Shown: piece after piece, positions 1 through 61,264 of the stretch
Layout of the letters: each line of letters starts with the position of its first letter
Numbering within the stretch: position 1 is the first letter of the stretch
Origin: Thermoanaerobaculia bacterium
GTDB taxonomy: Bacteria; Acidobacteriota; Thermoanaerobaculia; Gp7-AA8
Reading direction: 5' to 3'
NCBI GenBank assembly: GCA_017883235.1
Contig: JADGNY010000020.1
Location: forward strand, 1 to 61,264
Length of the DNA stretch: 61,264 bases
Notes under the pieces: model-generated
Told to the model about the DNA's origin: nothing
The model's database searches: none
The model's input: the letters and a program-made list of their open reading frames with translations, nothing else
Program-made: the position numbers and the translations under genes

Positions 1-216
1 GATCGATTCGTGTCCGTACCAGGAGCAGGTGGGGGTGAAGCGGCATTCGACGACGCCGCGGAGGTGGGGGGAGACGTGGCTTCGGTATTCGTCGATTGCG
101 GCGAGGGTCATCCGGGCGTCGAGCGCGTAGCGGGGTGGGACCAGGAGGTCGTGGGCGATCCAGACGGCGAACAGGAGGAGGGCGATTCGTTTGCCGCGGG
201 TCATCGTCCCCGCCAT
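1..216 (-). CDS. yidD: YidD-like membrane protein insertion efficiency factor, 3' end outside window
   Basis: Read on the minus strand from ATG 216 (a second in-frame ATG lies at 204). The 72 visible codons give a short hydrophobic N-terminal helix (IALLLFAVWIAHDLLV) and then the family signature CRFTPTCSWYGHESI, matching the CRFxPTCSxYA core of YidD. YidD proteins are about 70-110 residues, membrane-associated, and help YidC insert membrane proteins; yidD usually sits between rnpA and yidC, so those genes may lie just left of the window. The N-terminal extension before the signature is somewhat long. The gene runs off the left edge, so its C-terminus cannot be judged. Confidence 0.8.
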   Translation of the reverse strand, partial: MAGTMTRGKRIALLLFAVWIAHDLLVPPRYALDARMTLAAIDEYRSHVSPHLRGVVECRFTPTCSWYGHESI

Positions 217-263
217 CTCTCGAACACAGCTTTGCTCGAACTTGCCACGCTCTCTCCGACTGG

Positions 264-353
264 CCCCCCTGGGACCGCGGGCGTCTCGCCCGCGCGGTTC
301 TTGGCAGCATCCTGCTCAACCGCGCTGGCGAGACGCCCGCGGTCCCAGGGGGG
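264..353. repeat. Palindromic repeat, family A
   Basis: Two arms of about 27 nt (264-290 and 327-353) are nearly perfect reverse complements centred on a 36-nt loop; the arm core is GACCGCGGGCGTCTCGCC. It lies in the 380-bp gap between the divergent yidD start and the mazG stop, which otherwise holds no convincing gene. The arm motif GGCGAGACGCC recurs at 502-550 and 48518-48702, and in altered form inside the gene at 18079-19701. REP/MITE-like. Confidence 0.8.
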
Positions 354-501
354 GCATCGCGGGAAAAGGGCTCTTGAGGTTAGGAAAGCGCCAGTACTCT
401 CGAGGTGATTCCACGGTTTTGGAAGAAATCTTCGCGCCACGCGCAGAAGCCAAAGGTCAGTAGTACAGGGTGGGTTACGAGGTAATGTTTGGGGTCTGCC
501 A

Positions 502-550
502 GACCGGCGGCGAGACGCCGCCGGGCCAGCCGGCGAGACGCCAGCGCTCC
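502..550. repeat. Palindromic repeat, family A, second copy
   Basis: Contains a small hairpin (GGCGG...CCGCC near 506-522) followed by a 28-nt core at 523-550 that includes GGCGAGACGCCAGCGCTCC. The same core reappears at 19210-19237 with one mismatch, and as its reverse complement at 18302-18330 with one extra base, both inside a coding region. It lies immediately downstream of mazG. Confidence 0.75.
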
Positions 551-595
551 GGCGCTTCGCGCTTATGCGTTGCGCGCTGAACGCGCGCTGCGCGC

Positions 596-1384
596 TCATC
601 GCTCCGCCGCTTTCGCTTCGTCCCATAGCGCGTCCAGCTCTTCCAGGGTCAGGTCGTCCACGTTGCGGCCGCTTTCGCGGACGCGCGATTCCATCGAGCC
701 GAAGCGGCGGGTGAATTTGCGGTTCGTCGACTGGAGCGCCTCTTCGGCGTTCACGTTGAGCTTGCGGGCGATGTTGGCGATGGTGAAGAGGAGGTCGCCG
801 ACCTCGTCGTGGATCTTCGTTTCGTCGCCGGAGGCGATGGCCTCGTGGAGCTCGGCAATCTCCTCGTTTACTTTGTCGAACACATCCTCGGTGCGCCGCC
901 AATCGAAACCGACGCGGGCCGCTTTTTCTGTCAGACGCGAGGCGCGGAGAAGCGCGGGGAGAGACTGCGGCACGCCGGACAGGACGCTCTTGTTCTCCGC
1001 TTTCCGCTCCTCGTTCTTCAGCTTCTCCCAGTTGACGAGGACCTGTTCGGCGTCGTTGGCCTCGACGTCGCCGAAGACGTGGGGATGGCGGCGGACCAGC
1101 TTGTCGTGGATGGCGGTGACGGCGTCGTAGATGTCGAACGATCCTTCTTCGCGGGTCAGCTCGGCGATGAAGACGGCCTGCAGGAGAAAGTCGCCCAATT
1201 CCTCGACGAGCGCGGCGCGGTCATCGCGGTCGATGGCGTCGACGACCTCGTACGACTCCTCGATCACGAACGGTTTCAGACTCGGCAGCGTCTGCTTGCG
1301 ATCCCACGGGCAGCCGTCCGGGCCGCGAAGTCTTTGCATGAGCTGCACAAGTTCGTCAAAGGAGCGCTTCGGCATTTGCATCAT
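596..1384 (-). CDS. mazG: Nucleoside triphosphate pyrophosphohydrolase MazG
   Basis: 262 residues from ATG 1384 (in-frame ATGs also at 1381 and 1375), close to the usual 260 or so. The reading frame continues upstream, but that part overlaps the start of the divergent kinase gene and has no family similarity. The two MazG domains are visible: LRGPDGCPWDRKQT, EESYEVVDAI and EELGDFLLQAVF in the N-terminal half, then NEEIAELHEAI and DEVGDLLFTI in the C-terminal half, giving the EExxE / ExxD metal-binding pattern twice. MazG hydrolyses NTPs and dNTPs to monophosphates and can lower damaged-nucleotide and ppGpp pools. Divergent from the kinase at 1443 across a 58-bp gap, which must hold both promoters. 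Confidence 0.95.
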   Translation of the reverse strand: MMQMPKRSFDELVQLMQRLRGPDGCPWDRKQTLPSLKPFVIEESYEVVDAIDRDDRAALVEELGDFLLQAVFIAELTREEGSFDIYDAVTAIHDKLVRRHPHVFGDVEANDAEQVLVNWEKLKNEERKAENKSVLSGVPQSLPALLRASRLTEKAARVGFDWRRTEDVFDKVNEEIAELHEAIASGDETKIHDEVGDLLFTIANIARKLNVNAEEALQSTNRKFTRRFGSMESRVRESGRNVDDLTLEELDALWDEAKAAER

Positions 1385-1442
1385 TCTAAGCGTCTGCTTC
1401 TTGGTGGTAGCATCAGCGGTCGATTCAGCTTCGCCCTCTTCC

Positions 1443-4400
1443 ATGTCAAACCAGGTCCTGATTGTGGCCTCCGAGGCGGCGGCAAAAGCTCCTGCCGCCG
1501 TTGCGGCTTCGCTCAGCTTCACACCGGTTGTGACCGGCTCGGAGCAGGAGGCATTGGATCTTCTCGATCGGGAGTCGTTCGCGCTCATCGCTGTCAGCAG
1601 CGGGGAATCGTGGCAACGTCTTCGCGATGAACTGGAGCGGAAGCAGCCGGCCGCGCGCATCCTCGAGCTGCCGGAGCCGAACGGTGACGATGGCGCGGTG
1701 CGGCGGCTGATGATCCGCTATCTCGACCGCCGGGCGCGGCCGCAGCACTTCAGCTCCGAGGAGCGCTACCGGTTCCTGTCCAACATCCTGGAGTCGTTCA
1801 CCGGAACGCTCGAGCTGAAGGAAGTGCTGCGGAGGATCGTCTCGATCACGCGGCAGGAGTTCGGCGCCGATCGTGCCTGGCTGCTGCATCCCGTCAGCGA
1901 ACAGGCCGAGCTCGCGAAAATCCGTTTCGCCGTCAGCGCGCCGGCATATTCGGTTCAGCATGACAAATACCCGTCGTCGTTGTCATTGAAGCACTCGGCG
2001 AAGCTGATCCGCCGCCTGCTCGATGCCGACGGACCGATCGTGATCATGGAAGGCGATGCCGAACTCGACCGCCAACAGGCCGAGATCTTTCAGGTCCGCT
2101 CCGAGATGGTGCAGGTTCTGCGTCCGCGCGATGACGAACCGTGGGCGTTCGGCCTCCATCAATGTTCGGCGCCGCGGGAGTGGACGGATGAAGAGATCTC
2201 GCTCTTCGCCGAGATCGGCCGTTACGCCACGCTGGCGCTCAACAACACGCTGCTTCACGAGCGGGCAGTCCGCGAGATGGCCAAGGTCAATGCCATCCTC
2301 GACCAGATTCCGGAGTCGGCCGCCATCTACAACGCTGTCGGCCAGCTCGAGCGGATGAACGCCGCGGCGCAGCGTGAGACTGTTTCGCTTTTCGCGCCCG
2401 ATCCCGAGGGGCGGCTGCGCAAGAACCGGCACCGCTACATCGACGGCAGCCCGCTGGAAGCCGACGACCTCCCGTCGATGCGGGCCGTGCGCGGCGAGAT
2501 CGTCAAGTCCGACTACCTCGTGCACGATGTGCGCAGCGGCGATGACCGCGTGGTCAATCTGAAAGCGGCGCCCATCCGCGACGACCGCAATCACGTCATC
2601 GGCTCGGTCGTGCTCTCGCGCGACGTCACCGATGAACGGCAGACCGCGGAACGCGAGGCGTGGCGCCGCCGCCGCGCCGAATGTCTGGCCAACCTCGGCG
2701 TCGACACCGTGACCATGCAGCCCTCGTTCGAAGAGCTCGACGAGCCTGCCCGCCGCGTCGCCGATGCCGTCGGTGGCACGGCGATGATCTACCTCTACCA
2801 CGGCTTGTCGAGCGAGCTGCACATGGTCGGCATGGCCTCGGTGGCGCCCGTCGCCAACGATGTGCATCGCTTCCGCGAGTACCTTTCGCACACTCCCTAC
2901 CACGCCGGCGAAGGCATCCCGGGGACGGTGTTCCAGATCGGACGGCCTCTGCTCTACTCTGAGTTCGGCGCGAAAGCGGCTGCCGACTTCACGCGCGATC
3001 CTGCGGAAGGGGAGATCGTCGCGGCGATGAATGAGCAAACGCTGATCGCGACGCCGATCGAATCGTATGGTGACCGCATCGGTGCGCTGGTCATCGCCCG
3101 CTCTGACTCGCGGCGGAGTTTCGACGCCGAGGATCTCGAATTCGCGCAAGCCGTGGCCGAGCGCATCGGCGCGGCAAGCCACATCCATCGTCTGACGCGT
3201 ATCTCGCAGGAAGGCCATCGCGCCGCCGAGGAGCTGGCGCGTCGCGAAGTCGATGCCCGCGTCCGTTTCGAGGCTGTCATCGAGACCGCGCCGATCGGTG
3301 TGGCCGTCTTCTCCGCTGACGAGCTCCGTTTCGAGCTGGCCAACGCGCGCTTCGTCGACTTCGTCGAACGTCTCGGCAAGATCGCGCTCGATACCCGCCT
3401 CATCGGCCTGCGCGTCGATGAAGTCATCCCCTCGCTGGAAAAGCCGCTCAAGCAGGTCGCCGAGTCGGGCGAGATGCGTTTTGATGAAGCCTTCAGAGCC
3501 GACACGAAACCGACGCCGACGTACATCAACCGCATCGTCTCGGCCGTCCGCGGGCGATTCTCCGGAATCACGCAAAGCCTCACCGTCCTGATTCAGGACG
3601 TGACCGATCAGGTCAACGCCCGCCGCGAGATCGAGGATCTGGCGCAGGCGATGGCCGAGCGCTCGGCACGCCTCGACTCGATTCTCAGCTCGATGACGGA
3701 CGGTCTCTGGGTCTACGACGCGAACGGGCAGGTCGTCTCCGTCAACGAAGCGGCCATCACCATGTTCGGTTTCGGATCGCGCACCGAGGCCGTCGAGCAC
3801 GGTTCGTTCGCGCCGCTCAATCTCCGCTATCCCGACGGCCGGCCGATCCCGGCCGAAGATTTGCCGCACGCCCGCGCGCTCCGCGGTCTGACCGTGCCCG
3901 ACTACCTGGCTATCGCCCGGCACTTCATCACCGGCAAGGATCTCGACCTCTCCATCGCCGTGGCGCCGATCGAAAGCAACGGCATCGTCGGCGCCGTCCT
4001 GGTGATCCGCGACATCACCGCGCTGCAGGAGCTCGATCGCAAGAAGGATGAGTTCCTCTCCGTCGCCTCACACGAGCTGCGCACGCCGCTGACGACGATC
4101 AAGGGCTACACGCAGCTAATGTCGCAAACGATCGGCGATCTCCCCCCGGAGGAGCGGTCGACGTACCTCAACGCCGTCCTCGGCGAAGTCGATCGGATGA
4201 TGGGTCTCATCTCCGAACTGCTCGACGTCTCGCGCATCGAGACCAACCGGCTGCAGATCGACCGGCAGCGCATCCACTGGCGCGAATTCCTCGACCGGCG
4301 AGCCAACGCTTTCCGCATCCAGAACCCGGCGCGGACGATCAGGTTTTCCGCCGATGTGCCGGAGACAACGCTGCTCGTCGATCCCGACCGGATGCGGCAG

Positions 4401-4715
4401 GTGGTCGACAATCTGATCTCGAACGCGATCAAGTACTCCGCCGAGGGGACCGACATCGAGCTCGTCACGCAGATCGACGGCAATCACATGCTGACGGCAG
4501 TCATCGACCGCGGTATCGGCATCCCCAGCGACGAGATCCCGAAGCTGTTCGAGCGTTTCCACCGCGCGCGCAATGTCTCCAGCCGCTACTACGGCGGCCT
4601 CGGCCTTGGCCTCTACATCGCCAAGGCAATCGTCGAAGCGCATAACGGCTCGATCAGCGTGGTCAGCGAAGAGGGACAAGGGGCTACGTTCACGATCAGG
4701 CTGCCTCTGCCTTAG
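1443..4715 (+). CDS. Multi-sensor histidine kinase (GAF-PAS-GAF-PAS-PAS-HisKA-HATPase)
   Basis: 1090 residues from ATG 1443; the frame is open further upstream but that part overlaps mazG. Residues 1-100 look like a degenerate receiver domain with no clear phosphoacceptor. GAF-type sensor domains lie at about 110-275 and 415-590, and PAS-type domains at about 285-400, 600-725 and 740-860. HisKA follows with the phosphoacceptor histidine in SVASHELRTPL (about residue 876), and the ATPase domain carries NLISNAIKYS, DRGIGIPSDE and GGLGLGLYIAK. No transmembrane segment is evident, so it probably senses cytoplasmic signals. No response regulator is adjacent. The phosphate porin and transporter genes follow 12 bp downstream, so a link to phosphate is possible but is inferred from position only. 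Confidence 0.9.
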   Translation: MSNQVLIVASEAAAKAPAAVAASLSFTPVVTGSEQEALDLLDRESFALIAVSSGESWQRLRDELERKQPAARILELPEPNGDDGAVRRLMIRYLDRRARPQHFSSEERYRFLSNILESFTGTLELKEVLRRIVSITRQEFGADRAWLLHPVSEQAELAKIRFAVSAPAYSVQHDKYPSSLSLKHSAKLIRRLLDADGPIVIMEGDAELDRQQAEIFQVRSEMVQVLRPRDDEPWAFGLHQCSAPREWTDEEISLFAEIGRYATLALNNTLLHERAVREMAKVNAILDQIPESAAIYNAVGQLERMNAAAQRETVSLFAPDPEGRLRKNRHRYIDGSPLEADDLPSMRAVRGEIVKSDYLVHDVRSGDDRVVNLKAAPIRDDRNHVIGSVVLSRDVTDERQTAEREAWRRRRAECLANLGVDTVTMQPSFEELDEPARRVADAVGGTAMIYLYHGLSSELHMVGMASVAPVANDVHRFREYLSHTPYHAGEGIPGTVFQIGRPLLYSEFGAKAAADFTRDPAEGEIVAAMNEQTLIATPIESYGDRIGALVIARSDSRRSFDAEDLEFAQAVAERIGAASHIHRLTRISQEGHRAAEELARREVDARVRFEAVIETAPIGVAVFSADELRFELANARFVDFVERLGKIALDTRLIGLRVDEVIPSLEKPLKQVAESGEMRFDEAFRADTKPTPTYINRIVSAVRGRFSGITQSLTVLIQDVTDQVNARREIEDLAQAMAERSARLDSILSSMTDGLWVYDANGQVVSVNEAAITMFGFGSRTEAVEHGSFAPLNLRYPDGRPIPAEDLPHARALRGLTVPDYLAIARHFITGKDLDLSIAVAPIESNGIVGAVLVIRDITALQELDRKKDEFLSVASHELRTPLTTIKGYTQLMSQTIGDLPPEERSTYLNAVLGEVDRMMGLISELLDVSRIETNRLQIDRQRIHWREFLDRRANAFRIQNPARTIRFSADVPETTLLVDPDRMRQVVDNLISNAIKYSAEGTDIELVTQIDGNHMLTAVIDRGIGIPSDEIPKLFERFHRARNVSSRYYGGLGLGLYIAKAIVEAHNGSISVVSEEGQGATFTIRLPLP

Positions 4716-4727
4716 ACTGCGCGGCTC

Positions 4728-5777
4728 ATGCGCCACGCCGCCGTCCTCATCGCACTTCTTGCACTTCCACTCGCCGCGCAAACCACGCCGCCGGCGCCCG
4801 ACGCGCCGTCGATCAAGTTCGGCGGTCTCATCTTTGCCGATTACACCTACACGGCTTCGGTTGCTCCGCCTGCCCGCGACGCGGACGGGAACGAGATCCA
4901 TCCAAGCTCGTTCAACGTCAGCCGGGTGTACCTTAACGTTTTCGGTAATCTGAATCGGTACATCTCGTTCCGGATCACGCCCGAGGTGGCGCGGGAGACG
5001 AGCAGCGGAAGCTCGCTTTCGGGTAGCCAGGAACTCCGCGTCAAGTTCGCCTGGGCGCAGTTCAACCTCGACCAGTGGCTGACGAAAGGCTCGTGGATCC
5101 GTGTTGGGCTCAATCAAACGCCGTGGCTCGATTACGAAGAATCGGTCTACCACTACCGGTTTCAGGGGCCGGTCTTCGCCGACCGCGAAGGCTTCCTCTT
5201 CAGCTCCGACAACGGCGTCACCTTTCATTACAACTTTCCGAGAGACTTCGGCGACATGCAGGCAGGCGTCTACAACGGAGAGGGATGGGCGCACTCCGAT
5301 CCGAACAACGAGAAGGCGCTGCAGATCCGGGCCACGCTGCGTCCTGTCCCGGGCACGCCCGCCTTGCACGGCTTGCACATCTCCGGCTTCTACGACGCGG
5401 ATCATTACGCCTCCGGGCTGCCACGCAATCGGGCCATCGGTCAGGTGACGTACGAGCATCCGCGTATCGTCGCCGGGATCGATGTTCTGTCGACGACCGA
5501 CCGGCCGTCCATCTCAACGACAGAGACGAAAACGCACGGCTCGTCCTTCTGGGCGACACCGAAGTTCGGACACGGCTGGGAAGCGCTGCTGCGGCGCGAC
5601 ACGCTGCACTCGGACACCGCGGGCACGAAGACACGCGACATCGAAGGGGTGGCGTACTGGTTCCCGCTGCAATCGGGCGTCTCCTCGGCGCTGATGCTCG
5701 ACCGCGACGCGTCGCGTGGACCGTCGACAAGCACGCGAACCACGAACTACGGAATCAAGCTGCTCGTCAGCTTCTGA
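4728..5777 (+). CDS. Outer-membrane porin, phosphate-selective OprO/OprP type
   Basis: 349 residues with a signal peptide (MRHAAVLIALLALPLAAQ) and a C-terminal phenylalanine typical of outer-membrane beta-barrels. The body alternates aromatic and polar residues, e.g. FGGLIFADYTYT, RVYLNVFGNLNRYISFR, WIRVGLNQTPW. This resembles the OprO/OprP family, which forms anion- or phosphate-preferring pores. The next two genes encode a DUF47 phosphate regulator and a Pit transporter, which supports phosphate uptake across both membranes. The substrate is an inference from family and position. Confidence 0.75.
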   Translation: MRHAAVLIALLALPLAAQTTPPAPDAPSIKFGGLIFADYTYTASVAPPARDADGNEIHPSSFNVSRVYLNVFGNLNRYISFRITPEVARETSSGSSLSGSQELRVKFAWAQFNLDQWLTKGSWIRVGLNQTPWLDYEESVYHYRFQGPVFADREGFLFSSDNGVTFHYNFPRDFGDMQAGVYNGEGWAHSDPNNEKALQIRATLRPVPGTPALHGLHISGFYDADHYASGLPRNRAIGQVTYEHPRIVAGIDVLSTTDRPSISTTETKTHGSSFWATPKFGHGWEALLRRDTLHSDTAGTKTRDIEGVAYWFPLQSGVSSALMLDRDASRGPSTSTRTTNYGIKLLVSF

Positions 5778-5842
5778 CCGTCACGCTGACCGGGCCACCC
5801 TTTCCGATACAATCCGCGCGCTTTCGACGGAGGTCCCTGATC

Positions 5843-6460
5843 GTGCGTTTCAGCCTGCTCCCCCGTGAAGAGACTTTCTACGCCGACTTCATCGCCATGG
5901 CCGACCAGCTCAAGGTCGGCGCCATGCTGCTCGAACAGATGTTCGCCACCGATCCGCCGATCGCGGACAAGGCGCACGAGATCAAGGAGGTCGAGCACAA
6001 GTGCGACTTCCTCACGCACGAGATCATCCAGCGGCTCAATAAAACCTTCGTGACGCCGATCGACCGCGAGGACATCCACTCGCTGGCCCGCACGCTCGAC
6101 GACGTGATGGATGCGATCGACAATGCCGCCGCCCTGGTACCGCTCTACCGAATCGACCGTGTCCGCTTCGGCGCGCGCGAGCTGGCCAAGATCATCTCGT
6201 CGTCCGCCGAGGTCGTGCGCAACGCGGTCATGGCGCTGGAGAAACACAGCGGCGTTCTCGAATGCGCCGTCGAGATCAACCGGCTCGAGAACGAGGCCGA
6301 CCGGGTCCATCAAAAAGCCGTCGGACAGCTCTTCGACGAAGAGCGCGATCCGATCGCCGTGATGAAGTGGAAGGAAATCCTCGATCTTCTCGAGGATGCC
6401 ACGGACCGTTGTGAAGACGTGGCCAATCTCCTCGAAAACGTGGTCGTGAAACACAGCTGA
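5843..6460 (+). CDS. DUF47 family phosphate transport regulator (PhoU-like)
   Basis: 205 residues from GTG 5843, preceded by a good ribosome site (GGAGG, 5829-5833). The helical sequence with E/D-rich motifs (EVEHKCDFLTHEII, TFVTPIDREDIHSLA, EINRLENEADRVHQ) is typical of DUF47 proteins, which resemble PhoU and usually accompany Pit transporters. Its stop overlaps the next start (TGATG), so it is translationally coupled to the transporter. It probably modulates Pit activity on the cytoplasmic side. An upstream extension of this frame overlaps the porin and is not part of the gene. Confidence 0.9.
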   Translation: MRFSLLPREETFYADFIAMADQLKVGAMLLEQMFATDPPIADKAHEIKEVEHKCDFLTHEIIQRLNKTFVTPIDREDIHSLARTLDDVMDAIDNAAALVPLYRIDRVRFGARELAKIISSSAEVVRNAVMALEKHSGVLECAVEINRLENEADRVHQKAVGQLFDEERDPIAVMKWKEILDLLEDATDRCEDVANLLENVVVKHS

Positions 6461-7467
6461 TGCCGAACCACCTCTTTCTGATCGTCGCCGGTCTGATCGG
6501 CGTGGCGTTGGTGTTCGACTACATCAACGGGTTTCACGACGCCGCGAACTCGATCGCCACGATCGTCTCCACGCGCGTGCTCTCGCCCGGTCAGGCCGTG
6601 ATCTGGGCCGCCTTCTTCAATTTCGTGGCCGCGTTCGGTTTCGGCACGGCCGTGGCCAGGACCATCGGCAAGGGGATGATCGATATCCGATTCGTGACCT
6701 TCGGCGTCATCTTCGCGGGGCTGATGGGCGCGATCATCTGGGATCTCATCACCTGGTATTTCGGCCTGCCGACGAGCTCTTCGCACGCGCTCATCGGCGG
6801 CTACGCGGGGGCGGCCGTGGCTCGGGCCATGTCGTTCAGCGTGATCGAGCCGAGCGGGTGGTCGAAGACCCTGATCTTCATCGTAGTCTCACCGGTCATC
6901 GGTCTGATCGCCGGCCTCGGGCTGATGACGGCAACGTTCTGGATTTTCCGGCGTGTGACCCCGCAACGCGTCGACAGGTGGTTTCGCCGTCTGCAACTCG
7001 TCTCTGCCGCCGCATTCAGCCTCAGCCACGGCACCAATGACGCGCAGAAGACGATGGGCATCATCGCCGGTGTTCTTTTCACCGCCGGCTACATCAAGGT
7101 CTTTGAGATTCCACTCTGGGTCATCCTCGCCGCGCATGCGGCGATCAGCCTCGGCACGCTTGCCGGCGGCTGGCGGATCATCCACACGATGGGCTCGAAG
7201 ATCACGAAGCTGCAGCCGGTCAGCGGATTCGCCGCCGAGACCGGCGCCGCCATCGCCATTTTCACGGCCACCACCTTCGGCATCCCGGTCTCGACGACAC
7301 ACGCCATCACCGGCGCGATCGTCGGCGTCGGAGCGACGCGGAGACTGTCGGCCGTCCGCTGGGGCGTCGCCGGCCGCATCGTCTGGGCCTGGCTCCTGAC
7401 GATCCCCATGGCAGCCTTCATGGGCGGCCTGATGTACTGGGTGGCGGCGGCGTTTGGGGCGAAGTAG
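6460..7467 (+). CDS. pit: Low-affinity inorganic phosphate transporter, PiT family
   Basis: 335 residues, about ten hydrophobic segments. Both internal PiT signatures are present: FDYINGFHDAANSIAT near the N-terminus and SLSHGTNDAQKTMGII near residue 190, reflecting the inverted duplication of this family. It imports phosphate (probably as a neutral metal-phosphate complex or with cations) across the inner membrane. Length is typical of the short bacterial and archaeal PiT form without the large cytoplasmic loop. It overlaps the DUF47 gene by 1 nt. Confidence 0.95.
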   Translation: MPNHLFLIVAGLIGVALVFDYINGFHDAANSIATIVSTRVLSPGQAVIWAAFFNFVAAFGFGTAVARTIGKGMIDIRFVTFGVIFAGLMGAIIWDLITWYFGLPTSSSHALIGGYAGAAVARAMSFSVIEPSGWSKTLIFIVVSPVIGLIAGLGLMTATFWIFRRVTPQRVDRWFRRLQLVSAAAFSLSHGTNDAQKTMGIIAGVLFTAGYIKVFEIPLWVILAAHAAISLGTLAGGWRIIHTMGSKITKLQPVSGFAAETGAAIAIFTATTFGIPVSTTHAITGAIVGVGATRRLSAVRWGVAGRIVWAWLLTIPMAAFMGGLMYWVAAAFGAK

Positions 7468-7482
7468 GGTTATCCTCGGCAC

Positions 7483-7815
7483 GTGAATGAAACGATCACC
7501 TTGGATGTGGAGTTGCGCGCATTCGTGCGGTGCGACACCGATGAACGTTGGATCGCCGTCTGTCCTTCGATCGGAGTGGCGTCACAGGGCGTGAGTGCCG
7601 AGGACGCCAAACGTTGTATTGACGAAGCGGTCCAGCTCTGGTTCGAGAGCTGTATCGAGCGAGGGACTCTGGAGCGGGCACTTCAGGAGTCGAACTTCCG
7701 CCCACTGCATGTTGCGGAGAGCGATCACGAGGGCGGTGATCGCGGTGCAGATGCCCTCCTGGGTGATGCCTTCATCGTTCGTGTCGCAATCCCTGCGTAT
7801 CAGGCGACGGCGTGA
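7483..7815 (+). CDS. hicB: HicB-like antitoxin
   Basis: 110 residues from GTG 7483, 15 bp after the Pit stop. The N-terminal half has the HicB partial RNase H-like pattern (DERWIAVCPSIGVASQGVSAEDAKRCI), and the gene precedes a HicA-like toxin by 9 bp. HicB proteins bind HicA and repress the operon. The C-terminal 40 residues are poorly conserved and show no obvious DNA-binding motif. Antitoxin-first order is one of the two common arrangements. Confidence 0.65.
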   Translation: MNETITLDVELRAFVRCDTDERWIAVCPSIGVASQGVSAEDAKRCIDEAVQLWFESCIERGTLERALQESNFRPLHVAESDHEGGDRGADALLGDAFIVRVAIPAYQATA

Positions 7816-7824
7816 GAGTCGGTT

Positions 7825-8061
7825 TTGAAGCGGATCACTTGGCAGGAACTTCGGGATGTCTGCCGGCTGCTCGGCTGCGTGGAGGCGCGAATCAAAGGTG
7901 ACCACTTGATCATGACCCGTCCAGGGATGGCCAGACCGGTCGTCATCAAGATGGATCGGGATCTGGGTGAAGACATCATCCGGTCGAATATGCGAACGCT
8001 TGAGATCGACCGGCATGAGCTGGAGCGGCAGCTGGACATTGTCCGAAAGCGGCGAAACTAA
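7825..8061 (+). CDS. hicA: HicA-like mRNA interferase toxin
   Basis: 78 residues from TTG 7825; no in-frame ATG or GTG fits, so the start is unusual. The double-stranded RNA-binding-like fold of HicA is suggested by [21 protein letters not shown]: the catalytic histidine is kept, but the usual G-S-H is G-D-H. The C-terminal half ([20 protein letters not shown]) matches the family pattern around the second helix. Partner of the preceding hicB. Whether it is active with GDH is untested. Confidence 0.65.
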
Positions 8062-8143
8062 GACAGCCGGAGCCTTAGAATTTTCTGGATATACTCTCCG
8101 TTTCCAGAGCGACCCCGAAAGAGTCCTCAACGAGGTAAAGCCA

Positions 8144-8371
8144 ATGAAACCAGAGATTCACCCGAAATATCAGCAGGTCCAGGCGCACTGCGCCTGCGGC
8201 GAAACATGGATGACCGGCTCGACGAAAAAGGAGCTGCGCGTCGAGATTTGCTCGAAGTGCCATCCCTATTTCACGGGCAAGCAGAAGCTGCTCGATACCG
8301 CCGGACGCATCGACCGCTTCCAGCAACGCTACGCGAAGAAGGCCGGCCCGAAAGAAGCCGCGGCAAAATAA
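8144..8371 (+). CDS. rpmE: 50S ribosomal protein L31
   Basis: 75 residues from ATG 8144 with ribosome site GAGG upstream. It begins MKPEIHPKY and has zinc-ligand cysteines in CACGETW and [12 protein letters not shown], so it is the C+ zinc-binding form. Length is normal for L31. Stop and the next start overlap (TAATG), which couples it to the DUF1385 gene. The order rpmE - DUF1385 - prfA is a common bacterial arrangement. Confidence 0.95.
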
Positions 8372-9390
8372 TGTCCCTTCGGAAGGCGTGGCTCGGCGCG
8401 GCAAAGCTGATCAGCGGTACGTTCGGCGCTGTGACGAATGGCCTAACCTCGGCGATGCCGGCCGCGGCTGCTGACCGCAACGTCGACATGCTCATCGGCG
8501 GGCAGGCCGTGATCGAGGGCGTGATGATGCGCTCGCTCACCGGCTACTCGGTCGCCGTGCGGCAACCGAACGGCGACGTGGCCATCAAGAAGGACAAGCT
8601 CGTCTCGGTCACGACCAAGTACCCGTTCCTCAAGTTTCCGGTTCTTCGCGGCTCGGTCGTTCTGATCCAGTCGCTGATCCTCGGCATCCGCGCGCTGAAC
8701 TATTCGGCCAGCGTAGCCACCGACACAGGGGAAGGCGAACAGGAGATGTCGAGCTGGGCCGTGGCAAGCTCGATGCTGATCGCGCTGGTGCTCGGCGTCG
8801 GCGTGTTCATCCTGGCGCCGCTCGGAATCACGAACCTGATCCGTCACTACTTCGCGCCGCGGATGGGCAACATCGCCTACAACGCCATCGACGGCGTCCT
8901 GCGCGCGATCTTCTTCTTCGTCTACATCCTCTCGATCTCGTTCATGGATGAGATCAAGCGCGTTTTTCAGTACCACGGCGCCGAGCACAAGACGGTCTAC
9001 ACGTTCGAAGCGAATGAGGACCTCACCGTGGAGAACGCGCGCACCAAATCGACCCTCCATCCGCGCTGCGGCACCAGTTTCCTGATGTTCGTGATGGCGA
9101 TCTCCATCCTGGTTTTTTCACTCGTGCCGTCGACGATGCCGTTCGCGGTCAAGTTTCTCGCCCGCGTCGTGCTGATCCCGCTGATCGCGGGCCTTGCCTA
9201 CGAGGTCATCCGCTTCTCGGCCCGTCACCTCGGCAATCCGGTCTGCTGGATGCTGACCCGGCCTGGTATGTGGCTCCAGATGATCACTACGAAAGAGCCG
9301 GATGACATGCAGCTCGCCGTGGCCATCACCGCGCTGAAAGAAGCGCTCATGTACGACGTGGTGGACGAGACCCAGGCAGCCGTCGCTTAG
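8371..9390 (+). CDS. DUF1385 family membrane protein
   Basis: 339 residues. The family signature follows the cytoplasmic N-terminus: [16 protein letters not shown]. There are about four hydrophobic segments (residues 125-150, 175-195, 225-245, 260-275). The conserved [15 protein letters not shown] and [10 protein letters not shown] are potential metal-binding His/Cys/Glu residues. The biochemical role of DUF1385 is not established; it is usually found beside prfA or rpmE, as here. A partial, decayed second copy of an internal stretch of this gene is present at 11075-11105. Confidence 0.85.
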
Positions 9391-9411
9391 CTACGCTTCT
9401 GATATCGATCG

Positions 9412-9443
9412 TGGGAAGGTGCATGCCGCGCCTTCCCATTTTT
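9412..9443 (+). terminator. Hairpin plus T-run ahead of prfA
   Basis: Stem TGGGAAGG (9412-9419) pairs with CCTTCCCA (9431-9438) and is followed by TTTTTGTTT. This has the form of an intrinsic terminator. It sits between the DUF1385 stop (9390) and the prfA start (9464), leaving only 20 bp for a promoter, so it may act as a partial terminator or attenuator inside an otherwise co-transcribed operon. Confidence 0.7.
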
Positions 9444-9463
9444 GTTTCTGGCGGGACCGCACC

Positions 9464-10534
9464 ATGTACGAAAAACTGGACGAAATCGAAAAGCGCTACG
9501 AGGAACTGCAACAGAAGATGGCCGATCCGGCCGTGGCCACCGATGTCGCCGCGTTCCGCGACACGATGAAGGCGGTGTCGGAGATCGACGACGTCGTGGC
9601 GAAGTACCGCGAGCTGAAGGACATCCGCAAGCGTCTGGCCGATGCCCGCGAGATGCTGCGGTCCGACGACGACATGCGCGAGCTTGCCGAGATGGAGATC
9701 GCCGAGCTGGAGCCGAAGGCGCCGGCGCTGGAGAAAGAGATCCAGCTCCTCCTGCAGCCGAAAGATCCGAATGACGACAAGAACGTCTTCGTCGAGATCC
9801 GCGCCGGCACGGGCGGCGACGAGGCCTCGCTGTTCGCGGCGGAGATCATGCGCATGTACATCCGCTACGCCGAGATGAAGCGTTGGAAGGTCGACATGAC
9901 CGATGCGAATTACTCCTCGGTCAACGGTATCAAAGACGCCACGCTGCTCATCGAGGGGAACAAGGTCTACTCGCGGCTCAAGTTCGAGTCGGGCGTGCAC
10001 CGCGTGCAGCGCGTTCCGCAGACGGAGACGCAGGGCCGCATCCACACCTCGGCGATTACGGTGGCCGTGCTCCCCGAGGTCGAGGACATCGACATTCAGG
10101 TGAATGAGAAAGACCTGCGCATCGACACGTTCTGCTCGTCCGGCCCGGGCGGACAGTCGGTCAACACGACCTACTCCGCGGTACGCATGACCCATCTCCC
10201 CACCGGGGTGGTTGTGTCGTGTCAGGACGAAAAGTCGCAGATCAAGAACCGCCAGAAGGCGCTCAAGGTGCTGAAGGCGCGCCTCTACGACATCGAGCGC
10301 CAGAAGCGGGAAGACGAGCTCTCGGCCACTCGCAAGGGTCTGATCGGGACCGGCGACCGGTCCGAGAAAATCAGGACCTACAACTTCCCCCAGGACCGCG
10401 TCACGGACCACCGCATCGGTCTGACCGTCCACAACCTTCCCGACATCATGAACGGCAATCTCGACGCCCTCCTAGAGCCGCTGATCGGTCATTTCCAGGC
10501 GGAGAGGCTGCGGGAGGCGGTGGAGGCGCGGTAA
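9464..10534 (+). CDS. prfA: Peptide chain release factor 1
   Basis: 356 residues from ATG 9464. The catalytic GGQ motif is in [17 protein letters not shown] (about residue 230), and the stop-codon-reading tripeptide is PQT in [20 protein letters not shown], fitting the RF1 PxT pattern, so this is RF1 (UAA/UAG) and not RF2. Length is normal. No prmC methyltransferase gene follows, although prfA-prmC is common. Its last 90 nt are repeated at 11141-11230, downstream of a toxin-antitoxin pair. Confidence 0.97.
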
Positions 10535-10543
10535 ACTCTCACT

Positions 10544-10792
10544 ATGTCGCGAACATTCGAAGAAGTGCGTGATGAGGCTATGGCACTGAAACCGGAACAG
10601 CGCGGCTGTTTGGCCGAAGAATTGTGGGACAGCAATCGAACGGCAGAAGAGCTGGAAATCGATCGTGCCTGGGCTATCGAAGTCGATCGGCGTGTAACTG
10701 AAATCGACGCCGGCATAGGCACGCTCATTCCCGGAGAAGATGTGATTCGCGAGCTCCGCGCAAAGTATGGCAAGCGTTCTCGTCGTCCGTGA
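10544..10792 (+). CDS. Addiction-module antitoxin (RelB/ParE-partner type)
   Basis: 82 residues, 9 bp after prfA. The pattern MSRTFEEVRDEAMALKPEQR...LAEELWDS...EIDRAWAIEVDRRVTEIDAG is that of the addiction-module component family of short helical antitoxins that pair with RelE/ParE toxins. The next gene overlaps its end by 26 nt and encodes such a toxin. It probably neutralises the toxin and may autoregulate the pair. Confidence 0.8.
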   Translation: MSRTFEEVRDEAMALKPEQRGCLAEELWDSNRTAEELEIDRAWAIEVDRRVTEIDAGIGTLIPGEDVIRELRAKYGKRSRRP

Positions 10793-11066
10793 TGAAGCTC
10801 GTCGCGAGCTGCTCGAAGCGCGCGACTATTATGACGAGCAGCGCCGCGGGTACGGTGTACGGTTCGTAGAAGCTGTCGAGCGTGAGTTCGCGCTTCTTCT
10901 CCAATTCGAGAATATCGGCAAGTCAGTCGGTAGCGGCGTCCGTCGACACACGCTGAGTGATTGGCCGTACGGTATTTTCTATCGCCTTCGCGGCGACGAG
11001 TTGATCATCGTTGCCATCGCCCATCATCGCCGCCGTCCAGGTTACTGGCGCTCCCGCTTGCGCTAA
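10767..11066 (+). CDS. RelE/ParE superfamily toxin
   Basis: 99 residues. Matches the ParE pattern: DEARRELLEARDYYDEQRRGYGVRFVEAVEREF, then RRHTLSDWPYGIFYRLRGDELIIVAIAHHRRRPGYW. Overlaps the antitoxin by 26 nt, as usual for these modules. ParE toxins poison gyrase and RelE toxins cut ribosome-bound mRNA; which applies here cannot be read from the sequence. The pair is flanked by a 90-nt direct repeat of the prfA 3' end. Confidence 0.8.
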   Translation: MASVLVVRDEARRELLEARDYYDEQRRGYGVRFVEAVEREFALLLQFENIGKSVGSGVRRHTLSDWPYGIFYRLRGDELIIVAIAHHRRRPGYWRSRLR

Positions 11067-11074
11067 GCTGCACT

Positions 11075-11230
11075 CAGGAAATGTCGAGCTGGGCCGTCGC
11101 AAGCTGCATGACCCATGCCCCCACCGGCGTGGTCGTATCGCATGAACGGCAATCTCGACGTCATCCTTGAGCCGCTCATCCGCCATTTCCAGGCGGAGAA
11201 GCTGCGTGAGGCAGCGGAGGCGCGGTAAAC
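11075..11230 (+). pseudogene. Decayed duplicate of DUF1385-prfA segment
   Basis: Three colinear fragments are joined end to end. 11075-11105 matches 8740-8770 of the DUF1385 gene (29 of 31 by eye); 11107-11140 matches prfA 10186-10219 (about 29 of 34); 11141-11230 matches the prfA 3' end 10447-10536 (about 80 of 90, no gaps) and still translates as MNGNLDVILEPLIRHFQ... to a stop. Two internal deletions explain the joins. Most substitutions in the last fragment are conservative, so the copy diverged under protein constraint before decaying or came from a related strain. Confidence 0.85.
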
Positions 11231-11251
11231 AAGCCGAGGTAGAATTCAGAC

Positions 11252-11473
11252 ATGACAGTCACGTTTGAAAACATCGAAGCTGCCGCTTTGGAGCTGCCTG
11301 AAGGTGATCGGATTCACCTTGCGCACGTGCTTGCGCAGAGCGTGGCGCATGACACGCCTGAAATGGAAGAGGCATTGCTTGACGAAGTCGAACGTCGCAT
11401 CGAGCTTCAGGGCGCCGGAAAGATCAGCGACATCGACGCGGACGAGCTCTACCGCGAGCTGCGTCGCCGCTAG
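11252..11473 (+). CDS. Orphan addiction-module antitoxin
   Basis: 73 residues: MTVTFENIEAAALELPEGDR...LAHVLAQSV...MEEALLDEVERRIELQGAG. Same family as the antitoxin at 10544, and likewise positioned just after a prfA 3' end (here the decayed copy). No toxin follows; the next gene is on the other strand and ends at 11502. It may be a leftover of a second toxin-antitoxin module or an anti-addiction antitoxin. Confidence 0.7.
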   Translation: MTVTFENIEAAALELPEGDRIHLAHVLAQSVAHDTPEMEEALLDEVERRIELQGAGKISDIDADELYRELRRR

Positions 11474-11501
11474 ATTGTGAATCGCCCGCTCCCGGGAACG
11501 T

Positions 11502-12653
11502 CTAAGACAGCATTGGCGCGAGCCACGCGAACCGGGCGCAGAGTGGAGCGAACCACTCCGGGTAAGCGGCGCCGATGCCGATATGGCCGCCGTGTGGCGT
11601 CTCTTCGACGTGCGCGAGCGGCTGCGACTCCGCGGCGCGCGCGAGCGACTGGAGCGCGGCGGGCGGGAAGACCGTATCGTCGCTGGCGCCGATAATCAGC
11701 AGCGGTGCGGCGATGCGATCGAGCTGCGTCGACGGCTCCACGGTCTCGACAAGCGAGCGCCCATCGGGTCGAAGCTGCTTGGTCTCATCATCAAGCCACG
11801 CCACGAATTGGCTGAAGAGCCGCTGCTTCTCTGGCCGCATTCCAGCCGACTTCATACGGATCGTCAGAGCCTCGTGGAAGAACTGGCGGATGAAGGCCAG
11901 GAACGGGTGGTGGAGGAAGTCGGGGGCTTGATCGAGATGCGGGATTACCTCCGCCAGTGCAGCGGGCGGCGACGCGGCAATGCCACCGGCGAAGAGGCGG
12001 TGGCGATCGCGCGACATCGCGTTGATGACGTAGAGCGCGCCGAGGCTGAAGCCGAACAGGACGATCGGACTGGCAGGAAAACGGCCGTGGAGCGCGTGCG
12101 CCCACGCCATGGCGTCGCCGGCCTCGAGGATTCCGAAGGTGGGCTTGAAAGCCTCGGTGAAAAGCTCACCGTGCCAGCGGAGATCGGCCATCACTACGCC
12201 CAGGCCGCTGCTCGCGAGCGACGACGCCGTCACGTGCATATAGCGGCTTTGTTTGCTGTCGTACATCCCGTGAAGCATCAGCACGACTGGCGCGCCGGCA
12301 CGCAACGGCGGCCGGGCGTAGCTGCGCAGCGGTGCGGCATTGTCGCAATCGATGTCGAGCGTCTCGAACCCGTCTGGCGCGGCGCCGCGGCCGGCGGTAT
12401 CGCCGTACTGGTCGAGGAGCTTCCGCCTGTTATCGCGGCGGACGACCGCCATCGTCGCCTTGAAGCCTGACATTTTACTTGGCGGTGGATCGGTGGCAGC
12501 GAGCAGGTGCCAAAGGTCGTCAGGGGTCGCGATGACCTGTGCGAGAGGCGGCGCGGCGGTCGATACCGATGGCAGCGCGCCGATCCCAAGAAGTGCCAGA
12601 GCTGCTTCCGAGGCGAGCGCCCGCAGCGTGATGATCAGTTGTGGGGCGTTCAC
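11502..12653 (-). CDS. Alpha/beta hydrolase, YheT-like
   Basis: 383 residues. The fold motifs are in order: VVLMLHGMYDSKQSRY (oxyanion region), nucleophile serine in GFSLGA, acid in IIGASDDTVFPP, and histidine in ETPHGGHIG. The long N-terminal region and the placement of HG and GFSLGA resemble YheT-type hydrolases. The substrate is unknown. The N-terminus is hydrophobic (residues 5-33) and could be a membrane anchor or signal. Divergent from the methyltransferase at 12673. Confidence 0.8.
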   Translation of the reverse strand: MNAPQLIITLRALASEAALALLGIGALPSVSTAAPPLAQVIATPDDLWHLLAATDPPPSKMSGFKATMAVVRRDNRRKLLDQYGDTAGRGAAPDGFETLDIDCDNAAPLRSYARPPLRAGAPVVLMLHGMYDSKQSRYMHVTASSLASSGLGVVMADLRWHGELFTEAFKPTFGILEAGDAMAWAHALHGRFPASPIVLFGFSLGALYVINAMSRDRHRLFAGGIAASPPAALAEVIPHLDQAPDFLHHPFLAFIRQFFHEALTIRMKSAGMRPEKQRLFSQFVAWLDDETKQLRPDGRSLVETVEPSTQLDRIAAPLLIIGASDDTVFPPAALQSLARAAESQPLAHVEETPHGGHIGIGAAYPEWFAPLCARFAWLAPMLS

Positions 12654-12672
12654 TCGTCTATGATCTCACGCC

Positions 12673-13314
12673 ATGAAATCCCGCATCGATCAGGTCATCA
12701 AACGCGTTCAGGCCGAATATCTCGACACGCTTCTCCCGTCGCGCGATCCGCTGCTGGCGGGGATGGAGGCGTTCGCGGCGGCGCATGGACATCCGATTGC
12801 TGACCCCGAGGTGGGGCAGCTCATGCGGGTTCTGGTGCGAGCGAAACAGCCCAAGCACCTGATCGAGGTCGGCACCAACATCGGCTACTCCGTGATCGTC
12901 CTCGGGCGGGAGTGTCCGGCGGATGCGGTGATCGAGACGATCGAGCTCGATCGCGTCATCCTCGCCAATGCCCAACGATTCGTCGGCGAAGCGCATCTCA
13001 CGTGCGAGGTGAAGTTTCATCAGGGAGCGGCTCTCGAGGTGCTTCCGACGTTGGCCGGACCGTTCGACTTCGTCTTCATCGACTGCGTGAAAACCGAGTA
13101 CGAGCAATACCTCGATCAGCTCCTGCCGAAGCTGGCACCTGGCGCGATGATCGTCTGCGACAACCTCTTGTGGGGCGGCAAGGTCGCGGAAGACGTCCAC
13201 GATCCATCGACCGATGCACTGCGTGCGTTCAACGAACGGATCGCCTCGGATCCGCGGCTGACTACGATCGTGCTCGCCGCGGGAGATGGGGTCGGGATCT
13301 CGATCGTCAACTAA
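12673..13314 (+). CDS. Class I SAM-dependent O-methyltransferase
   Basis: 213 residues, typical for the catechol-O-methyltransferase-like family (about 215). The SAM-binding glycine motif is LIEVGTNIGYSVIVL, followed by ETIELD, FDFVFIDCVKTEY (metal/substrate Asp) and IVCDNLLWGGKV (metal-binding Asp-Asn). Probably cytosolic with a divalent metal. Substrate unknown; candidates are catechols or small phenolics. A hairpin terminator follows immediately after the stop. Confidence 0.9.
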   Translation: MKSRIDQVIKRVQAEYLDTLLPSRDPLLAGMEAFAAAHGHPIADPEVGQLMRVLVRAKQPKHLIEVGTNIGYSVIVLGRECPADAVIETIELDRVILANAQRFVGEAHLTCEVKFHQGAALEVLPTLAGPFDFVFIDCVKTEYEQYLDQLLPKLAPGAMIVCDNLLWGGKVAEDVHDPSTDALRAFNERIASDPRLTTIVLAAGDGVGISIVN

Positions 13315-13315
13315 A

Positions 13316-13338
13316 AAGGCCGCCCAGCGGGCGGCCTT
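13316..13338. terminator. Bidirectional hairpin terminator
   Basis: Perfect 10-bp stem (AAGGCCGCCC, 13316-13325; GGGCGGCCTT, 13329-13338) with a 3-nt loop, preceded by an A-run that becomes a T-run on the opposite strand. It separates the convergent methyltransferase and DUF1573 genes and can serve both. Confidence 0.85.
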
Positions 13339-13363
13339 CTCGGCTGATTTGGCTTGAGTCGGC

Positions 13364-14524
13364 TTATTTTGCCGCGGACTTGGCAGGGGCGCCGGCCTTG
13401 ATCGTCGCCTTCATCGGCACCGTCACGATGGGACTCATTTTGTCGTTCGTGTAGATCTTCACCGTGCCGTCGACGTCGCCCGGCTTGGCATCTTTGGCGA
13501 TCTGGAGCGTCACTTCGTACTCGCCCTTGTTGGCGGTCGGCTTCACGCTCGACACGACGGCCGGGATGCTCGACTCCACCCTCGAGACGACGAACGACTC
13601 GGGAGCCCGAAGGTTGTTCGAATGCAGGATCACCGTGCGGGTTGCCGCAACATCGACAGGTGAGACCTCGCCGAAGTTCAGCGCCGTCGGCTCGACGCGG
13701 AAGGGAGGACGGACCACGCCGGAAATGCTGACGAAGTAATCCGGCTGGTGCTTCGAAGTGGTGATGATGTGGACCTTGTCGGAGAGCGGGCCGAGTTTGG
13801 TGTCGCGTCCGCCGACGGTGATCTTCACCTTGTACTGATCCTGGCCCGGGCGCCCGACGTTCGGAGCCTTATCCGTTTCGGTGGCGATCTTCTCGTAGGT
13901 CGCATTCACCCATTTGACCGGCTCGTTCGTGGTCGGATCGATGGGCAATTCCACCTTCGTGACCGCGAACGGCTCTTCCTCTTCGGAGTAGAGGATGACG
14001 CTCTGTGATTCGGCCTCGCCCTGGAGGAGGTTGAAGCGGACGAAGCCGGCAGGGAACGCTTCCACGTACGGTTTCACGATCGCATGGATCGTGAGCTGCG
14101 AGGTGGGCGTGGTCAGATCATTCGTCTCCAGCGTGATCGTCTTCGCGATCGGGCCGGCGAAGGCGGTTGTGTCGACGTGTGCGGTGACCTTTCCGGTCTC
14201 GCCAGGCTTGATGACCTTGTCGAAGTCGGCGACCGTGCAGCCGCATCCGGGCTTGGCTGAGATGATCTGCAGGTCGGCATCGCCGGTGTTCTTGACCAGG
14301 AACGACCAGTCGAGCTTTTCACCCTTGGAGATCGTGCCGTAATCCTTGATCGGCTCGACGATGGTGAGGCGGGGTGCCGCGTCTTTGGCCGCGGGCTCAG
14401 CCTTCTTCTCGGCGGGAGCCTCGCTCTTTTTCGCTTTGACCGGCTGATCGGCGGCAAACGAAATGGCGGCGGTCAACGCGACGACGACCGCGATCATGAC
14501 GACTAGAATTCGCTTCGACGACAT
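13364..14524 (-). CDS. Secreted DUF1573 protein
   Basis: 386 residues from ATG 14524, chosen for the AGGAGG ribosome site just upstream and a clear signal peptide (MSSKRILVVMIAVVVALTA). A charged Ala/Lys/Glu linker precedes a DUF1573 domain: YGTISKGEKLDWSFLVKNTG, then KPGCGCTVADFDK with the family's GCGCT motif, then KPGETGKVTAHVDT. Two further Ig-like segments follow (around residues 170-270 and 280-380). DUF1573 proteins are periplasmic or surface proteins of unknown function common in Bacteroidetes, Planctomycetes and Acidobacteria. Confidence 0.85.
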   Translation of the reverse strand: MSSKRILVVMIAVVVALTAAISFAADQPVKAKKSEAPAEKKAEPAAKDAAPRLTIVEPIKDYGTISKGEKLDWSFLVKNTGDADLQIISAKPGCGCTVADFDKVIKPGETGKVTAHVDTTAFAGPIAKTITLETNDLTTPTSQLTIHAIVKPYVEAFPAGFVRFNLLQGEAESQSVILYSEEEEPFAVTKVELPIDPTTNEPVKWVNATYEKIATETDKAPNVGRPGQDQYKVKITVGGRDTKLGPLSDKVHIITTSKHQPDYFVSISGVVRPPFRVEPTALNFGEVSPVDVAATRTVILHSNNLRAPESFVVSRVESSIPAVVSSVKPTANKGEYEVTLQIAKDAKPGDVDGTVKIYTNDKMSPIVTVPMKATIKAGAPAKSAAK

Positions 14525-14677
14525 GGACAAAATCCTCCTGTGTTGGACGACGTGAAAGTTTCTTGTGAACCGCCGGATTCGAACATCGCACCGCGGATGA
14601 CGATTCCCTCCGCCCGGGGCCGTCCATTCTACAATCTGGCGCCGCGGAGCACGCTTCTTGCTCAGTCCGCGCCTCCA

Positions 14678-16117
14678 ATGGCTCACGTCAAAGAACTGCT
14701 ACCAGTCAAAAAGGTCTATCTCATCGGCATCGGCGGGACCGCGATGGCCTCGCTTGCCGGCATGCTGCAGGAACGCGGGTACGAAGTAGCGGGCTCGGAT
14801 GAGCACGTCTACCCCCCGATGTCGACCTACCTCGAACGCCTCGGCATTGCAGTGCTCGAAGGGTATACGAAAGACCACCTGGTGACGTTCCATCCCGACC
14901 TGGTCGTGATCGGTAACGCCGCCGCCTCCACCAATGCTGAGGCGGCCGGTACGCTCGAGCTCGACCTGCCGTACACATCCATGCCCGAGGCGATCCACCA
15001 GCTCTTCATCAAGGAGAAACACTCCATCGTCGTAACCGGCACACATGGCAAGACCACGACCACCTCGCTGATGGCCTGGCTGCTCGAATCCGCCGGCCGC
15101 GATCCCAGCATGGTCGTTGGCGGGATCCCGCTGAACTTCAATCAGAACTTCAAGCTCGGAGGCGGTCCGGAGTTCGTCATCGAAGGGGACGAATACAACA
15201 CAGCGTTTTTCGATAAAGGTCCGAAGTTTCTGCACTACGGAGCGAACACGCTGCTCGTCAACAACATCGAGTTCGACCACGCCGACATCTACGCCAATCT
15301 CGAAGCGATCATCGATGCCTTCCGCAAGGGCGTTCAGCAGGTGGCGCCGGCAGACGTGATCGTGGCGAACGGCGATGATGCCAACGTGATGTCTCTTCGT
15401 GCGGACGCGCGGTCACGATGGCTCACGTTCGGGACATCGCGCGGCTGCGACATCACCGCCACCGACATCGAGTTCACTCCCGAAGGAGGCGCGTTCACGG
15501 CGTGGTGGGAGGGGAGCGAATGGTTCCGCTTCCGTACGACGCTTTCCGGCCAGCACAACGTCGTCAACGCCCTCGCCGACATTGCCATCGCCCGCCTGCG
15601 CGGCCTCTCCGCCGAGGAGATTCAGCGCGGGCTGGAGACCTTTCAGGGGATCAAGCGGCGGATGGAAGTGCGCGGCGTCGAGCGCGGCGTCACCGTCATC
15701 GACGATTTCGCCCATCACCCCACCGCCATCGAAACGACCCTGGCCGGCGCAAAGCGGCGCTACCCGGGACGGCGGATCTGGGCGCTCTTCGAGCCGCGCT
15801 CGATCACGTCGAGCCGCAAGGAGTTCGAAGCCGGGTACATCGAAGCCTTCCACCAGGCCGACCGAGTCATCATCGGACCGATCTTCCACAAAGGCCGCTA
15901 CGAAACGCGTTACGGCCTCGACAAGATGATGTCCGCGGCCGCGATCGTCGACCGGCTCAACGCCGACGGCATCCCCGCGGAACAGATCGACGATTTCGAC
16001 GCCATCGCGGAGGTCATCGGCCGCGATGCGCGGCCGGACGACGTCGTCATGGTCATGTCATCCGGTGCGTTCGGGGGAGTGCACGAGAAGATACTGGAAC
16101 GGCTGTCATCGCGCTAA
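14678..16117 (+). CDS. mpl: UDP-N-acetylmuramate:L-Ala-gamma-D-Glu-meso-DAP ligase
   Basis: 479 residues from ATG 14678. Mur-ligase features: Rossmann start VYLIGIGGTAMASLAGML, ATP loop VTGTHGKTTTT, and IEGDEYNTAFFDKGPKF, which marks Mpl rather than MurC (the DEYNTAFFD segment). Later VIDDFAHHPTAI and ALFEPRS fit the C-terminal domain. Mpl reattaches recycled murein tripeptide to UDP-MurNAc in the cytoplasm. Its presence implies peptidoglycan recycling and meso-DAP in the wall, consistent with the dap genes at 19667-25843. The 3' end overlaps the convergent Nudix gene by 12 nt. Confidence 0.9.
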   Translation: MAHVKELLPVKKVYLIGIGGTAMASLAGMLQERGYEVAGSDEHVYPPMSTYLERLGIAVLEGYTKDHLVTFHPDLVVIGNAAASTNAEAAGTLELDLPYTSMPEAIHQLFIKEKHSIVVTGTHGKTTTTSLMAWLLESAGRDPSMVVGGIPLNFNQNFKLGGGPEFVIEGDEYNTAFFDKGPKFLHYGANTLLVNNIEFDHADIYANLEAIIDAFRKGVQQVAPADVIVANGDDANVMSLRADARSRWLTFGTSRGCDITATDIEFTPEGGAFTAWWEGSEWFRFRTTLSGQHNVVNALADIAIARLRGLSAEEIQRGLETFQGIKRRMEVRGVERGVTVIDDFAHHPTAIETTLAGAKRRYPGRRIWALFEPRSITSSRKEFEAGYIEAFHQADRVIIGPIFHKGRYETRYGLDKMMSAAAIVDRLNADGIPAEQIDDFDAIAEVIGRDARPDDVVMVMSSGAFGGVHEKILERLSSR

Positions 16118-16609
16118 CCACCACAACCCCGCCCACACCTTCACGTCGATGAGGACTCCTTCGTCGCCCTTGCGCGTTAACCATTCGTCGATGTCGTTGC
16201 GCGGAACGCGGTGGACAGTGATGTCTTCGCCGGCAACTCCACCTCCAGCTCCGCGCTGCGAAAGTCCCCTGGCGCGGTAGAAAGCCACGGTCTCCGAGGT
16301 GATGCCGGGCGACGTCGGGCCGGCCGTGAGGCGCTCGACCTTCGTGCAGGCGTACCCGGTCTCTTCTTCCAGCTCGCGCTTCGCCGTTTGCTCTGGATCA
16401 TCGTGGCCGTCTTCGTCACCGACAAGGCCGGCAGGGAAGTCGATGACGCGCGCGTTGACAGGGCGGCGAAGCTGTTCGACGAGGATGACATGGTCGTCGT
16501 CCGTTACAGCCAGGATCACCACCGCCGATTTCCCCTTCTTCCGCTCGACGAACTCCCAGCCGTCATGCTCGAAGACCAGTACGTGCTTCCCTTCGAAGAT
16601 CTGCCGCAT
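16106..16609 (-). CDS. Nudix hydrolase, ADP-ribose pyrophosphatase-like
   Basis: 167 residues. The Nudix box reads GLVGDEDGHDDPEQ followed by TAKRELEEETGY, with the REUxEExGU core intact (RELEEETGY); the first spacer is slightly longer than consensus. The preceding VEQLRRPVNARVIDFPAG resembles NudF/ADP-ribose pyrophosphatases. Probable hydrolysis of nucleoside-diphosphate sugars. Its start lies 2 nt after the stop of a possible small gene. Confidence 0.85.
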   Translation of the reverse strand: MRQIFEGKHVLVFEHDGWEFVERKKGKSAVVILAVTDDDHVILVEQLRRPVNARVIDFPAGLVGDEDGHDDPEQTAKRELEEETGYACTKVERLTAGPTSPGITSETVAFYRARGLSQRGAGGGVAGEDITVHRVPRNDIDEWLTRKGDEGVLIDVKVWAGLWWLAR

Positions 16610-16611
16610 CG

Positions 16612-16779
16612 TCAGAAGAGACTACCTTGCGGCGTCGGGCGGCGGAAAGCCTCCGTCGACATCTCGTACCGTTTCTCGTTCAGGTGCAGCCTGCGGCAGG
16701 TGACCTCGAACATCGATTCGATCTGATCGGCGAAGATCCCTTTGCCGCGCTGGCGCACACCCCATTGCGGGTCGTACAA
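16612..16779 (-). CDS. Possible small protein upstream of the Nudix gene
   Basis: 55 codons from TTG 16779 (alternative internal GTG and ATG starts), ending with TGA 2 nt before the Nudix ATG. The translation has natural-looking composition: YDPQWGVRQRGKGIFADQ, then SMFEVTCRRLHLNEKRYEM, ending FRRPTPQGSLF. No ribosome site is obvious for any start, and I do not recognise the family. The tight spacing to the next gene is the main support. Could also be a decayed gene end. Confidence 0.35.
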   Translation of the reverse strand: MYDPQWGVRQRGKGIFADQIESMFEVTCRRLHLNEKRYEMSTEAFRRPTPQGSLF

Positions 16780-16813
16780 AAGAAATTCTACGAAGGGTAG
16801 AAAAACGACCGAT

Positions 16814-18097
16814 TCAGCGGTTGACCGCGTCGATTTCGCGCATCTTCCGCAACCGCGGCGCCCACGCCATCGTCAACACTACGACGACGAGGGTCATGAC
16901 GCCGCCGAAGATCACGGAGGGCACCGTGCCGAGGATGCGCGCGGCCACGCCTGACTCGAACGCGCCGATCTCATTCGAAGAGCCGATGAAGATCTGATTC
17001 ACCGACGACACGCGCCCGAGCAGGTGTTGCGGCGTAAGCGTCTGCAGCAACGTTCCTCGGATGATGACGCTCACGTTGTCGGCCATCCCGCTGATCGCCA
17101 GGAGAGAGAGCGAGATCCAGAAGTTGCGCGAGATGGCGAAGCAGATGATGGTCAGGCCGAAGATTGCTACCGAGGCAAAGAGCGCCGAGCCCGTGTGCCG
17201 CATCGGCCGGCGATGGGCCAGGATGATGCCGGTCACCAGCGAGCCCGCCGCCGGCGCGGCGCGGAGCACGCCCAACCCCTGCGGGCCCGCGCCTAGGAGA
17301 TGCGCGAAGATCGGGAGGAGTGCCACGGCGCCGCCGAAGAGAACGGAAAAGAGATCGAGCGTCATCGCCGCCAGGAGAATGCGCTGCCCAAGAAGAAATT
17401 TGATGCCGATGCGAAGACTCTCGCCGATCGGCATCTCAACCGCTCGTGAGGGCCGGGCATCGTGTGCGATGAGCCAGAGCGCTCCCAGCGCAAGCGCCAT
17501 CATCACGATCACGACGCCATACGCCGCCGCCGCACCGGCGAAGCCGTAGATCAATCCGCCGGTGGCCGGGCCGAGCACCGCGGCAAACTGCCATGTCGAA
17601 CTGCGCCAGGCAACCGCGTTTACGAAGAGATCGCGCGTCACGACCTCGGCCGAGAGCGCCGTGAACGCCGGCCGGATGAAACTGCGGGCGATGCCGCTGA
17701 GGAAGATGACGAGGTAGATCGGCCAGACGTGGCCTCTGCCGATCATGCCGCTGGTCGTGAACAGCAGCAGTGCGATCGCGGAGAGGAGCATCGCGAATGT
17801 CCCGGCGATGGCGATCGGCCTTCTTGGGAGCCGATCGGCGACATGCCCGGCGTAGAGCGCGACGGCGATGAACGGTAGCGCCTCGGCCAGGCCGATCATC
17901 CCGAGCGCCAGCGGGTCGCGGGTGACCTGGAAGACCTGCCAGCCGACCACGACGATCTGCGCCTCGCGCGCGACCGTCGAGGTCGCATAGCCGAGGATCA
18001 GCCAGAGAAAGTTTCTGACGCGCAGCGCGGCATAGGGATCGTGCGTGGCCAAGCGGGCGCGGAGCGTACCATCGTCAAATGAGGTTGACGAAGTCAC
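16814..18097 (-). CDS. MFS transporter, EntS/MFS_3-like
   Basis: 427 residues with about twelve hydrophobic segments. The loop between segments 2 and 3 carries AGHVADRLPRRPIAI, matching the MFS GxxxDRxGRR motif, and the EGFAAP-like TVAREAQIVVVGWQVFQVTRDP start is typical of exporters such as EntS. Probably a proton-driven exporter with unknown substrate. The ATG at 18097 overlaps the divergent gene's start by 19 nt, so one of the two starts could be slightly wrong; no better in-frame ATG exists. Confidence 0.8.
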   Translation of the reverse strand: MTSSTSFDDGTLRARLATHDPYAALRVRNFLWLILGYATSTVAREAQIVVVGWQVFQVTRDPLALGMIGLAEALPFIAVALYAGHVADRLPRRPIAIAGTFAMLLSAIALLLFTTSGMIGRGHVWPIYLVIFLSGIARSFIRPAFTALSAEVVTRDLFVNAVAWRSSTWQFAAVLGPATGGLIYGFAGAAAAYGVVIVMMALALGALWLIAHDARPSRAVEMPIGESLRIGIKFLLGQRILLAAMTLDLFSVLFGGAVALLPIFAHLLGAGPQGLGVLRAAPAAGSLVTGIILAHRRPMRHTGSALFASVAIFGLTIICFAISRNFWISLSLLAISGMADNVSVIIRGTLLQTLTPQHLLGRVSSVNQIFIGSSNEIGAFESGVAARILGTVPSVIFGGVMTLVVVVLTMAWAPRLRKMREIDAVNR

Positions 18098-19701
18098 AAA
18101 CCGCGTACGCGCTGCTCATCGTCTGCGCGTCCGCCCGCCTGCTGCTGCAGATGGCGGCCCTTCCGCCGTACGCCGGACTCGACGAGGTCTACCACGTGGC
18201 ACGGCTGGCGTTCGTGCGCGCGGAGCATCGCAATCCGACGACGACGGAGGTCTCGATTCCGCCGTATCTGATGAACAGCATCGCCGCGGCGCATGCCAAC
18301 CGGAGCGCTGGCGTCCTCGCCGGCTGGCCCGCAGGCGTCCCGCGCCTGCGCCCTATGGAAGCCGCGCTGCCTGCGATGGGAGAATCGGCCGAACAGTGGC
18401 CCCGGATCGTCGCCGCGCGAAACGGTCACATCATCATCGACCGCTCCCTGACACCCGCAGATCTGAAACCGTACGTCGTCAAGAACTACGAGGCACAACA
18501 GACGAACCTCTACTACTCGCTCGCCGCGCGTCTCGTGCCGGTTCGCAGCGCGCTCTTCGAGTTGCGGGCGTGGCGTGCGCTGTCGCTCTTATTCGCGTTG
18601 ATTTCGGTGATCGCGACCGCCGAGATCGGCCGGCGCTGGCTGGGGCCGATTGGCATTCTCGGCGGAGCCATCCTCGTTTCGTTGCCGACCTGGGAAACGC
18701 TCGTCCTCCGCGCCGGCAACGACGCCTTCGCCTGCATGCTCGTTGCTGTGGCCGTGACCATCAGCGGGTCCGCCCCTCGACGGCCACTGGCGATCGCTGC
18801 CGAAGCGCTGATGTGGGGACTGGCGATCAACGCGAAGATGTACACGTGGCCGCTGCTGATCATTCTTCCGGTTCTGTGGTGGCGTCAGCGAGCGCCCAAG
18901 AAACGCGTCATCGCCGTGGTGGTCATTTCGCTGATCGCGGTACTCCTTACCTTCGCGGAGCTCTCCTCGCGTACACGCAACCCGCTGGGTGTCGTGGCCT
19001 TCGACCGGCCGGGCGGCGTGGTCTACGAGGCGAAGATCAGCATCAGCGAGATCGTTCGCGTCACGATCGCCAGCGCAGCGTGGACGTCGGGGCAGTTCAA
19101 CGATGCGTTGCGGCCAGCGGCGATAGCGGCTTATCTGGCGCCGATAGTTCTGATCCTGCTGCTCGCGGTTCGGAGGCGAGACCCTTCGGCTTCGCTCAGG
19201 GCAGGCTACGGGCCAGCCGGCGGGACGCCAGCGCTCCTGGCGTTTGCCGCGATTGGTGCGTTCGCGCTGGCGCAAACGTACAACGTTGTTGCCTGTGTCC
19301 TGGCAAATCGAGGCGGGAATCCGATCCCGATCGGGGGGAAAGAGGGGTGGTACTGGTACGTCCTCGCGCCCGTGGTCATCCCGGCGCTGCTGATGCCGGC
19401 GGTGGCGCGCTGGCGGGCCGCGGCATGGTGGCTCGTGGCCTGGGACGTCGTCATCACCGAGGTCGCGCTCTTTCACGACTTCGCGGGGACGTCTTCTCCC
19501 ATGCACGGATCGTTGCTCTTTCGTTGGGGCCCGTTGCAACTGCCTTTTACCGCGCACCTCGGCGATATCGGTGTCGGGCCGCTGGCGGCGTGGACGACGG
19601 CAATCCGGATCGTCCATCTGGCCGCCTTCTTCAGCTTAGAATCGCTTTTGCAACGAATGAGGCTGAATGACCGAAACATTGACAATGCCAACGCACGCTG
19701 A
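18079..19701 (+). CDS. Polytopic membrane protein, GT-C glycosyltransferase-like
   Basis: 540 residues with about ten hydrophobic segments. A periplasmic-loop motif after the first segment, ALPPYAGLDEVYHVA, resembles the DExxH signature of GT-C enzymes and DUF2142 proteins, which use lipid-linked sugars. Function not assigned. Two stretches are foreign: residues about 74-93 (RSAGVLAGWPAGVPRL) and about 367-387 (PSASLRAGYGPAGGTPALL) are translations of repeat elements also found outside genes, so the protein tolerates in-frame repeat insertions in loops. Its end overlaps asd by 35 nt. Confidence 0.65.
   Translation: MRLTKSQTAYALLIVCASARLLLQMAALPPYAGLDEVYHVARLAFVRAEHRNPTTTEVSIPPYLMNSIAAAHANRSAGVLAGWPAGVPRLRPMEAALPAMGESAEQWPRIVAARNGHIIIDRSLTPADLKPYVVKNYEAQQTNLYYSLAARLVPVRSALFELRAWRALSLLFALISVIATAEIGRRWLGPIGILGGAILVSLPTWETLVLRAGNDAFACMLVAVAVTISGSAPRRPLAIAAEALMWGLAINAKMYTWPLLIILPVLWWRQRAPKKRVIAVVVISLIAVLLTFAELSSRTRNPLGVVAFDRPGGVVYEAKISISEIVRVTIASAAWTSGQFNDALRPAAIAAYLAPIVLILLLAVRRRDPSASLRAGYGPAGGTPALLAFAAIGAFALAQTYNVVACVLANRGGNPIPIGGKEGWYWYVLAPVVIPALLMPAVARWRAAAWWLVAWDVVITEVALFHDFAGTSSPMHGSLLFRWGPLQLPFTAHLGDIGVGPLAAWTTAIRIVHLAAFFSLESLLQRMRLNDRNIDNANAR
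18302..18357. repeat. Family A repeat inside a coding region, first insertion
   Basis: 18302-18330 is the reverse complement of the core at 523-550 with one extra base, followed by a related stretch GCAGGCGTCCCGCGCCTGCGCC that forms a hairpin of its own. It adds about 18 codons to the GT-C-like gene without breaking the frame. Confidence 0.75.
19177..19240. repeat. Family A repeat inside a coding region, second insertion
   Basis: 19210-19237 matches 523-550 with one mismatch. It is preceded by CTTCGGCTTCGCTCAGGGCA, a second repeat-like phrase whose translation (SASLRAG) is unlike the surrounding membrane protein. The insertion lies between two hydrophobic segments and keeps the frame. Confidence 0.75.
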
Positions 19702-20764
19702 CGCACGCCGCGGCGCGCGCATCCCGGTGGCGGTTCTCGGCGCAACAGGCTCCGTCGGGCAGCGCTTCGTCCAACTCCTCGAAGCGCACCCCTGGTTCCG
19801 TCTTGCGGAAGTCGTCGCATCCGGGCGTAGCGCGGGACGATCGTACGGCGATGCCGCGGACTGGCGTCTCGATACACTGCTTCCCGCGAGCGCTGCATCA
19901 CTCGAGGTCAAGCCCCTCGGCGCCGAGCTCGAATCTCGGCTCGTCTTCTCCGGTCTCGACTCTTCCGTGGCCGGCGAGGCGGAGGATGATTACGCGAACC
20001 GCGGCGTCGTCGTCGTTTCCAACTCCCGTAATCACCGGATGGACGTGGACGTTCCGCTGCTCATCCCGGAGATCAATGCCGAGCACCTCGGTGCGATCGA
20101 TCGCCAGAGGAAGCGCCGCGGCAGCAACGGCTACATCGTCACGAATCCGAACTGCTCCACGATCGGGCTGGCCATGGCCATCGCCCCGATCGAACGCCGC
20201 TTCGGCATCGATCAGCTTCACGTGACCACCATGCAGGCCATCTCCGGCGCCGGCTACGCGGGCGTTTCGTCGTATGCCATCCTCGACAACGTCATCCCGT
20301 TCATCGGAGGCGGCGAAGAGGAGAAGATCGAGACCGAGCCGCGCAAGATCCTCGGCCGCTGGGAGAGCGAACGTTTTATCGATGCCCCGTTCCGGATCTC
20401 CGCGCAGGTCAACCGCGTGCCGACGATCGACGGCCATCTGATGACGATCTCGCTCAAACTGCGCGACGGCGGCGCGGACCTCGACGCGATTCGCGATGCC
20501 ATCCGCTCGTTCACCGGCGAGCCACAGCGACTCGGCCTCCCCTCGGCGCCAAAACAACCCGTTCATTACGCGGACGAACAGGACCGCCCCCAGCCGCGAC
20601 TCGACCGCGACCGCGAAGACGGCATGGCCGTCACCGTCGGCCGCCTACGCCCGTGCCCCCTGCTCGACATCCGCATGGTCGCCCTCGTGCACAACACCAT
20701 TCGCGGCGCGGCGGGAGCCGCGCTGTTGAACGCGGAGTTGCTCGAGGCGAGGGGGATGCTGTGA
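19667..20764 (+). CDS. asd: Aspartate-semialdehyde dehydrogenase
   Basis: 365 residues from ATG 19667 (alternative ATG 19685). NADP-binding start PVAVLGATGSVGQRF, catalytic cysteine in VTNPNCSTIGL, substrate region SGAGYAGVSS and C-terminal VALVHNTIRGAAGAA. The length and sequence fit the archaeal/fungal-like ASADH branch. It reduces aspartyl phosphate to the semialdehyde, the branch point for lysine/DAP and threonine/methionine. First gene of an overlapping lysine/DAP operon; the lysC start overlaps its stop. Confidence 0.95.
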   Translation: MTETLTMPTHADARRGARIPVAVLGATGSVGQRFVQLLEAHPWFRLAEVVASGRSAGRSYGDAADWRLDTLLPASAASLEVKPLGAELESRLVFSGLDSSVAGEAEDDYANRGVVVVSNSRNHRMDVDVPLLIPEINAEHLGAIDRQRKRRGSNGYIVTNPNCSTIGLAMAIAPIERRFGIDQLHVTTMQAISGAGYAGVSSYAILDNVIPFIGGGEEEKIETEPRKILGRWESERFIDAPFRISAQVNRVPTIDGHLMTISLKLRDGGADLDAIRDAIRSFTGEPQRLGLPSAPKQPVHYADEQDRPQPRLDRDREDGMAVTVGRLRPCPLLDIRMVALVHNTIRGAAGAALLNAELLEARGML

Positions 20765-22128
20765 TCGTCATCAAATTCGGCGGCACCTCGGTCGGCGACG
20801 CCGAACGCGTGGCCAACGCCATCGACATCGTCGCCGAACGCCGCCACCTCCATCCGATCATCGTCGTCTCCGCGCTCTCCGGAGTGACCAACGATCTCGT
20901 CGCCGCCGCCGATGCGGCTTGCGCCGGTGATGGACAGCGGGTCAACGACATCGTCGATCGCGTCCGCCAGCGTCATGAAGACGTGGCCATGCATCTCGTG
21001 CAGCAAAAATTCGATTTCTTCGACGCTTTCGTCAAACGGCTCAGCAAACAGATCGAGGAGATCCATACCATCCTGCAAGGCGTTACGCTGCTGCGCGAGG
21101 TCACAAAGCGGGGACACGATAAGATCGTCTCCATCGGCGAGAAGCTTTCCTCCGTCCTCTTTGCCTATTCGATGATGATGCGGGAGTTGCCCAGCGAGCA
21201 CGTCGAATCCGAAGACGTGATCTGGACGAATGACCACTTTGGAGGTGCCACGCCGCGGATGGATCTCACAACCGAGGCCGCGCGGAAGACACTGTTGCCG
21301 ATCGTGGAGCGGAACCACATCCCGGTCATGGGGGGATTCATCGGACGGACTGCCGGCGGCGCCACGACCACACTCGGCCGCAATGGCTCCGACTACAGCG
21401 CCGCCATCGTCGCCGCCGCCGTCGGCGCGGACGAGGTGCAGATCTGGACGGATGTCGACGGTTTGCTCACCTGCGACCCGCGCTTCGTGCCATCCGCGCG
21501 CGTGATCGACCACCTCTCGCACGAGGAAGCGGCCGAGCTGGCCTCCTTCGGCGCGAAGCTGCACCCGCGCACGCTGGAGCCGGCCATCGAAGCCGGCATC
21601 CCGGTGCGCATCCTCAACACACAGAATCCGGCCTCGCCCGGCACGCTGATCACGCGCGAGGGGACGGCCCGCGCCACCGGCCCGCGCTCCGTGGCGCGCA
21701 AGCGCAACGTCACCGTGGTACACATGACCTCGAACAAGATGCTCGGAGCGCACGGGTTCCTGGCGCGGCTCTTTCACGAATTCGAAGAGCTGAAGATCTC
21801 GGTCGACCTCATCGCCACGTCTGAGGTGTCGGTTTCCGTGACGGTCGACGAGCGGCACGACATGGAGCAACTCCAGGAACGGCTTCGCGGCGTCGCCGAC
21901 GTCGAAATCATCGACGGCCAGTGCATCATCGCCATCGTCGGACGTAACCTGCTGGCGGATGCGCTTGTCGGCGCGCGCGTTTTCGAGGCCCTGCGCGGCG
22001 TGCCGATGCAGATGCTGTCGCTCGGCCGGTCGGGGCTGAATCTCAGCATCGTCGTCAACGACGCCGACTCCGACAACGCCATCCAGCGGATCCACCACGC
22101 GCTCTTCGAGCAGGCGGTCGCGGTATGA
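20761..22128 (+). CDS. lysC: Aspartate kinase with two ACT domains
   Basis: 455 residues from GTG 20761, overlapping the asd stop by 4 nt. Kinase motifs: IVIKFGGTSVGDAER at the N-terminus and TTLGRNGSDYSA near residue 203. Two ACT domains follow at about 315-385 and 390-455 (GFLARLFHEFEELKISV; CIIAIVGRNLL), which usually bind lysine or threonine for feedback inhibition. No homoserine dehydrogenase domain is fused. Phosphorylates aspartate at the start of the pathway. Confidence 0.95.
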   Translation: MIVIKFGGTSVGDAERVANAIDIVAERRHLHPIIVVSALSGVTNDLVAAADAACAGDGQRVNDIVDRVRQRHEDVAMHLVQQKFDFFDAFVKRLSKQIEEIHTILQGVTLLREVTKRGHDKIVSIGEKLSSVLFAYSMMMRELPSEHVESEDVIWTNDHFGGATPRMDLTTEAARKTLLPIVERNHIPVMGGFIGRTAGGATTTLGRNGSDYSAAIVAAAVGADEVQIWTDVDGLLTCDPRFVPSARVIDHLSHEEAAELASFGAKLHPRTLEPAIEAGIPVRILNTQNPASPGTLITREGTARATGPRSVARKRNVTVVHMTSNKMLGAHGFLARLFHEFEELKISVDLIATSEVSVSVTVDERHDMEQLQERLRGVADVEIIDGQCIIAIVGRNLLADALVGARVFEALRGVPMQMLSLGRSGLNLSIVVNDADSDNAIQRIHHALFEQAVAV

Positions 22129-22796
22129 AGATTGCCATCCATGGCTACGGCAAGATGGGACGAACGATCGAGAAGGTTGCCGTAGAATCAGGCCATCAGG
22201 TGGTCTGCATTCTTGACGTTGATCGCGAAGAGCCGATCGGCGGTGCCGAGGTGATGATCGACTTCTCGCACGCCGGCGCGCTCGACGACACCCTGACCCG
22301 TGCCTGCGACAACAAGCTCGGGCTGGTTATCGGTACTACCGGCTGGAACGATCGGCTGGCCGAGGTGAAACAGCGCGTGGAGAGCGCGGGAATTGCTTGC
22401 GTCTACGCGTCGAACTTCTCGCCGGGAGCCAACGTCGTTTTCGGCCTCGCGCAGAGGGCGGGCGAGCTCGTCTCGCGATTCCCGCAGTATGAGACGGGAA
22501 TGGAAGAGCGTCATCACTCGCAGAAGAAAGATGCGCCGAGCGGTACGGCATTGCGCATCGCGGCCGCGGTGAAGTCAGGGAGTGACGGCAAACTCGATCC
22601 CACCATCGTCTCCTCCCGCGCCGGTGCCGAGTTCGGTCTGCACACGCTCTTTTTCGACTCTCCAGACGACCTGATCGAGATCTCGCATCGCGCCCGCGGC
22701 CGCGAAGGTTTCGCGCGCGGAGCGGTCATGGCAGCGGCGTTGCTGCGTGGCCGTAAGGGATTGTTTCGCTTTGATGAGCTGGCGTTTGACGAATGA
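22125..22796 (+). CDS. dapB: 4-hydroxy-tetrahydrodipicolinate reductase
   Basis: 223 residues, the shorter form of DapB (some homologues have about 270). N-terminal nucleotide site IAIHGYGKMGRTIE; MIDFSHAGA; substrate-site region EERHHSQKKDAPSGTA with the conserved histidines and lysine. Overlaps lysC by 4 nt (ATGA). Catalyses the second dedicated step to DAP with NAD(P)H. Confidence 0.95.
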   Translation: MKIAIHGYGKMGRTIEKVAVESGHQVVCILDVDREEPIGGAEVMIDFSHAGALDDTLTRACDNKLGLVIGTTGWNDRLAEVKQRVESAGIACVYASNFSPGANVVFGLAQRAGELVSRFPQYETGMEERHHSQKKDAPSGTALRIAAAVKSGSDGKLDPTIVSSRAGAEFGLHTLFFDSPDDLIEISHRARGREGFARGAVMAAALLRGRKGLFRFDELAFDE

Positions 22797-22882
22797 TGAA
22801 GGATGAAGGCGGAAGGATGAATCGCAGCGGGTGGCAGTGCTCATTCTTCGTCCTTCATCATTCATCCCTCATCCTTCTTCCT
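22790..22882. repeat. Self-similar inverted repeat, GGATGAAGG type
   Basis: The left side repeats GATGAAGGATGAAGGCGGAAG, the right side its complement CCTTCATCATTCATCCCTC with shuffled units. It starts at the dapB stop and ends just before the dapA ribosome site, so it would form a hairpin in the operon mRNA. The same wording recurs at 42648-42815. Confidence 0.7.
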
Positions 22883-22893
22883 TTGGAGTGCTC

Positions 22894-23811
22894 ATGACTC
22901 TCTTCCGTGGCCTCGGCACAGCCCTCATCACGCCATTTACCGAAAGCGGCGCGCTCGACGAATCCGCGCTCGAGCGCTTCGTCGATTTTCAAATCGACGG
23001 CGGCGTCGACTTTCTCGTCCCGTGCGGCACTACCGGGGAGAATCCGGCGCTGAGCGCGGACGAACATCGCCGCGTCGTCGAACTGGTCGTGCGCCGTGCG
23101 AACGGACGCGTGCCGGTGCTCGCCGGCGCCGGAAGCAACAACACGCCGCGGGCGATCGAGCTGGCGGAACAGGCCATTGACATCGGTGCCGACGGCGTCC
23201 TCACGATCACGCCGTATTACAACAAGCCGACGCCCGACGGGCTCCGCCGCCACTTCGGCATGCAGGCCGAGGCCATCAACAGGAAAAGGCCCGGCTTCCC
23301 GATGATCATGTACAACGTCCCGGGCCGCACCGGCCTGAACATGACCGCGGAAACGACGCTACGCATGGCCGCGGAGGTCCCGAACATCATCGGAGTCAAG
23401 GAAGCGTCGGCGAATCTCGAGCAGATCATGTCGGTCATCCGCGGCCGCGGCGACGGCTTCCTCGTACTCAGCGGCGATGATGCGTGGACCCTTCCTTTGA
23501 TCGCCGCGGGCGCCGACGGGCTGGTTTCCGTCTCATCGAATGAAATCCCGCGGCTGATGAGCGATCTCGTCTCCGCCGCGTTGCACGGCGACTTCGCTGC
23601 CGCGCGCGCCGTCCACTACCGGGTTCTCCCGCTCCTCTCCGGCAACTTCATCGAGTCGAATCCCGGGCCGGTCAAGTTCGCCTGCAAGCTCCTCGGCATC
23701 ATCGACAGCGATACTGTCCGTCCGCCGCTCGCGCCGATCACCGACGGGACTCGGAAAAAGCTGGAGGCGATCCTGCGCGAGGCCGGACTGCTTGAAGCGG
23801 TGAGTGCCTGA
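22894..23811 (+). CDS. dapA: 4-hydroxy-tetrahydrodipicolinate synthase
   Basis: 305 residues from ATG 22894 (ribosome site TTGGAG). TIM-barrel aldolase family residues are present: [20 protein letters not shown], the tyrosine in YNVPGRTG, and the Schiff-base lysine in [12 protein letters not shown]. The frame extends upstream through the repeat, but that part reads as repeat. Condenses pyruvate with aspartate semialdehyde. Stop overlaps the dapD start (TGATG). Confidence 0.96.
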
Positions 23812-24638
23812 TGGCCACGACGATCCAGGAGCGCCTCGCGGCGATCACCCCGGCCACCGATCGGAAGGAAGTCGTCAAAACGATCGGACTCTTTCTCGTC
23901 GAACTGGAGAAAGGGGCGATCCGATCCGCGGTGCGCGATGAGGGCGGCGTGTGGCATGCGCAGACCTGGGTGAAGGAGGGGATCCTCCTCGCCTTCCGCG
24001 CCGGTGTATCTACCGAATTCGCGTCGGGCGCGCTGTCGTTCATCGACAAAGACACGATTCCGACGCGGCGGTTCCGGGCCCAGGACGGCATCCGCATCGT
24101 GCCGGGCGGTTCGTCCGTGCGGCGCGGAACCTACATCGCCAAAGGGGTCGTGATGATGCCGCCGGCATACGTCAACATCGGCGCGTACGTCGACGAAGAC
24201 ACCATGATCGACTCCCACGCGCTCGTCGGCTCCTGCGCGCAGATCGGCAAACGCGTCCATCTCTCCGCCGCCGCGCAGATAGGCGGCGTGCTGGAGCCGG
24301 TCGGAAGCCTGCCGGTGATCGTCGAAGACGACGTCGTCGTCGGCGGCAACTGCGGCATCTACGAGGGGACGATCGTTCGTTCTCGCGCCGTCATCGGTGC
24401 CGGCGTCGTGCTGACCGGATCAACCCCCATCTACGACATCGTCCGCGGCCAGATCTACCGCAAGACGAATGACCGGCCGCTGGAGATCCCCTACGGCGCC
24501 GTGGTCATTCCCGGCTCACGTCCGATGAAAGGCGACTTCGCCGAGCAGTACGCCCTGCAGATCTACACGCCGGTCATCGTGAAGTATCGCGACGAGAAAA
24601 CGGATTCGGCGACGGCGCTGGAGGATGCGTTGCGGTAG
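23811..24638 (+). CDS. dapD: Tetrahydrodipicolinate N-succinyltransferase
   Basis: 275 residues, full length for DapD. A helical N-terminus is followed by hexapeptide-repeat beta-helix sequence ([30 protein letters not shown]) and the C-terminal VIPGSRPM. Its presence shows that this organism uses the succinylase branch to DAP rather than the dehydrogenase branch. dapE and dapF are not in the window. Confidence 0.95.
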
Positions 24639-24740
24639 GTTGCAGGGTTGCTTGGTTGCAGAGTTGCTTGGTGGAGGATGTGGCTCAACGAATGACGCAG
24701 CAACCCAGCAACCCAGCAACGCAGCAACCTCGGGTTGCCC
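24637..24740. repeat. Self-similar inverted repeat, GTTGC type
   Basis: Left side GGTTGCAGGGTTGCTTGGTT and right side CAACCCAGCAACCCAGCAAC are complementary with shifted units. It covers the start region of the aminotransferase gene, whose first residues (QQPSNPATQQP) are translated repeat. The same units occur at 44750-44766, 57255-57266 and 59242-59293. Confidence 0.7.
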
Positions 24741-25843
24741 GTCGCCTCGCCAACATCGAGCTCTCGCTGATCCGCCAGATCAACGCGCTGGCCACTCCTC
24801 TCTGCGTGAACCTCGGCATCGGCGAGCCGAATGTCGAACCGGACGAGACTCTGCGCGAATTCGCCGTCCGTGCCGCGTCGACCGGCTCGTGGCACTACAC
24901 GCCGAATGCGGGAACGCTGGGGCTGCGCAAACGCATCGCTGACGGGAGCGAATTCGATCCTAAGTCCGAGGTGTGCGTCACCGCCGGCACCGAGGAGGCG
25001 CTCTTCTCGATCTTTCAGGCCTACGCCGATCCCGGCGACGAGGTGCTCGTTCCGAATCCCGGCTTCCTTTCCTACGCGCCGCTGGCGCGCATCGCCGGCG
25101 CCACGCCGGTTCCGTACGATTTCGATCCCTCGGATTGGCGGCTCGACATCGATGCGCTGCTGCGGCGCATTACATCGAAGACCAAACTGATCGTCGTCAA
25201 CTCGCCGTCGAACCCTCTCGGCAGTGTCATCGACCGCGAGACGTTGCAGCGGATCGCGAACGCCGGCCCGCTCGTCGTCAGCGACGAGGTCTACCGCGAA
25301 ATCTGGTACGACGAACCGCCGGTATCGATGTTGGGAATGTCTGACAACGTCATCGTCGTCGGCGGGATGTCGAAGAGCCACGCCATGACCGGCCTTCGCC
25401 TCGGCTGGGTGCTCGCTGGCGAAGCGGTGATGAAGCCGATTGTTACGGCGCACCAGTACGTCGCCACCTGCGCCTCGGCCTTCTCGCAATCGCTGGCCGA
25501 ATCGATCCTGACCGACGCCGCGTGGAACCGGACCTGGCTGGAGCGCGTCCGCGCACAGTTCCGCGAGCAACGCGAGACCGCACTCTTCTCGATCGCTCGC
25601 GAGCTCGAGGTAACCATCCCGCCGCCCGCGGGTGCGTTCTATGCCTTCGTCCCGGTTCCGGCGTGCGACACCGTCATCTTCGCCAAGACGCTCGCCACCG
25701 ACGCGGCGGTGCTGGTCATTCCGGGCATTGCATTCGGCTCGCTTGGCGAGGGCTTCGTGCGCATATCGTACGCGGCGCCGCTCGACGCCATCGGCACAGG
25801 AATCGAGCGCATCGGGCGGTGGTTGCGCGCGGGAGGCCGATGA
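24692..25843 (+). CDS. dapC: Class I PLP aminotransferase, probable succinyl-DAP aminotransferase
   Basis: 383 residues from ATG 24692; ATG 24656 is an alternative. PLP-fold features: NLGIGEPNVEPD, SPSNPLGSV, DEVYREIWY, and the PLP lysine in GGMSKSHAMTGLRLGW. Position directly after dapD in the operon supports N-succinyl-2-amino-6-ketopimelate transamination (DapC), but the family is broad and ArgD-type enzymes can do this step. The N-terminal 15 or so residues come from a repeat element and may be dispensable. Stop overlaps the next start (ATGA). Confidence 0.75.
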   Translation: MTQQPSNPATQQPRVARRLANIELSLIRQINALATPLCVNLGIGEPNVEPDETLREFAVRAASTGSWHYTPNAGTLGLRKRIADGSEFDPKSEVCVTAGTEEALFSIFQAYADPGDEVLVPNPGFLSYAPLARIAGATPVPYDFDPSDWRLDIDALLRRITSKTKLIVVNSPSNPLGSVIDRETLQRIANAGPLVVSDEVYREIWYDEPPVSMLGMSDNVIVVGGMSKSHAMTGLRLGWVLAGEAVMKPIVTAHQYVATCASAFSQSLAESILTDAAWNRTWLERVRAQFREQRETALFSIARELEVTIPPPAGAFYAFVPVPACDTVIFAKTLATDAAVLVIPGIAFGSLGEGFVRISYAAPLDAIGTGIERIGRWLRAGGR

Positions 25844-26709
25844 AAACAGCGACTCCAATCGCCTCGGTCGCCGCATCCGAAATCTCGCTTTATCGGAGCG
25901 TTCTCCAGATCAAGAATGATCACGATCTCGAGGAGCTCGGTATCTCGTTCTGGGACGCGCAGACGACGATTCAATGGTCGTACAACGCCGACCATTACTT
26001 TCACGCCGCCTCGACGATGAAGCTCGCCGTTCTTCTCGGCGTCTTCCGCCAGATCGACCGCGGCGAGCTGGCGCTCGACGCGCCGGTGCACGTCCGCAAC
26101 CGCTTCACGAGCATCGTCAATCAGGAGCCGTTCATGCTGGACCTGGGCCGCGACGCCGATCCCGACGTCTACGGCCACCTCGGCAAGACGCTCACGGTTC
26201 GCGAGCTGGCCTACTGGATGATCACGAAGTCGAGCAACCTGGCCACGAACCTGCTCGTCGACGTCGTCGGCATCGAGACGATCCAGCACGCGCTCGACGA
26301 GCTGGCGATCGACGGCATTCGGCTTCTGCGCGGCGTGGAAGATCAGGCCGCGTTCGAGGCGGGCCTCAACAACGAAGTGACCGCCAATGGATTGCTGAAA
26401 ATCCTCCGCGTCATCGCCGACGGCAAGGCCTATTCGGAAGAGGCCAGCCACCAGATGCTGACCATCATGCTCGACCAGCAATACCGGAGCGGTATCCCGG
26501 CCGGTCTCCCGAAGGCCGCGCGCGTGGCACACAAGACCGGTAACATCTCCACCGTGCATCACGACGCCGGAATCGTGTTTCTGGAAGGCCGCAAGCCCTA
26601 CGTGCTGGTCATCCTCACACAATTCAGTGCCGACAAAGCTCGCGGAACGGCGGTGGCCGACGTCTCGCGCGACATTTACAACACCCTCTCGGAACTGACT
26701 CATGAGTGA
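25840..26709 (+). CDS. Class A beta-lactamase-fold serine hydrolase
   Basis: 289 residues from ATG 25840. Penicillin-recognising motifs: SxxK in AASTMKLAV (about residue 59), SSN in TKSSNLATN in place of SDN, and KTG in AHKTGNIST. There is no clear signal peptide, which is unusual for a true beta-lactamase. The missing export signal and the location between dapC and an M15-like peptidase suggest a peptidoglycan-peptide or dipeptide hydrolase rather than a resistance enzyme; that is inference. Confidence 0.75.
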   Translation: MKTATPIASVAASEISLYRSVLQIKNDHDLEELGISFWDAQTTIQWSYNADHYFHAASTMKLAVLLGVFRQIDRGELALDAPVHVRNRFTSIVNQEPFMLDLGRDADPDVYGHLGKTLTVRELAYWMITKSSNLATNLLVDVVGIETIQHALDELAIDGIRLLRGVEDQAAFEAGLNNEVTANGLLKILRVIADGKAYSEEASHQMLTIMLDQQYRSGIPAGLPKAARVAHKTGNISTVHHDAGIVFLEGRKPYVLVILTQFSADKARGTAVADVSRDIYNTLSELTHE

Positions 26710-27391
26710 ACAGCAGTCGATCAATCACTCCATTAAGGTCGTCGACGCCTTCGATCTCGATGACGAGCTGCGATCGCTGCTCAAGCCCGGCGAGATGGTG
26801 CGCGACGCGGAAGGCCGGCGGCATCGTCTCCCGCGCTACTTCTACGAGATCCCCAATCATGAGGCGGCGGTGAGTATTCGGCTGACGAACCACTTTGGCC
26901 TGAACGAATTCACCCTCGTCGATCTGAAGGAAGCTGCACGTCTGCAACAGTTTCCGCGCTACGTTCCGTGCGCCGTCCGCGTGCTGGCCTTTTACCTCGA
27001 GCAGTTCCGCCGCGAAGCCGGCGCTTCGGTGCACATCCCCGTCAACGGCGGTTACCGCTCGCCGTCGCACAAGCGCTCCCTCACCGCAACGCCCCATATG
27101 TGGGCCACGGCCGCCGACATCTACCGCATCGGTACGACCATCCTGAAAGGGAAGGAGACGATCGAGAAGTACAACGGCATCGCCGAGGAGCTGAGCGACG
27201 ACATACACGTTCTCCCGTACGGGCATGTCACCGGTGCCACCGCCGACGATCACATCCACTTCGACCTCGGATACATCACTGTCATCCCGACAGAGATCAG
27301 TGAAGACCGGATGGAACAGCCTCAGGAGAGCCGCCCCCGTTTCGCCTTCGAGGATCGCCGGCGGCGCGACCGGAGGACGGTGGACGAGTAA
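26702..27391 (+). CDS. M15-like zinc peptidase (D-Ala-D-Ala carboxypeptidase fold)
   Basis: 229 residues, overlapping the previous gene by 8 nt. The zinc-site pattern is visible: GYRSPSHKRSL, then HMWATAAD (the HxxGxAxD pattern with Ala for Gly), and DDHIHFDLGY supplying the last histidine. This fits Peptidase M15A-like proteins that cleave peptidoglycan peptides. No signal peptide is seen. The C-terminus ends in an arginine-rich RRRRDRR tail; a similar RRAADRR appears in the next gene's product. Probably works with its operon neighbours on DAP-containing peptides. Confidence 0.7.
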   Translation: MSEQQSINHSIKVVDAFDLDDELRSLLKPGEMVRDAEGRRHRLPRYFYEIPNHEAAVSIRLTNHFGLNEFTLVDLKEAARLQQFPRYVPCAVRVLAFYLEQFRREAGASVHIPVNGGYRSPSHKRSLTATPHMWATAADIYRIGTTILKGKETIEKYNGIAEELSDDIHVLPYGHVTGATADDHIHFDLGYITVIPTEISEDRMEQPQESRPRFAFEDRRRRDRRTVDE

Positions 27392-27393
27392 CT

Positions 27394-27590
27394 GCGCCTT
27401 CGGCGCGTTGTCTGCGGCTCCGCCGCGTTGTCTGCGCTACGCGCGTTATCTGCGCATTCGCGGATTATCTTGCGCTCTCGCGTGTTCGCTCAGCACAAGA
27501 CCACCCACGCCGCAGCGTGCAGACAACGCGCGGAGCGCAAACAACGCGGCGGAGCCGCAGACAACGCGCATAGCGCAGAGTTCAGGCCTG
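27394..27590. repeat. Self-similar inverted repeat, GCGTTGTCTGCG type
   Basis: Arms 27405-27437 and 27535-27567 are 33 nt with one mismatch. Each arm is itself built from repeats of CGCGTTGTCTGCG. It fills the 240-bp gap between the M15-like and amidoligase genes and replaces what would otherwise be a promoter region. Confidence 0.8.
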
Positions 27591-27632
27591 CGGTTTGCTA
27601 CTCCACCTCATCAGTAGCAAACAAATCCACGC

Positions 27633-29201
27633 ATGCCCAGAACGCCCAATTCCAAGGATCAGAGCGGACTCGACAGGCTGCTCCGGAGGACACGCCTCGA
27701 CATGCCGGTCATCGGCATGGAGTCAGAGTTCAACGTCTGGCTCGATGAGGTCGAGGTCGATCCGCGAGAGTACTGGGGACACCCCGGCGCGTTCATCGAC
27801 CGTCCCCTTCTGCCGCGTGAAAAGACGTCGCTGCAGCTCCCGACTGGGGGTGCGGTCTACTTCGATCGAGGGGTCATCGAAGTCGTCACACCGGTCATCG
27901 AGCTGGCTCCGCATTCAACCGCCCGCATGGTGCGCAACCTGTGGGAACAGATGGGCTTCGTGCGGGACCAGCTGACGAGATGGGAGGAGGCCAGCGGCCA
28001 CACCGTCCGCCTCAAGGCCTACAGCAGCCACTACAACATCTCTTACGACGTACCGAAAAAGGAACAGAGCGCAACGCGGAATGAGAAGGCGCTGGCACTC
28101 CTGCTCACGTACATCCTCCCCGTCCCGGTGATGCTCGTCGCGTCCAATCGCCGATCGACCGGCGTCGGCGTCCGGCCCCGGGGTGGCAGGATCGAGGTCA
28201 CGGTCGACTTCACGCCTGATCCAGGCCTGATGGTCGCCGCGGCCACGCTGATCGTCGGCATCGTCCGCGAGGTGATGAGCTGGCCGTCCTACGACCTTTC
28301 CATGCTCGACAAGCTGCCGATCCCGGTCGTCGACGGCGTTGTCCCCGGCAAGCACACGACACGGAAGGGCTGGCTGACCAAGGACTTTCACTATCCCCAG
28401 AGTCCGTACACCTCGGATGTGAACGCTCCGATCTGGAAGACGCAGTTCGGCGAGACCATTTCGTTGCGGACGATGGCGGCGCGGGTGGCCTGGTTCTTCC
28501 GCTACTCGATCCGCAAGTACTCGGATCCCTTCAGCATGCGTCTGCTCTTCGCCGTCCTCTCCGGCCGCGCGCCATCACTGCTGGAGCTGGCCGATCGTCC
28601 GGCCGCGTACGACGACGTCGGCCAGCTCTGCCGCTGGGGATCGGTCATCCACGAGCTGAAGAACTACGGGATCGAGTCGGACCTGATGTCCTCGAAGCCA
28701 CCAACGATCGATGAGCACGTGATCGAGCGGACCAACGCGCGGTGCGTTCACCTCCTGGAGCGTGAGACTCTCAAGGCTGCAAACGCCAAGCCCCCCGTTG
28801 CACTCCCACAGCCCCCAGCCGCTCCTTCGAGCCCCCGCGCCACGTACTCACGCCGTGAGACACCCCGTACGCTGCTCCCTTCCCGGGCTGCGCAGTACCT
28901 CGACCGCCGCGGCACCTCGCTGATGTCCGGCAATGGGCTGAGCCGCGAGCGCCGCCGCGCCGCCGATCGCAGGAAGACGAGCTACAACACACCATTCCCC
29001 GACCGGCGACTGACCCGCTCCGCCTACGAGCAGGTCTTTCTGAGGCTCGTCTCCGGCGGCAAGTTGCGAATGGGTCAAGAACTCTATAGCCCGATCGGGA
29101 TGAAGGGCTGGTACCACGCCATCTTCCGCCGCGACTCCGACGGCGCCGAGCGGGTCCTGACAATCGATCAGTTACTGCAGAGGATGAGGGATTGGCTTTG
29201 A
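27633..29201 (+). CDS. Amidoligase-like protein (glutamine-synthetase/gamma-GCS fold)
   Basis: 522 residues. The N-terminal VIGMESEFNVW resembles the first metal-binding strand (GxExE) of the carboxylate-amine ligase superfamily, and PTGGAVYFDRGVIEVVTP resembles the NGxRxYxDxxHPEYxTPE segment of Pup-ligase and related enzymes. GGRIEVTVDFTPDP near residue 188 could supply the basic active-site residue. Residues about 390-450 are Pro/Arg-rich, and a compact C-terminal module ends the protein (GWYHAIFRRDSDGAE). Likely an ATP-dependent peptide- or amide-bond former; substrate unknown. No Pup-like gene is nearby. The exact subfamily is not recognised. Confidence 0.6.
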   Translation: MPRTPNSKDQSGLDRLLRRTRLDMPVIGMESEFNVWLDEVEVDPREYWGHPGAFIDRPLLPREKTSLQLPTGGAVYFDRGVIEVVTPVIELAPHSTARMVRNLWEQMGFVRDQLTRWEEASGHTVRLKAYSSHYNISYDVPKKEQSATRNEKALALLLTYILPVPVMLVASNRRSTGVGVRPRGGRIEVTVDFTPDPGLMVAAATLIVGIVREVMSWPSYDLSMLDKLPIPVVDGVVPGKHTTRKGWLTKDFHYPQSPYTSDVNAPIWKTQFGETISLRTMAARVAWFFRYSIRKYSDPFSMRLLFAVLSGRAPSLLELADRPAAYDDVGQLCRWGSVIHELKNYGIESDLMSSKPPTIDEHVIERTNARCVHLLERETLKAANAKPPVALPQPPAAPSSPRATYSRRETPRTLLPSRAAQYLDRRGTSLMSGNGLSRERRRAADRRKTSYNTPFPDRRLTRSAYEQVFLRLVSGGKLRMGQELYSPIGMKGWYHAIFRRDSDGAERVLTIDQLLQRMRDWL

Positions 29202-29202
29202 A

Positions 29203-29300
29203 GAGTGGATCAGTGGATCAGTGGATTCGTAGATTAGAAAAGCAAGTGGCCAACCCGATGCCCTGATCCACGAATCCACTGACCTACTAATCCACTCCTA
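29203..29300. repeat. Self-similar inverted repeat, GGATCAGTGGAT type
   Basis: Left AGTGGATCAGTGGATCAGTG with GATTCGTAGATTAG pairs with right CTGATCCACGAATCCACTG and CTACTAATCCACTC. It lies between the convergent amidoligase and small membrane protein genes and could act as a terminator. A related element is at 43482-43590. Confidence 0.7.
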
Positions 29301-29537
29301 CTCTTCCCCCCGCCGCCGATCGAGGTCTTCCTTCAAAGCCATCCCCGGCGAGCGATTCTGAAGCCGTGGTCGCTCCAGGATGGTGGCCAGGAAGTCGGCC
29401 ACACCCCACGCGAGGAAGGTCGTCGCGGCGACCGTGAGGAATTGCGACGGGGTGCGTAATCCGAAGAGGAAGAAGATCGTCAATGGGACACCGATCCCCA
29501 TCACGATCACGCCGACGATCAAACGAGGCCCTGACAT
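29298..29537 (-). CDS. Small membrane protein, unknown
   Basis: 79 residues with two hydrophobic segments (LIVGVIVMGIGVPLTIFFLF and FLTVAATTFLAWGVADFLA) and a charged C-terminal tail. Follows the lytic transglycosylase gene by 21 bp on the same strand, so probably co-transcribed. No family recognised. Confidence 0.6.
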   Translation of the reverse strand: MSGPRLIVGVIVMGIGVPLTIFFLFGLRTPSQFLTVAATTFLAWGVADFLATILERPRLQNRSPGMALKEDLDRRRGEE

Positions 29538-29558
29538 CGCCCGGTATTGTATGCGGGT

Positions 29559-30449
29559 CTACTGGGTCGCCCCGGTGATATCACCCTGTCCGTCGGCACG
29601 CGCGCCAAGGTCCTGCTGGAAGGCGCGTACCCTCTGGACGTAGTTTCGGGTCTCCCGGAAGGGCGGTACGCCGTTGAATCGGCGCACGTTCCCCTCACCG
29701 GCGTTGTAGGCGGCAATGGCCTTCTGCTGATCGCCGGCGAAGCGGTCGGTCAGGTAGCGAAGGTACTTTGCTCCTGCTTGGATATTCTGCGCGGGATCGT
29801 TGAGATTGTCCGCGCCGAGCCAGCGGCCTGTGCTGGGAACGAGCTGCATCAAGCCTACCGCGCCGCGGTTCGAGTGCGCCGTCGGGACGAATTGGGATTC
29901 CGTATGGACCACGGCCGCGAGCAGTTCCGGGGGGAGGTCATTCTTCTTCGCCTCGTCGTAAATGATGCCGCCGAACGGAACCTCTTTTTGGAAAAAGCGC
30001 TGTTTCACCTGCTCGGCGATGTCTACGAGGGTCCGGGGCGCCTCGGCGACCTGGGAGGGAGCTGAGGCTACGGTCGTCGCCACATCCCGCACGGCGCCGG
30101 TAACTCCACCGCTGACCTGATCCGCGATCTGCTTCGCCGTTGCCAGATCGTTCGCGATCTGTGCGTCGGGATCCGGCGGTACGGGCATTGGCGTTCCCGT
30201 CGTCGTTTCAGGCTTTCTGTGAGTATTTGAGTCGGCAGATTGGAGCAGGTTACTTACTCTCAGAGGGATTCCGATTCCGCCTAACGCCAGCGACGCCCCC
30301 AATGCCAAGCCGGCGTATTTCCGTCGCAAACCACTCAGGCCGCGCGGTTTAACCTTCTGGATCTCGTTACGCAGTTGCGAACGTTCGAACCCGTCGAGGA
30401 ACCTCTCCTGGAACGGTCTGCTGGTCTTTGGCTTGTCCATCTCGTTCAT
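29559..30449 (-). CDS. Membrane-anchored SLT-type lytic transglycosylase
   Basis: 296 residues. A basic cytoplasmic N-terminus is followed by one transmembrane helix (LALGASLALGGIGI, about residue 50), a Pro/Thr-rich linker, and a C-terminal SLT domain: the catalytic glutamate in VVHTESQFVPTAHS, then GAVGLMQLVPSTG, QNIQAGAKYLRYL and AAYNAGEGNVRRF. Cleaves the MurNAc-GlcNAc bond in the periplasm. The cytoplasmic N-terminal extension of about 45 residues is longer than usual. Confidence 0.9.
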   Translation of the reverse strand: MNEMDKPKTSRPFQERFLDGFERSQLRNEIQKVKPRGLSGLRRKYAGLALGASLALGGIGIPLRVSNLLQSADSNTHRKPETTTGTPMPVPPDPDAQIANDLATAKQIADQVSGGVTGAVRDVATTVASAPSQVAEAPRTLVDIAEQVKQRFFQKEVPFGGIIYDEAKKNDLPPELLAAVVHTESQFVPTAHSNRGAVGLMQLVPSTGRWLGADNLNDPAQNIQAGAKYLRYLTDRFAGDQQKAIAAYNAGEGNVRRFNGVPPFRETRNYVQRVRAFQQDLGARADGQGDITGATQ

Positions 30450-30609
30450 CCTCTGACAACGAATCGTGACTGAAGGTTATTTTGCAATTCGGAAGCCACC
30501 CGAGCTCATCCGAACTAATTGATTAAAAAGAAGTTAGATCCACTCGACAAATCAAAGCTGGCATGGATTGGCTCGACGATTGAAATGTGGGTAAGATGGC
30601 AAGCTGTGC

Positions 30610-31230
30610 ATGACTGATTTGAAGAAAAACTTGATCCTTGGCCTGTTCGCAGCCGTCGCGCTTGCCTTCGCGCAGCCGTCGCGCGCCCAGGGCTTTCTCT
30701 GCGAGGACACCTTCAAGCTGGACGACGCTGCGATGCAGTCGTACCGCTTCGGTCCCGCCGTTCCGCCCCCCGCGCCGCCTGCCGTGACGGTTGTTCAGCC
30801 CGATCCTGACCCGCTCGAGCTCCGAGTCCTCAAATACGCCGCCGTGGCGGTGAAACATCGCCTGGCGGGGCTGGCCAGCTACTACTCGACATCCCTCGAC
30901 GGCACCCTGACCGCCAATGGCGAGCGGTACCACAACGCGATGATGTCCGCGGCTCACCTGACCCTTCCCCTCGGGTCATGGATCGAGGTGACGGCTCGGG
31001 CGACGGGGCGCAAGCTGCGTCTCCGGGTGAACGACCGCGGCCCCTACGCCAACAAGTTCGCGATCGATCTCTCCCAGGCGGCCGCCAAGTTCCTCGGTGT
31101 CGACATCGCCGAGGACAGGTACGTGATGATCCGCATCATCGGCCTTCCGGGCGAGGATCCTCTGCCCGGGGATGTGGTCGACGCGCCGGCGCTCGAAGAG
31201 ACGGCGACGCTGACGCCCGCGGGGCAGTAA
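30610..31230 (+). CDS. rlpA: RlpA-like septal ring lytic transglycosylase
   Basis: 206 residues with a signal peptide (ILGLFAAVALAFAQPSRAQ). The double-psi beta-barrel domain carries GLASYYS, GTLTANGERYH, AHLTLPLGSWIEVT and LRVNDRGPYA, with the catalytic Asp in NDRGPY. No SPOR domain is present, so septal targeting by denuded glycan is not predicted. Divergent from the SLT gene. The stop is followed 46 bp later by a 21-bp repeat array. Confidence 0.85.
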   Translation: MTDLKKNLILGLFAAVALAFAQPSRAQGFLCEDTFKLDDAAMQSYRFGPAVPPPAPPAVTVVQPDPDPLELRVLKYAAVAVKHRLAGLASYYSTSLDGTLTANGERYHNAMMSAAHLTLPLGSWIEVTARATGRKLRLRVNDRGPYANKFAIDLSQAAAKFLGVDIAEDRYVMIRIIGLPGEDPLPGDVVDAPALEETATLTPAGQ

Positions 31231-31276
31231 CCACCTGCCTCGCCGAAGCAATTCGCTGGATTGACTGCGTACCATC

Positions 31277-31528
31277 GATTCCTGGATGCGCATCCAGGAT
31301 TCTTGAATGCACATCCAGGATTCCTGGATGCACATCCAGACTTCTTGGATGCACATCCAGGATTCTTGGATGCGCATTCAGACTTCTTGGATGCACATCC
31401 AGGATTCTTGGATGCGCATTCAGACTTCTTGGATGCACATCCAGGATTCTTGGATGCACATCCAGACTTCTTGAATACGCATCCAGCGATCTTGGATGCA
31501 CATTCAGGATTCCTGGATGCGCATCCTC
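31277..31528. repeat. Twelve-unit 21-bp palindromic minisatellite
   Basis: Twelve consecutive 21-bp units with no length change, consensus GATTCTTGGATGCACATCCAG. Each holds the dyad TGGATG-NN-CATCCA (fully symmetric where NN is CG). Units 4-5 and 6-7 are identical 42-bp dimers. It lies between the convergent 3' ends of rlpA and a kinase gene. Because 21 is a multiple of three and the unit lacks stops, several frames stay open, encoding e.g. FLDAHPG heptads; these are not considered genes. Confidence 0.95.
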
Positions 31529-31581
31529 GATGCGTCACTCCGCTGATCCGATATTTGTCCCGAGATCGGCCGATTTTGGAA

Positions 31582-32331
31582 TCAGTGCCTGTCGTGCGGG
31601 ATCGTGAAGCAAACCCTGGCGCCCTGATCCGGAGCCGACTCGACGGTGATCGCGCCGCCATGGCTCTCGATGATGCGCCTGGCGAGGTAGAGACCGTATC
31701 CAGGACCGCCGCCGCGGGACTTGTCGAGCTTCAGTCCCGGCTCGAAGATCTGGTCCGTGTAGCGGGGATCGATGCCGATGCCGTTGTCGCGGACACAAAC
31801 GCGGTAGCCGTCCGGATCGACGTCGCAGTCGATGCTGATCGTCCGTTCGCCCTTCGGCCGGTCGTTGAAGAAGAGTGCGTTCGCGAATAGGGCGCTGATT
31901 GCTTCGCGCATCTTCTCCGCGTCGACGTTGACGGCCGGCAGCTCGTCCGGGAGGGTGATCGTCACCGCTCCCTCTTCGATCTGGTAGTTACATTTGAGGA
32001 TGACCTCTTCGACGATCTCCCGCAGCGGCGTGGGGCGGCGGACGTTGGGGCGCGCAAGCAGCTTGACGAGGTGCGACATCTCATCGAGCACCTTCTTCAT
32101 CTGCTGCGCGCTGGAGCGGATGCGCCGCAGGAAGTCCTGTCCCTCCTCGTCCAGCTTGTCGTTGTAGTCGCTGAGCAGAAGGTCGCTGAAGCCGTCGATG
32201 GAGAAGATCGGCGACTTGAGGTCGTGAGACAGCACGCCGAAGAGGCGGGTCAGCTCTTCAATCGTGAGAACTTGTTCGCTCTCGTTTTCGGTAGCCAAGG
32301 TGGAAATCGTCAACCTCCGCAACGAGCCCAA
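31582..32331 (-). CDS. Soluble histidine kinase without sensor domain
   Basis: 249 residues. HisKA with phosphoacceptor histidine in LFGVLSHDLKSPIF (about residue 36), then an ATPase domain with ALFANALFFND (N box), DNGIGIDPRY and GGGPGYGLYLARRI. There is almost nothing before HisKA, so input must come from a partner protein or a lost domain. No response regulator is adjacent. Ends 54 bp from the repeat array. Confidence 0.85.
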   Translation of the reverse strand: MGSLRRLTISTLATENESEQVLTIEELTRLFGVLSHDLKSPIFSIDGFSDLLLSDYNDKLDEEGQDFLRRIRSSAQQMKKVLDEMSHLVKLLARPNVRRPTPLREIVEEVILKCNYQIEEGAVTITLPDELPAVNVDAEKMREAISALFANALFFNDRPKGERTISIDCDVDPDGYRVCVRDNGIGIDPRYTDQIFEPGLKLDKSRGGGPGYGLYLARRIIESHGGAITVESAPDQGARVCFTIPHDRH

Positions 32332-32339
32332 CCGTGCAA

Positions 32340-33023
32340 CTAGCGGGCCTGAGCTTTCCGGAATGCGGCCACCTTGCCGCCGCCTGCGATTTCAGTCTCG
32401 CCGTCGCCTCGAATCGCAAGAGCCGTTCCGGCGGGGATCCCCAGTCCGATCAGCGTCTCCGGCACGGACATCAGACGCCGGAGGCTCGCGTCGTTGTCGG
32501 GCTCGAAGGCGGTGTCGACGACTGTATTGGCGAGCCATCCCAGCGCCGGCAGCGACGCGGCGATCCCGTGCATGTCGCGCGCGGCGATGCCGAAACATGA
32601 TGCCGACGCTCCGATCGCCGCGATGACGGTGCCGTTCGCCGCCGCCTCGCGCATGGCCAGATCGGCCGCCGATTCGCGCAGCACCGCCAGCAGGTTGTTC
32701 GTGACGCCTCCGCCGAGGTAGATCATCCCGGCGGCGAGGATCTGGTCGAGGTTCTTCTGCCGCCTGCTGTCACGTCCGCGGTAGATCGGAACGTTCACGG
32801 TCTCGACCGTGGGGTCGATCCCATGCAGGTACTTGCCGAAATGCCCCGCATACTCCGCCGATCCCGAGGCCGCGGGGATGAACGCCACGGTCCGCCGGTC
32901 CGCCGGCATGTTCCGCAGCAGAAATTCATCGACCTCACGCGTCTCGCCGAATGAAAACTCGCCGCCTCCAATGAGCACGAGTAGATGGACGGGGACGGCG
33001 AGATCGACGTGCAGGGAGGTCAC
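32340..33023 (-). CDS. Peptidase S51 / cyanophycinase-like protein
   Basis: 227 residues from GTG 33023; an ATG at 33086 is possible but overlaps the preceding gene. Family motifs: LLVLIGGGEFSF, FIPAASGSAEYAGHF, MIYLGGGVTNNLL, and the nucleophile region AAIGASASCFG, where the serine is kept but the usual GxSAGA is GASAS. This class I glutamine amidotransferase-like fold includes cyanophycinase and peptidase E, which cleave Asp-containing peptides. 8 bp upstream of the kinase gene on the same strand. Confidence 0.75.
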   Translation of the reverse strand: MTSLHVDLAVPVHLLVLIGGGEFSFGETREVDEFLLRNMPADRRTVAFIPAASGSAEYAGHFGKYLHGIDPTVETVNVPIYRGRDSRRQKNLDQILAAGMIYLGGGVTNNLLAVLRESAADLAMREAAANGTVIAAIGASASCFGIAARDMHGIAASLPALGWLANTVVDTAFEPDNDASLRRLMSVPETLIGLGIPAGTALAIRGDGETEIAGGGKVAAFRKAQAR

Positions 33024-33057
33024 GGATGCATCGTACTTCGAGCGCCTGCTACTTACT

Positions 33058-33432
33058 TCACCGGCGTGCGGCTGGCGCGGATACACGATTCGCAGCGATA
33101 TGCCGGGGCAAGCGGGCGTCTTCGCGACGCCACAGAATACGCGTGCGCGGAAGAGGCACCTCGCGGAAGAGAGCGCTTAGGAACGCGGAGGCATCACTCG
33201 CCTCCGGGATGCGCAACATCAGTTGCTTCGAAATCTCGCCGTAATAGAGGACGAAGTAGTGGCCGGCATCGAGCTTGATGAGGGCCGCCTTCGACGGCTC
33301 TGGCGCTTCCTGTGGGTCGGTGATTTGCTGGAGCGAGACCGGAAACCATTTCGACAGTTCGGCTTCCGAAACGCTCGCCGTCAGAACTGGAAGGGCGTGG
33401 GCAGTCAATTCATTCGGTTTCGCAACTCGCAC
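33058..33432 (-). CDS. Hypothetical protein downstream of a PIN toxin-antitoxin pair
   Basis: 124 residues from GTG 33432, chosen because it avoids the 41-nt overlap created by the ATG at 33489. Contains a compact core: LIKLDAGHYFVLYYGEISKQ and SAFLSALFREVPLPRTRI. No family recognised. Follows the PIN module by 16 bp and precedes the S51 gene by 34 bp, all on the minus strand. Confidence 0.5.
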   Translation of the reverse strand: MRVAKPNELTAHALPVLTASVSEAELSKWFPVSLQQITDPQEAPEPSKAALIKLDAGHYFVLYYGEISKQLMLRIPEASDASAFLSALFREVPLPRTRILWRREDARLPRHIAANRVSAPAARR

Positions 33433-33448
33433 GGGTGCTCGATGACCG

Positions 33449-33634
33449 CTATTTCTCAACCTCGACGGGCTCGGGACGCCGAGGTTCAAGCGTCACGACG
33501 CGATCAGGATGTTCCTTTTCCTTCTCGCGAAGGAAACGACACAACGCACCGAGGTCATTGTTGAACCGGGCGAATAACTCCGCCCGCGCTTCTCGGGTTT
33601 CTTTGACGATTGGGTCTTCCCACATGGCCTTCAC
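33449..33634 (-). CDS. Putative antitoxin of the PIN module
   Basis: 61 residues, start overlapping the PIN gene's stop (ATGA). The sequence begins MWEDPIVKETREARAELFAR and continues FNNDLGALCRFLREKE. Short proteins starting DPIVxExRxxRxxxAxRF are commonly coupled to PIN-domain toxins, from memory of such gene pairs. Position after the toxin is reversed relative to classic vapBC. Confidence 0.65.
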   Translation of the reverse strand: MKAMWEDPIVKETREARAELFARFNNDLGALCRFLREKEKEHPDRVVTLEPRRPEPVEVEK

Positions 33635-34104
33635 CTCGACATCAGTTCCTGCGGCGTGCAGATTACAGGTGGATCATATCCGGCCGCGATGCATCGACGT
33701 TCAACAGCTCGACGGATAACCGCATTCGCGATGTGCTTGCAGTTCCAAGTGAGAAGGTACTGCATACCGTGCACAGCAGCCAGCGCCATGTGAAGAGAGT
33801 CGGTCGCTGCGTTTGCCGACAGGCCAGCAGCCCGAAGCAGCACGGGTGCAAGCAGCTCTGCCTCTTGTGGGATGGACAGCAGCGGCAGCGAGGCAACGAG
33901 GGTCAATCGACTTCTGGCAGCCGACGGATCTCCGACCTCTGCTTCACGAACTACAAGCTCAGAGATGAAGAGTTCATACTTCTGGCGCTCCGTCTCCCAC
34001 CATTCGCGGGTGAGTTCCTGATTGGCTTGGGTAATCAAGTCCCGGCTCGATCGGCCGACCACATAACTGATCAGGCTTGTCTCGAGGTAGATGCGTGGGG
34101 GCAC
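33631..34104 (-). CDS. PIN-domain VapC-like toxin
   Basis: 157 residues. PIN active-site acids: YLETSLISYVVG (Glu where Asp is usual), ELVVREAEVGDP (Glu), and DSLHMALAAVHG (Asp), with LLTWNCKHIANA near the end carrying Asn at the fourth position. The C-terminal PPVICTPQELM is typical of this subgroup. Probably a metal-dependent RNase. Ten bp downstream of clpC on the same strand. Confidence 0.8.
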   Translation of the reverse strand: MPPRIYLETSLISYVVGRSSRDLITQANQELTREWWETERQKYELFISELVVREAEVGDPSAARSRLTLVASLPLLSIPQEAELLAPVLLRAAGLSANAATDSLHMALAAVHGMQYLLTWNCKHIANAVIRRAVERRCIAAGYDPPVICTPQELMSR

Positions 34105-34113
34105 AACATGCCT

Positions 34114-36540
<2,427 letters not shown>

Positions 36541-36556
36541 GGGCGTTGGACGTAGT

Positions 36557-37225
36557 TTAACCCCTGACGCCAGCGCTCATCTCGAACACCCGATCGCACC
36601 GAGCAGCAAGATCACGATTGTGTGTGACGATCACCGAAGTCAGGCCGCGCTTTACATGACATTCCCGCATCAGATCGAAGACCCGCTCGCTCGTCTCCAG
36701 ATCGAGATTCCCGGTCGGTTCGTCGGCCAGGAACAGGAGCGGATCCACCAGCAGCGCGCGCGCGATGGCCACGCGCTGTTGCTCGCCGCCGGAGAGTTGA
36801 TTCGGGAAGTGGCGCGCACGCCCTTCCAGTCCCAGCTCCGCCAGCAGTGCCGAGGCTTTATTTAACGCGTCATCCCTGTCGAACCTTCCGATCCATCCCG
36901 GCATGGCCACGTTCTCCGTCGCCGTGAACTCCGGCAGCAGATGATGAAACTGGAAGACGAAGCCGACGTTGCGGTTGCGAAACCGCGCCAGCTCGTCGTT
37001 GCTCATCGACGAGACCTCGGCGTCCGCCACGCGAATGGTGCCGGTGTCGGGACGATCGAGCCCGCCGAGCAGGTGCAGCAGCGTCGACTTGCCGATGCCC
37101 GACGGACCGACGATGGCCAGCATCTCGCCGCGCTCCACGGTGAGCTCCAGGTCGTTGAGCACCGGCACCGGCACCTCGGCGTTGCGATAGGTTTTCGACA
37201 GCGACCGCGCTTCGAGAAAGGGCAT
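36557..37225 (-). CDS. lolD: Lipoprotein-releasing ABC transporter ATP-binding protein
   Basis: 222 residues from ATG 37225; the upstream open frame is a shadow of the cyclase gene. Walker [16 protein letters not shown], signature [15 protein letters not shown], Walker [14 protein letters not shown], and H-loop IVTHNRD. The LolD/MacB-type context Q-F-H-H-L-L-P-E-F follows NVGFVFQ. LolD powers extraction of lipoproteins from the inner membrane, but the permease genes lolC/E are not adjacent, so partners must be encoded elsewhere. Confidence 0.85.
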
Positions 37226-37230
37226 GTCTG

Positions 37231-37263
37231 TTTTTTGTGGCACAGACACTCTTGTCTGTGCTC
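37231..37263. repeat. Small hairpin repeat between cyclase and lolD
   Basis: CACAGAC (37241-37247) pairs with GTCTGTG (37254-37260). The wording around it, GGCACAGACACTCTTGTCTG, is of the kind that recurs as a dispersed repeat in related genomes (from memory). It may form in the mRNA just upstream of the lolD start. Confidence 0.5.
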
Positions 37264-37272
37264 CGTGACGCC

Positions 37273-38934
37273 TCAGCGCGTCGTCGAAGTCCCCTGCAAC
37301 GCCGGAGCCGGGGTGTTGCCGACGCCGACCGTTCCCGTCACGGCGAACACCGGCATCTTCTGCTGCAAGCCCTTCAGCGCAAACTCGCCGAGCGACTCCG
37401 TCTCGAAGCTGCCCATGATCCGGTCCATCGTGTTCTGCGAGATGACCACCTGTCCCGGCTTGGCCACGCCGCTCTCGAGCCGGGAGGCGATGTTCACCGA
37501 CGAGCCGAGCACCGTGTAGTCGACGCGCTTTTCCGTTCCGACGTTGCCGACGACGGCCAGGCCGCTGTTGATGCCGACGCGCACCATCACCGGCGGAAGA
37601 TCCGTCCGGGCGCGTTCCACGTTCCACTCGTTCACCATCCGCTGGAGCATCAGGCCAGTCAGCACGGCCCGGTCGGCGTGATCGTCCTGCGGCAACGGCG
37701 CGCCGAAGAAGGCCATCACCGCGTCGCCGATGAATTTGTCGAGCGTTCCGCCGTACGCGAAGATCGACTCCACCGCGCACGAGAAGAAGTGCGACAGGAA
37801 CTCCGCCACTTCCTCCGGCTTCTTCGTCTCCGAGACGGTGGTAAAGCCGCTGATGTCGGCAAAGAGGATCGACACGTCGGTGCTGCGCACTTCTGATTCC
37901 GTCGAGATCGAGCCCTTCACGATCTCGTCGACGACAGCCGGCGAGTGGTAGCGCTCCATGCGCGCGCGGATCTTGCGCTCTTCTTCGATCTTCTCCGCGA
38001 GCTGCGCCCGCTCGATGGCCACGGCGGCGAAGTTCGCCAGCGCCGTCAGCAGGTCGAGGTCCTCTTCCGTGAAGCTGCCGATGTGGATCGGCGAGTCCAC
38101 CTGCACCGCGCCGATGACCCGCTGCCGGTTCCAGAGAGGCACACACATCGCCGAACGAATGCCGTGAATGGCGATCGACTTCCCGCCGAGGAGACGCGCG
38201 TCTTCGAGGGCGTTGGAGGTCATCAGCGCCACCTGCTGCTGCGCAACCATCTTCAGGATCGTGCGCGAGATGGGGATGTCCTGCTGTTCCGCGCCGTCGA
38301 TGAACTTCGTCAGCTTCGGGATCGGATTCCCCTCTTCGTCGAAGAGGATGATCAGCCCGCGTTCGACCGGCAGGTAGCGGAAGATGATGTCCATGACGGT
38401 GGTGAGCACGACCTGCAGTTCTTCAGACGCCAGCAGCGCCTTGGCCACCTGCACCAGGACCTGGAAAATCTTCTCGCGCGACACCGCCGGCTCGCGCAGA
38501 CCAGGCTGCGACGGCGGCCTCGTGACCGGCCCTTTCTCAAGGGCCTCGGAGATGTCCAGTCCGAACTCGGAGTTGAAGTCCGAGATGCGCCGGATGACCG
38601 TGCCCGACGGGTTGTCGAACATCGAGTCGGCGTTGAAATCGACGGACGGCATCGCCCGCGCGTCGAGCAGCACCGACCCGACGGAGATCTTGTCCCCCGC
38701 CGCCACCTGCCCCTCGGCGACCAGGTTCCCGTTGAGCTTCACCCCGTTCGTCGACTTCAGATCGACGATCCACCAGTGCTCCCCCCGCAGTTCGAACTTC
38801 GCGTGCTTCCGCGACACCGAGGGGTGGTTGAGGATCAGATCATTCCCCTCGGTGCGCCCCACCGACAGCTCATCCTTCAGGTCCATGACCCGCGGCACGC
38901 CCAGATCAACGTAGTGAAGTTGGAGCTGCTCCAT
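37273..38934 (-). CDS. FHA-GAF-class III adenylate/guanylate cyclase
   Basis: 553 residues. FHA domain (about 20-90): LSVGRTEGNDLILNHPSVSR, KSTNGVKLNG. GAF domain (about 165-315). Cyclase domain (about 360-530) with metal Asp in SILFADISGFTTVSE, second Asp in DKFIGDAVMAFFGAP, and VGINSGLAVVGNVG with SSVNIASRLE. The FHA domain implies recruitment to phosphothreonine proteins. The product may be cAMP; nucleotide choice cannot be fixed by eye. No kinase gene is adjacent. Followed by lolD. Confidence 0.9.
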   Translation of the reverse strand: MEQLQLHYVDLGVPRVMDLKDELSVGRTEGNDLILNHPSVSRKHAKFELRGEHWWIVDLKSTNGVKLNGNLVAEGQVAAGDKISVGSVLLDARAMPSVDFNADSMFDNPSGTVIRRISDFNSEFGLDISEALEKGPVTRPPSQPGLREPAVSREKIFQVLVQVAKALLASEELQVVLTTVMDIIFRYLPVERGLIILFDEEGNPIPKLTKFIDGAEQQDIPISRTILKMVAQQQVALMTSNALEDARLLGGKSIAIHGIRSAMCVPLWNRQRVIGAVQVDSPIHIGSFTEEDLDLLTALANFAAVAIERAQLAEKIEEERKIRARMERYHSPAVVDEIVKGSISTESEVRSTDVSILFADISGFTTVSETKKPEEVAEFLSHFFSCAVESIFAYGGTLDKFIGDAVMAFFGAPLPQDDHADRAVLTGLMLQRMVNEWNVERARTDLPPVMVRVGINSGLAVVGNVGTEKRVDYTVLGSSVNIASRLESGVAKPGQVVISQNTMDRIMGSFETESLGEFALKGLQQKMPVFAVTGTVGVGNTPAPALQGTSTTR

Positions 38935-39150
38935 CGAGGGGGAGATTATAGCGGGTGCGCGCGGAGGCTCTGTCGCGAGAACGGAAGTGATTCGTCGGCA
39001 CGTGAGAACTCGAACAGATCGACCGGGTTCGCACCCGACAAGGCTTCGCGTTTAGGGATCACGGACGCGATACGGGCCGCAGCCGCTGCATTCGGACGCG
39101 CGTTGGGCACGTGCAATACTGCCTGCTATCAAGGCCCAAAGGCGAAGGCA
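38935..39150. other. Intergenic region ahead of the DUF3800 gene
   Basis: The 216 bp between divergent cyclase and DUF3800 genes hold no convincing gene. A short T-arm-like hairpin (CCGGGTTCGCACCCG) lies near 39023-39037. A purine-rich ribosome site (GGCGAAGG) precedes ATG 39151. Nothing else is seen. Confidence 0.5.
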
Positions 39151-39807
39151 ATGTCGCGAAAGTATGTATTTGCGGATGAGTGCGGCAATTTTGACTTCTC
39201 CTCCAAGCCTGGGGCAAGTCGATACTTTATTCTCGTTACGGTAACCGTTGACACGTGCTCGGTGGGGCAGCAACTGCTCGACCTTCGTCGAGACTTAGCC
39301 CTTCAAGGATTCGGCCTCGATCGAGAGTTTCATGCTGCACATGATCCCAAGCCAATGCGGGACAAGGTGTTTGCTGCAATCGCCACCTCGCCGATGCGAA
39401 TCGATGCGGTCATTCTCGAGAAGTCAAAGGCATACCCGTCCGTGCGCGTGAGCGATGAACGCTTTTACAAGACGGCTTGGTACCAGCACATGAAGTACGT
39501 TGCCCCGAAGATCGCCGTATCGACGGATGACCTTCTGGTCGTCAGCGCATCCATCGGATCGAACGCGAAGAAGAGGGCTTTCCACGCGGCAGTAACGGAC
39601 GTCATCCGACAGGTGTCGCCAACTGCCAAGGCCAGGGTGGCAAGCTGGAGCGCTGCGAGTGATCCGTGCTTGCAGGTGGCAGACTACTGCGCATGGGCGA
39701 TTCAGCGGAAGTGGGAAGCGGGAGATCGGCAGGGCTATGACTTGATCAAAGGCTTCGTCCAGACTGAATTTGATCTGTTCGCTTCAGGAACCAGGAAGTT
39801 TTACTAA
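39151..39807 (+). CDS. DUF3800 domain protein
   Basis: 218 residues from ATG 39151. The N-terminal KYVFADECGNFDFSS carries the conserved acidic DE of DUF3800, followed by RYFILVTVTVD, a DREFHAAHD segment and a late ADYCAWAIQRKWE with the conserved Asp. DUF3800 is thought to have an RNase H-like fold and often lies in mobile or defence-associated regions; its activity is not settled. Base composition looks less GC-rich than the neighbours, suggesting transfer. A strongly structured element begins 6 bp after the stop codon. Confidence 0.8.
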   Translation: MSRKYVFADECGNFDFSSKPGASRYFILVTVTVDTCSVGQQLLDLRRDLALQGFGLDREFHAAHDPKPMRDKVFAAIATSPMRIDAVILEKSKAYPSVRVSDERFYKTAWYQHMKYVAPKIAVSTDDLLVVSASIGSNAKKRAFHAAVTDVIRQVSPTAKARVASWSAASDPCLQVADYCAWAIQRKWEAGDRQGYDLIKGFVQTEFDLFASGTRKFY

Positions 39808-39812
39808 AAATC

Positions 39813-39896
39813 GAGACCGGCTACCCGTGTTGCCACGGGAGAGGCCGAAGGGCCTCTTGTCGCCGGTCTCTCTACTAACTCTTGACTTCCGTCAAG
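39813..39896 (+). ncRNA. Three-way-junction RNA candidate downstream of DUF3800
   Basis: A 9-bp closing stem (39813-39821 GAGACCGGC with 39862-39870 GCCGGTCTC) encloses two perfect 6-bp hairpins: 39824-39839 (CCCGTG/CACGGG, loop TTGC) and 39841-39856 (GAGGCC/GGCCTC, loop GAAG). A fourth hairpin follows at 39881-39896 (CTTGAC/GTCAAG, loop TTCC). Every stem is fully paired. Structured RNA motifs named after DUF3800 have been reported in the literature near such genes (Weinberg and colleagues, from memory); a match to a specific one is not verified. The strand is assumed from the neighbouring gene. Confidence 0.6.
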
Positions 39897-39999
39897 TGTA
39901 ACCGATCTCTCAAGCATTATCTGCCCGTGGAGATGAGAAAAAGTCTTGCTCTGACTTTCTGGTTACCACAGTGCTGATCACTTCAGACTCGACCATTAC

Positions 40000-41367
40000 C
40001 TACCCGATCGCCAACCCCTCAATATCCAACTCATGAACCGGCATCCCGAGCGTCCCCAGAGGCTCGCGAATCTGCTCCGCGTTGCCGACGATGACGATGA
40101 TGGCGCGATCGGGGTCGATGTACTTCTGCGCGACGTGTTCGACATCCGTCTTCGACACCGCGCCGATGTTCTCTCGGTAACGGTCGAAGTAGTCGGTGGG
40201 CAGATCGTAGAGCTCCATGTCGAGGAGGCGGCCGGCGATGTCGCTGGAGCTTTGGACGCTCGAGGGGAAGGAGCCCATCATGTAGTTCTTTGTGTCCTCG
40301 AGCTCCTGCGTCTCGACGTCGCCGGTGCGGATGCGGCGGAGCTCGGCAAGGACCTCGGTTACCGACTCGCGGGTGACTTCGTTGCGTACCGGAGCGCTGA
40401 CGACGAAGGGGCCGGCCTGGCGGCGGAAGGCGAACAGCGATCGCGCGCCGTAGGTGTAGCCGTGCTTCTCGCGGAGGTTGAGGTTGATGCGCGAATTGAA
40501 CACGCCGCCCAGGAGCGCGTTCATCACGGAGAGGGAGAAGTAGTCCTCCGTGCTGCGGGCGATGCCGATGTGGCCGATACGGATCTCCGACTGCACCGCG
40601 GTCGGGCGGTCGATGAGATAGATGCGGCTCGATTCGAACGTCTTCGGTGAGACTTCCGGCCGCGGCGGAATGTCGGCGGCGGGCCAGTCGTCGAAGAATC
40701 GCGAGGCCGTATCGAGCGCCGATTCGGTATTGACGTCGCCGGCGATCACGATCGAGCCGTTGTTGGGAACGTAGTGCGTGGCGAAGTAGCTGCGCACGTC
40801 GTCGACGGTGATCCTTGCGACTGACTGGGGATTGCCGATGATGGTGTTGCCGTAGGCGCCGCGTCCGTAGATGAGATTGGAGAAGCGCTTGCCGGCGATG
40901 GAGGCCGGCTCGTCGCGCTGCTGGATCAACTCCATCAGACGCTCGCTCTGCACGCGCTCCAGCGATGCCTGCGGCAGCATCGGACGGCGATTCACATCGG
41001 CGAAGATGGCGAAGGCCTCGGCGAAGGTGCGCGAAAGGGAATCAACTGAGATGAACGACGCGTCCCAGTCGGCGCCGCTGCCGAGGGAGGCGCCAAGTAG
41101 GCCGAGGTCCTCGGCGAGAAGGACGGCGTCGCGGATGCCGGCACCTTCGTCGAGCAGGGCCGCCGTGAGCGAAGCCAGGCCGGCCAGCTCGGGAGTGTCG
41201 AAATCAGCGCCCGAGCGGACGAGCGACCGGACCGAGACGAGCGGCGCGTTGTGATTCTCGGCCACGAGCAGACGCAGGCCGTTGTCCAGCGTGCGGCGGG
41301 CGACGTGCGGGAAGTGATACGGCCGCGGAGGCCCGGGTTGGGGAGCAACATTGCGGTCGAGTGTCAT
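40000..41367 (-). CDS. M16 family peptidase-like protein, non-catalytic subunit
   Basis: 455 residues. M16 fold (RTLDNGLRLLVAENHNAPLVSV), but the HxxEH zinc motif is replaced by LAGLASLTAALLDEG, so it cannot bind the catalytic zinc. It retains the C-terminal Arg/Tyr motif NLREKHGYTYGARS, which helps close around substrate. Together with the next gene upstream it forms the usual two-subunit arrangement of bacterial M16B peptidases. The start overlaps the partner's stop by 4 nt. Confidence 0.9.
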   Translation of the reverse strand: MTLDRNVAPQPGPPRPYHFPHVARRTLDNGLRLLVAENHNAPLVSVRSLVRSGADFDTPELAGLASLTAALLDEGAGIRDAVLLAEDLGLLGASLGSGADWDASFISVDSLSRTFAEAFAIFADVNRRPMLPQASLERVQSERLMELIQQRDEPASIAGKRFSNLIYGRGAYGNTIIGNPQSVARITVDDVRSYFATHYVPNNGSIVIAGDVNTESALDTASRFFDDWPAADIPPRPEVSPKTFESSRIYLIDRPTAVQSEIRIGHIGIARSTEDYFSLSVMNALLGGVFNSRINLNLREKHGYTYGARSLFAFRRQAGPFVVSAPVRNEVTRESVTEVLAELRRIRTGDVETQELEDTKNYMMGSFPSSVQSSSDIAGRLLDMELYDLPTDYFDRYRENIGAVSKTDVEHVAQKYIDPDRAIIVIVGNAEQIREPLGTLGMPVHELDIEGLAIG

Positions 41368-42620
41368 GCGTTCTCCGGGACGAACAGGCTGGTCACGCGA
41401 TTCTCGGCCACGAGGTACTGCCGCGCCACGCGCTGCAGATCGCCTCCCGTCGTGGTGCGGTACGGATCGAGCCAGGTATGGACCAGCGACGGATCGCTGA
41501 AGTAGGTCGCCATCATCCCGATCATGTCGGCGCGCGAGTCGTAGTTTTCGATCTGGTGCGCGTGCTCGACCTCGGCACGGTTCTTTGCCCGCGTCAGCTC
41601 GTCGGCCGTGATGCCGTCGCTGGCGATGCGCGCCAGCTCCACGTCGATGGCGCGCTCGATATCTTCGATGGCAACTCCCTCGTTCGCCGTCGCCTGCATC
41701 ATGAAAATGCCGGTGGCCTCGGTGGGGAGGACGTACGCGGAGACGTCGGTGGCGATCTGCTGCTCGAGCACGAGCGCCTTCTCCAGACGGCTGGCCTTAT
41801 CGCCGCTGAGGACGGCGCTGAGCAGATCGGCCGCGATCCAGTCGGGGTGGCCCATCTTCGGGAAGTGATAGAGCCGGTAGACGCGCGGAAGCTGCACGGG
41901 CGACGGGAAGACTTCCCGCCGTTCGCCGTTCAGCGGGCGGCGTTCGAGGTCAAAGGGGGGAAACGAGCCGCCGGCCGGGAGAGGGCCGAAGTACTGCTCG
42001 ACGAGAGCCTTCGCTTCGGCAGGAACGAAATCGCCGACCAGCGTCAGCGTAGCGTTGTCGGGTCGATACCAGGTGGCGAAGAACTCGCGGATGTCGTCGA
42101 GAGAGGCCGCGCCGAGGTCTTCCATCGAGCCGATGGTGGGCCAGTGGTAGGAGTAATCGGGATCGTAGCCGAGATTCAAAAGGCGCTCGAAGGCGGTGCC
42201 GTAGGGGACGTTGTCGTAGCGCTGTCTCCGCTCTTCCTTCACCACTTCGCGCTGGATGTCGAGCTTTTCCTGCGTCAGAGCGGGTAGGAAGTAGCCCATC
42301 CTGTCCGACTCCAGCCAGAGGCCGAGGGCGAGGTAATTCGAGGGGAGCGTCTCGAAGTAATTCGTCCGGTCGAAGAACGTCGTCCCATTCAGGACGCCGC
42401 CGACCGACTGCACGTAGCGGAAATGTTCGTTGTTGCCGACGTGCTCCGAGCCGGAGAAGAGCATGTGCTCGAAGAGGTGGGCGAACCCGGTCCGCCCGGG
42501 CCGCTCGTTCTTCGAGCCGACGTGGTACCAGAGATTGACCGCCACGAGCGGGGCGGAATGGTCTTCGTTGAGAACGACGCGGAGGCCGTTATCCAGCGTG
42601 TAGGTTTCGAGTTGGAGCAT
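41364..42620 (-). CDS. M16 family zinc peptidase, catalytic subunit
   Basis: 418 residues. The inverted zinc motif HLFEHMLF (HxxEH) is at about residue 48, and the distal glutamate is in REVVKEERRQRYDN. No signal peptide is visible, unlike many periplasmic M16B proteins, so it may be cytoplasmic. Likely degrades short peptides. Translationally coupled to the inactive partner. Confidence 0.92.
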   Translation of the reverse strand: MLQLETYTLDNGLRVVLNEDHSAPLVAVNLWYHVGSKNERPGRTGFAHLFEHMLFSGSEHVGNNEHFRYVQSVGGVLNGTTFFDRTNYFETLPSNYLALGLWLESDRMGYFLPALTQEKLDIQREVVKEERRQRYDNVPYGTAFERLLNLGYDPDYSYHWPTIGSMEDLGAASLDDIREFFATWYRPDNATLTLVGDFVPAEAKALVEQYFGPLPAGGSFPPFDLERRPLNGERREVFPSPVQLPRVYRLYHFPKMGHPDWIAADLLSAVLSGDKASRLEKALVLEQQIATDVSAYVLPTEATGIFMMQATANEGVAIEDIERAIDVELARIASDGITADELTRAKNRAEVEHAHQIENYDSRADMIGMMATYFSDPSLVHTWLDPYRTTTGGDLQRVARQYLVAENRVTSLFVPENA

Positions 42621-42647
42621 CGGCGAGGCCTTGTATCACGATCGGAA

Positions 42648-42815
42648 GGCAGAAGGCAGAAAGCAGAAGGCAGAAGGGAGAAGGCAGAAGGCAGAAAGCA
42701 GAAGGCAGAAAGCAGAAGGATGAAGGCAGAAGGATGAAGGATGAAGGCAGAAGTGAACGGGTGCTGGGTGATGGAACCAAATTCATCCTTCTGCCTTCTG
42801 CCTTCTGCCTTTATC
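42648..42815. repeat. Self-similar inverted repeat, AGAAGGCAGAAGG type
   Basis: A purine tract repeating GCAGAAGGCAGAAGG (42648-42740) is mirrored by CTTCTGCCTTCTGCCTTCTG at 42788-42815. It fills the gap between divergent M16 and deoxynucleoside kinase genes, including the kinase leader. Confidence 0.75.
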
Positions 42816-42824
42816 CTTTCGCAC

Positions 42825-43466
42825 GTGCCGCCTCTGCCGTTTCGTCATATCGCCGTCGAAGGGCCGATCGGCGTTGGGAAGACATCGCTGGTCAACCTGC
42901 TGGCGAAGCGGTTCCGCGGGACGAAGATCCTCGAGGACGTCGACAACCCGTTTCTGGCCGAGTTCTACAAAGACAAACGGGGTGCGGCCTTCCGGTGCCA
43001 GCTCTTCTTCCTGCTGTCGCGCTACGATCAGCAGCGGTCGATCTCGCAGCGGGACCTCTTCACCGAGCTGATCCTGGCCGACTATTCCTTCCCGAAAGAC
43101 AAGATCTTCGCCTACCTGACGCTGGAAGACTCGGAGCTGATGATCTACAACCGGCTCTACGAGATGCTGCGGGAAAGCGTGCCCAAACCGGACCTGGTCA
43201 TCTACTTGCAGGCTTCGCTTGATACACTACTCAAACGCGTGAAGAAGCGCGGAAAGGCATACGAGAAGTCGATCTCGCAGGAGTACTTGAAAGAGATCAG
43301 CGAGGCGTACTCGCACTACTTTTACCGGTACGACGAGACGCCATTGCTGGTCGTGAACACGAACGAGATCGATTTCGTCAACACTCCCGAGCATTTCGAT
43401 CAGCTCATCGAGCAGATCCGAAATGCAAAGAAGGGAACGCAGTACTACGTACCGCTTGGATCCTGA
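42825..43466 (+). CDS. Deoxynucleoside kinase
   Basis: 213 residues from GTG 42825; the open frame further upstream is repeat sequence. P-loop AVEGPIGVGKTSLVNLL, the ILEDVDNPFLAEFY and CQLFFLLSRYDQ segments and the LILADYSFPKDKIFA stretch match the deoxyadenosine/deoxyguanosine kinase family; the LID region includes KKRGKAYEKSIS. Salvages deoxynucleosides in the cytosol. Lies 140 bp ahead of panB on the same strand, separated by a repeat. Confidence 0.85.
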   Translation: MPPLPFRHIAVEGPIGVGKTSLVNLLAKRFRGTKILEDVDNPFLAEFYKDKRGAAFRCQLFFLLSRYDQQRSISQRDLFTELILADYSFPKDKIFAYLTLEDSELMIYNRLYEMLRESVPKPDLVIYLQASLDTLLKRVKKRGKAYEKSISQEYLKEISEAYSHYFYRYDETPLLVVNTNEIDFVNTPEHFDQLIEQIRNAKKGTQYYVPLGS

Positions 43467-43481
43467 GTCGACGGACCGAGA

Positions 43482-43590
43482 CGGGAAGCAGTGGATTGGT
43501 AGATTGGTAGGTTAGTGGGTTTGTGATCGGGAGAACCAGCCTGATCGACGAATCGACTAATCTACTAATCACTCGTCACTCTCCTCGCTC
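43482..43590. repeat. Self-similar inverted repeat, GATTGGTAGATTGGTAG type
   Basis: The left side GTGGATTGGTAGATTGGTAG pairs in shifted register with GACGAATCGACTAATCTACT on the right. It is related to the element at 29203-29300. Located between the kinase and panB. Confidence 0.65.
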
Positions 43591-43606
43591 GGCCCAAGGA
43601 GGAGAG

Positions 43607-44482
43607 ATGAGCAACAAACACATCACCGTCCCGTCCATCCGCGCCATGAAGGGCGCAACGCGCATCGGGATGATCACCGCGTATGACTATCCGAGCGCGA
43701 AGGTGGCCGATGCCGCCGGTTGCGACATCATCCTGGTCGGCGATTCCCTCGGTATGGTCGTCCTCGGCTATCCTGACACGCTGAGCGTGACGATGGACGA
43801 CATGGTCCACCACACGCGCGCGGCCGTGCGCGGAGCCTCGCAGGCGCTCGTCGTCGGCGACATGCCGTACCTCTCGTACCATGTGTCGGTGGAGGAGTCG
43901 GTGCGCAATGCCGGCCGCTTCATCCAGGCGGGCGCCCATGCGGTGAAGGTCGAGGGGGGGAAGGCCTCGCGGATCCGCGTGATCGAAGCGATCCTCGATG
44001 CCGAGATCCCGGTGATGGGCCACATCGGTCTCACGCCGCAGTCGGTCAACACCCTCGGCGGGTTCAAGCTGCAAGGCAAGAATCTCGACGATGCCCGCCG
44101 GCTGGTCGAAGAGGCGCAGGCACTCGATCAGGCCGGCTGCTTCTCGATCGTGCTTGAGTGCGTCCCCTCGGAACTGGCCGCGATGATCACCGAGCGCGTG
44201 TCGGTGCCGACGATCGGGATCGGCGCCGGCCCCGCCTGCGACGGGCAGGTGCTCGTCTTTCACGATCTCCTCGGCCTGTACGACGGCCACACGGCGAAGT
44301 TCGTCCGGCGTTACGCGAACATCGCCGACGAGATGCGCGCTGCGATCGAGCACTACCTCGCCGACGTGCGCGACGGCAGCTTCCCCGACGACGTGAAAGA
44401 GTCGTTCCACGCCGCGAGCGCGGACGAGTTGCGGGAGTTGTACGGCGAGGGCGTCGTGATCGAGATGCCGAAGGCGCAATAA
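43607..44482 (+). CDS. panB: 3-methyl-2-oxobutanoate hydroxymethyltransferase
   Basis: 291 residues from ATG 43607, with strong ribosome site AAGGAGGAG. TIM-barrel motifs: MITAYDYPSAKVAD, ILVGDSLGMVVLGY (metal Asp), GDMPYLSYHVS, AVKVEGGKA, GHIGLTPQS and the catalytic glutamate region ECVPSELA. Adds a hydroxymethyl group from methylene-THF to ketoisovalerate, first step of pantothenate synthesis. Upstream open frame is repeat. Confidence 0.96.
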   Translation: MSNKHITVPSIRAMKGATRIGMITAYDYPSAKVADAAGCDIILVGDSLGMVVLGYPDTLSVTMDDMVHHTRAAVRGASQALVVGDMPYLSYHVSVEESVRNAGRFIQAGAHAVKVEGGKASRIRVIEAILDAEIPVMGHIGLTPQSVNTLGGFKLQGKNLDDARRLVEEAQALDQAGCFSIVLECVPSELAAMITERVSVPTIGIGAGPACDGQVLVFHDLLGLYDGHTAKFVRRYANIADEMRAAIEHYLADVRDGSFPDDVKESFHAASADELRELYGEGVVIEMPKAQ

Positions 44483-44500
44483 GGGTTACTGGGTTCGGAA

Positions 44501-44742
44501 ATTCATCCTGACGGTGAGCGCAGCGAGCCTGTCAGGATCTCCGGTGAGAGCGCGCGGCAGTCGGTTCCAGCAGAGCCCTCGCGATTCCACCGGAGATCCT
44601 GATTCCGAAATTCATCCTGACGGTGAGCGCAGCGAGCCTGTCAGGATCTCCGGTGAGAGCGCGCGGCAGTTGGTTCCAGCAGAGCCCTCGCGATTCCACC
44701 GGAGATCCTGACGGGCTCGCTACGCTCACCGTCAGGATGAAC
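44501..44742. repeat. Compound repeat, family B: 109-bp tandem plus inverted arm
   Basis: Two copies of a 109-bp unit start at 44501 and 44610 (one mismatch over about 100 nt). Each has an internal inverted pair (TCAGGATCTCCGGTG; CACCGGAGATCCTGA). The block ends with the reverse complement (44711-44741) of its own beginning TTCATCCTGACGGTGAGCG. A single related element lies at 45613-45740. Confidence 0.9.
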
Positions 44743-44768
44743 TTCTGAACCGAGCAACCCAGCAACCC

Positions 44769-45623
44769 ATGCAAACGACAACCACGATATCCGCAGCTCG
44801 TGAAGCGATCGCCCGCGCGCGCGATTCAGGCAGAACCATCGCCTTTATCCCTACGATGGGCTTTCTCCACGAAGGCCATCTCTCGCTGATCGACGCCGCG
44901 CGCGACAACGGCGCGGAGTTCATCGTCGTCTCGATCTTCGTCAACCCGAAACAATTCGGACCGAATGAAGACTTTGCGCGCTATCCGCGCGACGAGGAGC
45001 GCGATCGGGAGCTGCTGGCGGGGAAAGACGTCGATCTCCTCTTTCTGCCGTCCACCGGGATCATGTATCCGCCGGGCTCACAGACGACGGTGTCGGCCGG
45101 AGCGGTGGCCAGGCCACTCGAAGGCGAGCGGCGTCCCGGACACTTCGAGGGCGTAGCCACGGTGGTCCTGAAGCTGTTCAACATCGTCCAGCCCGATCTG
45201 GCGGTTTTCGGACGGAAGGACGCGCAGCAGTGCGCGGTGATCGATCGGATGGTCCGCGATCTCGATGTCCCGGTGCGGCTCCTCTTCGCCGAGACCGCGC
45301 GCGAGCACGACGGCCTGGCTCGGTCGTCGCGCAACAGCTACCTGTCTCCGGACGAACGAAAACTCGCGCCGGCGTTGCATCGCGCACTGCGGGCAGGGGA
45401 GCAGGCCGTCATCCGCGGTATCCGGGACGTGAGCGCCATCGAGACACTGATGCGAAGGATGATCGAGGAGACGCCCGGAATCGAGATCGATTACCTCGCC
45501 GCCGTCGATCCGGAGACCTTCCTGCCGCCGGCCGATTTCCGGAGCGGCGTCCTCCTCGTTGGCGCGGTACGGGTCGGGCGGACGCGGCTGATTGATAACG
45601 TGCGCGTTGTTAATTCATCCTGA
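44769..45623 (+). CDS. panC: Pantothenate synthetase
   Basis: 284 residues, full length. Nucleotidyltransferase motifs: IPTMGFLHEGHLSLI (HIGH-like), VSIFVNPKQFGPNED, GVATVVLKLFNIV, FGRKDAQQ and SSRNSYLSPDE (KMSK-like). Joins pantoate and beta-alanine using ATP in the cytosol. The stop lies inside the family B repeat that follows, whose first bases provide the last codons. Confidence 0.96.
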   Translation: MQTTTTISAAREAIARARDSGRTIAFIPTMGFLHEGHLSLIDAARDNGAEFIVVSIFVNPKQFGPNEDFARYPRDEERDRELLAGKDVDLLFLPSTGIMYPPGSQTTVSAGAVARPLEGERRPGHFEGVATVVLKLFNIVQPDLAVFGRKDAQQCAVIDRMVRDLDVPVRLLFAETAREHDGLARSSRNSYLSPDERKLAPALHRALRAGEQAVIRGIRDVSAIETLMRRMIEETPGIEIDYLAAVDPETFLPPADFRSGVLLVGAVRVGRTRLIDNVRVVNSS

Positions 45624-45740
45624 CGGCGAGCGAAGCGAGCCTGTCAGGATCTCCGGTGGCACCGCGAGATCCCTGCTGAAACCAACCGATGCGCGAATTC
45701 ACCGGAGATCCTGACGACTCGCTGGCGCGAGTCGCAGGAT
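45613..45740. repeat. Family B repeat, single copy
   Basis: Starts ATTCATCCTGACGGCGAGCG and includes CAGGATCTCCGGTGG and CACCGGAGATCCTGACG, matching the units at 44501 and 44610 at their ends but with a different centre. It fills the gap between panC and the panD-like gene and overlaps the last codons of panC. Confidence 0.85.
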
Positions 45741-45756
45741 AGACTTTTAGAAAATC

Positions 45757-46116
45757 ATGCGTACCCTCCTTCACGCCGTCATCCAGAACGCCATCGTCAC
45801 CGGCGCGGCGACGCTCTGGCCAGTGGCGTTGCGCATCGACGCGTTCGTGCTGCGCGCCGCGGAGGTCCTGCCGTTCGAGGAAGTCGACGTCATCAACATT
45901 GCCACCGGTGAACGGTTCCGTACATGGATTGAGCCGGCGCCGGAGGGAAGCGGGGAGGTAGCCGTTCACACGGGGGCGCGCGCGCCGGTGCGCGTGGGCG
46001 ACACCATCAGCATCGTCGCCTTCGCCACGTTTCATGAGGGGCAGACGCTCGCACACAGGCCGCGCATCGTCACGCTCGGCGCGAACAATCAGGTCGTCTC
46101 GGTCGGCGAAGGATGA
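45757..46116 (+). CDS. PanD-like protein lacking catalytic residues
   Basis: 119 residues. It aligns without gaps to aspartate 1-decarboxylase across the cleavage region: VTGAATLWPVALRID here against VTHADLHYEGSCAID in E. coli PanD (recalled). The Gly24-Ser25 self-cleavage pair is Val-Ala, Lys9 is Val, and Tyr58 is Trp (ERFRTWIEP), while Arg54 is kept. The fold-level pattern GSGEVAVHTGARAPVRVGD is retained. It therefore should not form the pyruvoyl cofactor. Its place after panC suggests descent from panD; its present function is unknown. Confidence 0.7.
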   Translation: MRTLLHAVIQNAIVTGAATLWPVALRIDAFVLRAAEVLPFEEVDVINIATGERFRTWIEPAPEGSGEVAVHTGARAPVRVGDTISIVAFATFHEGQTLAHRPRIVTLGANNQVVSVGEG

Positions 46117-47114
46117 GCGAACGTCCGCTCATCCCGCGCATCGCCTGCGCGCTGCTGTTCCTTTCACTTGCCGTGACGACGCTGCCGCGGCTCGTGGGGC
46201 TCGTGAACAACGCCCGCACGCTCCTGCCGCTGGGCTACGAGGCGAGGCGGGAGAAGCAGATGGGGCCGTGGTATGCGTCCGTCGAAACGCTTCGCCGCGA
46301 GCTGCCGCTACACGAGCCGGCCGCGCTCATCGCCGGACCGCGCGACGTCGAGTCGGCCGTCTTTGCCAACTACTACCTCTACCCGATCCGTACGCGGCTG
46401 TTTGTTGGCCGCGACAACTATCGCAATGCCGCTCCCGATCCGGCGCTGCCGAAGACGATCGTCGCTGTAACCGCCGATCGCGTTACGCGGACGACATACG
46501 ACACGTTGCGCGACCGCGACCTTCGCGCGGGGCATCGGGTCGTCGGTGCGCCAACGCTCAGCGAGCCGCGGACGACGTTCATCCTGCCGATGGCGGCATC
46601 GCTCGACGGTCCGGCGCCCGAGACCTTCGTGATCGAGGCGACGATCGCCAATCCGAATCCCGCGCCAGCCGAGGTGCGCGTGACGTTCTGGCCGAAGGGC
46701 CTGGTGCGCACGATCACGATCGCACCGGGCGCGACGGTGAAGTATTACGACGTTGTGCACCAACTCTTCGGAGTCCTCGACCGAGGGTGGATGCGCGTCG
46801 ACTCGCCGCTGCCGTTGCGCGCCGCGTTCTACTTTGCGAACCGCGGACATGGAGATGCCACGTTGCTGCCCAACATCGCCGGCCCGGCAACAGGAATCGT
46901 TGCCGCGCCGATCTATCGCGACACGAAGCTCTTCGTGATCAATCCAGCCGCGACGCCGGTGACGGCTGTGGTCGGAGGCGTATCGTTCCCGTTCGGCCCG
47001 CACGCTTTCGTCTCCTGGCCGGTTACGAGCATCCCGCGCGTCAGTGGTGACGTCTATGCCTTCGTCGCCACACGCGAGATGAACGGCCGCACCGATTTTC
47101 TCTGGCCACGATGA
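46113..47114 (+). CDS. Membrane-anchored protein of unknown function
   Basis: 333 residues with one N-terminal hydrophobic segment (ACALLFLSLAVTTLP), so mostly periplasmic. The C-terminal half looks beta-rich (FVIEATIANPNPAPAEVRVTF, TITIAPGATVKYYD), like an immunoglobulin-type domain. Start overlaps the panD-like stop (ATGA). Next gene starts 4 nt before its end. No family recognised. Confidence 0.65.
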   Translation: MSERPLIPRIACALLFLSLAVTTLPRLVGLVNNARTLLPLGYEARREKQMGPWYASVETLRRELPLHEPAALIAGPRDVESAVFANYYLYPIRTRLFVGRDNYRNAAPDPALPKTIVAVTADRVTRTTYDTLRDRDLRAGHRVVGAPTLSEPRTTFILPMAASLDGPAPETFVIEATIANPNPAPAEVRVTFWPKGLVRTITIAPGATVKYYDVVHQLFGVLDRGWMRVDSPLPLRAAFYFANRGHGDATLLPNIAGPATGIVAAPIYRDTKLFVINPAATPVTAVVGGVSFPFGPHAFVSWPVTSIPRVSGDVYAFVATREMNGRTDFLWPR

Positions 47115-48460
47115 TCGGACTCGTCGTCACATTCGTCATTTTCCCACTCGTCGGCTGGAGCATCGGACGCCGCAGCATCGGCGAGGCGTTTCTCTTCGGT
47201 GCCGGCCTGACTGGCACGCTGCTCTTTCTAGCCGGTGTCGCGCATGTGCCGTTGGTTGTCGCCCTGGGGTTGATCGTGGTGTGGGGAGTAGGGAGTGGCG
47301 TGTGGGAGCTCATGCATCGCTCTCGGACGCCGCAACTCACCTCCCACCCGTGGCTCCCCACAATCCTGATGTGCGTCCCTCTGATCGCGCTCACCTTCGT
47401 CGCCGCAATCACTCCCCTCAGCGATTTCGATGGCCGGGCGTTCTGGGCGCTGAAGGCGAAAGGGATCGCGCATGAACGCGCCATCGACGGACCGTTCTTT
47501 CGCGGTGCGACGCTCGATCCGCGCAATCACTATCCGATCCTGATCCCGCTCGACGGTGCTGTGATCCTCGGCGTCGCCCACGATTCCGATGACCGTCAGC
47601 TTCGCTGGCTGTACCTCGGCCTCCTTGCTGCCTTCGCGCTACTCGTGCGCGAACGAATCGGCCGCCTGGTCTCTCCCGCGGCGGGTGCCTGGTGCGCGGC
47701 GCTTCTCGTCTGGGTCCCGCAATTCGCCGTCGAACCCGAGGGCAGCGCGCTGTCGGCCTATAGCGACATCGCGCTGGCCGCATTCGCGGCCGGCGCCTTC
47801 TTCGAATTGGTCGAAGAGGTCTTGCCACCGCGAGACCTCGCGACCTCGCAACCGCGAGACCTCGCGACCTCGCAACCGCGAGACCTCGCGACCTCGCAAC
47901 CGCGAGACCGCGCCATCCGCTTTGGCCTATGGCTCGCGTTCCTCGTGCTGACGAAAAGCGAAGGGCTGCCGTTCGCGCTCGTCCTCCTCGTCATCGGGGC
48001 CTTTGTCTTCCGTAAACGGATTGTGATTCCGGCGATCACGAGCGTGATCGCGGCATTCGCCCTCTACGTCTGGCGCGCCCGCATTCCCGCCGGCGACGAA
48101 GAGGACATCCTCCGCATGTTGCCGACGGTTTTCCAGAAGCTACACCACCTCGGCGACGCGCTGGCGGCGTTTCCGGCGCACATGTCCCTCTTCCCGCGCT
48201 GGGGCCTTTTCTGGATCGCCGTCGTCATCGCGGCAGTGCTCGCATGGCGCGTCGACCGTCGCGCGGCCCGGCTGGCCATCAGCGTCATCCTGGCCATGCT
48301 CGCCGTTTACGCGGGGGTCTACATCGCCACGGAATGGGTCGTCTCCGACCTGATCGCTGTCACGGCTGACCGGCTCTTGATGCACGTGATCGCGCCAGCG
48401 CTCTTTCTTCTGGCGCTCGGAGCTCGCGCTGCCGTTCGTTCAAGCTGGAATCGTGACTAA
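47111..48460 (+). CDS. Polytopic membrane protein, GT-C-like
   Basis: 449 residues with about ten hydrophobic segments. The loop after the early segments contains ITPLSDFDGRAFWALKAKGI, where an acidic DFD sits in the position of the GT-C catalytic loop, and TKSEGLPFALV recalls O-antigen-type glycosyltransferases. Assignment tentative. A 24-bp tandem repeat inserts DLATSQPR three times near residues 239-265. Coupled to the preceding gene. Confidence 0.6.
   Translation: MIGLVVTFVIFPLVGWSIGRRSIGEAFLFGAGLTGTLLFLAGVAHVPLVVALGLIVVWGVGSGVWELMHRSRTPQLTSHPWLPTILMCVPLIALTFVAAITPLSDFDGRAFWALKAKGIAHERAIDGPFFRGATLDPRNHYPILIPLDGAVILGVAHDSDDRQLRWLYLGLLAAFALLVRERIGRLVSPAAGAWCAALLVWVPQFAVEPEGSALSAYSDIALAAFAAGAFFELVEEVLPPRDLATSQPRDLATSQPRDLATSQPRDRAIRFGLWLAFLVLTKSEGLPFALVLLVIGAFVFRKRIVIPAITSVIAAFALYVWRARIPAGDEEDILRMLPTVFQKLHHLGDALAAFPAHMSLFPRWGLFWIAVVIAAVLAWRVDRRAARLAISVILAMLAVYAGVYIATEWVVSDLIAVTADRLLMHVIAPALFLLALGARAAVRSSWNRD
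47827..47907. repeat. In-frame 24-bp tandem repeat
   Basis: Three copies of a 24-bp unit (CCGCGAGACCTCGCGACCTCGCAA) plus a partial fourth. The unit is partly palindromic (GCGAGACCTCGC). It encodes PRDLATSQ repeats in a loop of the host membrane protein. Confidence 0.9.
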
Positions 48461-48517
48461 GCCTTGGGAACCAACGCCGCCAGATCTCCGTCCGCCATTC
48501 TCATTCGTGCTTGGAAA

Positions 48518-48702
48518 GGAGAGCGGGCGTCCGCGCCTGCTCCCGACGGGCGTCTCGCCCGGCGGTGGGGCCGAAGGCGAACATAAATGTAGGGGAGAGA
48601 CGGCGAGGTTCCGTCCGCGTTTTTAAGTTCAACCCTGCTGTTCGGTGGGACCCACCGCCGGGCGAGACGCCACGGCGGGAGCAGGCGAGACGCCCGCTCT
48701 CC
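48518..48702. repeat. Long inverted repeat, family A, MITE-like
   Basis: Arms 48518-48569 and 48651-48702 are about 52 nt, matching over most of their length, with an 81-nt AT-richer centre that contains ACATAAATGTA. The arms contain the family A motif GGCGTCTCGCC. The element occupies the whole 271-bp gap between the convergent membrane protein and RNB genes. Confidence 0.85.
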
Positions 48703-48731
48703 GTCCCACCTCCGTTCTCTGCTCTGAAGGC

Positions 48732-50210
48732 TTACCTGACGAAGTCGATGAAGCCGCGTTCGACGTTTACGTCGACCAGCTTCACGTTGACGCGGTCGCC
48801 GACGTCGACTCCCTGAGCACCGTGAATGACCTTCCCCTCAACCGGCGGGTGGAAGACACGGACCCATGTTCCCTTCTCCGAGGCGCCGGTGACGATTCCG
48901 TCGAAACGCTCGCCGACACGCGGCTCGAGGATGCACGCCGCGGCAGACTTGCGAACCTGACGTTCCACCTTGTTCGCCGCATCCTCGGCAGCAGTGCAGT
49001 GCTGCGCCAGCGCCGCGAGCTCGTCGTCGGTGTAGCCCGGTTTTCCGCCCTCGAGCGCGGGTTTGACCAGCCGGTGCGTGATCAGATCAGGGAAACGGCG
49101 GTTCGGGGCGGTCGAGTGCGTGTAATCGCGCACGGCCAGGCCGAAGTGTCCGATCGACGATTGGCCCGGCTTCTCAACGACGTACTCGCCCGCTCCCATC
49201 GCCTTGACGATGGCCAGCGACAGATCGGGAAAGCGCAGCGGGTCGGCCTTACGGCGGCGGACCAGAAACTCCTCGAGCGCGACGGAATCGGGATCGGCCG
49301 GGAGTTTCTCGCCGTACGTCGCGGCAATCGCCTCGATGCGGTCCCACCGCTCCGGCGAGCGGACCACGCGTCGCAGGCCGGAGAACCCTTTCGCCGTCAG
49401 GAAGCGCGCGGTGACGCCGTTGGCGGCGATCATGAAGTCCTCGATCAGGTTCATGGCGTTGTTGCGCGCCTCGACCTGTAGATCGACCACGTGCCCATTC
49501 TCCATCACCGCTCGCGCCTCGATCGTATCGAGGTCGAGGGCGCCGTGCTCGTGCCGCAGCTCCCGCATCGTGTCCGCGACGCGATCCTGCAGCTTGAGGT
49601 TTTCGGCCAGGCCGGGAACCGCCTTCACTTTCGGAGGCATGTCGCCATGTCCTTCGAGCCACATACCGACGGCGTTGTACGCGAGCTGTGCTTTGTTGTG
49701 GACGCGCGCCCGGTACACATCGCCTTTCGTGACCGAGCCGTCGGACGCGACGACCATGTCCATGACGATCGCCAGCCGCTCCTCGTGCTCGTTGAGCGAG
49801 GTCAGGTTCGTCGACAGTTTTTCGGGAAGCATCGGAAAGATGCGCGCGGCCGTGTAGATGGATGTCGTGTTCTGGTGGGCGTGATCGTCGATCGGCGAGC
49901 CCTTCTTGACGATGGCATCGACGTCGGCCACGGCCACCATGGCCCGGACGTTGCCTCCGCCGAGGTCCTCGGCGACGGTGAGCTGATCGAGATCGCGAGA
50001 GTCGTCGTTGTCGATCGAGCACCAGAGAAGGCCGCGGAGATCGCGGATCGATGCGTCAGTCTCGCTTGCGGCGTCGCTGATCCCATCCGCTTGTTTCTGT
50101 GCGGCGGCGGAAAAATCGGGTGCGAGCCCGCGATCGATCATCGCCTGGCGTGCAACATCCTGAAGGATCGAGCCGTGGTCGCATCCCTGATGTACGTGGT
50201 CGTTTGCCAT
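48732..50210 (-). CDS. RNase II/R family exoribonuclease (RNB domain)
   Basis: 492 residues from ATG 50210 (an ATG at 50231 also exists). The RNB active site is present as SIDNDDSRDLDQLTVAE with the metal-binding aspartates, and the distal catalytic region reads HFGLAVRDYTHSTAPNRRFPD. A short S1-like domain closes the protein (FDGIVTGASEKGTWVRVF). No N-terminal cold-shock domains are visible, so it is shorter than RNase R (about 800) or RNase II (about 640). Degrades RNA 3' to 5' in the cytosol. Divergent from the gene at 50240. Confidence 0.88.
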   Translation of the reverse strand: MANDHVHQGCDHGSILQDVARQAMIDRGLAPDFSAAAQKQADGISDAASETDASIRDLRGLLWCSIDNDDSRDLDQLTVAEDLGGGNVRAMVAVADVDAIVKKGSPIDDHAHQNTTSIYTAARIFPMLPEKLSTNLTSLNEHEERLAIVMDMVVASDGSVTKGDVYRARVHNKAQLAYNAVGMWLEGHGDMPPKVKAVPGLAENLKLQDRVADTMRELRHEHGALDLDTIEARAVMENGHVVDLQVEARNNAMNLIEDFMIAANGVTARFLTAKGFSGLRRVVRSPERWDRIEAIAATYGEKLPADPDSVALEEFLVRRRKADPLRFPDLSLAIVKAMGAGEYVVEKPGQSSIGHFGLAVRDYTHSTAPNRRFPDLITHRLVKPALEGGKPGYTDDELAALAQHCTAAEDAANKVERQVRKSAAACILEPRVGERFDGIVTGASEKGTWVRVFHPPVEGKVIHGAQGVDVGDRVNVKLVDVNVERGFIDFVR

Positions 50211-50239
50211 GTTGGGGCGGCACGTTACCATCAGCGCAC

Positions 50240-51757
50240 ATGCAACCGAAAGTGACGCGGGCCGGCGACCGCGGCGTCCTCGCCGACTTCGGCGCGGACG
50301 TCACCGCGGCGGAGTTGCATGCACGCGCGGCCGCCTTGCGCGGGCGCCCGCACGTCGTTGTCTGCGTCGTCGGCCAGCAGTCTCTATACGTCGTGTTCGA
50401 CGGCGAACCGGCGATTGATTTCGACGACGTGCCGCCGATTGCATTCACACCACGCACGCACGTCATCGACATCGATTTCTCCGGTCCTGACCTCGACGAG
50501 TTCCTCGCATATGCGCACCTGGCGCGCGGCGATTTCCTGAAACGCGTTCCGTCGATCCGACTCACTGCCCGTTACCTCGGCTTTCGCGCCGGGTTTGCCT
50601 ATCTCGAAGGCTGGCCGGACGAATGGCGGATGCCGCGCCGGACGACGTCGCGCAATCTCGTACCGCGCGGCAGTTTCGCCATCGCGGGCGCGATGGCTGG
50701 TTTCTATCCCGTCGATTCGCCGGGCGGCTGGAACCTCCTCGGCCGAACGAACGCGACGCTGTGGGACCCGCACGTGGAACCGCCCAATCGATTTGCGCCC
50801 GGCGATGCGATCGAGATTCATCCGGCCTCGATCGACAGTTTTGACGCGCCAACGGCTGTAAACATTGAAAACGGCGGCGAAATCGTCGCGGAGGTCGGTG
50901 CTCCCGGACAGCTCACGACGATCGTTGGTGCACGCGACTGGAAACGCGCCGACTATGGCGTTTCCCCTGGCGGACCGTTCGATGTTCTCGCCGCGGCTCT
51001 GGCTAACCGCGCAGCCGGCAATGACGACGATGCGCCTCTGTTGGAATGCGTCCTCGTCGCGCCGCGGCTTCGGTTCCGCATGCCGCGCCGTGCCGCGTTT
51101 TGCGACGGCGGCGGCAACGTGCAGACGTTCACGCTCGCCGCCGGCGAGGAGCTGAACCTCGGCCGCTTTCACGGAGGATTGCGAGGCTATCTCGCGATCG
51201 AGGGTGGCATCGACGAGATGCGGGCGCGCTACGCCGAGGCGCCGGCGGTGGTGCGGGTGGGGATGGCAATACGATCGTTGAAAAGGGAAGCATCCTACTT
51301 GCGCGTCTCAACCGTCGAGAGCCTTCTCCCCCGCTTTTTGGGGGAGAAGGTGCCCCTTCGTCGCTTTCGCTCCTCAGGGCAAGCTCCGGCGGATGAGGGG
51401 GCGGATCTCGCGCGGCAGAAGACCGTAGCAAAGGACATCCGCATCATCCCCGGCCCTCATGATGCGCCGCCGTTGCCCGAGGAGTGGGAAGTAACGGCGC
51501 AACTCAACCGTGTCGGGATTCGCCTGCGGCCGATCGAAACGTCCTCGTTCGTGCCATCAGCGAATCTCCCATCGTGCGGGATGCAGTTCGGCACACTGCA
51601 GTGGCACCCCGATGGGAGCCTGGTGGCGATGGGGCCGGACCACCCCGTCACCGGCGGCTATCTGCAGCCGGCGACGGTGGTTTCGGGCGATCTGTGGAAG
51701 CTCGCCCAGCTTGCGCCGGGCGAGCGCATCCGCCTTATCGTCTGCGGGGCCGGTTAG
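50240..51757 (+). CDS. pxpBC: Fused 5-oxoprolinase subunits PxpB-PxpC
   Basis: 505 residues from ATG 50240. The N-terminal 200 or so residues match PxpB/KipI (LGFRAGFAYLEGWP, VPRGSFAIAGAMAGFYP, GGWNLLGRT), and the rest matches PxpC/KipA (DYGVSPGGPFDVLAAALANR, LRGYLAIEGGID, GMQFGTLQWHPDG, GPDHPVTGGYLQP). Both are usually separate genes; here they are one chain. PxpA is absent nearby. Residues about 360-392 are a translated repeat element inserted in frame. With PxpA it would open 5-oxoproline to glutamate using ATP. Confidence 0.85.
   Translation: MQPKVTRAGDRGVLADFGADVTAAELHARAAALRGRPHVVVCVVGQQSLYVVFDGEPAIDFDDVPPIAFTPRTHVIDIDFSGPDLDEFLAYAHLARGDFLKRVPSIRLTARYLGFRAGFAYLEGWPDEWRMPRRTTSRNLVPRGSFAIAGAMAGFYPVDSPGGWNLLGRTNATLWDPHVEPPNRFAPGDAIEIHPASIDSFDAPTAVNIENGGEIVAEVGAPGQLTTIVGARDWKRADYGVSPGGPFDVLAAALANRAAGNDDDAPLLECVLVAPRLRFRMPRRAAFCDGGGNVQTFTLAAGEELNLGRFHGGLRGYLAIEGGIDEMRARYAEAPAVVRVGMAIRSLKREASYLRVSTVESLLPRFLGEKVPLRRFRSSGQAPADEGADLARQKTVAKDIRIIPGPHDAPPLPEEWEVTAQLNRVGIRLRPIETSSFVPSANLPSCGMQFGTLQWHPDGSLVAMGPDHPVTGGYLQPATVVSGDLWKLAQLAPGERIRLIVCGAG
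51322..51410. repeat. Family C repeat inserted in the pxpBC coding region
   Basis: Hairpin CCTTCTCCCCC (51322-51332) with GGGGGAGAAGG (51340-51350), followed by GTGCCCCTTCGTCGC and CGGATGAGGGGG. The same elements occur at 51805-52020. It adds residues such as ESLLPRFLGEKVPLRRFR to the protein without a frame change. Confidence 0.85.
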
Positions 51758-51804
51758 GCCCGCATTTCTCACAGCCTTCTTGAAGCACTTGCGACTCCCT
51801 TAAT

Positions 51805-52020
51805 CGAGAGTCCTTCTCCCCCCGCGGTTTCTTGCGGGGGGAGAAGGTGCCGAAGGCGGATGAGGGGACGGCTCTCGCGCTGAAGTTGCGTGTTTTCATG
51901 AGTTTCCCACGCCCGTTCCTGAAGATAGTTCACTGCCCGGCAAGCACCAACGCCCCCTCATCCGCCTTCGGCACCTTCTCCCCCAGCTGAAAAGCGCTGG
52001 GGGAGAAGGCTCTCGACGAG
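51805..52020. repeat. Inverted pair of family C repeats
   Basis: A first copy (hairpin at 51812-51847, then GGTGCCGAAGGCGGATGAGG) and a second copy in opposite orientation (CCTCATCCGCCTTCGGCACC, hairpin about 51974-52009) flank an 80-nt centre, giving a REPIN-like structure. It fills the region after pxpBC together with the minisatellite that follows; no gene is seen between 51758 and 52684. Confidence 0.85.
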
Positions 52021-52114
52021 TAACAGTGTGCCGACGATTCCAGTGAGAGTGTGAGAAATGCGGGTTTAGATCGGCCTGCATCCCTCGTCTCCGCCCCATC
52101 CGGCGGGTTTGCAC

Positions 52115-52493
52115 GGCACACCGGCGGATTTTCGCGACACACGGGCGGATGTTCGCGGCACACGGGCGGATGTTCGCGGCACACCGGCGGATATTCGCGA
52201 CACACGGGCGGATGTTCGCGGCACACGGGCGGATGTTCGCGAACCACCGGCGGATGGTTCGCGAACCACCGGCGGATGTTCGCGACACAGCGGCGGATTT
52301 TCGCGAACCATCGGCAGATGTGTCGCGACACACCGGCGGATTTTCGCGAACCACCGGCGGATGTTCGCGACCCACTGGCGGATTTTCGCGAACCACCGGC
52401 GGATGTTCGCGGCACACCGGCGGATGTTCGCGACCCACTGGCGGATGTTCGCGACACACCGGCGGAGTTTCGCGACACATCGGCGGTGTGCGC
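52115..52493. repeat. Eighteen-unit 21-bp minisatellite
   Basis: About 18 units, consensus GACACACCGGCGGATGTTCGC; two units are 22 bp, the rest 21. Variant starts are GACACAC, GGCACAC, GAACCAC and GACCCAC. Junctions between units make TCGCGA-centred palindromes, the best being GGTTCGCGAACC. Lies between the convergent pxpBC and VWFA genes. All six frames are nearly free of stops across it, so long open frames here are products of the repeat. Confidence 0.95.
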
Positions 52494-52684
52494 TGCTAAC
52501 TTCGCGGCGTGCTGCGCAAACCGCACGGTAAAAATAAATAAACGACCGGATCACAAGGCGAGCAGAGCTGGCGTAGGTTGTATCCCACGCCTTTCAGCCG
52601 AGGGGTACCGGCGTCGCCAGGTTTGGCAGCCGCCTTGAGCGGGCGACAGAAAAGCGGAGATTGCGACAGCATCTCTGCGCTCAA

Positions 52685-53752
52685 CTACTCCCCGTACGAA
52701 TACCCCGACCGCGCGCTGACCTTGAACTCCGGGTTGCGGAGCGTCACGTTGACCTTCTGGAAGCCGTGCTCGCCGGGGCGCTTCTTCGTGTAGTAGCTGA
52801 TGAGGTAGTACCCGGCCGTCTGCTTCTCGATCTGCTGCAGCGGCGAGATGTAGCTCGTGTGGAGGCGGTAGTAATGCCCGTTCGTGTCGCTCGCCATCGT
52901 CGACAGATTCTGGTGCACGAACTCCGGCTCGTTGATGCCGCTCTGCAGCGAGACCGGGTAAAGCGTCACGTCCGCGCTGTTGAGCGATTCGATCATCGGA
53001 TCGTAGTAGCGGCTGCGGGTCAGCACGATGTTGCCGCGTACCTCTTCGTCCGGCCCGATGATGCCGTTCGAGAAGATGACGACATCCTTGCGCGCATGAA
53101 TGGGCCGCAGCGCATCGCCGAGGAGATCGAGAGCCTCGTAGACCGACCCGGTCTTGTTGATCATCCGATCGATGTCCATGTTGGCAAGCAATGACGTGCT
53201 GGGGCTGGAGGCGTCCTTGGTGCGGATGCCGAGACCGTATGCCGTGGCGTCGTTCAATGCACGGTGGATCTTCGACTTGTCTGAGGTGAAGTCGCTGTAG
53301 ACCTTGAGCCTTACGTCGTGCCCGACGATGGCGACGCGGTCCTCGGGACGCAGCCTGTCGTCGAGGAACCGGAAGGCGTCGTTGCGGGCCCGGATCATCT
53401 CGGCCTGCGACGCGAAATCGGACGTAACCTTGTCGAAAAAGAAGATGAGGTACCGCTCGTCGTGGACGCGCTCGACCTTGAAGGCGGCGGTCGATTCGGG
53501 CGCGTTGATGAGGCGGCGGTTCGTGAAGTAATCGACTGAATCGACCGGCAGAGCCAAACCGTTCTCGGTGATCACGAAATCGTCCTTGCCGAGGCCGAGC
53601 ATCTGATTGCCGCGGGAATCGGTCACGATCGCGTCGAGCTGCACCAGATTGACGTCGACTTTCTCGCCAAACGGCTGTGGATTCTGTTGCGGCTGCTGCG
53701 CGAGCAGCGGCGCGGCGGCAATCATGAGTAAGGTGATGAAACACTTGGACAT
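52685..53752 (-). CDS. Secreted VWFA-related domain protein, acidobacterial type
   Basis: 355 residues from ATG 53752, with a GGGGGA ribosome site and a signal peptide (CFITLLMIAAAPLLAQ). It starts the mature part with KVDVNLVQLDAIVTDSRGNQ and GLGKDDFVITENG, typical of the VWFA-related family expanded in Acidobacteria. The VWA domain has LIFFFDKVTSD in place of a perfect DxSxS metal site, so metal binding is doubtful. Function unknown; probably surface or periplasmic. Confidence 0.85.
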   Translation of the reverse strand: MSKCFITLLMIAAAPLLAQQPQQNPQPFGEKVDVNLVQLDAIVTDSRGNQMLGLGKDDFVITENGLALPVDSVDYFTNRRLINAPESTAAFKVERVHDERYLIFFFDKVTSDFASQAEMIRARNDAFRFLDDRLRPEDRVAIVGHDVRLKVYSDFTSDKSKIHRALNDATAYGLGIRTKDASSPSTSLLANMDIDRMINKTGSVYEALDLLGDALRPIHARKDVVIFSNGIIGPDEEVRGNIVLTRSRYYDPMIESLNSADVTLYPVSLQSGINEPEFVHQNLSTMASDTNGHYYRLHTSYISPLQQIEKQTAGYYLISYYTKKRPGEHGFQKVNVTLRNPEFKVSARSGYSYGE

Positions 53753-54053
53753 AAAGTCGTCCCCCTTCGCCGGTGCAAACGAGGAGGCGAGGAGAGGGGA
53801 TTCCGCGGGGCAGGCACGGCACGTGGTTCGCGCTGCATTGTCACCGCTATGTACAGACGGTCTTGGAGTCTTCGCGGCAGGACGATGAAACGAAGATGGT
53901 GGCCGAGCCTTGGGCAACCAACGCAGCCGGCCGGGCCGGCCTTGCCCGGCGCTTCTGACGGAATGAACCTCGGAGGGGGCCGGTTTGACCCGGCTGCGCG
54001 GTTCCCCTAGAATCCGCGTCTCTTTTTCGCGCCTTCCGGCGCGCCTGAACTCC
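53753..54053. other. Intergenic region ahead of tRNA-Pro
   Basis: About 300 bp between the VWFA start and the tRNA. Short GC-rich hairpins (GGCCGGCCGGGCCGG-like text near 53930-53945) are visible. No convincing gene; presumably holds the promoters of both flanking genes. Confidence 0.4.
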
Positions 54054-54131
54054 CGGGGCATAGCTCAGCCTGGTTAGAGCGCACGGTTCGGGACCGTGAG
54101 GTCGGAGGTTCAAATCCTCTTGCCCCGACCA
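54054..54131 (+). tRNA. tRNA-Pro (CGG anticodon)
   Basis: Acceptor stem CGGGGCA (54054-54060) pairs with TGCCCCG (54121-54127); discriminator A and an encoded CCA end follow (54128-54131). The anticodon arm CACGG-TTCGGGA-CCGTG gives anticodon CGG with G37. D-arm AGCTCAGCCTGGTTAGAGC and T-arm with GGTTCAAATCC are standard. Reads CCG proline codons. Confidence 0.96.
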
Positions 54132-54196
54132 ATTGGATTTGACCAGCGGCTCCGCGTCACGCGGGGCCGTTTTCGTTTCACTACAATGTCGCTCCC

Positions 54197-55099
54197 GTGA
54201 AACGAGTCCTTCTCGCCCTTCTCCTCTCACTCGCCGCCGTTCCCGCCTTCTCCTGGGGGCAGGCAGGCCACCTGATGGCAAACGAGGCAGCCACGTTCGG
54301 ACTGCCGACCGACATGCCGCAGTTTTTCTATCGCCAGTTCCCGCAGCTCGTCTGGCTGGGCCCCAATCCTGACCGCTGGCGCGGCGGCGGACCGGCGCTC
54401 GACGCGTCGAACGCTCCCGATCACGTCATGAATTACGAGTACATCGCCGCGCTGCAACTGCCGCGAGATCGCTACTCGTTCCTGGCGCTGCTGACCACGT
54501 CCGGCACGTTGCGGCGGTACGGCATCCGGAACACGGATACCGGTTTTCTACCGTGGCGCATCGCCGAGATGTGCGAGCAGCTTACCGTCGAATGGCGTCT
54601 CTGGCGCAGCGCGGCGCCGGGATCTCCCGACCGCCTCTTCATCGAGCGCGACATCGTCCGCGACTCCGGCGTCCTCGGGCATTTCGTCGCCGATGCCTCG
54701 AACCCGCTGCACGACACGATCAGCTACAACGGCTGGATCATGCCCAACCCGAACGGCTACGCGAACGACTGTCAGATCCACGCGCGTTTCGAGTCCGACT
54801 TCGTCTCCCACGCCATCGCGACCGGTGACATCGTGCCGAAGATGACCGCGCCGAAGTTGCGCACCGATTACTTCGACACCGCGATCACATTCGTCCGCCA
54901 GTCGAACGCATTGGTGGAAGAGGTTTATCGCGTCGACAAAGCCGGCGGCTTCGACGTCTTCCGCAAGCCGTCATTGCCGGAAGGGAAGGCCTTTGCCGCC
55001 GAGCGCCTGGCCGCGGGGGCGTCACTGCTGCGCGATCTGTGGTGGTCCGCCTGGCGCAACTCCGCGAATCCGCCGAAACGGAGAGACGCGGCTGATTAG
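54197..55099 (+). CDS. S1/P1 nuclease-like or zinc phospholipase-like secreted protein
   Basis: 300 residues from GTG 54197. Signal peptide (VLLALLLSLAAVPAFS) is followed directly by WGQAGHLMANEA: in S1/P1 nucleases and zinc phospholipase C the mature N-terminal Trp coordinates zinc. Further ligands fit DHVMNYEY and LGHFVADASNPLHD. Probably a periplasmic or secreted trinuclear-zinc enzyme acting on nucleic acids or phospholipids; which one is not clear. Confidence 0.7.
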   Translation: MKRVLLALLLSLAAVPAFSWGQAGHLMANEAATFGLPTDMPQFFYRQFPQLVWLGPNPDRWRGGGPALDASNAPDHVMNYEYIAALQLPRDRYSFLALLTTSGTLRRYGIRNTDTGFLPWRIAEMCEQLTVEWRLWRSAAPGSPDRLFIERDIVRDSGVLGHFVADASNPLHDTISYNGWIMPNPNGYANDCQIHARFESDFVSHAIATGDIVPKMTAPKLRTDYFDTAITFVRQSNALVEEVYRVDKAGGFDVFRKPSLPEGKAFAAERLAAGASLLRDLWWSAWRNSANPPKRRDAAD

Positions 55100-55123
55100 T
55101 GTTGGCCGCCGTGAGATCATTCG

Positions 55124-56590
55124 ATGGGCATGAACGCCGTCAACCTGTCGGAATTGCTGGCCCATCTCACCGCGGCGAACAGAGAGACTGAGTGGGTTGA
55201 GTTCAAGCTCAACGACGATGCGCCCGAAGAAATCGGCGAGTACATCTCGGCTCTATCAAATTCCGCAGCGTTAACCGGCAAACGCGCCGGTTACATCGTC
55301 TGGGGTATCAGCGACGACACCCATGAAGTCGTCGGTACGACGGTGCGGCTGCACTCGAAGAAGATCGGCAACGAAGAGCTCGAGAATTGGTTGTCTCATC
55401 AGCTTTCACCGCGACTCAACTTTCAGGTGGTCGACGATGAGATCAACGGGACCCCGGTATCGCTGATCGAGGTTCCCGCCGCGTCACATACGCCCGTGAG
55501 ATTCCGCGATCACGAGTTCATCAGGGTGGGCAGCTATAAAAAGAAGCTGCGCGATTACCCGGAAAAGGAACGAGAACTCTGGAGACTACTGGAGCGACGG
55601 GACTGGGAAACGGAAGCGGCGGAGACGCATGTTCGCAGCGCTGACCTGCTGGCGCTGCTCGACTATCCGGCGTATTTTGAGCTTCTTCAGAAACCGCTGC
55701 CGGAAGGTCGTTCCTCAATCATCACCAGTCTTGCCGACGACAAGTTGATCGAATTCGATCAGCTACGCGACACTTTCAACATCACAAATCTCGGTGCAAT
55801 CTTGTTTGCTCGCGACCTCTCAAAATTTTCAAGCCTGGCGCGAAAGGTAGTTCGTCTGGTCGTTTACACGGATCGAGATCGATCATCGACTCTTCGTGAG
55901 CAGATCGGCCAGAGAGGATACGCGAAAGGATTCGCCGGGTTAGTCAGCTACTTGAATGATCTATTGCCAGCCAACGAACAAATCAGACAGGCCCTTCGAA
56001 CAGAAGTCAGGATGTATCCCGAGATTGCGATCCGTGAGCTGATCGCAAATGCGCTCATTCATCAAGACTTCAGAATCTCCGGCACTGGTCCCATCATCGA
56101 GGTGTTCGCCGAAAGGATTGAGATCACGAATCCAGGTAAGCCGCTGATCGACACGCAACGTTTCATGGACGCTCCGCCTCAGTCGCGAAACGAGAAACTG
56201 GGATCCCTGATGCGCCGCATGAAGATCTGCGAAGAGCGTGGCAGCGGGATCGATAAAGTTGTGAAGGCCGTGGAGATGTTCCAGTTGCCGCCACCGCGAT
56301 TCGACGTCACGGACCAACACACGAAAGTGACGCTGTTTGCGCCACGGAAGTTGTCGTCGATGGAAAAAGAAGACCGTATCCGTGCTTGCTACCAGCACGC
56401 ATGCCTCCGCTACGTTTCAAACGATACGATGACGAACACGTCGCTGCGTGAGCGATTCGGCATCGCCGACGAGAACTACTCCATCGCTTCCCGGATCATC
56501 GGCGAGACGATGGACGCTCAGCTGATCAAGCGGCGCGACCCCGAGAGCAAGTCAAACAAGCACGCGAAGTACGTGCCGTACTGGGCCTAA
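55124..56590 (+). CDS. AlbA_2 (Schlafen-like) ATP-binding regulator
   Basis: 488 residues from ATG 55124. The N-terminal AlbA_2 domain has ETEWVEFKLNDD and GYIVWGISDDTHEVVGT, then VSLIEVPAASHTPVRF and EFIRVGSYKKKL. A GHKL-type ATPase domain follows around residues 300-390 (RELIANALIHQDFRI, IEITNPGKPL, CEERGSGIDKVV). The C-terminal part resembles a winged helix. Proteins of this group are common in mobile regions and act as regulators or in defence. Base composition appears less GC-rich than the core genes. Confidence 0.8.
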   Translation: MGMNAVNLSELLAHLTAANRETEWVEFKLNDDAPEEIGEYISALSNSAALTGKRAGYIVWGISDDTHEVVGTTVRLHSKKIGNEELENWLSHQLSPRLNFQVVDDEINGTPVSLIEVPAASHTPVRFRDHEFIRVGSYKKKLRDYPEKERELWRLLERRDWETEAAETHVRSADLLALLDYPAYFELLQKPLPEGRSSIITSLADDKLIEFDQLRDTFNITNLGAILFARDLSKFSSLARKVVRLVVYTDRDRSSTLREQIGQRGYAKGFAGLVSYLNDLLPANEQIRQALRTEVRMYPEIAIRELIANALIHQDFRISGTGPIIEVFAERIEITNPGKPLIDTQRFMDAPPQSRNEKLGSLMRRMKICEERGSGIDKVVKAVEMFQLPPPRFDVTDQHTKVTLFAPRKLSSMEKEDRIRACYQHACLRYVSNDTMTNTSLRERFGIADENYSIASRIIGETMDAQLIKRRDPESKSNKHAKYVPYWA

Positions 56591-56720
56591 GCTATGTGAT
56601 CGGGAAATCCGATCTTCGGTCGTCGTCCACATGACGGAGCGCCAAATATCTGATTTATCAAGACTTATCCGGCTTGCTCTTATGTGATGGCTATGTGATC
56701 GGTAGCGTTTGCCAGGGAAC

Positions 56721-57254
56721 CTACGTCCGGGTCCACGGCACGTCGCTCACCCCCTGCTTGTGGTTCGCGAACCTCGCCGCCACGAACAGGAAATCAGACA
56801 GCCGGTTCAGGTAAGTGATCGAGGCCTTCGTGGCCTCGTCGTCGCGAAGTGCGACGACCAGGCGTTCCGCGCGGCGGCAGACCGTGCGGGCCACGTGAAG
56901 GTGCGCGGCGGCGAGGCTGCCGCCGGGGAGGATGAACGACTTGAGCGGTGCGAGCTCGGACTCCATGGTGTCGATGGCCTGCTCCAACGCCGCAACCCGC
57001 GCCGGATCGGGGCCGGCGAAACGCGATGTGCCGGGCGACGCCAGATGCGCGCCGATATCGAACAAGTCCGATTGGATGAGATGCAGCTCGCCGTCGAAGG
57101 ATGACGACGGCCAGGTCGCCCGCGCTACGCCGAGGAACGAATTCAGCTCGTCGATCGTGCCGTACGCCTCGATCCGCGCATCATCTTTGCGGACGCGCGC
57201 GCCGCCGAACAGCGACGTCTCGCCGGTGTCACCGGTGCGGGTGTAGATCTTCAT
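56721..57254 (-). CDS. ATP:cob(I)alamin adenosyltransferase, PduO type
   Basis: 177 residues from ATG 57254; the extension upstream is repeat sequence. The family N-terminus KIYTRTGDTGETSLFGG binds ATP, with VRKDDARIEAYGTIDELNSFLG and the C-terminal CRRAERLVVAL and YLNRLSDFLFVAARFAN. Converts cob(I)alamin to adenosylcobalamin. No B12-dependent enzyme is in the window. Three direct repeats lie in its upstream region. Confidence 0.95.
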   Translation of the reverse strand: MKIYTRTGDTGETSLFGGARVRKDDARIEAYGTIDELNSFLGVARATWPSSSFDGELHLIQSDLFDIGAHLASPGTSRFAGPDPARVAALEQAIDTMESELAPLKSFILPGGSLAAAHLHVARTVCRRAERLVVALRDDEATKASITYLNRLSDFLFVAARFANHKQGVSDVPWTRT

Positions 57255-57270
57255 TGGGTTGCTGGGGCTT

Positions 57271-57322
57271 TGCACACAAAGTCGCTTCTGCACACAAAGT
57301 CGAGAGTCTGCACATAAAGTCC
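57271..57322 (-). promoter_or_regulatory. Three direct repeats upstream of the adenosyltransferase
   Basis: TGCACACAAAGTCG begins at 57271 and 57289, and a variant TGCACATAAAGTCC at 57309. On the coding strand of the downstream gene this reads GACTTTGTGTGCA. Regular 18-20 bp spacing suggests a regulator or repeat element. No cobalamin riboswitch box was recognised. Confidence 0.45.
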
Positions 57323-57341
57323 ATTGATCGCGAGCTGTAGC

Positions 57342-58208
57342 CTAGCAGAGCGGTATCGATGCGTTCACTCTCCTCTTGACGCGCCGCCGACGCATGATTT
57401 CGGCTGCATAGCCACGTCTGACGCGAGCCATCACTCTTGGCTCGACGATGTTGATATCAGCGATCTCAGACCACTGGATCGCGATTGATCCGTGGAGTCT
57501 GGTCAGCGGCCCCTTGCCAGCAGCGAAACACTCCGCTGGCGTCCGGCGACTGTACCGCTGGGGATAGGTTAGGACTACCGAATCAACATCGCCATCAGCC
57601 GTCTTAATGTACTTAAATATGCGTCCGTAGAATAAGCGCTCGCTCTTCGTCCGAATGAACGTCCATGTTTCGGTTGCAGTCCAAACGAAGACTGGCGATA
57701 TTCGCTCGATGACGAATCTTGCGAATAGCTGACGGAAGAAGAGCGCCGCGAACCACGCGAAGCGTTTTTGCGTAGCTCCCTGGCGCAGGAAGAACTCGCG
57801 CGCCGCTTGGCGAGTGATCAGTTTCAGCTCGATTTTGCCGTACAAAGCTCCGGCGAGCGCTGCCACGACATAGAGGGTGAGGAGGTATTTGATCTCGTCC
57901 GTGGGTCCAGCAGCGAGTCGTGCCCGCAGAGCCGGGAAGGTTGGATCTAGTAGCGACGCTGCAATGCGCCAGTCCATCGCCGGGCGCGGAATGACGTTCC
58001 ATCGGTCGACGATAGCGCCCATGCTAAGCAGTAGGAGTGTGGCAAGATGGAGCAGCGCGCTAGGCAGAGCTGCGCCGAAAAACTCACCGATTCTGCTCTC
58101 GTCTCGGAGTCGACTGAGGTCAACGTAGCCCTCTACGAAAAACTTAAACAGAAGGAAGGGGACATAGAGATAGATGATGAAAACTGCGAGAAGCAGTGTT
58201 GCTGTCAT
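57342..58208 (-). CDS. Membrane protein of unknown function
   Basis: 288 residues with three hydrophobic segments (LLLAVFIIYLYVPFLLFKFF; ALLHLATLLLLSMGAIV; LLTLYVVAALAGALYG) and a basic cytoplasmic C-terminal half. The N-terminal topology recalls DUF6338-like proteins, but this is not certain. Its ATG abuts the stop codon of a 56-residue gene, so the two are probably co-translated. Confidence 0.6.
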   Translation of the reverse strand: MTATLLLAVFIIYLYVPFLLFKFFVEGYVDLSRLRDESRIGEFFGAALPSALLHLATLLLLSMGAIVDRWNVIPRPAMDWRIAASLLDPTFPALRARLAAGPTDEIKYLLTLYVVAALAGALYGKIELKLITRQAAREFFLRQGATQKRFAWFAALFFRQLFARFVIERISPVFVWTATETWTFIRTKSERLFYGRIFKYIKTADGDVDSVVLTYPQRYSRRTPAECFAAGKGPLTRLHGSIAIQWSEIADINIVEPRVMARVRRGYAAEIMRRRRVKRRVNASIPLC

Positions 58209-58379
58209 CTACTTCTTGGCACGTTTTTCGCGTTCCGCCATTGCCTTCCGGTTAGCCGCGTTACTGGTCTCCTGGCGCAGCTCTCTCTCCTGCTTGCCTG
58301 GGTTGGCAAGGTTAGAGTAGAGGCGATCCGAGATGGGATTTCCACCTAAGCTAAACAGCTTTGCGAGAATCTGAGGCAT
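58209..58379 (-). CDS. Small basic protein coupled to the membrane protein
   Basis: 56 residues from ATG 58379. Starts MPQILAKLFSLGGNPISDRL and ends in a charged helix (KAMAEREKRAKK). Stop TAG and the next ATG are directly adjacent with no gap. I do not recognise the family. The coupling and natural composition support a real gene. Confidence 0.55.
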   Translation of the reverse strand: MPQILAKLFSLGGNPISDRLYSNLANPGKQERELRQETSNAANRKAMAEREKRAKK

Positions 58380-58520
58380 CGTTCAAACCTTTCCCCGTGC
58401 CAGATCGCGTGCCGGGGTCACGGACTACGCGCACAGCAAGTAGTAAATTTCAGAACTGCGTGCTGTCTCGCCCTTCAAGTTCGGTTCGCCGTTTCAATAT
58501 GTCACGTGAAAAAATCGTGA

Positions 58521-58540
58521 ATGCACAAAACTTTGTGCAT
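58521..58540. promoter_or_regulatory. Perfect 20-nt palindrome
   Basis: ATGCACAAA-AC-TTTGTGCAT is symmetric at every paired position. It lies in the 279-bp gap upstream of the small-protein/membrane-protein pair and downstream of the broken HTH gene. Half-site CTTTGTGCA is close to the direct repeats at 57271-57322. A candidate operator. Confidence 0.5.
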
Positions 58541-58658
58541 CCAGCCACAGCAATCTCTGGGCGTCTCCCGAGAACCTTGAGACGCGCGCGCCACTTCCCG
58601 CACTCAGAGACGCGACGCGCTCGCTGGTCGCTGGCGTCGAACAGTTCGTTGATGTTGG

Positions 58659-58947
58659 TTACCGCCGCGTCAATTCGGCGAGGATTGCCGCCGCCGTCCG
58701 AACCTTCTCCCGTTGCTCACCCGAGAGACTGAACCCTCGTTCGCAGAGGAGCCACCCGACGTTTTCGCCAGCCACGTGAGTGATCGCTACGACGGTTTCG
58801 AATCGCGGGTTCGCATGCCCTCCGGTGAGGATTTTGGAAAGCGTCTCGTGAGACACGCCCGCTTGCTCAGCGATGGCATTCTGCCTTCTGCCGGTTCGAT
58901 TTATCGCGCCCCTGAGAACGTTCTCGCCAGCCGGCTAGATCGGGCAT
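58659..58947 (-). pseudogene. Frameshifted XRE/HTH transcriptional regulator
   Basis: The C-terminal part translates as GRRQNAIAEQAGVSHETL followed by SKILTGGHANPRFETVVAI and GENVGWLLCERGFSL, a helix-turn-helix regulator. That frame meets a stop at about 58940, while a plausible start ATG at 58947 gives MPDLAG in a different frame, so a one-base change has separated the start from the body. A GTG at 58856 could start a truncated 65-residue protein, but this would cut the HTH. Confidence 0.7.
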
Positions 58948-59012
58948 CTTCAAACCTCGAAAAGATCAGAGATCGAGATTTGCCGGGAGATGAGTCGTCC
59001 GCATGCGTCACG

Positions 59013-59250
59013 GATGCGCAGAGGCCCGCGTACAACGCGGCGCAATGCGCGGAAAAGGAACTGTTCCTCCATCTTCTCCGCGACCTCTGCGCCGCCGTTC
59101 CTGAGCCGGAGCGCATCATGGGGCGTCCCTCGATTCCCATCACTGACGCGCTGTTCTCCGCTTGCTTTAAGGTCTACTCCGGCATGAGTAGCCGCCGGTT
59201 CCAGAGCGACCTACGCGACGCGAAGGAGAAGGGATTCATTGGCAAGGTTG
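59013..59250 (+). pseudogene. Transposase N-terminal fragment
   Basis: The frame reads DAQRPAYNAAQCAEKELFL, then MGRPSIPITDALFSACFKVY and SGMSSRRFQSDLRDAKEKGF, typical of the N-terminal region of an IS transposase that goes on to a DDE domain. It stops abruptly at a GTTGC repeat (59242); no catalytic domain follows. The frame is open upstream but that part is antisense to the HTH remnant. Confidence 0.7.
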
Positions 59251-59293
59251 ATGGGTTGCTGAGTTACTGGGTTTTAGCAACCTTGCAACCCCC
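59242..59293. repeat. GTTGC-type inverted repeat
   Basis: AAGGTTGATGGGTTGCTGAG pairs loosely with TTAGCAACCTTGCAACCCC. Same type as 24637-24740. It separates the transposase remnant from the convergent response regulator stop. Confidence 0.6.
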
Positions 59294-60688
59294 TCACGCC
59301 TCCGCTTCAAGCTGGCGGATCCTCTCCTTCACCACCATCTCGGCAAGGTCGGGGATGACTTCCCAGGCGATGTTGCGGACGACCTGTTCCGACATCATCT
59401 GCACCACGCGGCGGGCAATGCGGTCGACCTGTTCGTCGGTCAGGTCGGTGATCTGCGGGTTGACGTCGGTAATTTGCGGATTCACATCGTCGGTGATCTG
59501 ACTGTTGACGAGCGGCTCGCTGGCCTCTTCGGGCATCGGCGCCGGCATCGACCAGTCCGGTTCTTCCGCGGCCGGCTCCGGCGTCTGTTCCGCGAACGGA
59601 TCCGCGGTCGGAGACCATGACGGCTCGGGTGACGCGGCGGGAGTCGACGACAACTGCTGCATCTCTTCGAAACTCATGCGCGTGAAGGCGCGCGTCTCAC
59701 CGGCGAATGCGGCCGGCTGTTCATCCCACGGCGAAGCTTCCGGCTCCGGTGGCGGATTGGGTGTTTCGAATGGCGCCGGCTGTTCCTGTGACGCCTCGGC
59801 CATTTGGCGCATCTCTTCGAAGCTCATCTTGGGAATGGCGCGCGTCGAAGCGTCGTCCTGCGGCTCATCCCATGGCGACGGCTCGGGAGCCGGAGGTGGC
59901 GGCGGAGGCGGAGCGGACGGCTGTGCCGCAATCTGTTGCATCTCCTCGAAGCTCATGCGAGGAAAGGCGCGCGTCTCACCGCCGAATGCCGGCGGTGCCT
60001 CGTCCCAAGGCGAAGCCTCGATTGCTGGAGCCTCGATTGGCGCTGCTTCGATCGGCGGAAGTTCGGGCTCCGGCATCGCCGGCTGCGGCGCGGTCGTCGG
60101 CAGGCTCGGCTCATTCGCCATCTGCTGCATTTCCTCGAAGCTCGTGCGCGAGAAGGCACGCGTCTCGCCGCCGAAATCCTCGGACGGTGCGTCGAACGGC
60201 ATATCCGCGGCGAACGCCGGCGTCACCGGCGGAGCTGCCGAGAAGATGTCGTTGTCATGCGCGAAAGGATCCGCGGTCGCCGCGGCCGGCTCCTGCTCGG
60301 CGGCGGCCACGCTCGACTGACTCTGCTGAATCAACTCCTCAACCTTGTGAATGAGGCTCTGCGACTCGAACGGTTTCGTCACCACGGCATCGCAGCCGGC
60401 CTTGTCGGCACGGTCGGGATCGAACGGCTCGAACGTACCGGTCAGCAGGATCACGGGGATGTTGCGGTACTCGGGATGCGACTTCACGTACTCGCAGACC
60501 TCGTAGCCGTTCTTCTCCGGCATGATGATGTCCGAGAGGATGATGTCGGGCCGCATCTCGGCCAGTTTCTGGATCGCCTTCGCGCCGTTGTTGACCGCGG
60601 TCACTTCATAGTCGCCATCAGAAAACGTGAGCTCGACGACCTTCTGAATGGTGATGCTGTCATCCGCGAGGAGGATTTTCTTCGGCAT
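59294..60688 (-). CDS. Response regulator with four internal repeats and helical C-terminus
   Basis: 464 residues. Receiver domain (1-120): KKILLADDSITIQKV, phosphoacceptor in IILSDIIMPEKNGYEV, and TKPF lysine. A long Pro/Ala/Glu-rich region holds four copies of a motif, TRAFxRMSFEEMQQ, in variants FSRTSFEEMQQM, FPRMSFEEMQQI, IPKMSFEEMRQM and FTRMSFEEMQQL, three preceded by SPWDE. The C-terminus is a helix pair (DEQVDRIARRVVQMM, IAWEVIPDLAEMVV) like those found in some multi-domain regulators of gliding bacteria. No DNA-binding domain, so output is probably protein-protein contact. Confidence 0.85.
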   Translation of the reverse strand: MPKKILLADDSITIQKVVELTFSDGDYEVTAVNNGAKAIQKLAEMRPDIILSDIIMPEKNGYEVCEYVKSHPEYRNIPVILLTGTFEPFDPDRADKAGCDAVVTKPFESQSLIHKVEELIQQSQSSVAAAEQEPAAATADPFAHDNDIFSAAPPVTPAFAADMPFDAPSEDFGGETRAFSRTSFEEMQQMANEPSLPTTAPQPAMPEPELPPIEAAPIEAPAIEASPWDEAPPAFGGETRAFPRMSFEEMQQIAAQPSAPPPPPPPAPEPSPWDEPQDDASTRAIPKMSFEEMRQMAEASQEQPAPFETPNPPPEPEASPWDEQPAAFAGETRAFTRMSFEEMQQLSSTPAASPEPSWSPTADPFAEQTPEPAAEEPDWSMPAPMPEEASEPLVNSQITDDVNPQITDVNPQITDLTDEQVDRIARRVVQMMSEQVVRNIAWEVIPDLAEMVVKERIRQLEAEA

Positions 60689-60726
60689 GGGATGTCACTC
60701 CGGTTGATTCCAGGGAACTGTAGCAG

Positions 60727-60924
60727 TTACGCGGGGTGCTCTTGCTTCTCCCGCTTGAAGACCATGCCGATGTGATCGGTCGCGCCGGTCTTGAAATTGA
60801 TCGAGGTGATGCTCACGAGCTCCCATCCGTCGTCGCCGAGCCGATTCAACTCTTCGGCGCGCCGCGGATCCATCGAGTAATTCTCCGACCGGACGTTGAT
60901 GATCTTGTACTCCCAGGTCTTCAT
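60727..60924 (-). CDS. DUF4177 family small protein
   Basis: 65 residues: TWEYKIINVRSE near the start and LNRLGDDGWELVSIT in the middle, the conserved LNxxGxxGWELV of DUF4177. Function unknown. Lies 38 bp upstream of the response regulator gene on the same strand. Confidence 0.8.
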   Translation of the reverse strand: MKTWEYKIINVRSENYSMDPRRAEELNRLGDDGWELVSITSINFKTGATDHIGMVFKREKQEHPA

Positions 60925-61014
60925 GGGTCCGCCCCCTCCCGCGGTGCTGAACGCTAGTGCGGAAAGTGTAGCAGGGTTCGCGGGTCTGCGGCTTCGCCAG
61001 TCTGCGGCTTCGCC

Positions 61015-61146
61015 GCGTTGTCGGTTATCGGTTGTCGGTTCGTCTCAGCGTCTCGATCGTTTGATATGGTTCGCCGTCGGCGATCGGGAACGTGAGAAAT
61101 CGTCGTATCGCGCCCCCTACAACCGACAACCGATAACCGACAACGC
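61015..61146. repeat. Perfect 26-bp inverted repeat, GTTGTCGGTTATCGG type
   Basis: 61015-61040 (starting GCGTTGTCGGTTATCGG) and 61121-61146 are exact reverse complements, separated by 80 nt. The arm also repeats itself internally (GTTGTCGGTT / GGTTATCGGTT). It lies directly upstream of gpmI. Confidence 0.9.
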
Positions 61147-61161
61147 GCCGCAGCGCCAACC

Positions 61162-61264
61162 ATGTCCGACCGCCCTTTCCTCATCCTGATCGTCATCGAC
61201 GGCTTTGGCTGCCGCAAGGAATCCGAATCGAATGCCATCGCCGAGGCTGAGACGCCGTGCTTTG
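61162..61264 (+). CDS. gpmI: Cofactor-independent phosphoglycerate mutase, 5' end only
   Basis: 34 codons to the right edge. FLILIVIDGFGCRKESESN followed by AIAEAETPCF matches the N-terminus of iPGM, with the metal-binding Asp in VIDGFG and the NAIxxAxTP motif. Interconverts 3- and 2-phosphoglycerate. Incomplete, so later domains are not seen. Confidence 0.85.
   Translation, partial: MSDRPFLILIVIDGFGCRKESESNAIAEAETPCF

Follow-up and report, generated by a model that had tools for sequence, protein, structure and literature searches.

The window, i.e. the whole stretch of 61,264 nucleotides analysed here (contig JADGNY010000020.1 of a Thermoanaerobaculia bacterium), holds an open reading frame at 39151-39807 on the plus strand, with the stop codon at 39805-39807, that encodes 218 amino acids. 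The frame had been called a DUF3800 gene in the original prediction, and its sole Pfam match is indeed PF12686 (DUF3800, E 6.3e-8). PADLOC DUF3800_VII matches it weakly (E 1.5e-5), PADLOC names being no test of function, and searches of NCBIfam, PHROGs and PDB sequences gave nothing informative. Four nucleotides past the stop codon, on the opposite strand, lies a small three-way-junction RNA of about 60 nt (39812-39871, minus strand). The genes converge at this point, the neighbouring M16 peptidase gene being on the minus strand.

The gene and the RNA are part of a segment (38959-39999) that differs from the congener G001, in which homology ends at 38958 and restarts at 40000. The same two flanking genes are found in G001, with about 2.4 kb of different DNA between them. 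This insert (L194, between 5753 and 8215) contains a gene with AAA_15/AAA_21 domains, for which the best PADLOC matches are AriA. A gene that resembles anti-phage ATPases in the place of DUF3800 suggests that the site is a variable one, occupied by defence-type cargo. The G+C content is 0.55-0.59 at the DUF3800 segment and 0.63-0.69 in the flanking DNA. In a quick tree of DUF3800 proteins, in which 32 of 62 inner branches are weak, the window gene pairs with that of a congener and the next nearest rows are from Gemmatimonadota; the four Acidobacteriota rows require four label changes. The rows of the tree come from nine named phyla, with phylum names as in the submitters' titles. The lower G+C, the tree neighbours and the different gene at the site in the sister species support a probable foreign origin of the DUF3800 gene, as had been proposed. 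Compared with the gene of the congener at L012, the window gene has a dN of 0.020 and a dS of 0.375.

The DUF3800 protein is predicted to be a nuclease with an RNase HII fold. An AlphaFold2 model made with 65 sequences had a pLDDT of 94.5, and below E 0.001 Foldseek matched nothing but two chains of one RNase HII (1eke, E 3.7e-6). With VIA-align, RNase HII, H2 and HIII occupied the first 15 rows (Z 9.2-12.6), the best of them with Z 12.6 and 3.0 A over 164 residues at 13% identity, followed by Argonaute PIWI domains (Z 9.0). No RNase HII family was matched by sequence in the Pfam search. Acidic residues are strongly conserved: D9 and E10 in 64 of the 64 rows with a letter, D178 in 65/65 and E90 in 60/65, with the D-E pair placed on the first strand of the model. 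RNase HII has a catalytic D-E-D-D set, to which D9, E10, E90 and D178 may correspond, judging by their position. Sequences that were interrupted by a stop or a frame break or that matched over a short length were kept out of the protein alignment (A4), as were some near copies. An RNase H fold for DUF3800 is already noted in passages of PMC10910872 and PMC12669027.

Read on the minus strand, the RNA consists of a 9 bp closing stem (39862-39870 with 39813-39821) around two adjacent hairpins, hairpin 2 at 39840-39857 (6 bp plus an A-U pair) and hairpin 1 at 39824-39839 (6 bp). The sequence is as first described, with a 9 bp stem closing two hairpins after the DUF3800 stop, and the plus-strand fold of 39805-39910 reaches -49.4 kcal/mol, where shuffled sequences average -28.25 (z -6.15, 0/200 shuffles as low). 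The minus-strand fold of 39800-39890 gave z -5.31, and the structure is thus well beyond chance. After the closing stem follows an AUUUUUA run (39805-39811, minus strand), a candidate intrinsic terminator tail that overlaps the DUF3800 stop codon. A simple terminator scan found none at 39805-39811, because it allows loops of 3-8 only. All 58 of 58 RNA bases are the same in L012, and no change is seen there in the 71 bases that follow the DUF3800 stop, the aligned DNA around them being 83-87% identical; the region 39872-39925 is largely unchanged as well. A DNA repeat was considered and rejected, since the element has one copy in the genome and the 11 other blastn matches are pieces of 14-27 nt.

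A protein scan for relatives gave 80 DUF3800 loci, and in most of them a comparable structure was seen by eye after the stop codon. Two RNA models were built, R1 from 21 sequences and R2 from 53 sequences in the corrected orientation. R1 matched 64 sources, of which 53 make up an alignment (A3); it omits the near copies L012, L035, L037, L039, L057 and L086, and also L024, L045, L050, L088 and L090. The R1 search of the window's own genome gave one match. The window RNA scores 56.5 bits with R2 (E 1.3e-10), the window row being one of R2's own. Two further DUF3800 matches in the same genome (L002 and L003, G000) have no Rfam motif nearby (E up to 0.5) and no R1 or R2 match.

Covariation was found with both models. 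Double changes occurred at 14 of 24 pairs in R1, where the shuffled mean was 8.6 and 0/500 shuffles were as high. In R2 they occurred at 16 of 21 pairs against a shuffled mean of 13.1, a value that 4/500 shuffles reach and that is one of five measures; the double-change cells numbered 182 against 63 in shuffles, with 0/500 as high. Cells were paired in 88.6% of cases in R2, compared with 32-49% once the partners were slid by one to three columns. The junction letters are fixed in the R2 alignment, GAnA on one side and UAG on the other. Hairpin 1 is variable in sequence, length and loop, and its stem covaries.

The RNA had been taken on the plus strand, and in this respect the prediction was overturned. 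The plus-strand alignment contained 96 A-C and 20 G-U cells, and an A-C cell on that strand is a G-U cell on the minus strand. With near copies dropped the numbers were 81 and 19, and with the single most biased pair removed they were 48 and 19 (p 5e-4, the cells not being independent). The alignment used for this count was fitted to the plus-strand model and leans against the minus-strand result. A sigma-70-type promoter reads into the RNA: in the position bin where the -10 box ends 10-22 nt ahead of the start of the RNA model, 8 of 12 matches are attained at 43 of 70 loci, whereas shuffles had 6.0 such loci on average and 12 at most. The four other position bins held 5-7 loci each, as their shuffles did, and the reverse complement scored at background on average. 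U-rich tails follow the RNA at 20/58 loci on the minus strand against 5/58 on the other strand. The loci L012, L035, L037, L039, L057 and L086 were dropped before the promoter, U-tail, wobble and residue counts; shuffles were dinucleotide in the first hexamer scan and mononucleotide for the promoter-position and inverted-repeat counts. Because of the wobbles, the promoter and the U-rich tails, the most fitting interpretation of the RNA is a small gene of its own that is convergent with DUF3800; an element in the plus-strand 3' UTR of the DUF3800 messenger is rejected, as the wobbles and the promoter speak against it.

In the window itself no canonical promoter for the RNA was found, the best hexamers giving 7 of 12 matches and the promoter scan no site; the corresponding region (39872-39925, minus strand) has weak hexamers only. 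The missing clear promoter is the weak point of the window copy. A downstream GTCAA motif, considered as a mobile-element end or a guide start, turned out to be the -35 box of the RNA promoter, seen on the opposite strand. A further 6 bp hairpin had been reported 10 nt behind the element. The inverted repeat is present (39881-39896) and lies outside the conserved RNA, in what is the promoter region in relatives. In this region 13 of 57 loci hold an inverted repeat whose arms are at least 6 long, compared with 0-5 in ten shuffles; such repeats, which may be operators, occur at L016, L024, L045, L051, L072 and L080, among others, in addition to the window.

R2 finds the RNA at 74 of the 80 DUF3800 loci, 53 of the 81 sources scored with R2 being rows of R2 itself; the loci represent nine phyla, and each phylum has the RNA at one locus or more. 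At 72 of the 80 it follows the gene closely and is encoded on the other strand, and at L077 and L090 it is upstream on the gene's own strand. At the Bacillota loci it is about 150 nt from the gene. Six loci gave no R2 match, namely L047, L081, L048, L059 (16.3 bits), L061 and L089; L047 and L081 lack the RNA because the contig ends at the gene. As a side observation, L036 has a long near-perfect GC-rich hairpin between the stop (3653) and the RNA (3721).

Searches of whole genomes gave the same picture. Among 40 carrier genomes, chosen for the gene, 39 had a match at E up to 0.1, 38 of them with one copy and G456 with two. In 396 genomes of the window's phylum three matches were obtained, the window, the congener G002 and a weak one in G350 (29.2 bits, L165); the last has no adjoining DUF3800 and was taken as chance. 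When 385 alphaproteobacterial genomes were searched with the RNA alone, five genomes had a match, in each case adjoining DUF3800; these were the search centre, G705 (the genome of L085) and G540, G542 and G802, which are outside the 80 loci. Among viral, phage and plasmid loci the RNA was present in 18 of 22 at E up to 0.06, or in 15 of 19 distinct sources since three viral contigs (L174, L177, L180) duplicate genome loci; L183, L185, L186 and L190 gave no match. Gordonia phage Kenna keeps the RNA beside a protein that is 26% identical to that of the window. From the genome and viral searches it follows that the RNA is rare, nearly never found without the gene and retained despite strong protein divergence.

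Some genomes have more than one RNA. Two copies lie side by side in G542, and in L161 two R2-type RNAs (2369-2420 and 2512-2564) lie side by side behind one DUF3800 gene. The second match in G456 (L160:2559-2612, minus strand) is just upstream of an open reading frame (L160:1936-2547, minus strand); the start residues of this frame resemble DUF3800 by eye, but neither tblastn nor Pfam calls it so.

The original prediction of a conserved structured RNA linked to DUF3800 has consequently held, with covariation in homologous loci, the RNA at 74/80 loci and a match in 39/40 carrier genomes; neither a lack of covariation nor an absence beside close relatives was found. That the RNA is real and tied to the DUF3800 gene can be regarded as almost certain, and the pairing of protein and RNA as a conserved unit is well shown by the comparison of loci.

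The setting of the pair is often mobile. Relatives occur on prophages and plasmids, and in phage Kenna the DUF3800 gene overlaps the end of an immunity repressor gene by four bases. Among 148 neighbouring proteins eight match an IS1595 transposase, other families having at most three members. Inverted ends that enclose the gene, the RNA and the transposase were found in L059 (20/20 letters) and L078 (19/20) among 14 loci examined, and weaker ends of 16 of 20 in L049 and L082. Only L059 and L078 are firm, because repeats of 16 of 20 also arise without a transposase. At these two loci the DUF3800-RNA pair looks like a passenger of an IS1595 transposon. There was no common defence neighbour in the 148 proteins, the PADLOC families having one member each among the 25 matches listed. 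Separately, tRNA genes are found directly upstream of DUF3800, one in L013 (2867-2938) and four in L018 (2195-2796), as at integration sites.

Weinberg et al. in 2017 (cited as reference 59 in PMC10910872) reportedly described structured RNA motifs near DUF3800 genes, and the original prediction had pointed to motifs of this sort. When Rfam was run against the window there was no match at the cut-offs; relaxing the limit to E 10 brought up nothing but sub-threshold matches of unrelated families, and mir and the other Rfam matches, all far under the cut-offs, were rejected. The Rfam DUF3800 models, proposed as a check of the element, thus gave no match in the window. The link emerged instead through relatives of the window RNA. 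DUF3800-IX (RF02968, type 'Gene; sRNA', 67 nt) scores 34.9 bits at L161 and 30.9 bits at L184, both below its gathering cut-off of 36.8 bits. No further R2-type RNA among the scanned sources reached RF02968; in a scan of ten more sources L184 was sub-threshold, L166 was a true DUF3800-IX and the other eight gave none (E up to 5). No other Rfam DUF3800 model matched the window or the scanned loci.

The two kinds of RNA share a closing stem, a GA-type junction, two adjacent hairpins, UA, the stem and a U tail, and in G862 and G890 DUF3800-IX likewise sits close behind a DUF3800 gene and opposite to it in strand. They differ in that the DUF3800-IX model misses the window and nearly all of its relatives, while R2 gives the DUF3800-IX RNA of G862 4.9 bits, and in that the cognate DUF3800 protein in G862 belongs to another lineage. 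When RF02968 was run on 296 actinobacterial genomes, three matched (G862, G890 and G925). G862 carries a window-type gene with an R2 RNA (39.2 bits) followed by a DUF3800 gene of the other kind with a DUF3800-IX RNA (53.4 bits), both RNAs holding the same relative place and strand. In G890 the DUF3800-IX RNA is directly behind a DUF3800-like open reading frame, on the other strand, and in G925 no DUF3800 gene was seen next to the match. L169:3361-5394 shows consecutive DUF3800 genes of two lineages, each with its RNA behind it on the opposite strand, the R2-type RNA first and then the DUF3800-IX RNA. The data are read as two sister RNA lineages, each probably tied to a distinct protein lineage; by the cut-off the window RNA falls outside RF02968, of which it is near kin. 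As far as the searches show, small RNAs tied to DUF3800 were already known, while the lineage absent from Rfam, the strand, the promoter, the strict tie to the gene and the mobile spread are new. Titles or abstract openings among the literature matches listed for DUF3800 and PF12686 gave no function for such a pair.

The system resembles type III toxin-antitoxin systems (ToxIN, CptIN, TenpIN) in how it might work only: a U-tailed small RNA gene beside the gene of a predicted nuclease, in a mobile or phage setting. As parts of PMC5086642 describe, the antitoxin RNA of type III systems is a tandem repeat that precedes the toxin gene within a shared operon, with a terminator between the two, and it binds and inhibits a toxic endoribonuclease (ToxN, CptN or TenpN). 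In contrast, there is no tandem repeat in the window at 38900-40100, the window RNA is downstream and convergent, only two of the 74 matched loci (L077, L090) having it upstream on the gene's strand, and the toxin families are unmatched, the predicted DUF3800 fold being RNase HII-like over the whole chain. The DUF3800 nucleases associated with Cas effectors (V-A2, VI-F), described by the authors who noted the RNase H fold (PMC10910872, PMC12669027), belong to the same domain family; they are fused to TPR or have a Cas neighbour, whereas the protein of the window is a stand-alone one of 218 aa with a private small RNA. RNase HII and HIII share the predicted fold, but at 13% identity, and the window system has a partner RNA.

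The preferred reading, with a probability of roughly 0.4 for the whole chain, is that a DUF3800 nuclease and a cognate RNA that controls it form a module for defence or addiction. The RNA would be transcribed from its own promoter, bind the cognate DUF3800 protein and restrain the nuclease like an RNA antitoxin. If the RNA were lost, titrated or attacked, as in phage infection or when the element is lost, the nuclease would be released and would then cut nucleic acid, so that the cell or the invader would be stopped and the module would act as an addiction or anti-phage unit. Direct binding of the RNA to the DUF3800 protein is probable. That it inhibits the nuclease and has no other role is a tentative step, held at a little under even odds. 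The covariation, the strand, the tie to the gene, the predicted nuclease fold with its acidic residues, the mobile setting and the presence of the RNA in Kenna are consistent with the inhibition chain. Against it count the want of a clear promoter in the window copy, the lack of a shared defence neighbour, the six loci without the RNA and the rarity of the element (3/396 genomes). The observation behind the original prediction was confirmed. Its interpretation was partly supported, namely in the conserved RNA tied to DUF3800, the kinship with a known DUF3800 motif and the foreign origin of the gene; a toxin-antitoxin or defence role is a candidate function.

The conservation of the RNA would fit a cofactor or a guide, too. 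TnpB and the IS110 recombinases are RNase H-fold effectors that work with their RNAs, and a DUF3800 nuclease might in the same manner be active only when loaded with an RNA that positions or aims it. The RNase H-type fold, the one single-copy RNA per gene, the fixed junction letters and the varying sequence and length of hairpin 1 agree with such a role, but the -10 box that ends 10-22 nt before the model and the U-run behind the stem in some loci leave little room, and the covarying stem of hairpin 1 suits a structure more than a guide. No long unpaired stretch was seen before or after the stem, the loop of hairpin 1 being variable. As the loci showed no space in which a long unpaired guide could fit, an activating cofactor or guide is less favoured and is considered unlikely, though it is the best placed of the alternatives.

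More doubtful still is a role in cis only, in which the RNA would set the level of DUF3800 by convergent transcription or by pairing with, or stabilising, the 3' end of the messenger. Its position just downstream on the opposite strand in 72/80 loci would agree with this, as would the U-run of the window copy, which abuts or overlaps the stop codon of DUF3800. The structure and the junction letters are, however, kept across very different proteins, a three-way junction is unneeded for antisense pairing, and the Bacillota RNAs are about 150 nt off; the kept structure together with the two cases upstream on the gene's strand (L077, L090) disfavours the reading. That the element is merely a two-way transcription terminator between convergent genes, as the GC-rich stem, the A-run on one side and the convergent genes of the window might indicate, is very improbable in view of a three-way junction with fixed letters, covarying hairpins, conservation in nine phyla, a promoter that reads into the element and the upstream cases.

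Taken as a family, the results point tentatively, with odds also somewhat short of even, to RNase HII-fold proteins (down to 26% identity) that would be restrained or loaded by a private, usually single-copy RNA with its own convergent promoter, that occur in at least nine phyla and on phages, plasmids and IS1595 elements, that comprise several cognate protein and RNA lineages, and that are distinct from type III systems and guided nucleases. If true, this would be a new type of RNA-controlled effector. DUF3800 adjoins several orphan RNA motifs, and one of them is here assigned its strand, its ends, its cognate protein and, in relatives, its promoter. The RNA and the gene are maintained as a unit. 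With a protein of about 220 residues and an RNA of about 70 nt they form a compact target, for which catalytic and junction mutants are easily chosen, and the role of the DUF3800 RNAs thereby becomes directly testable.
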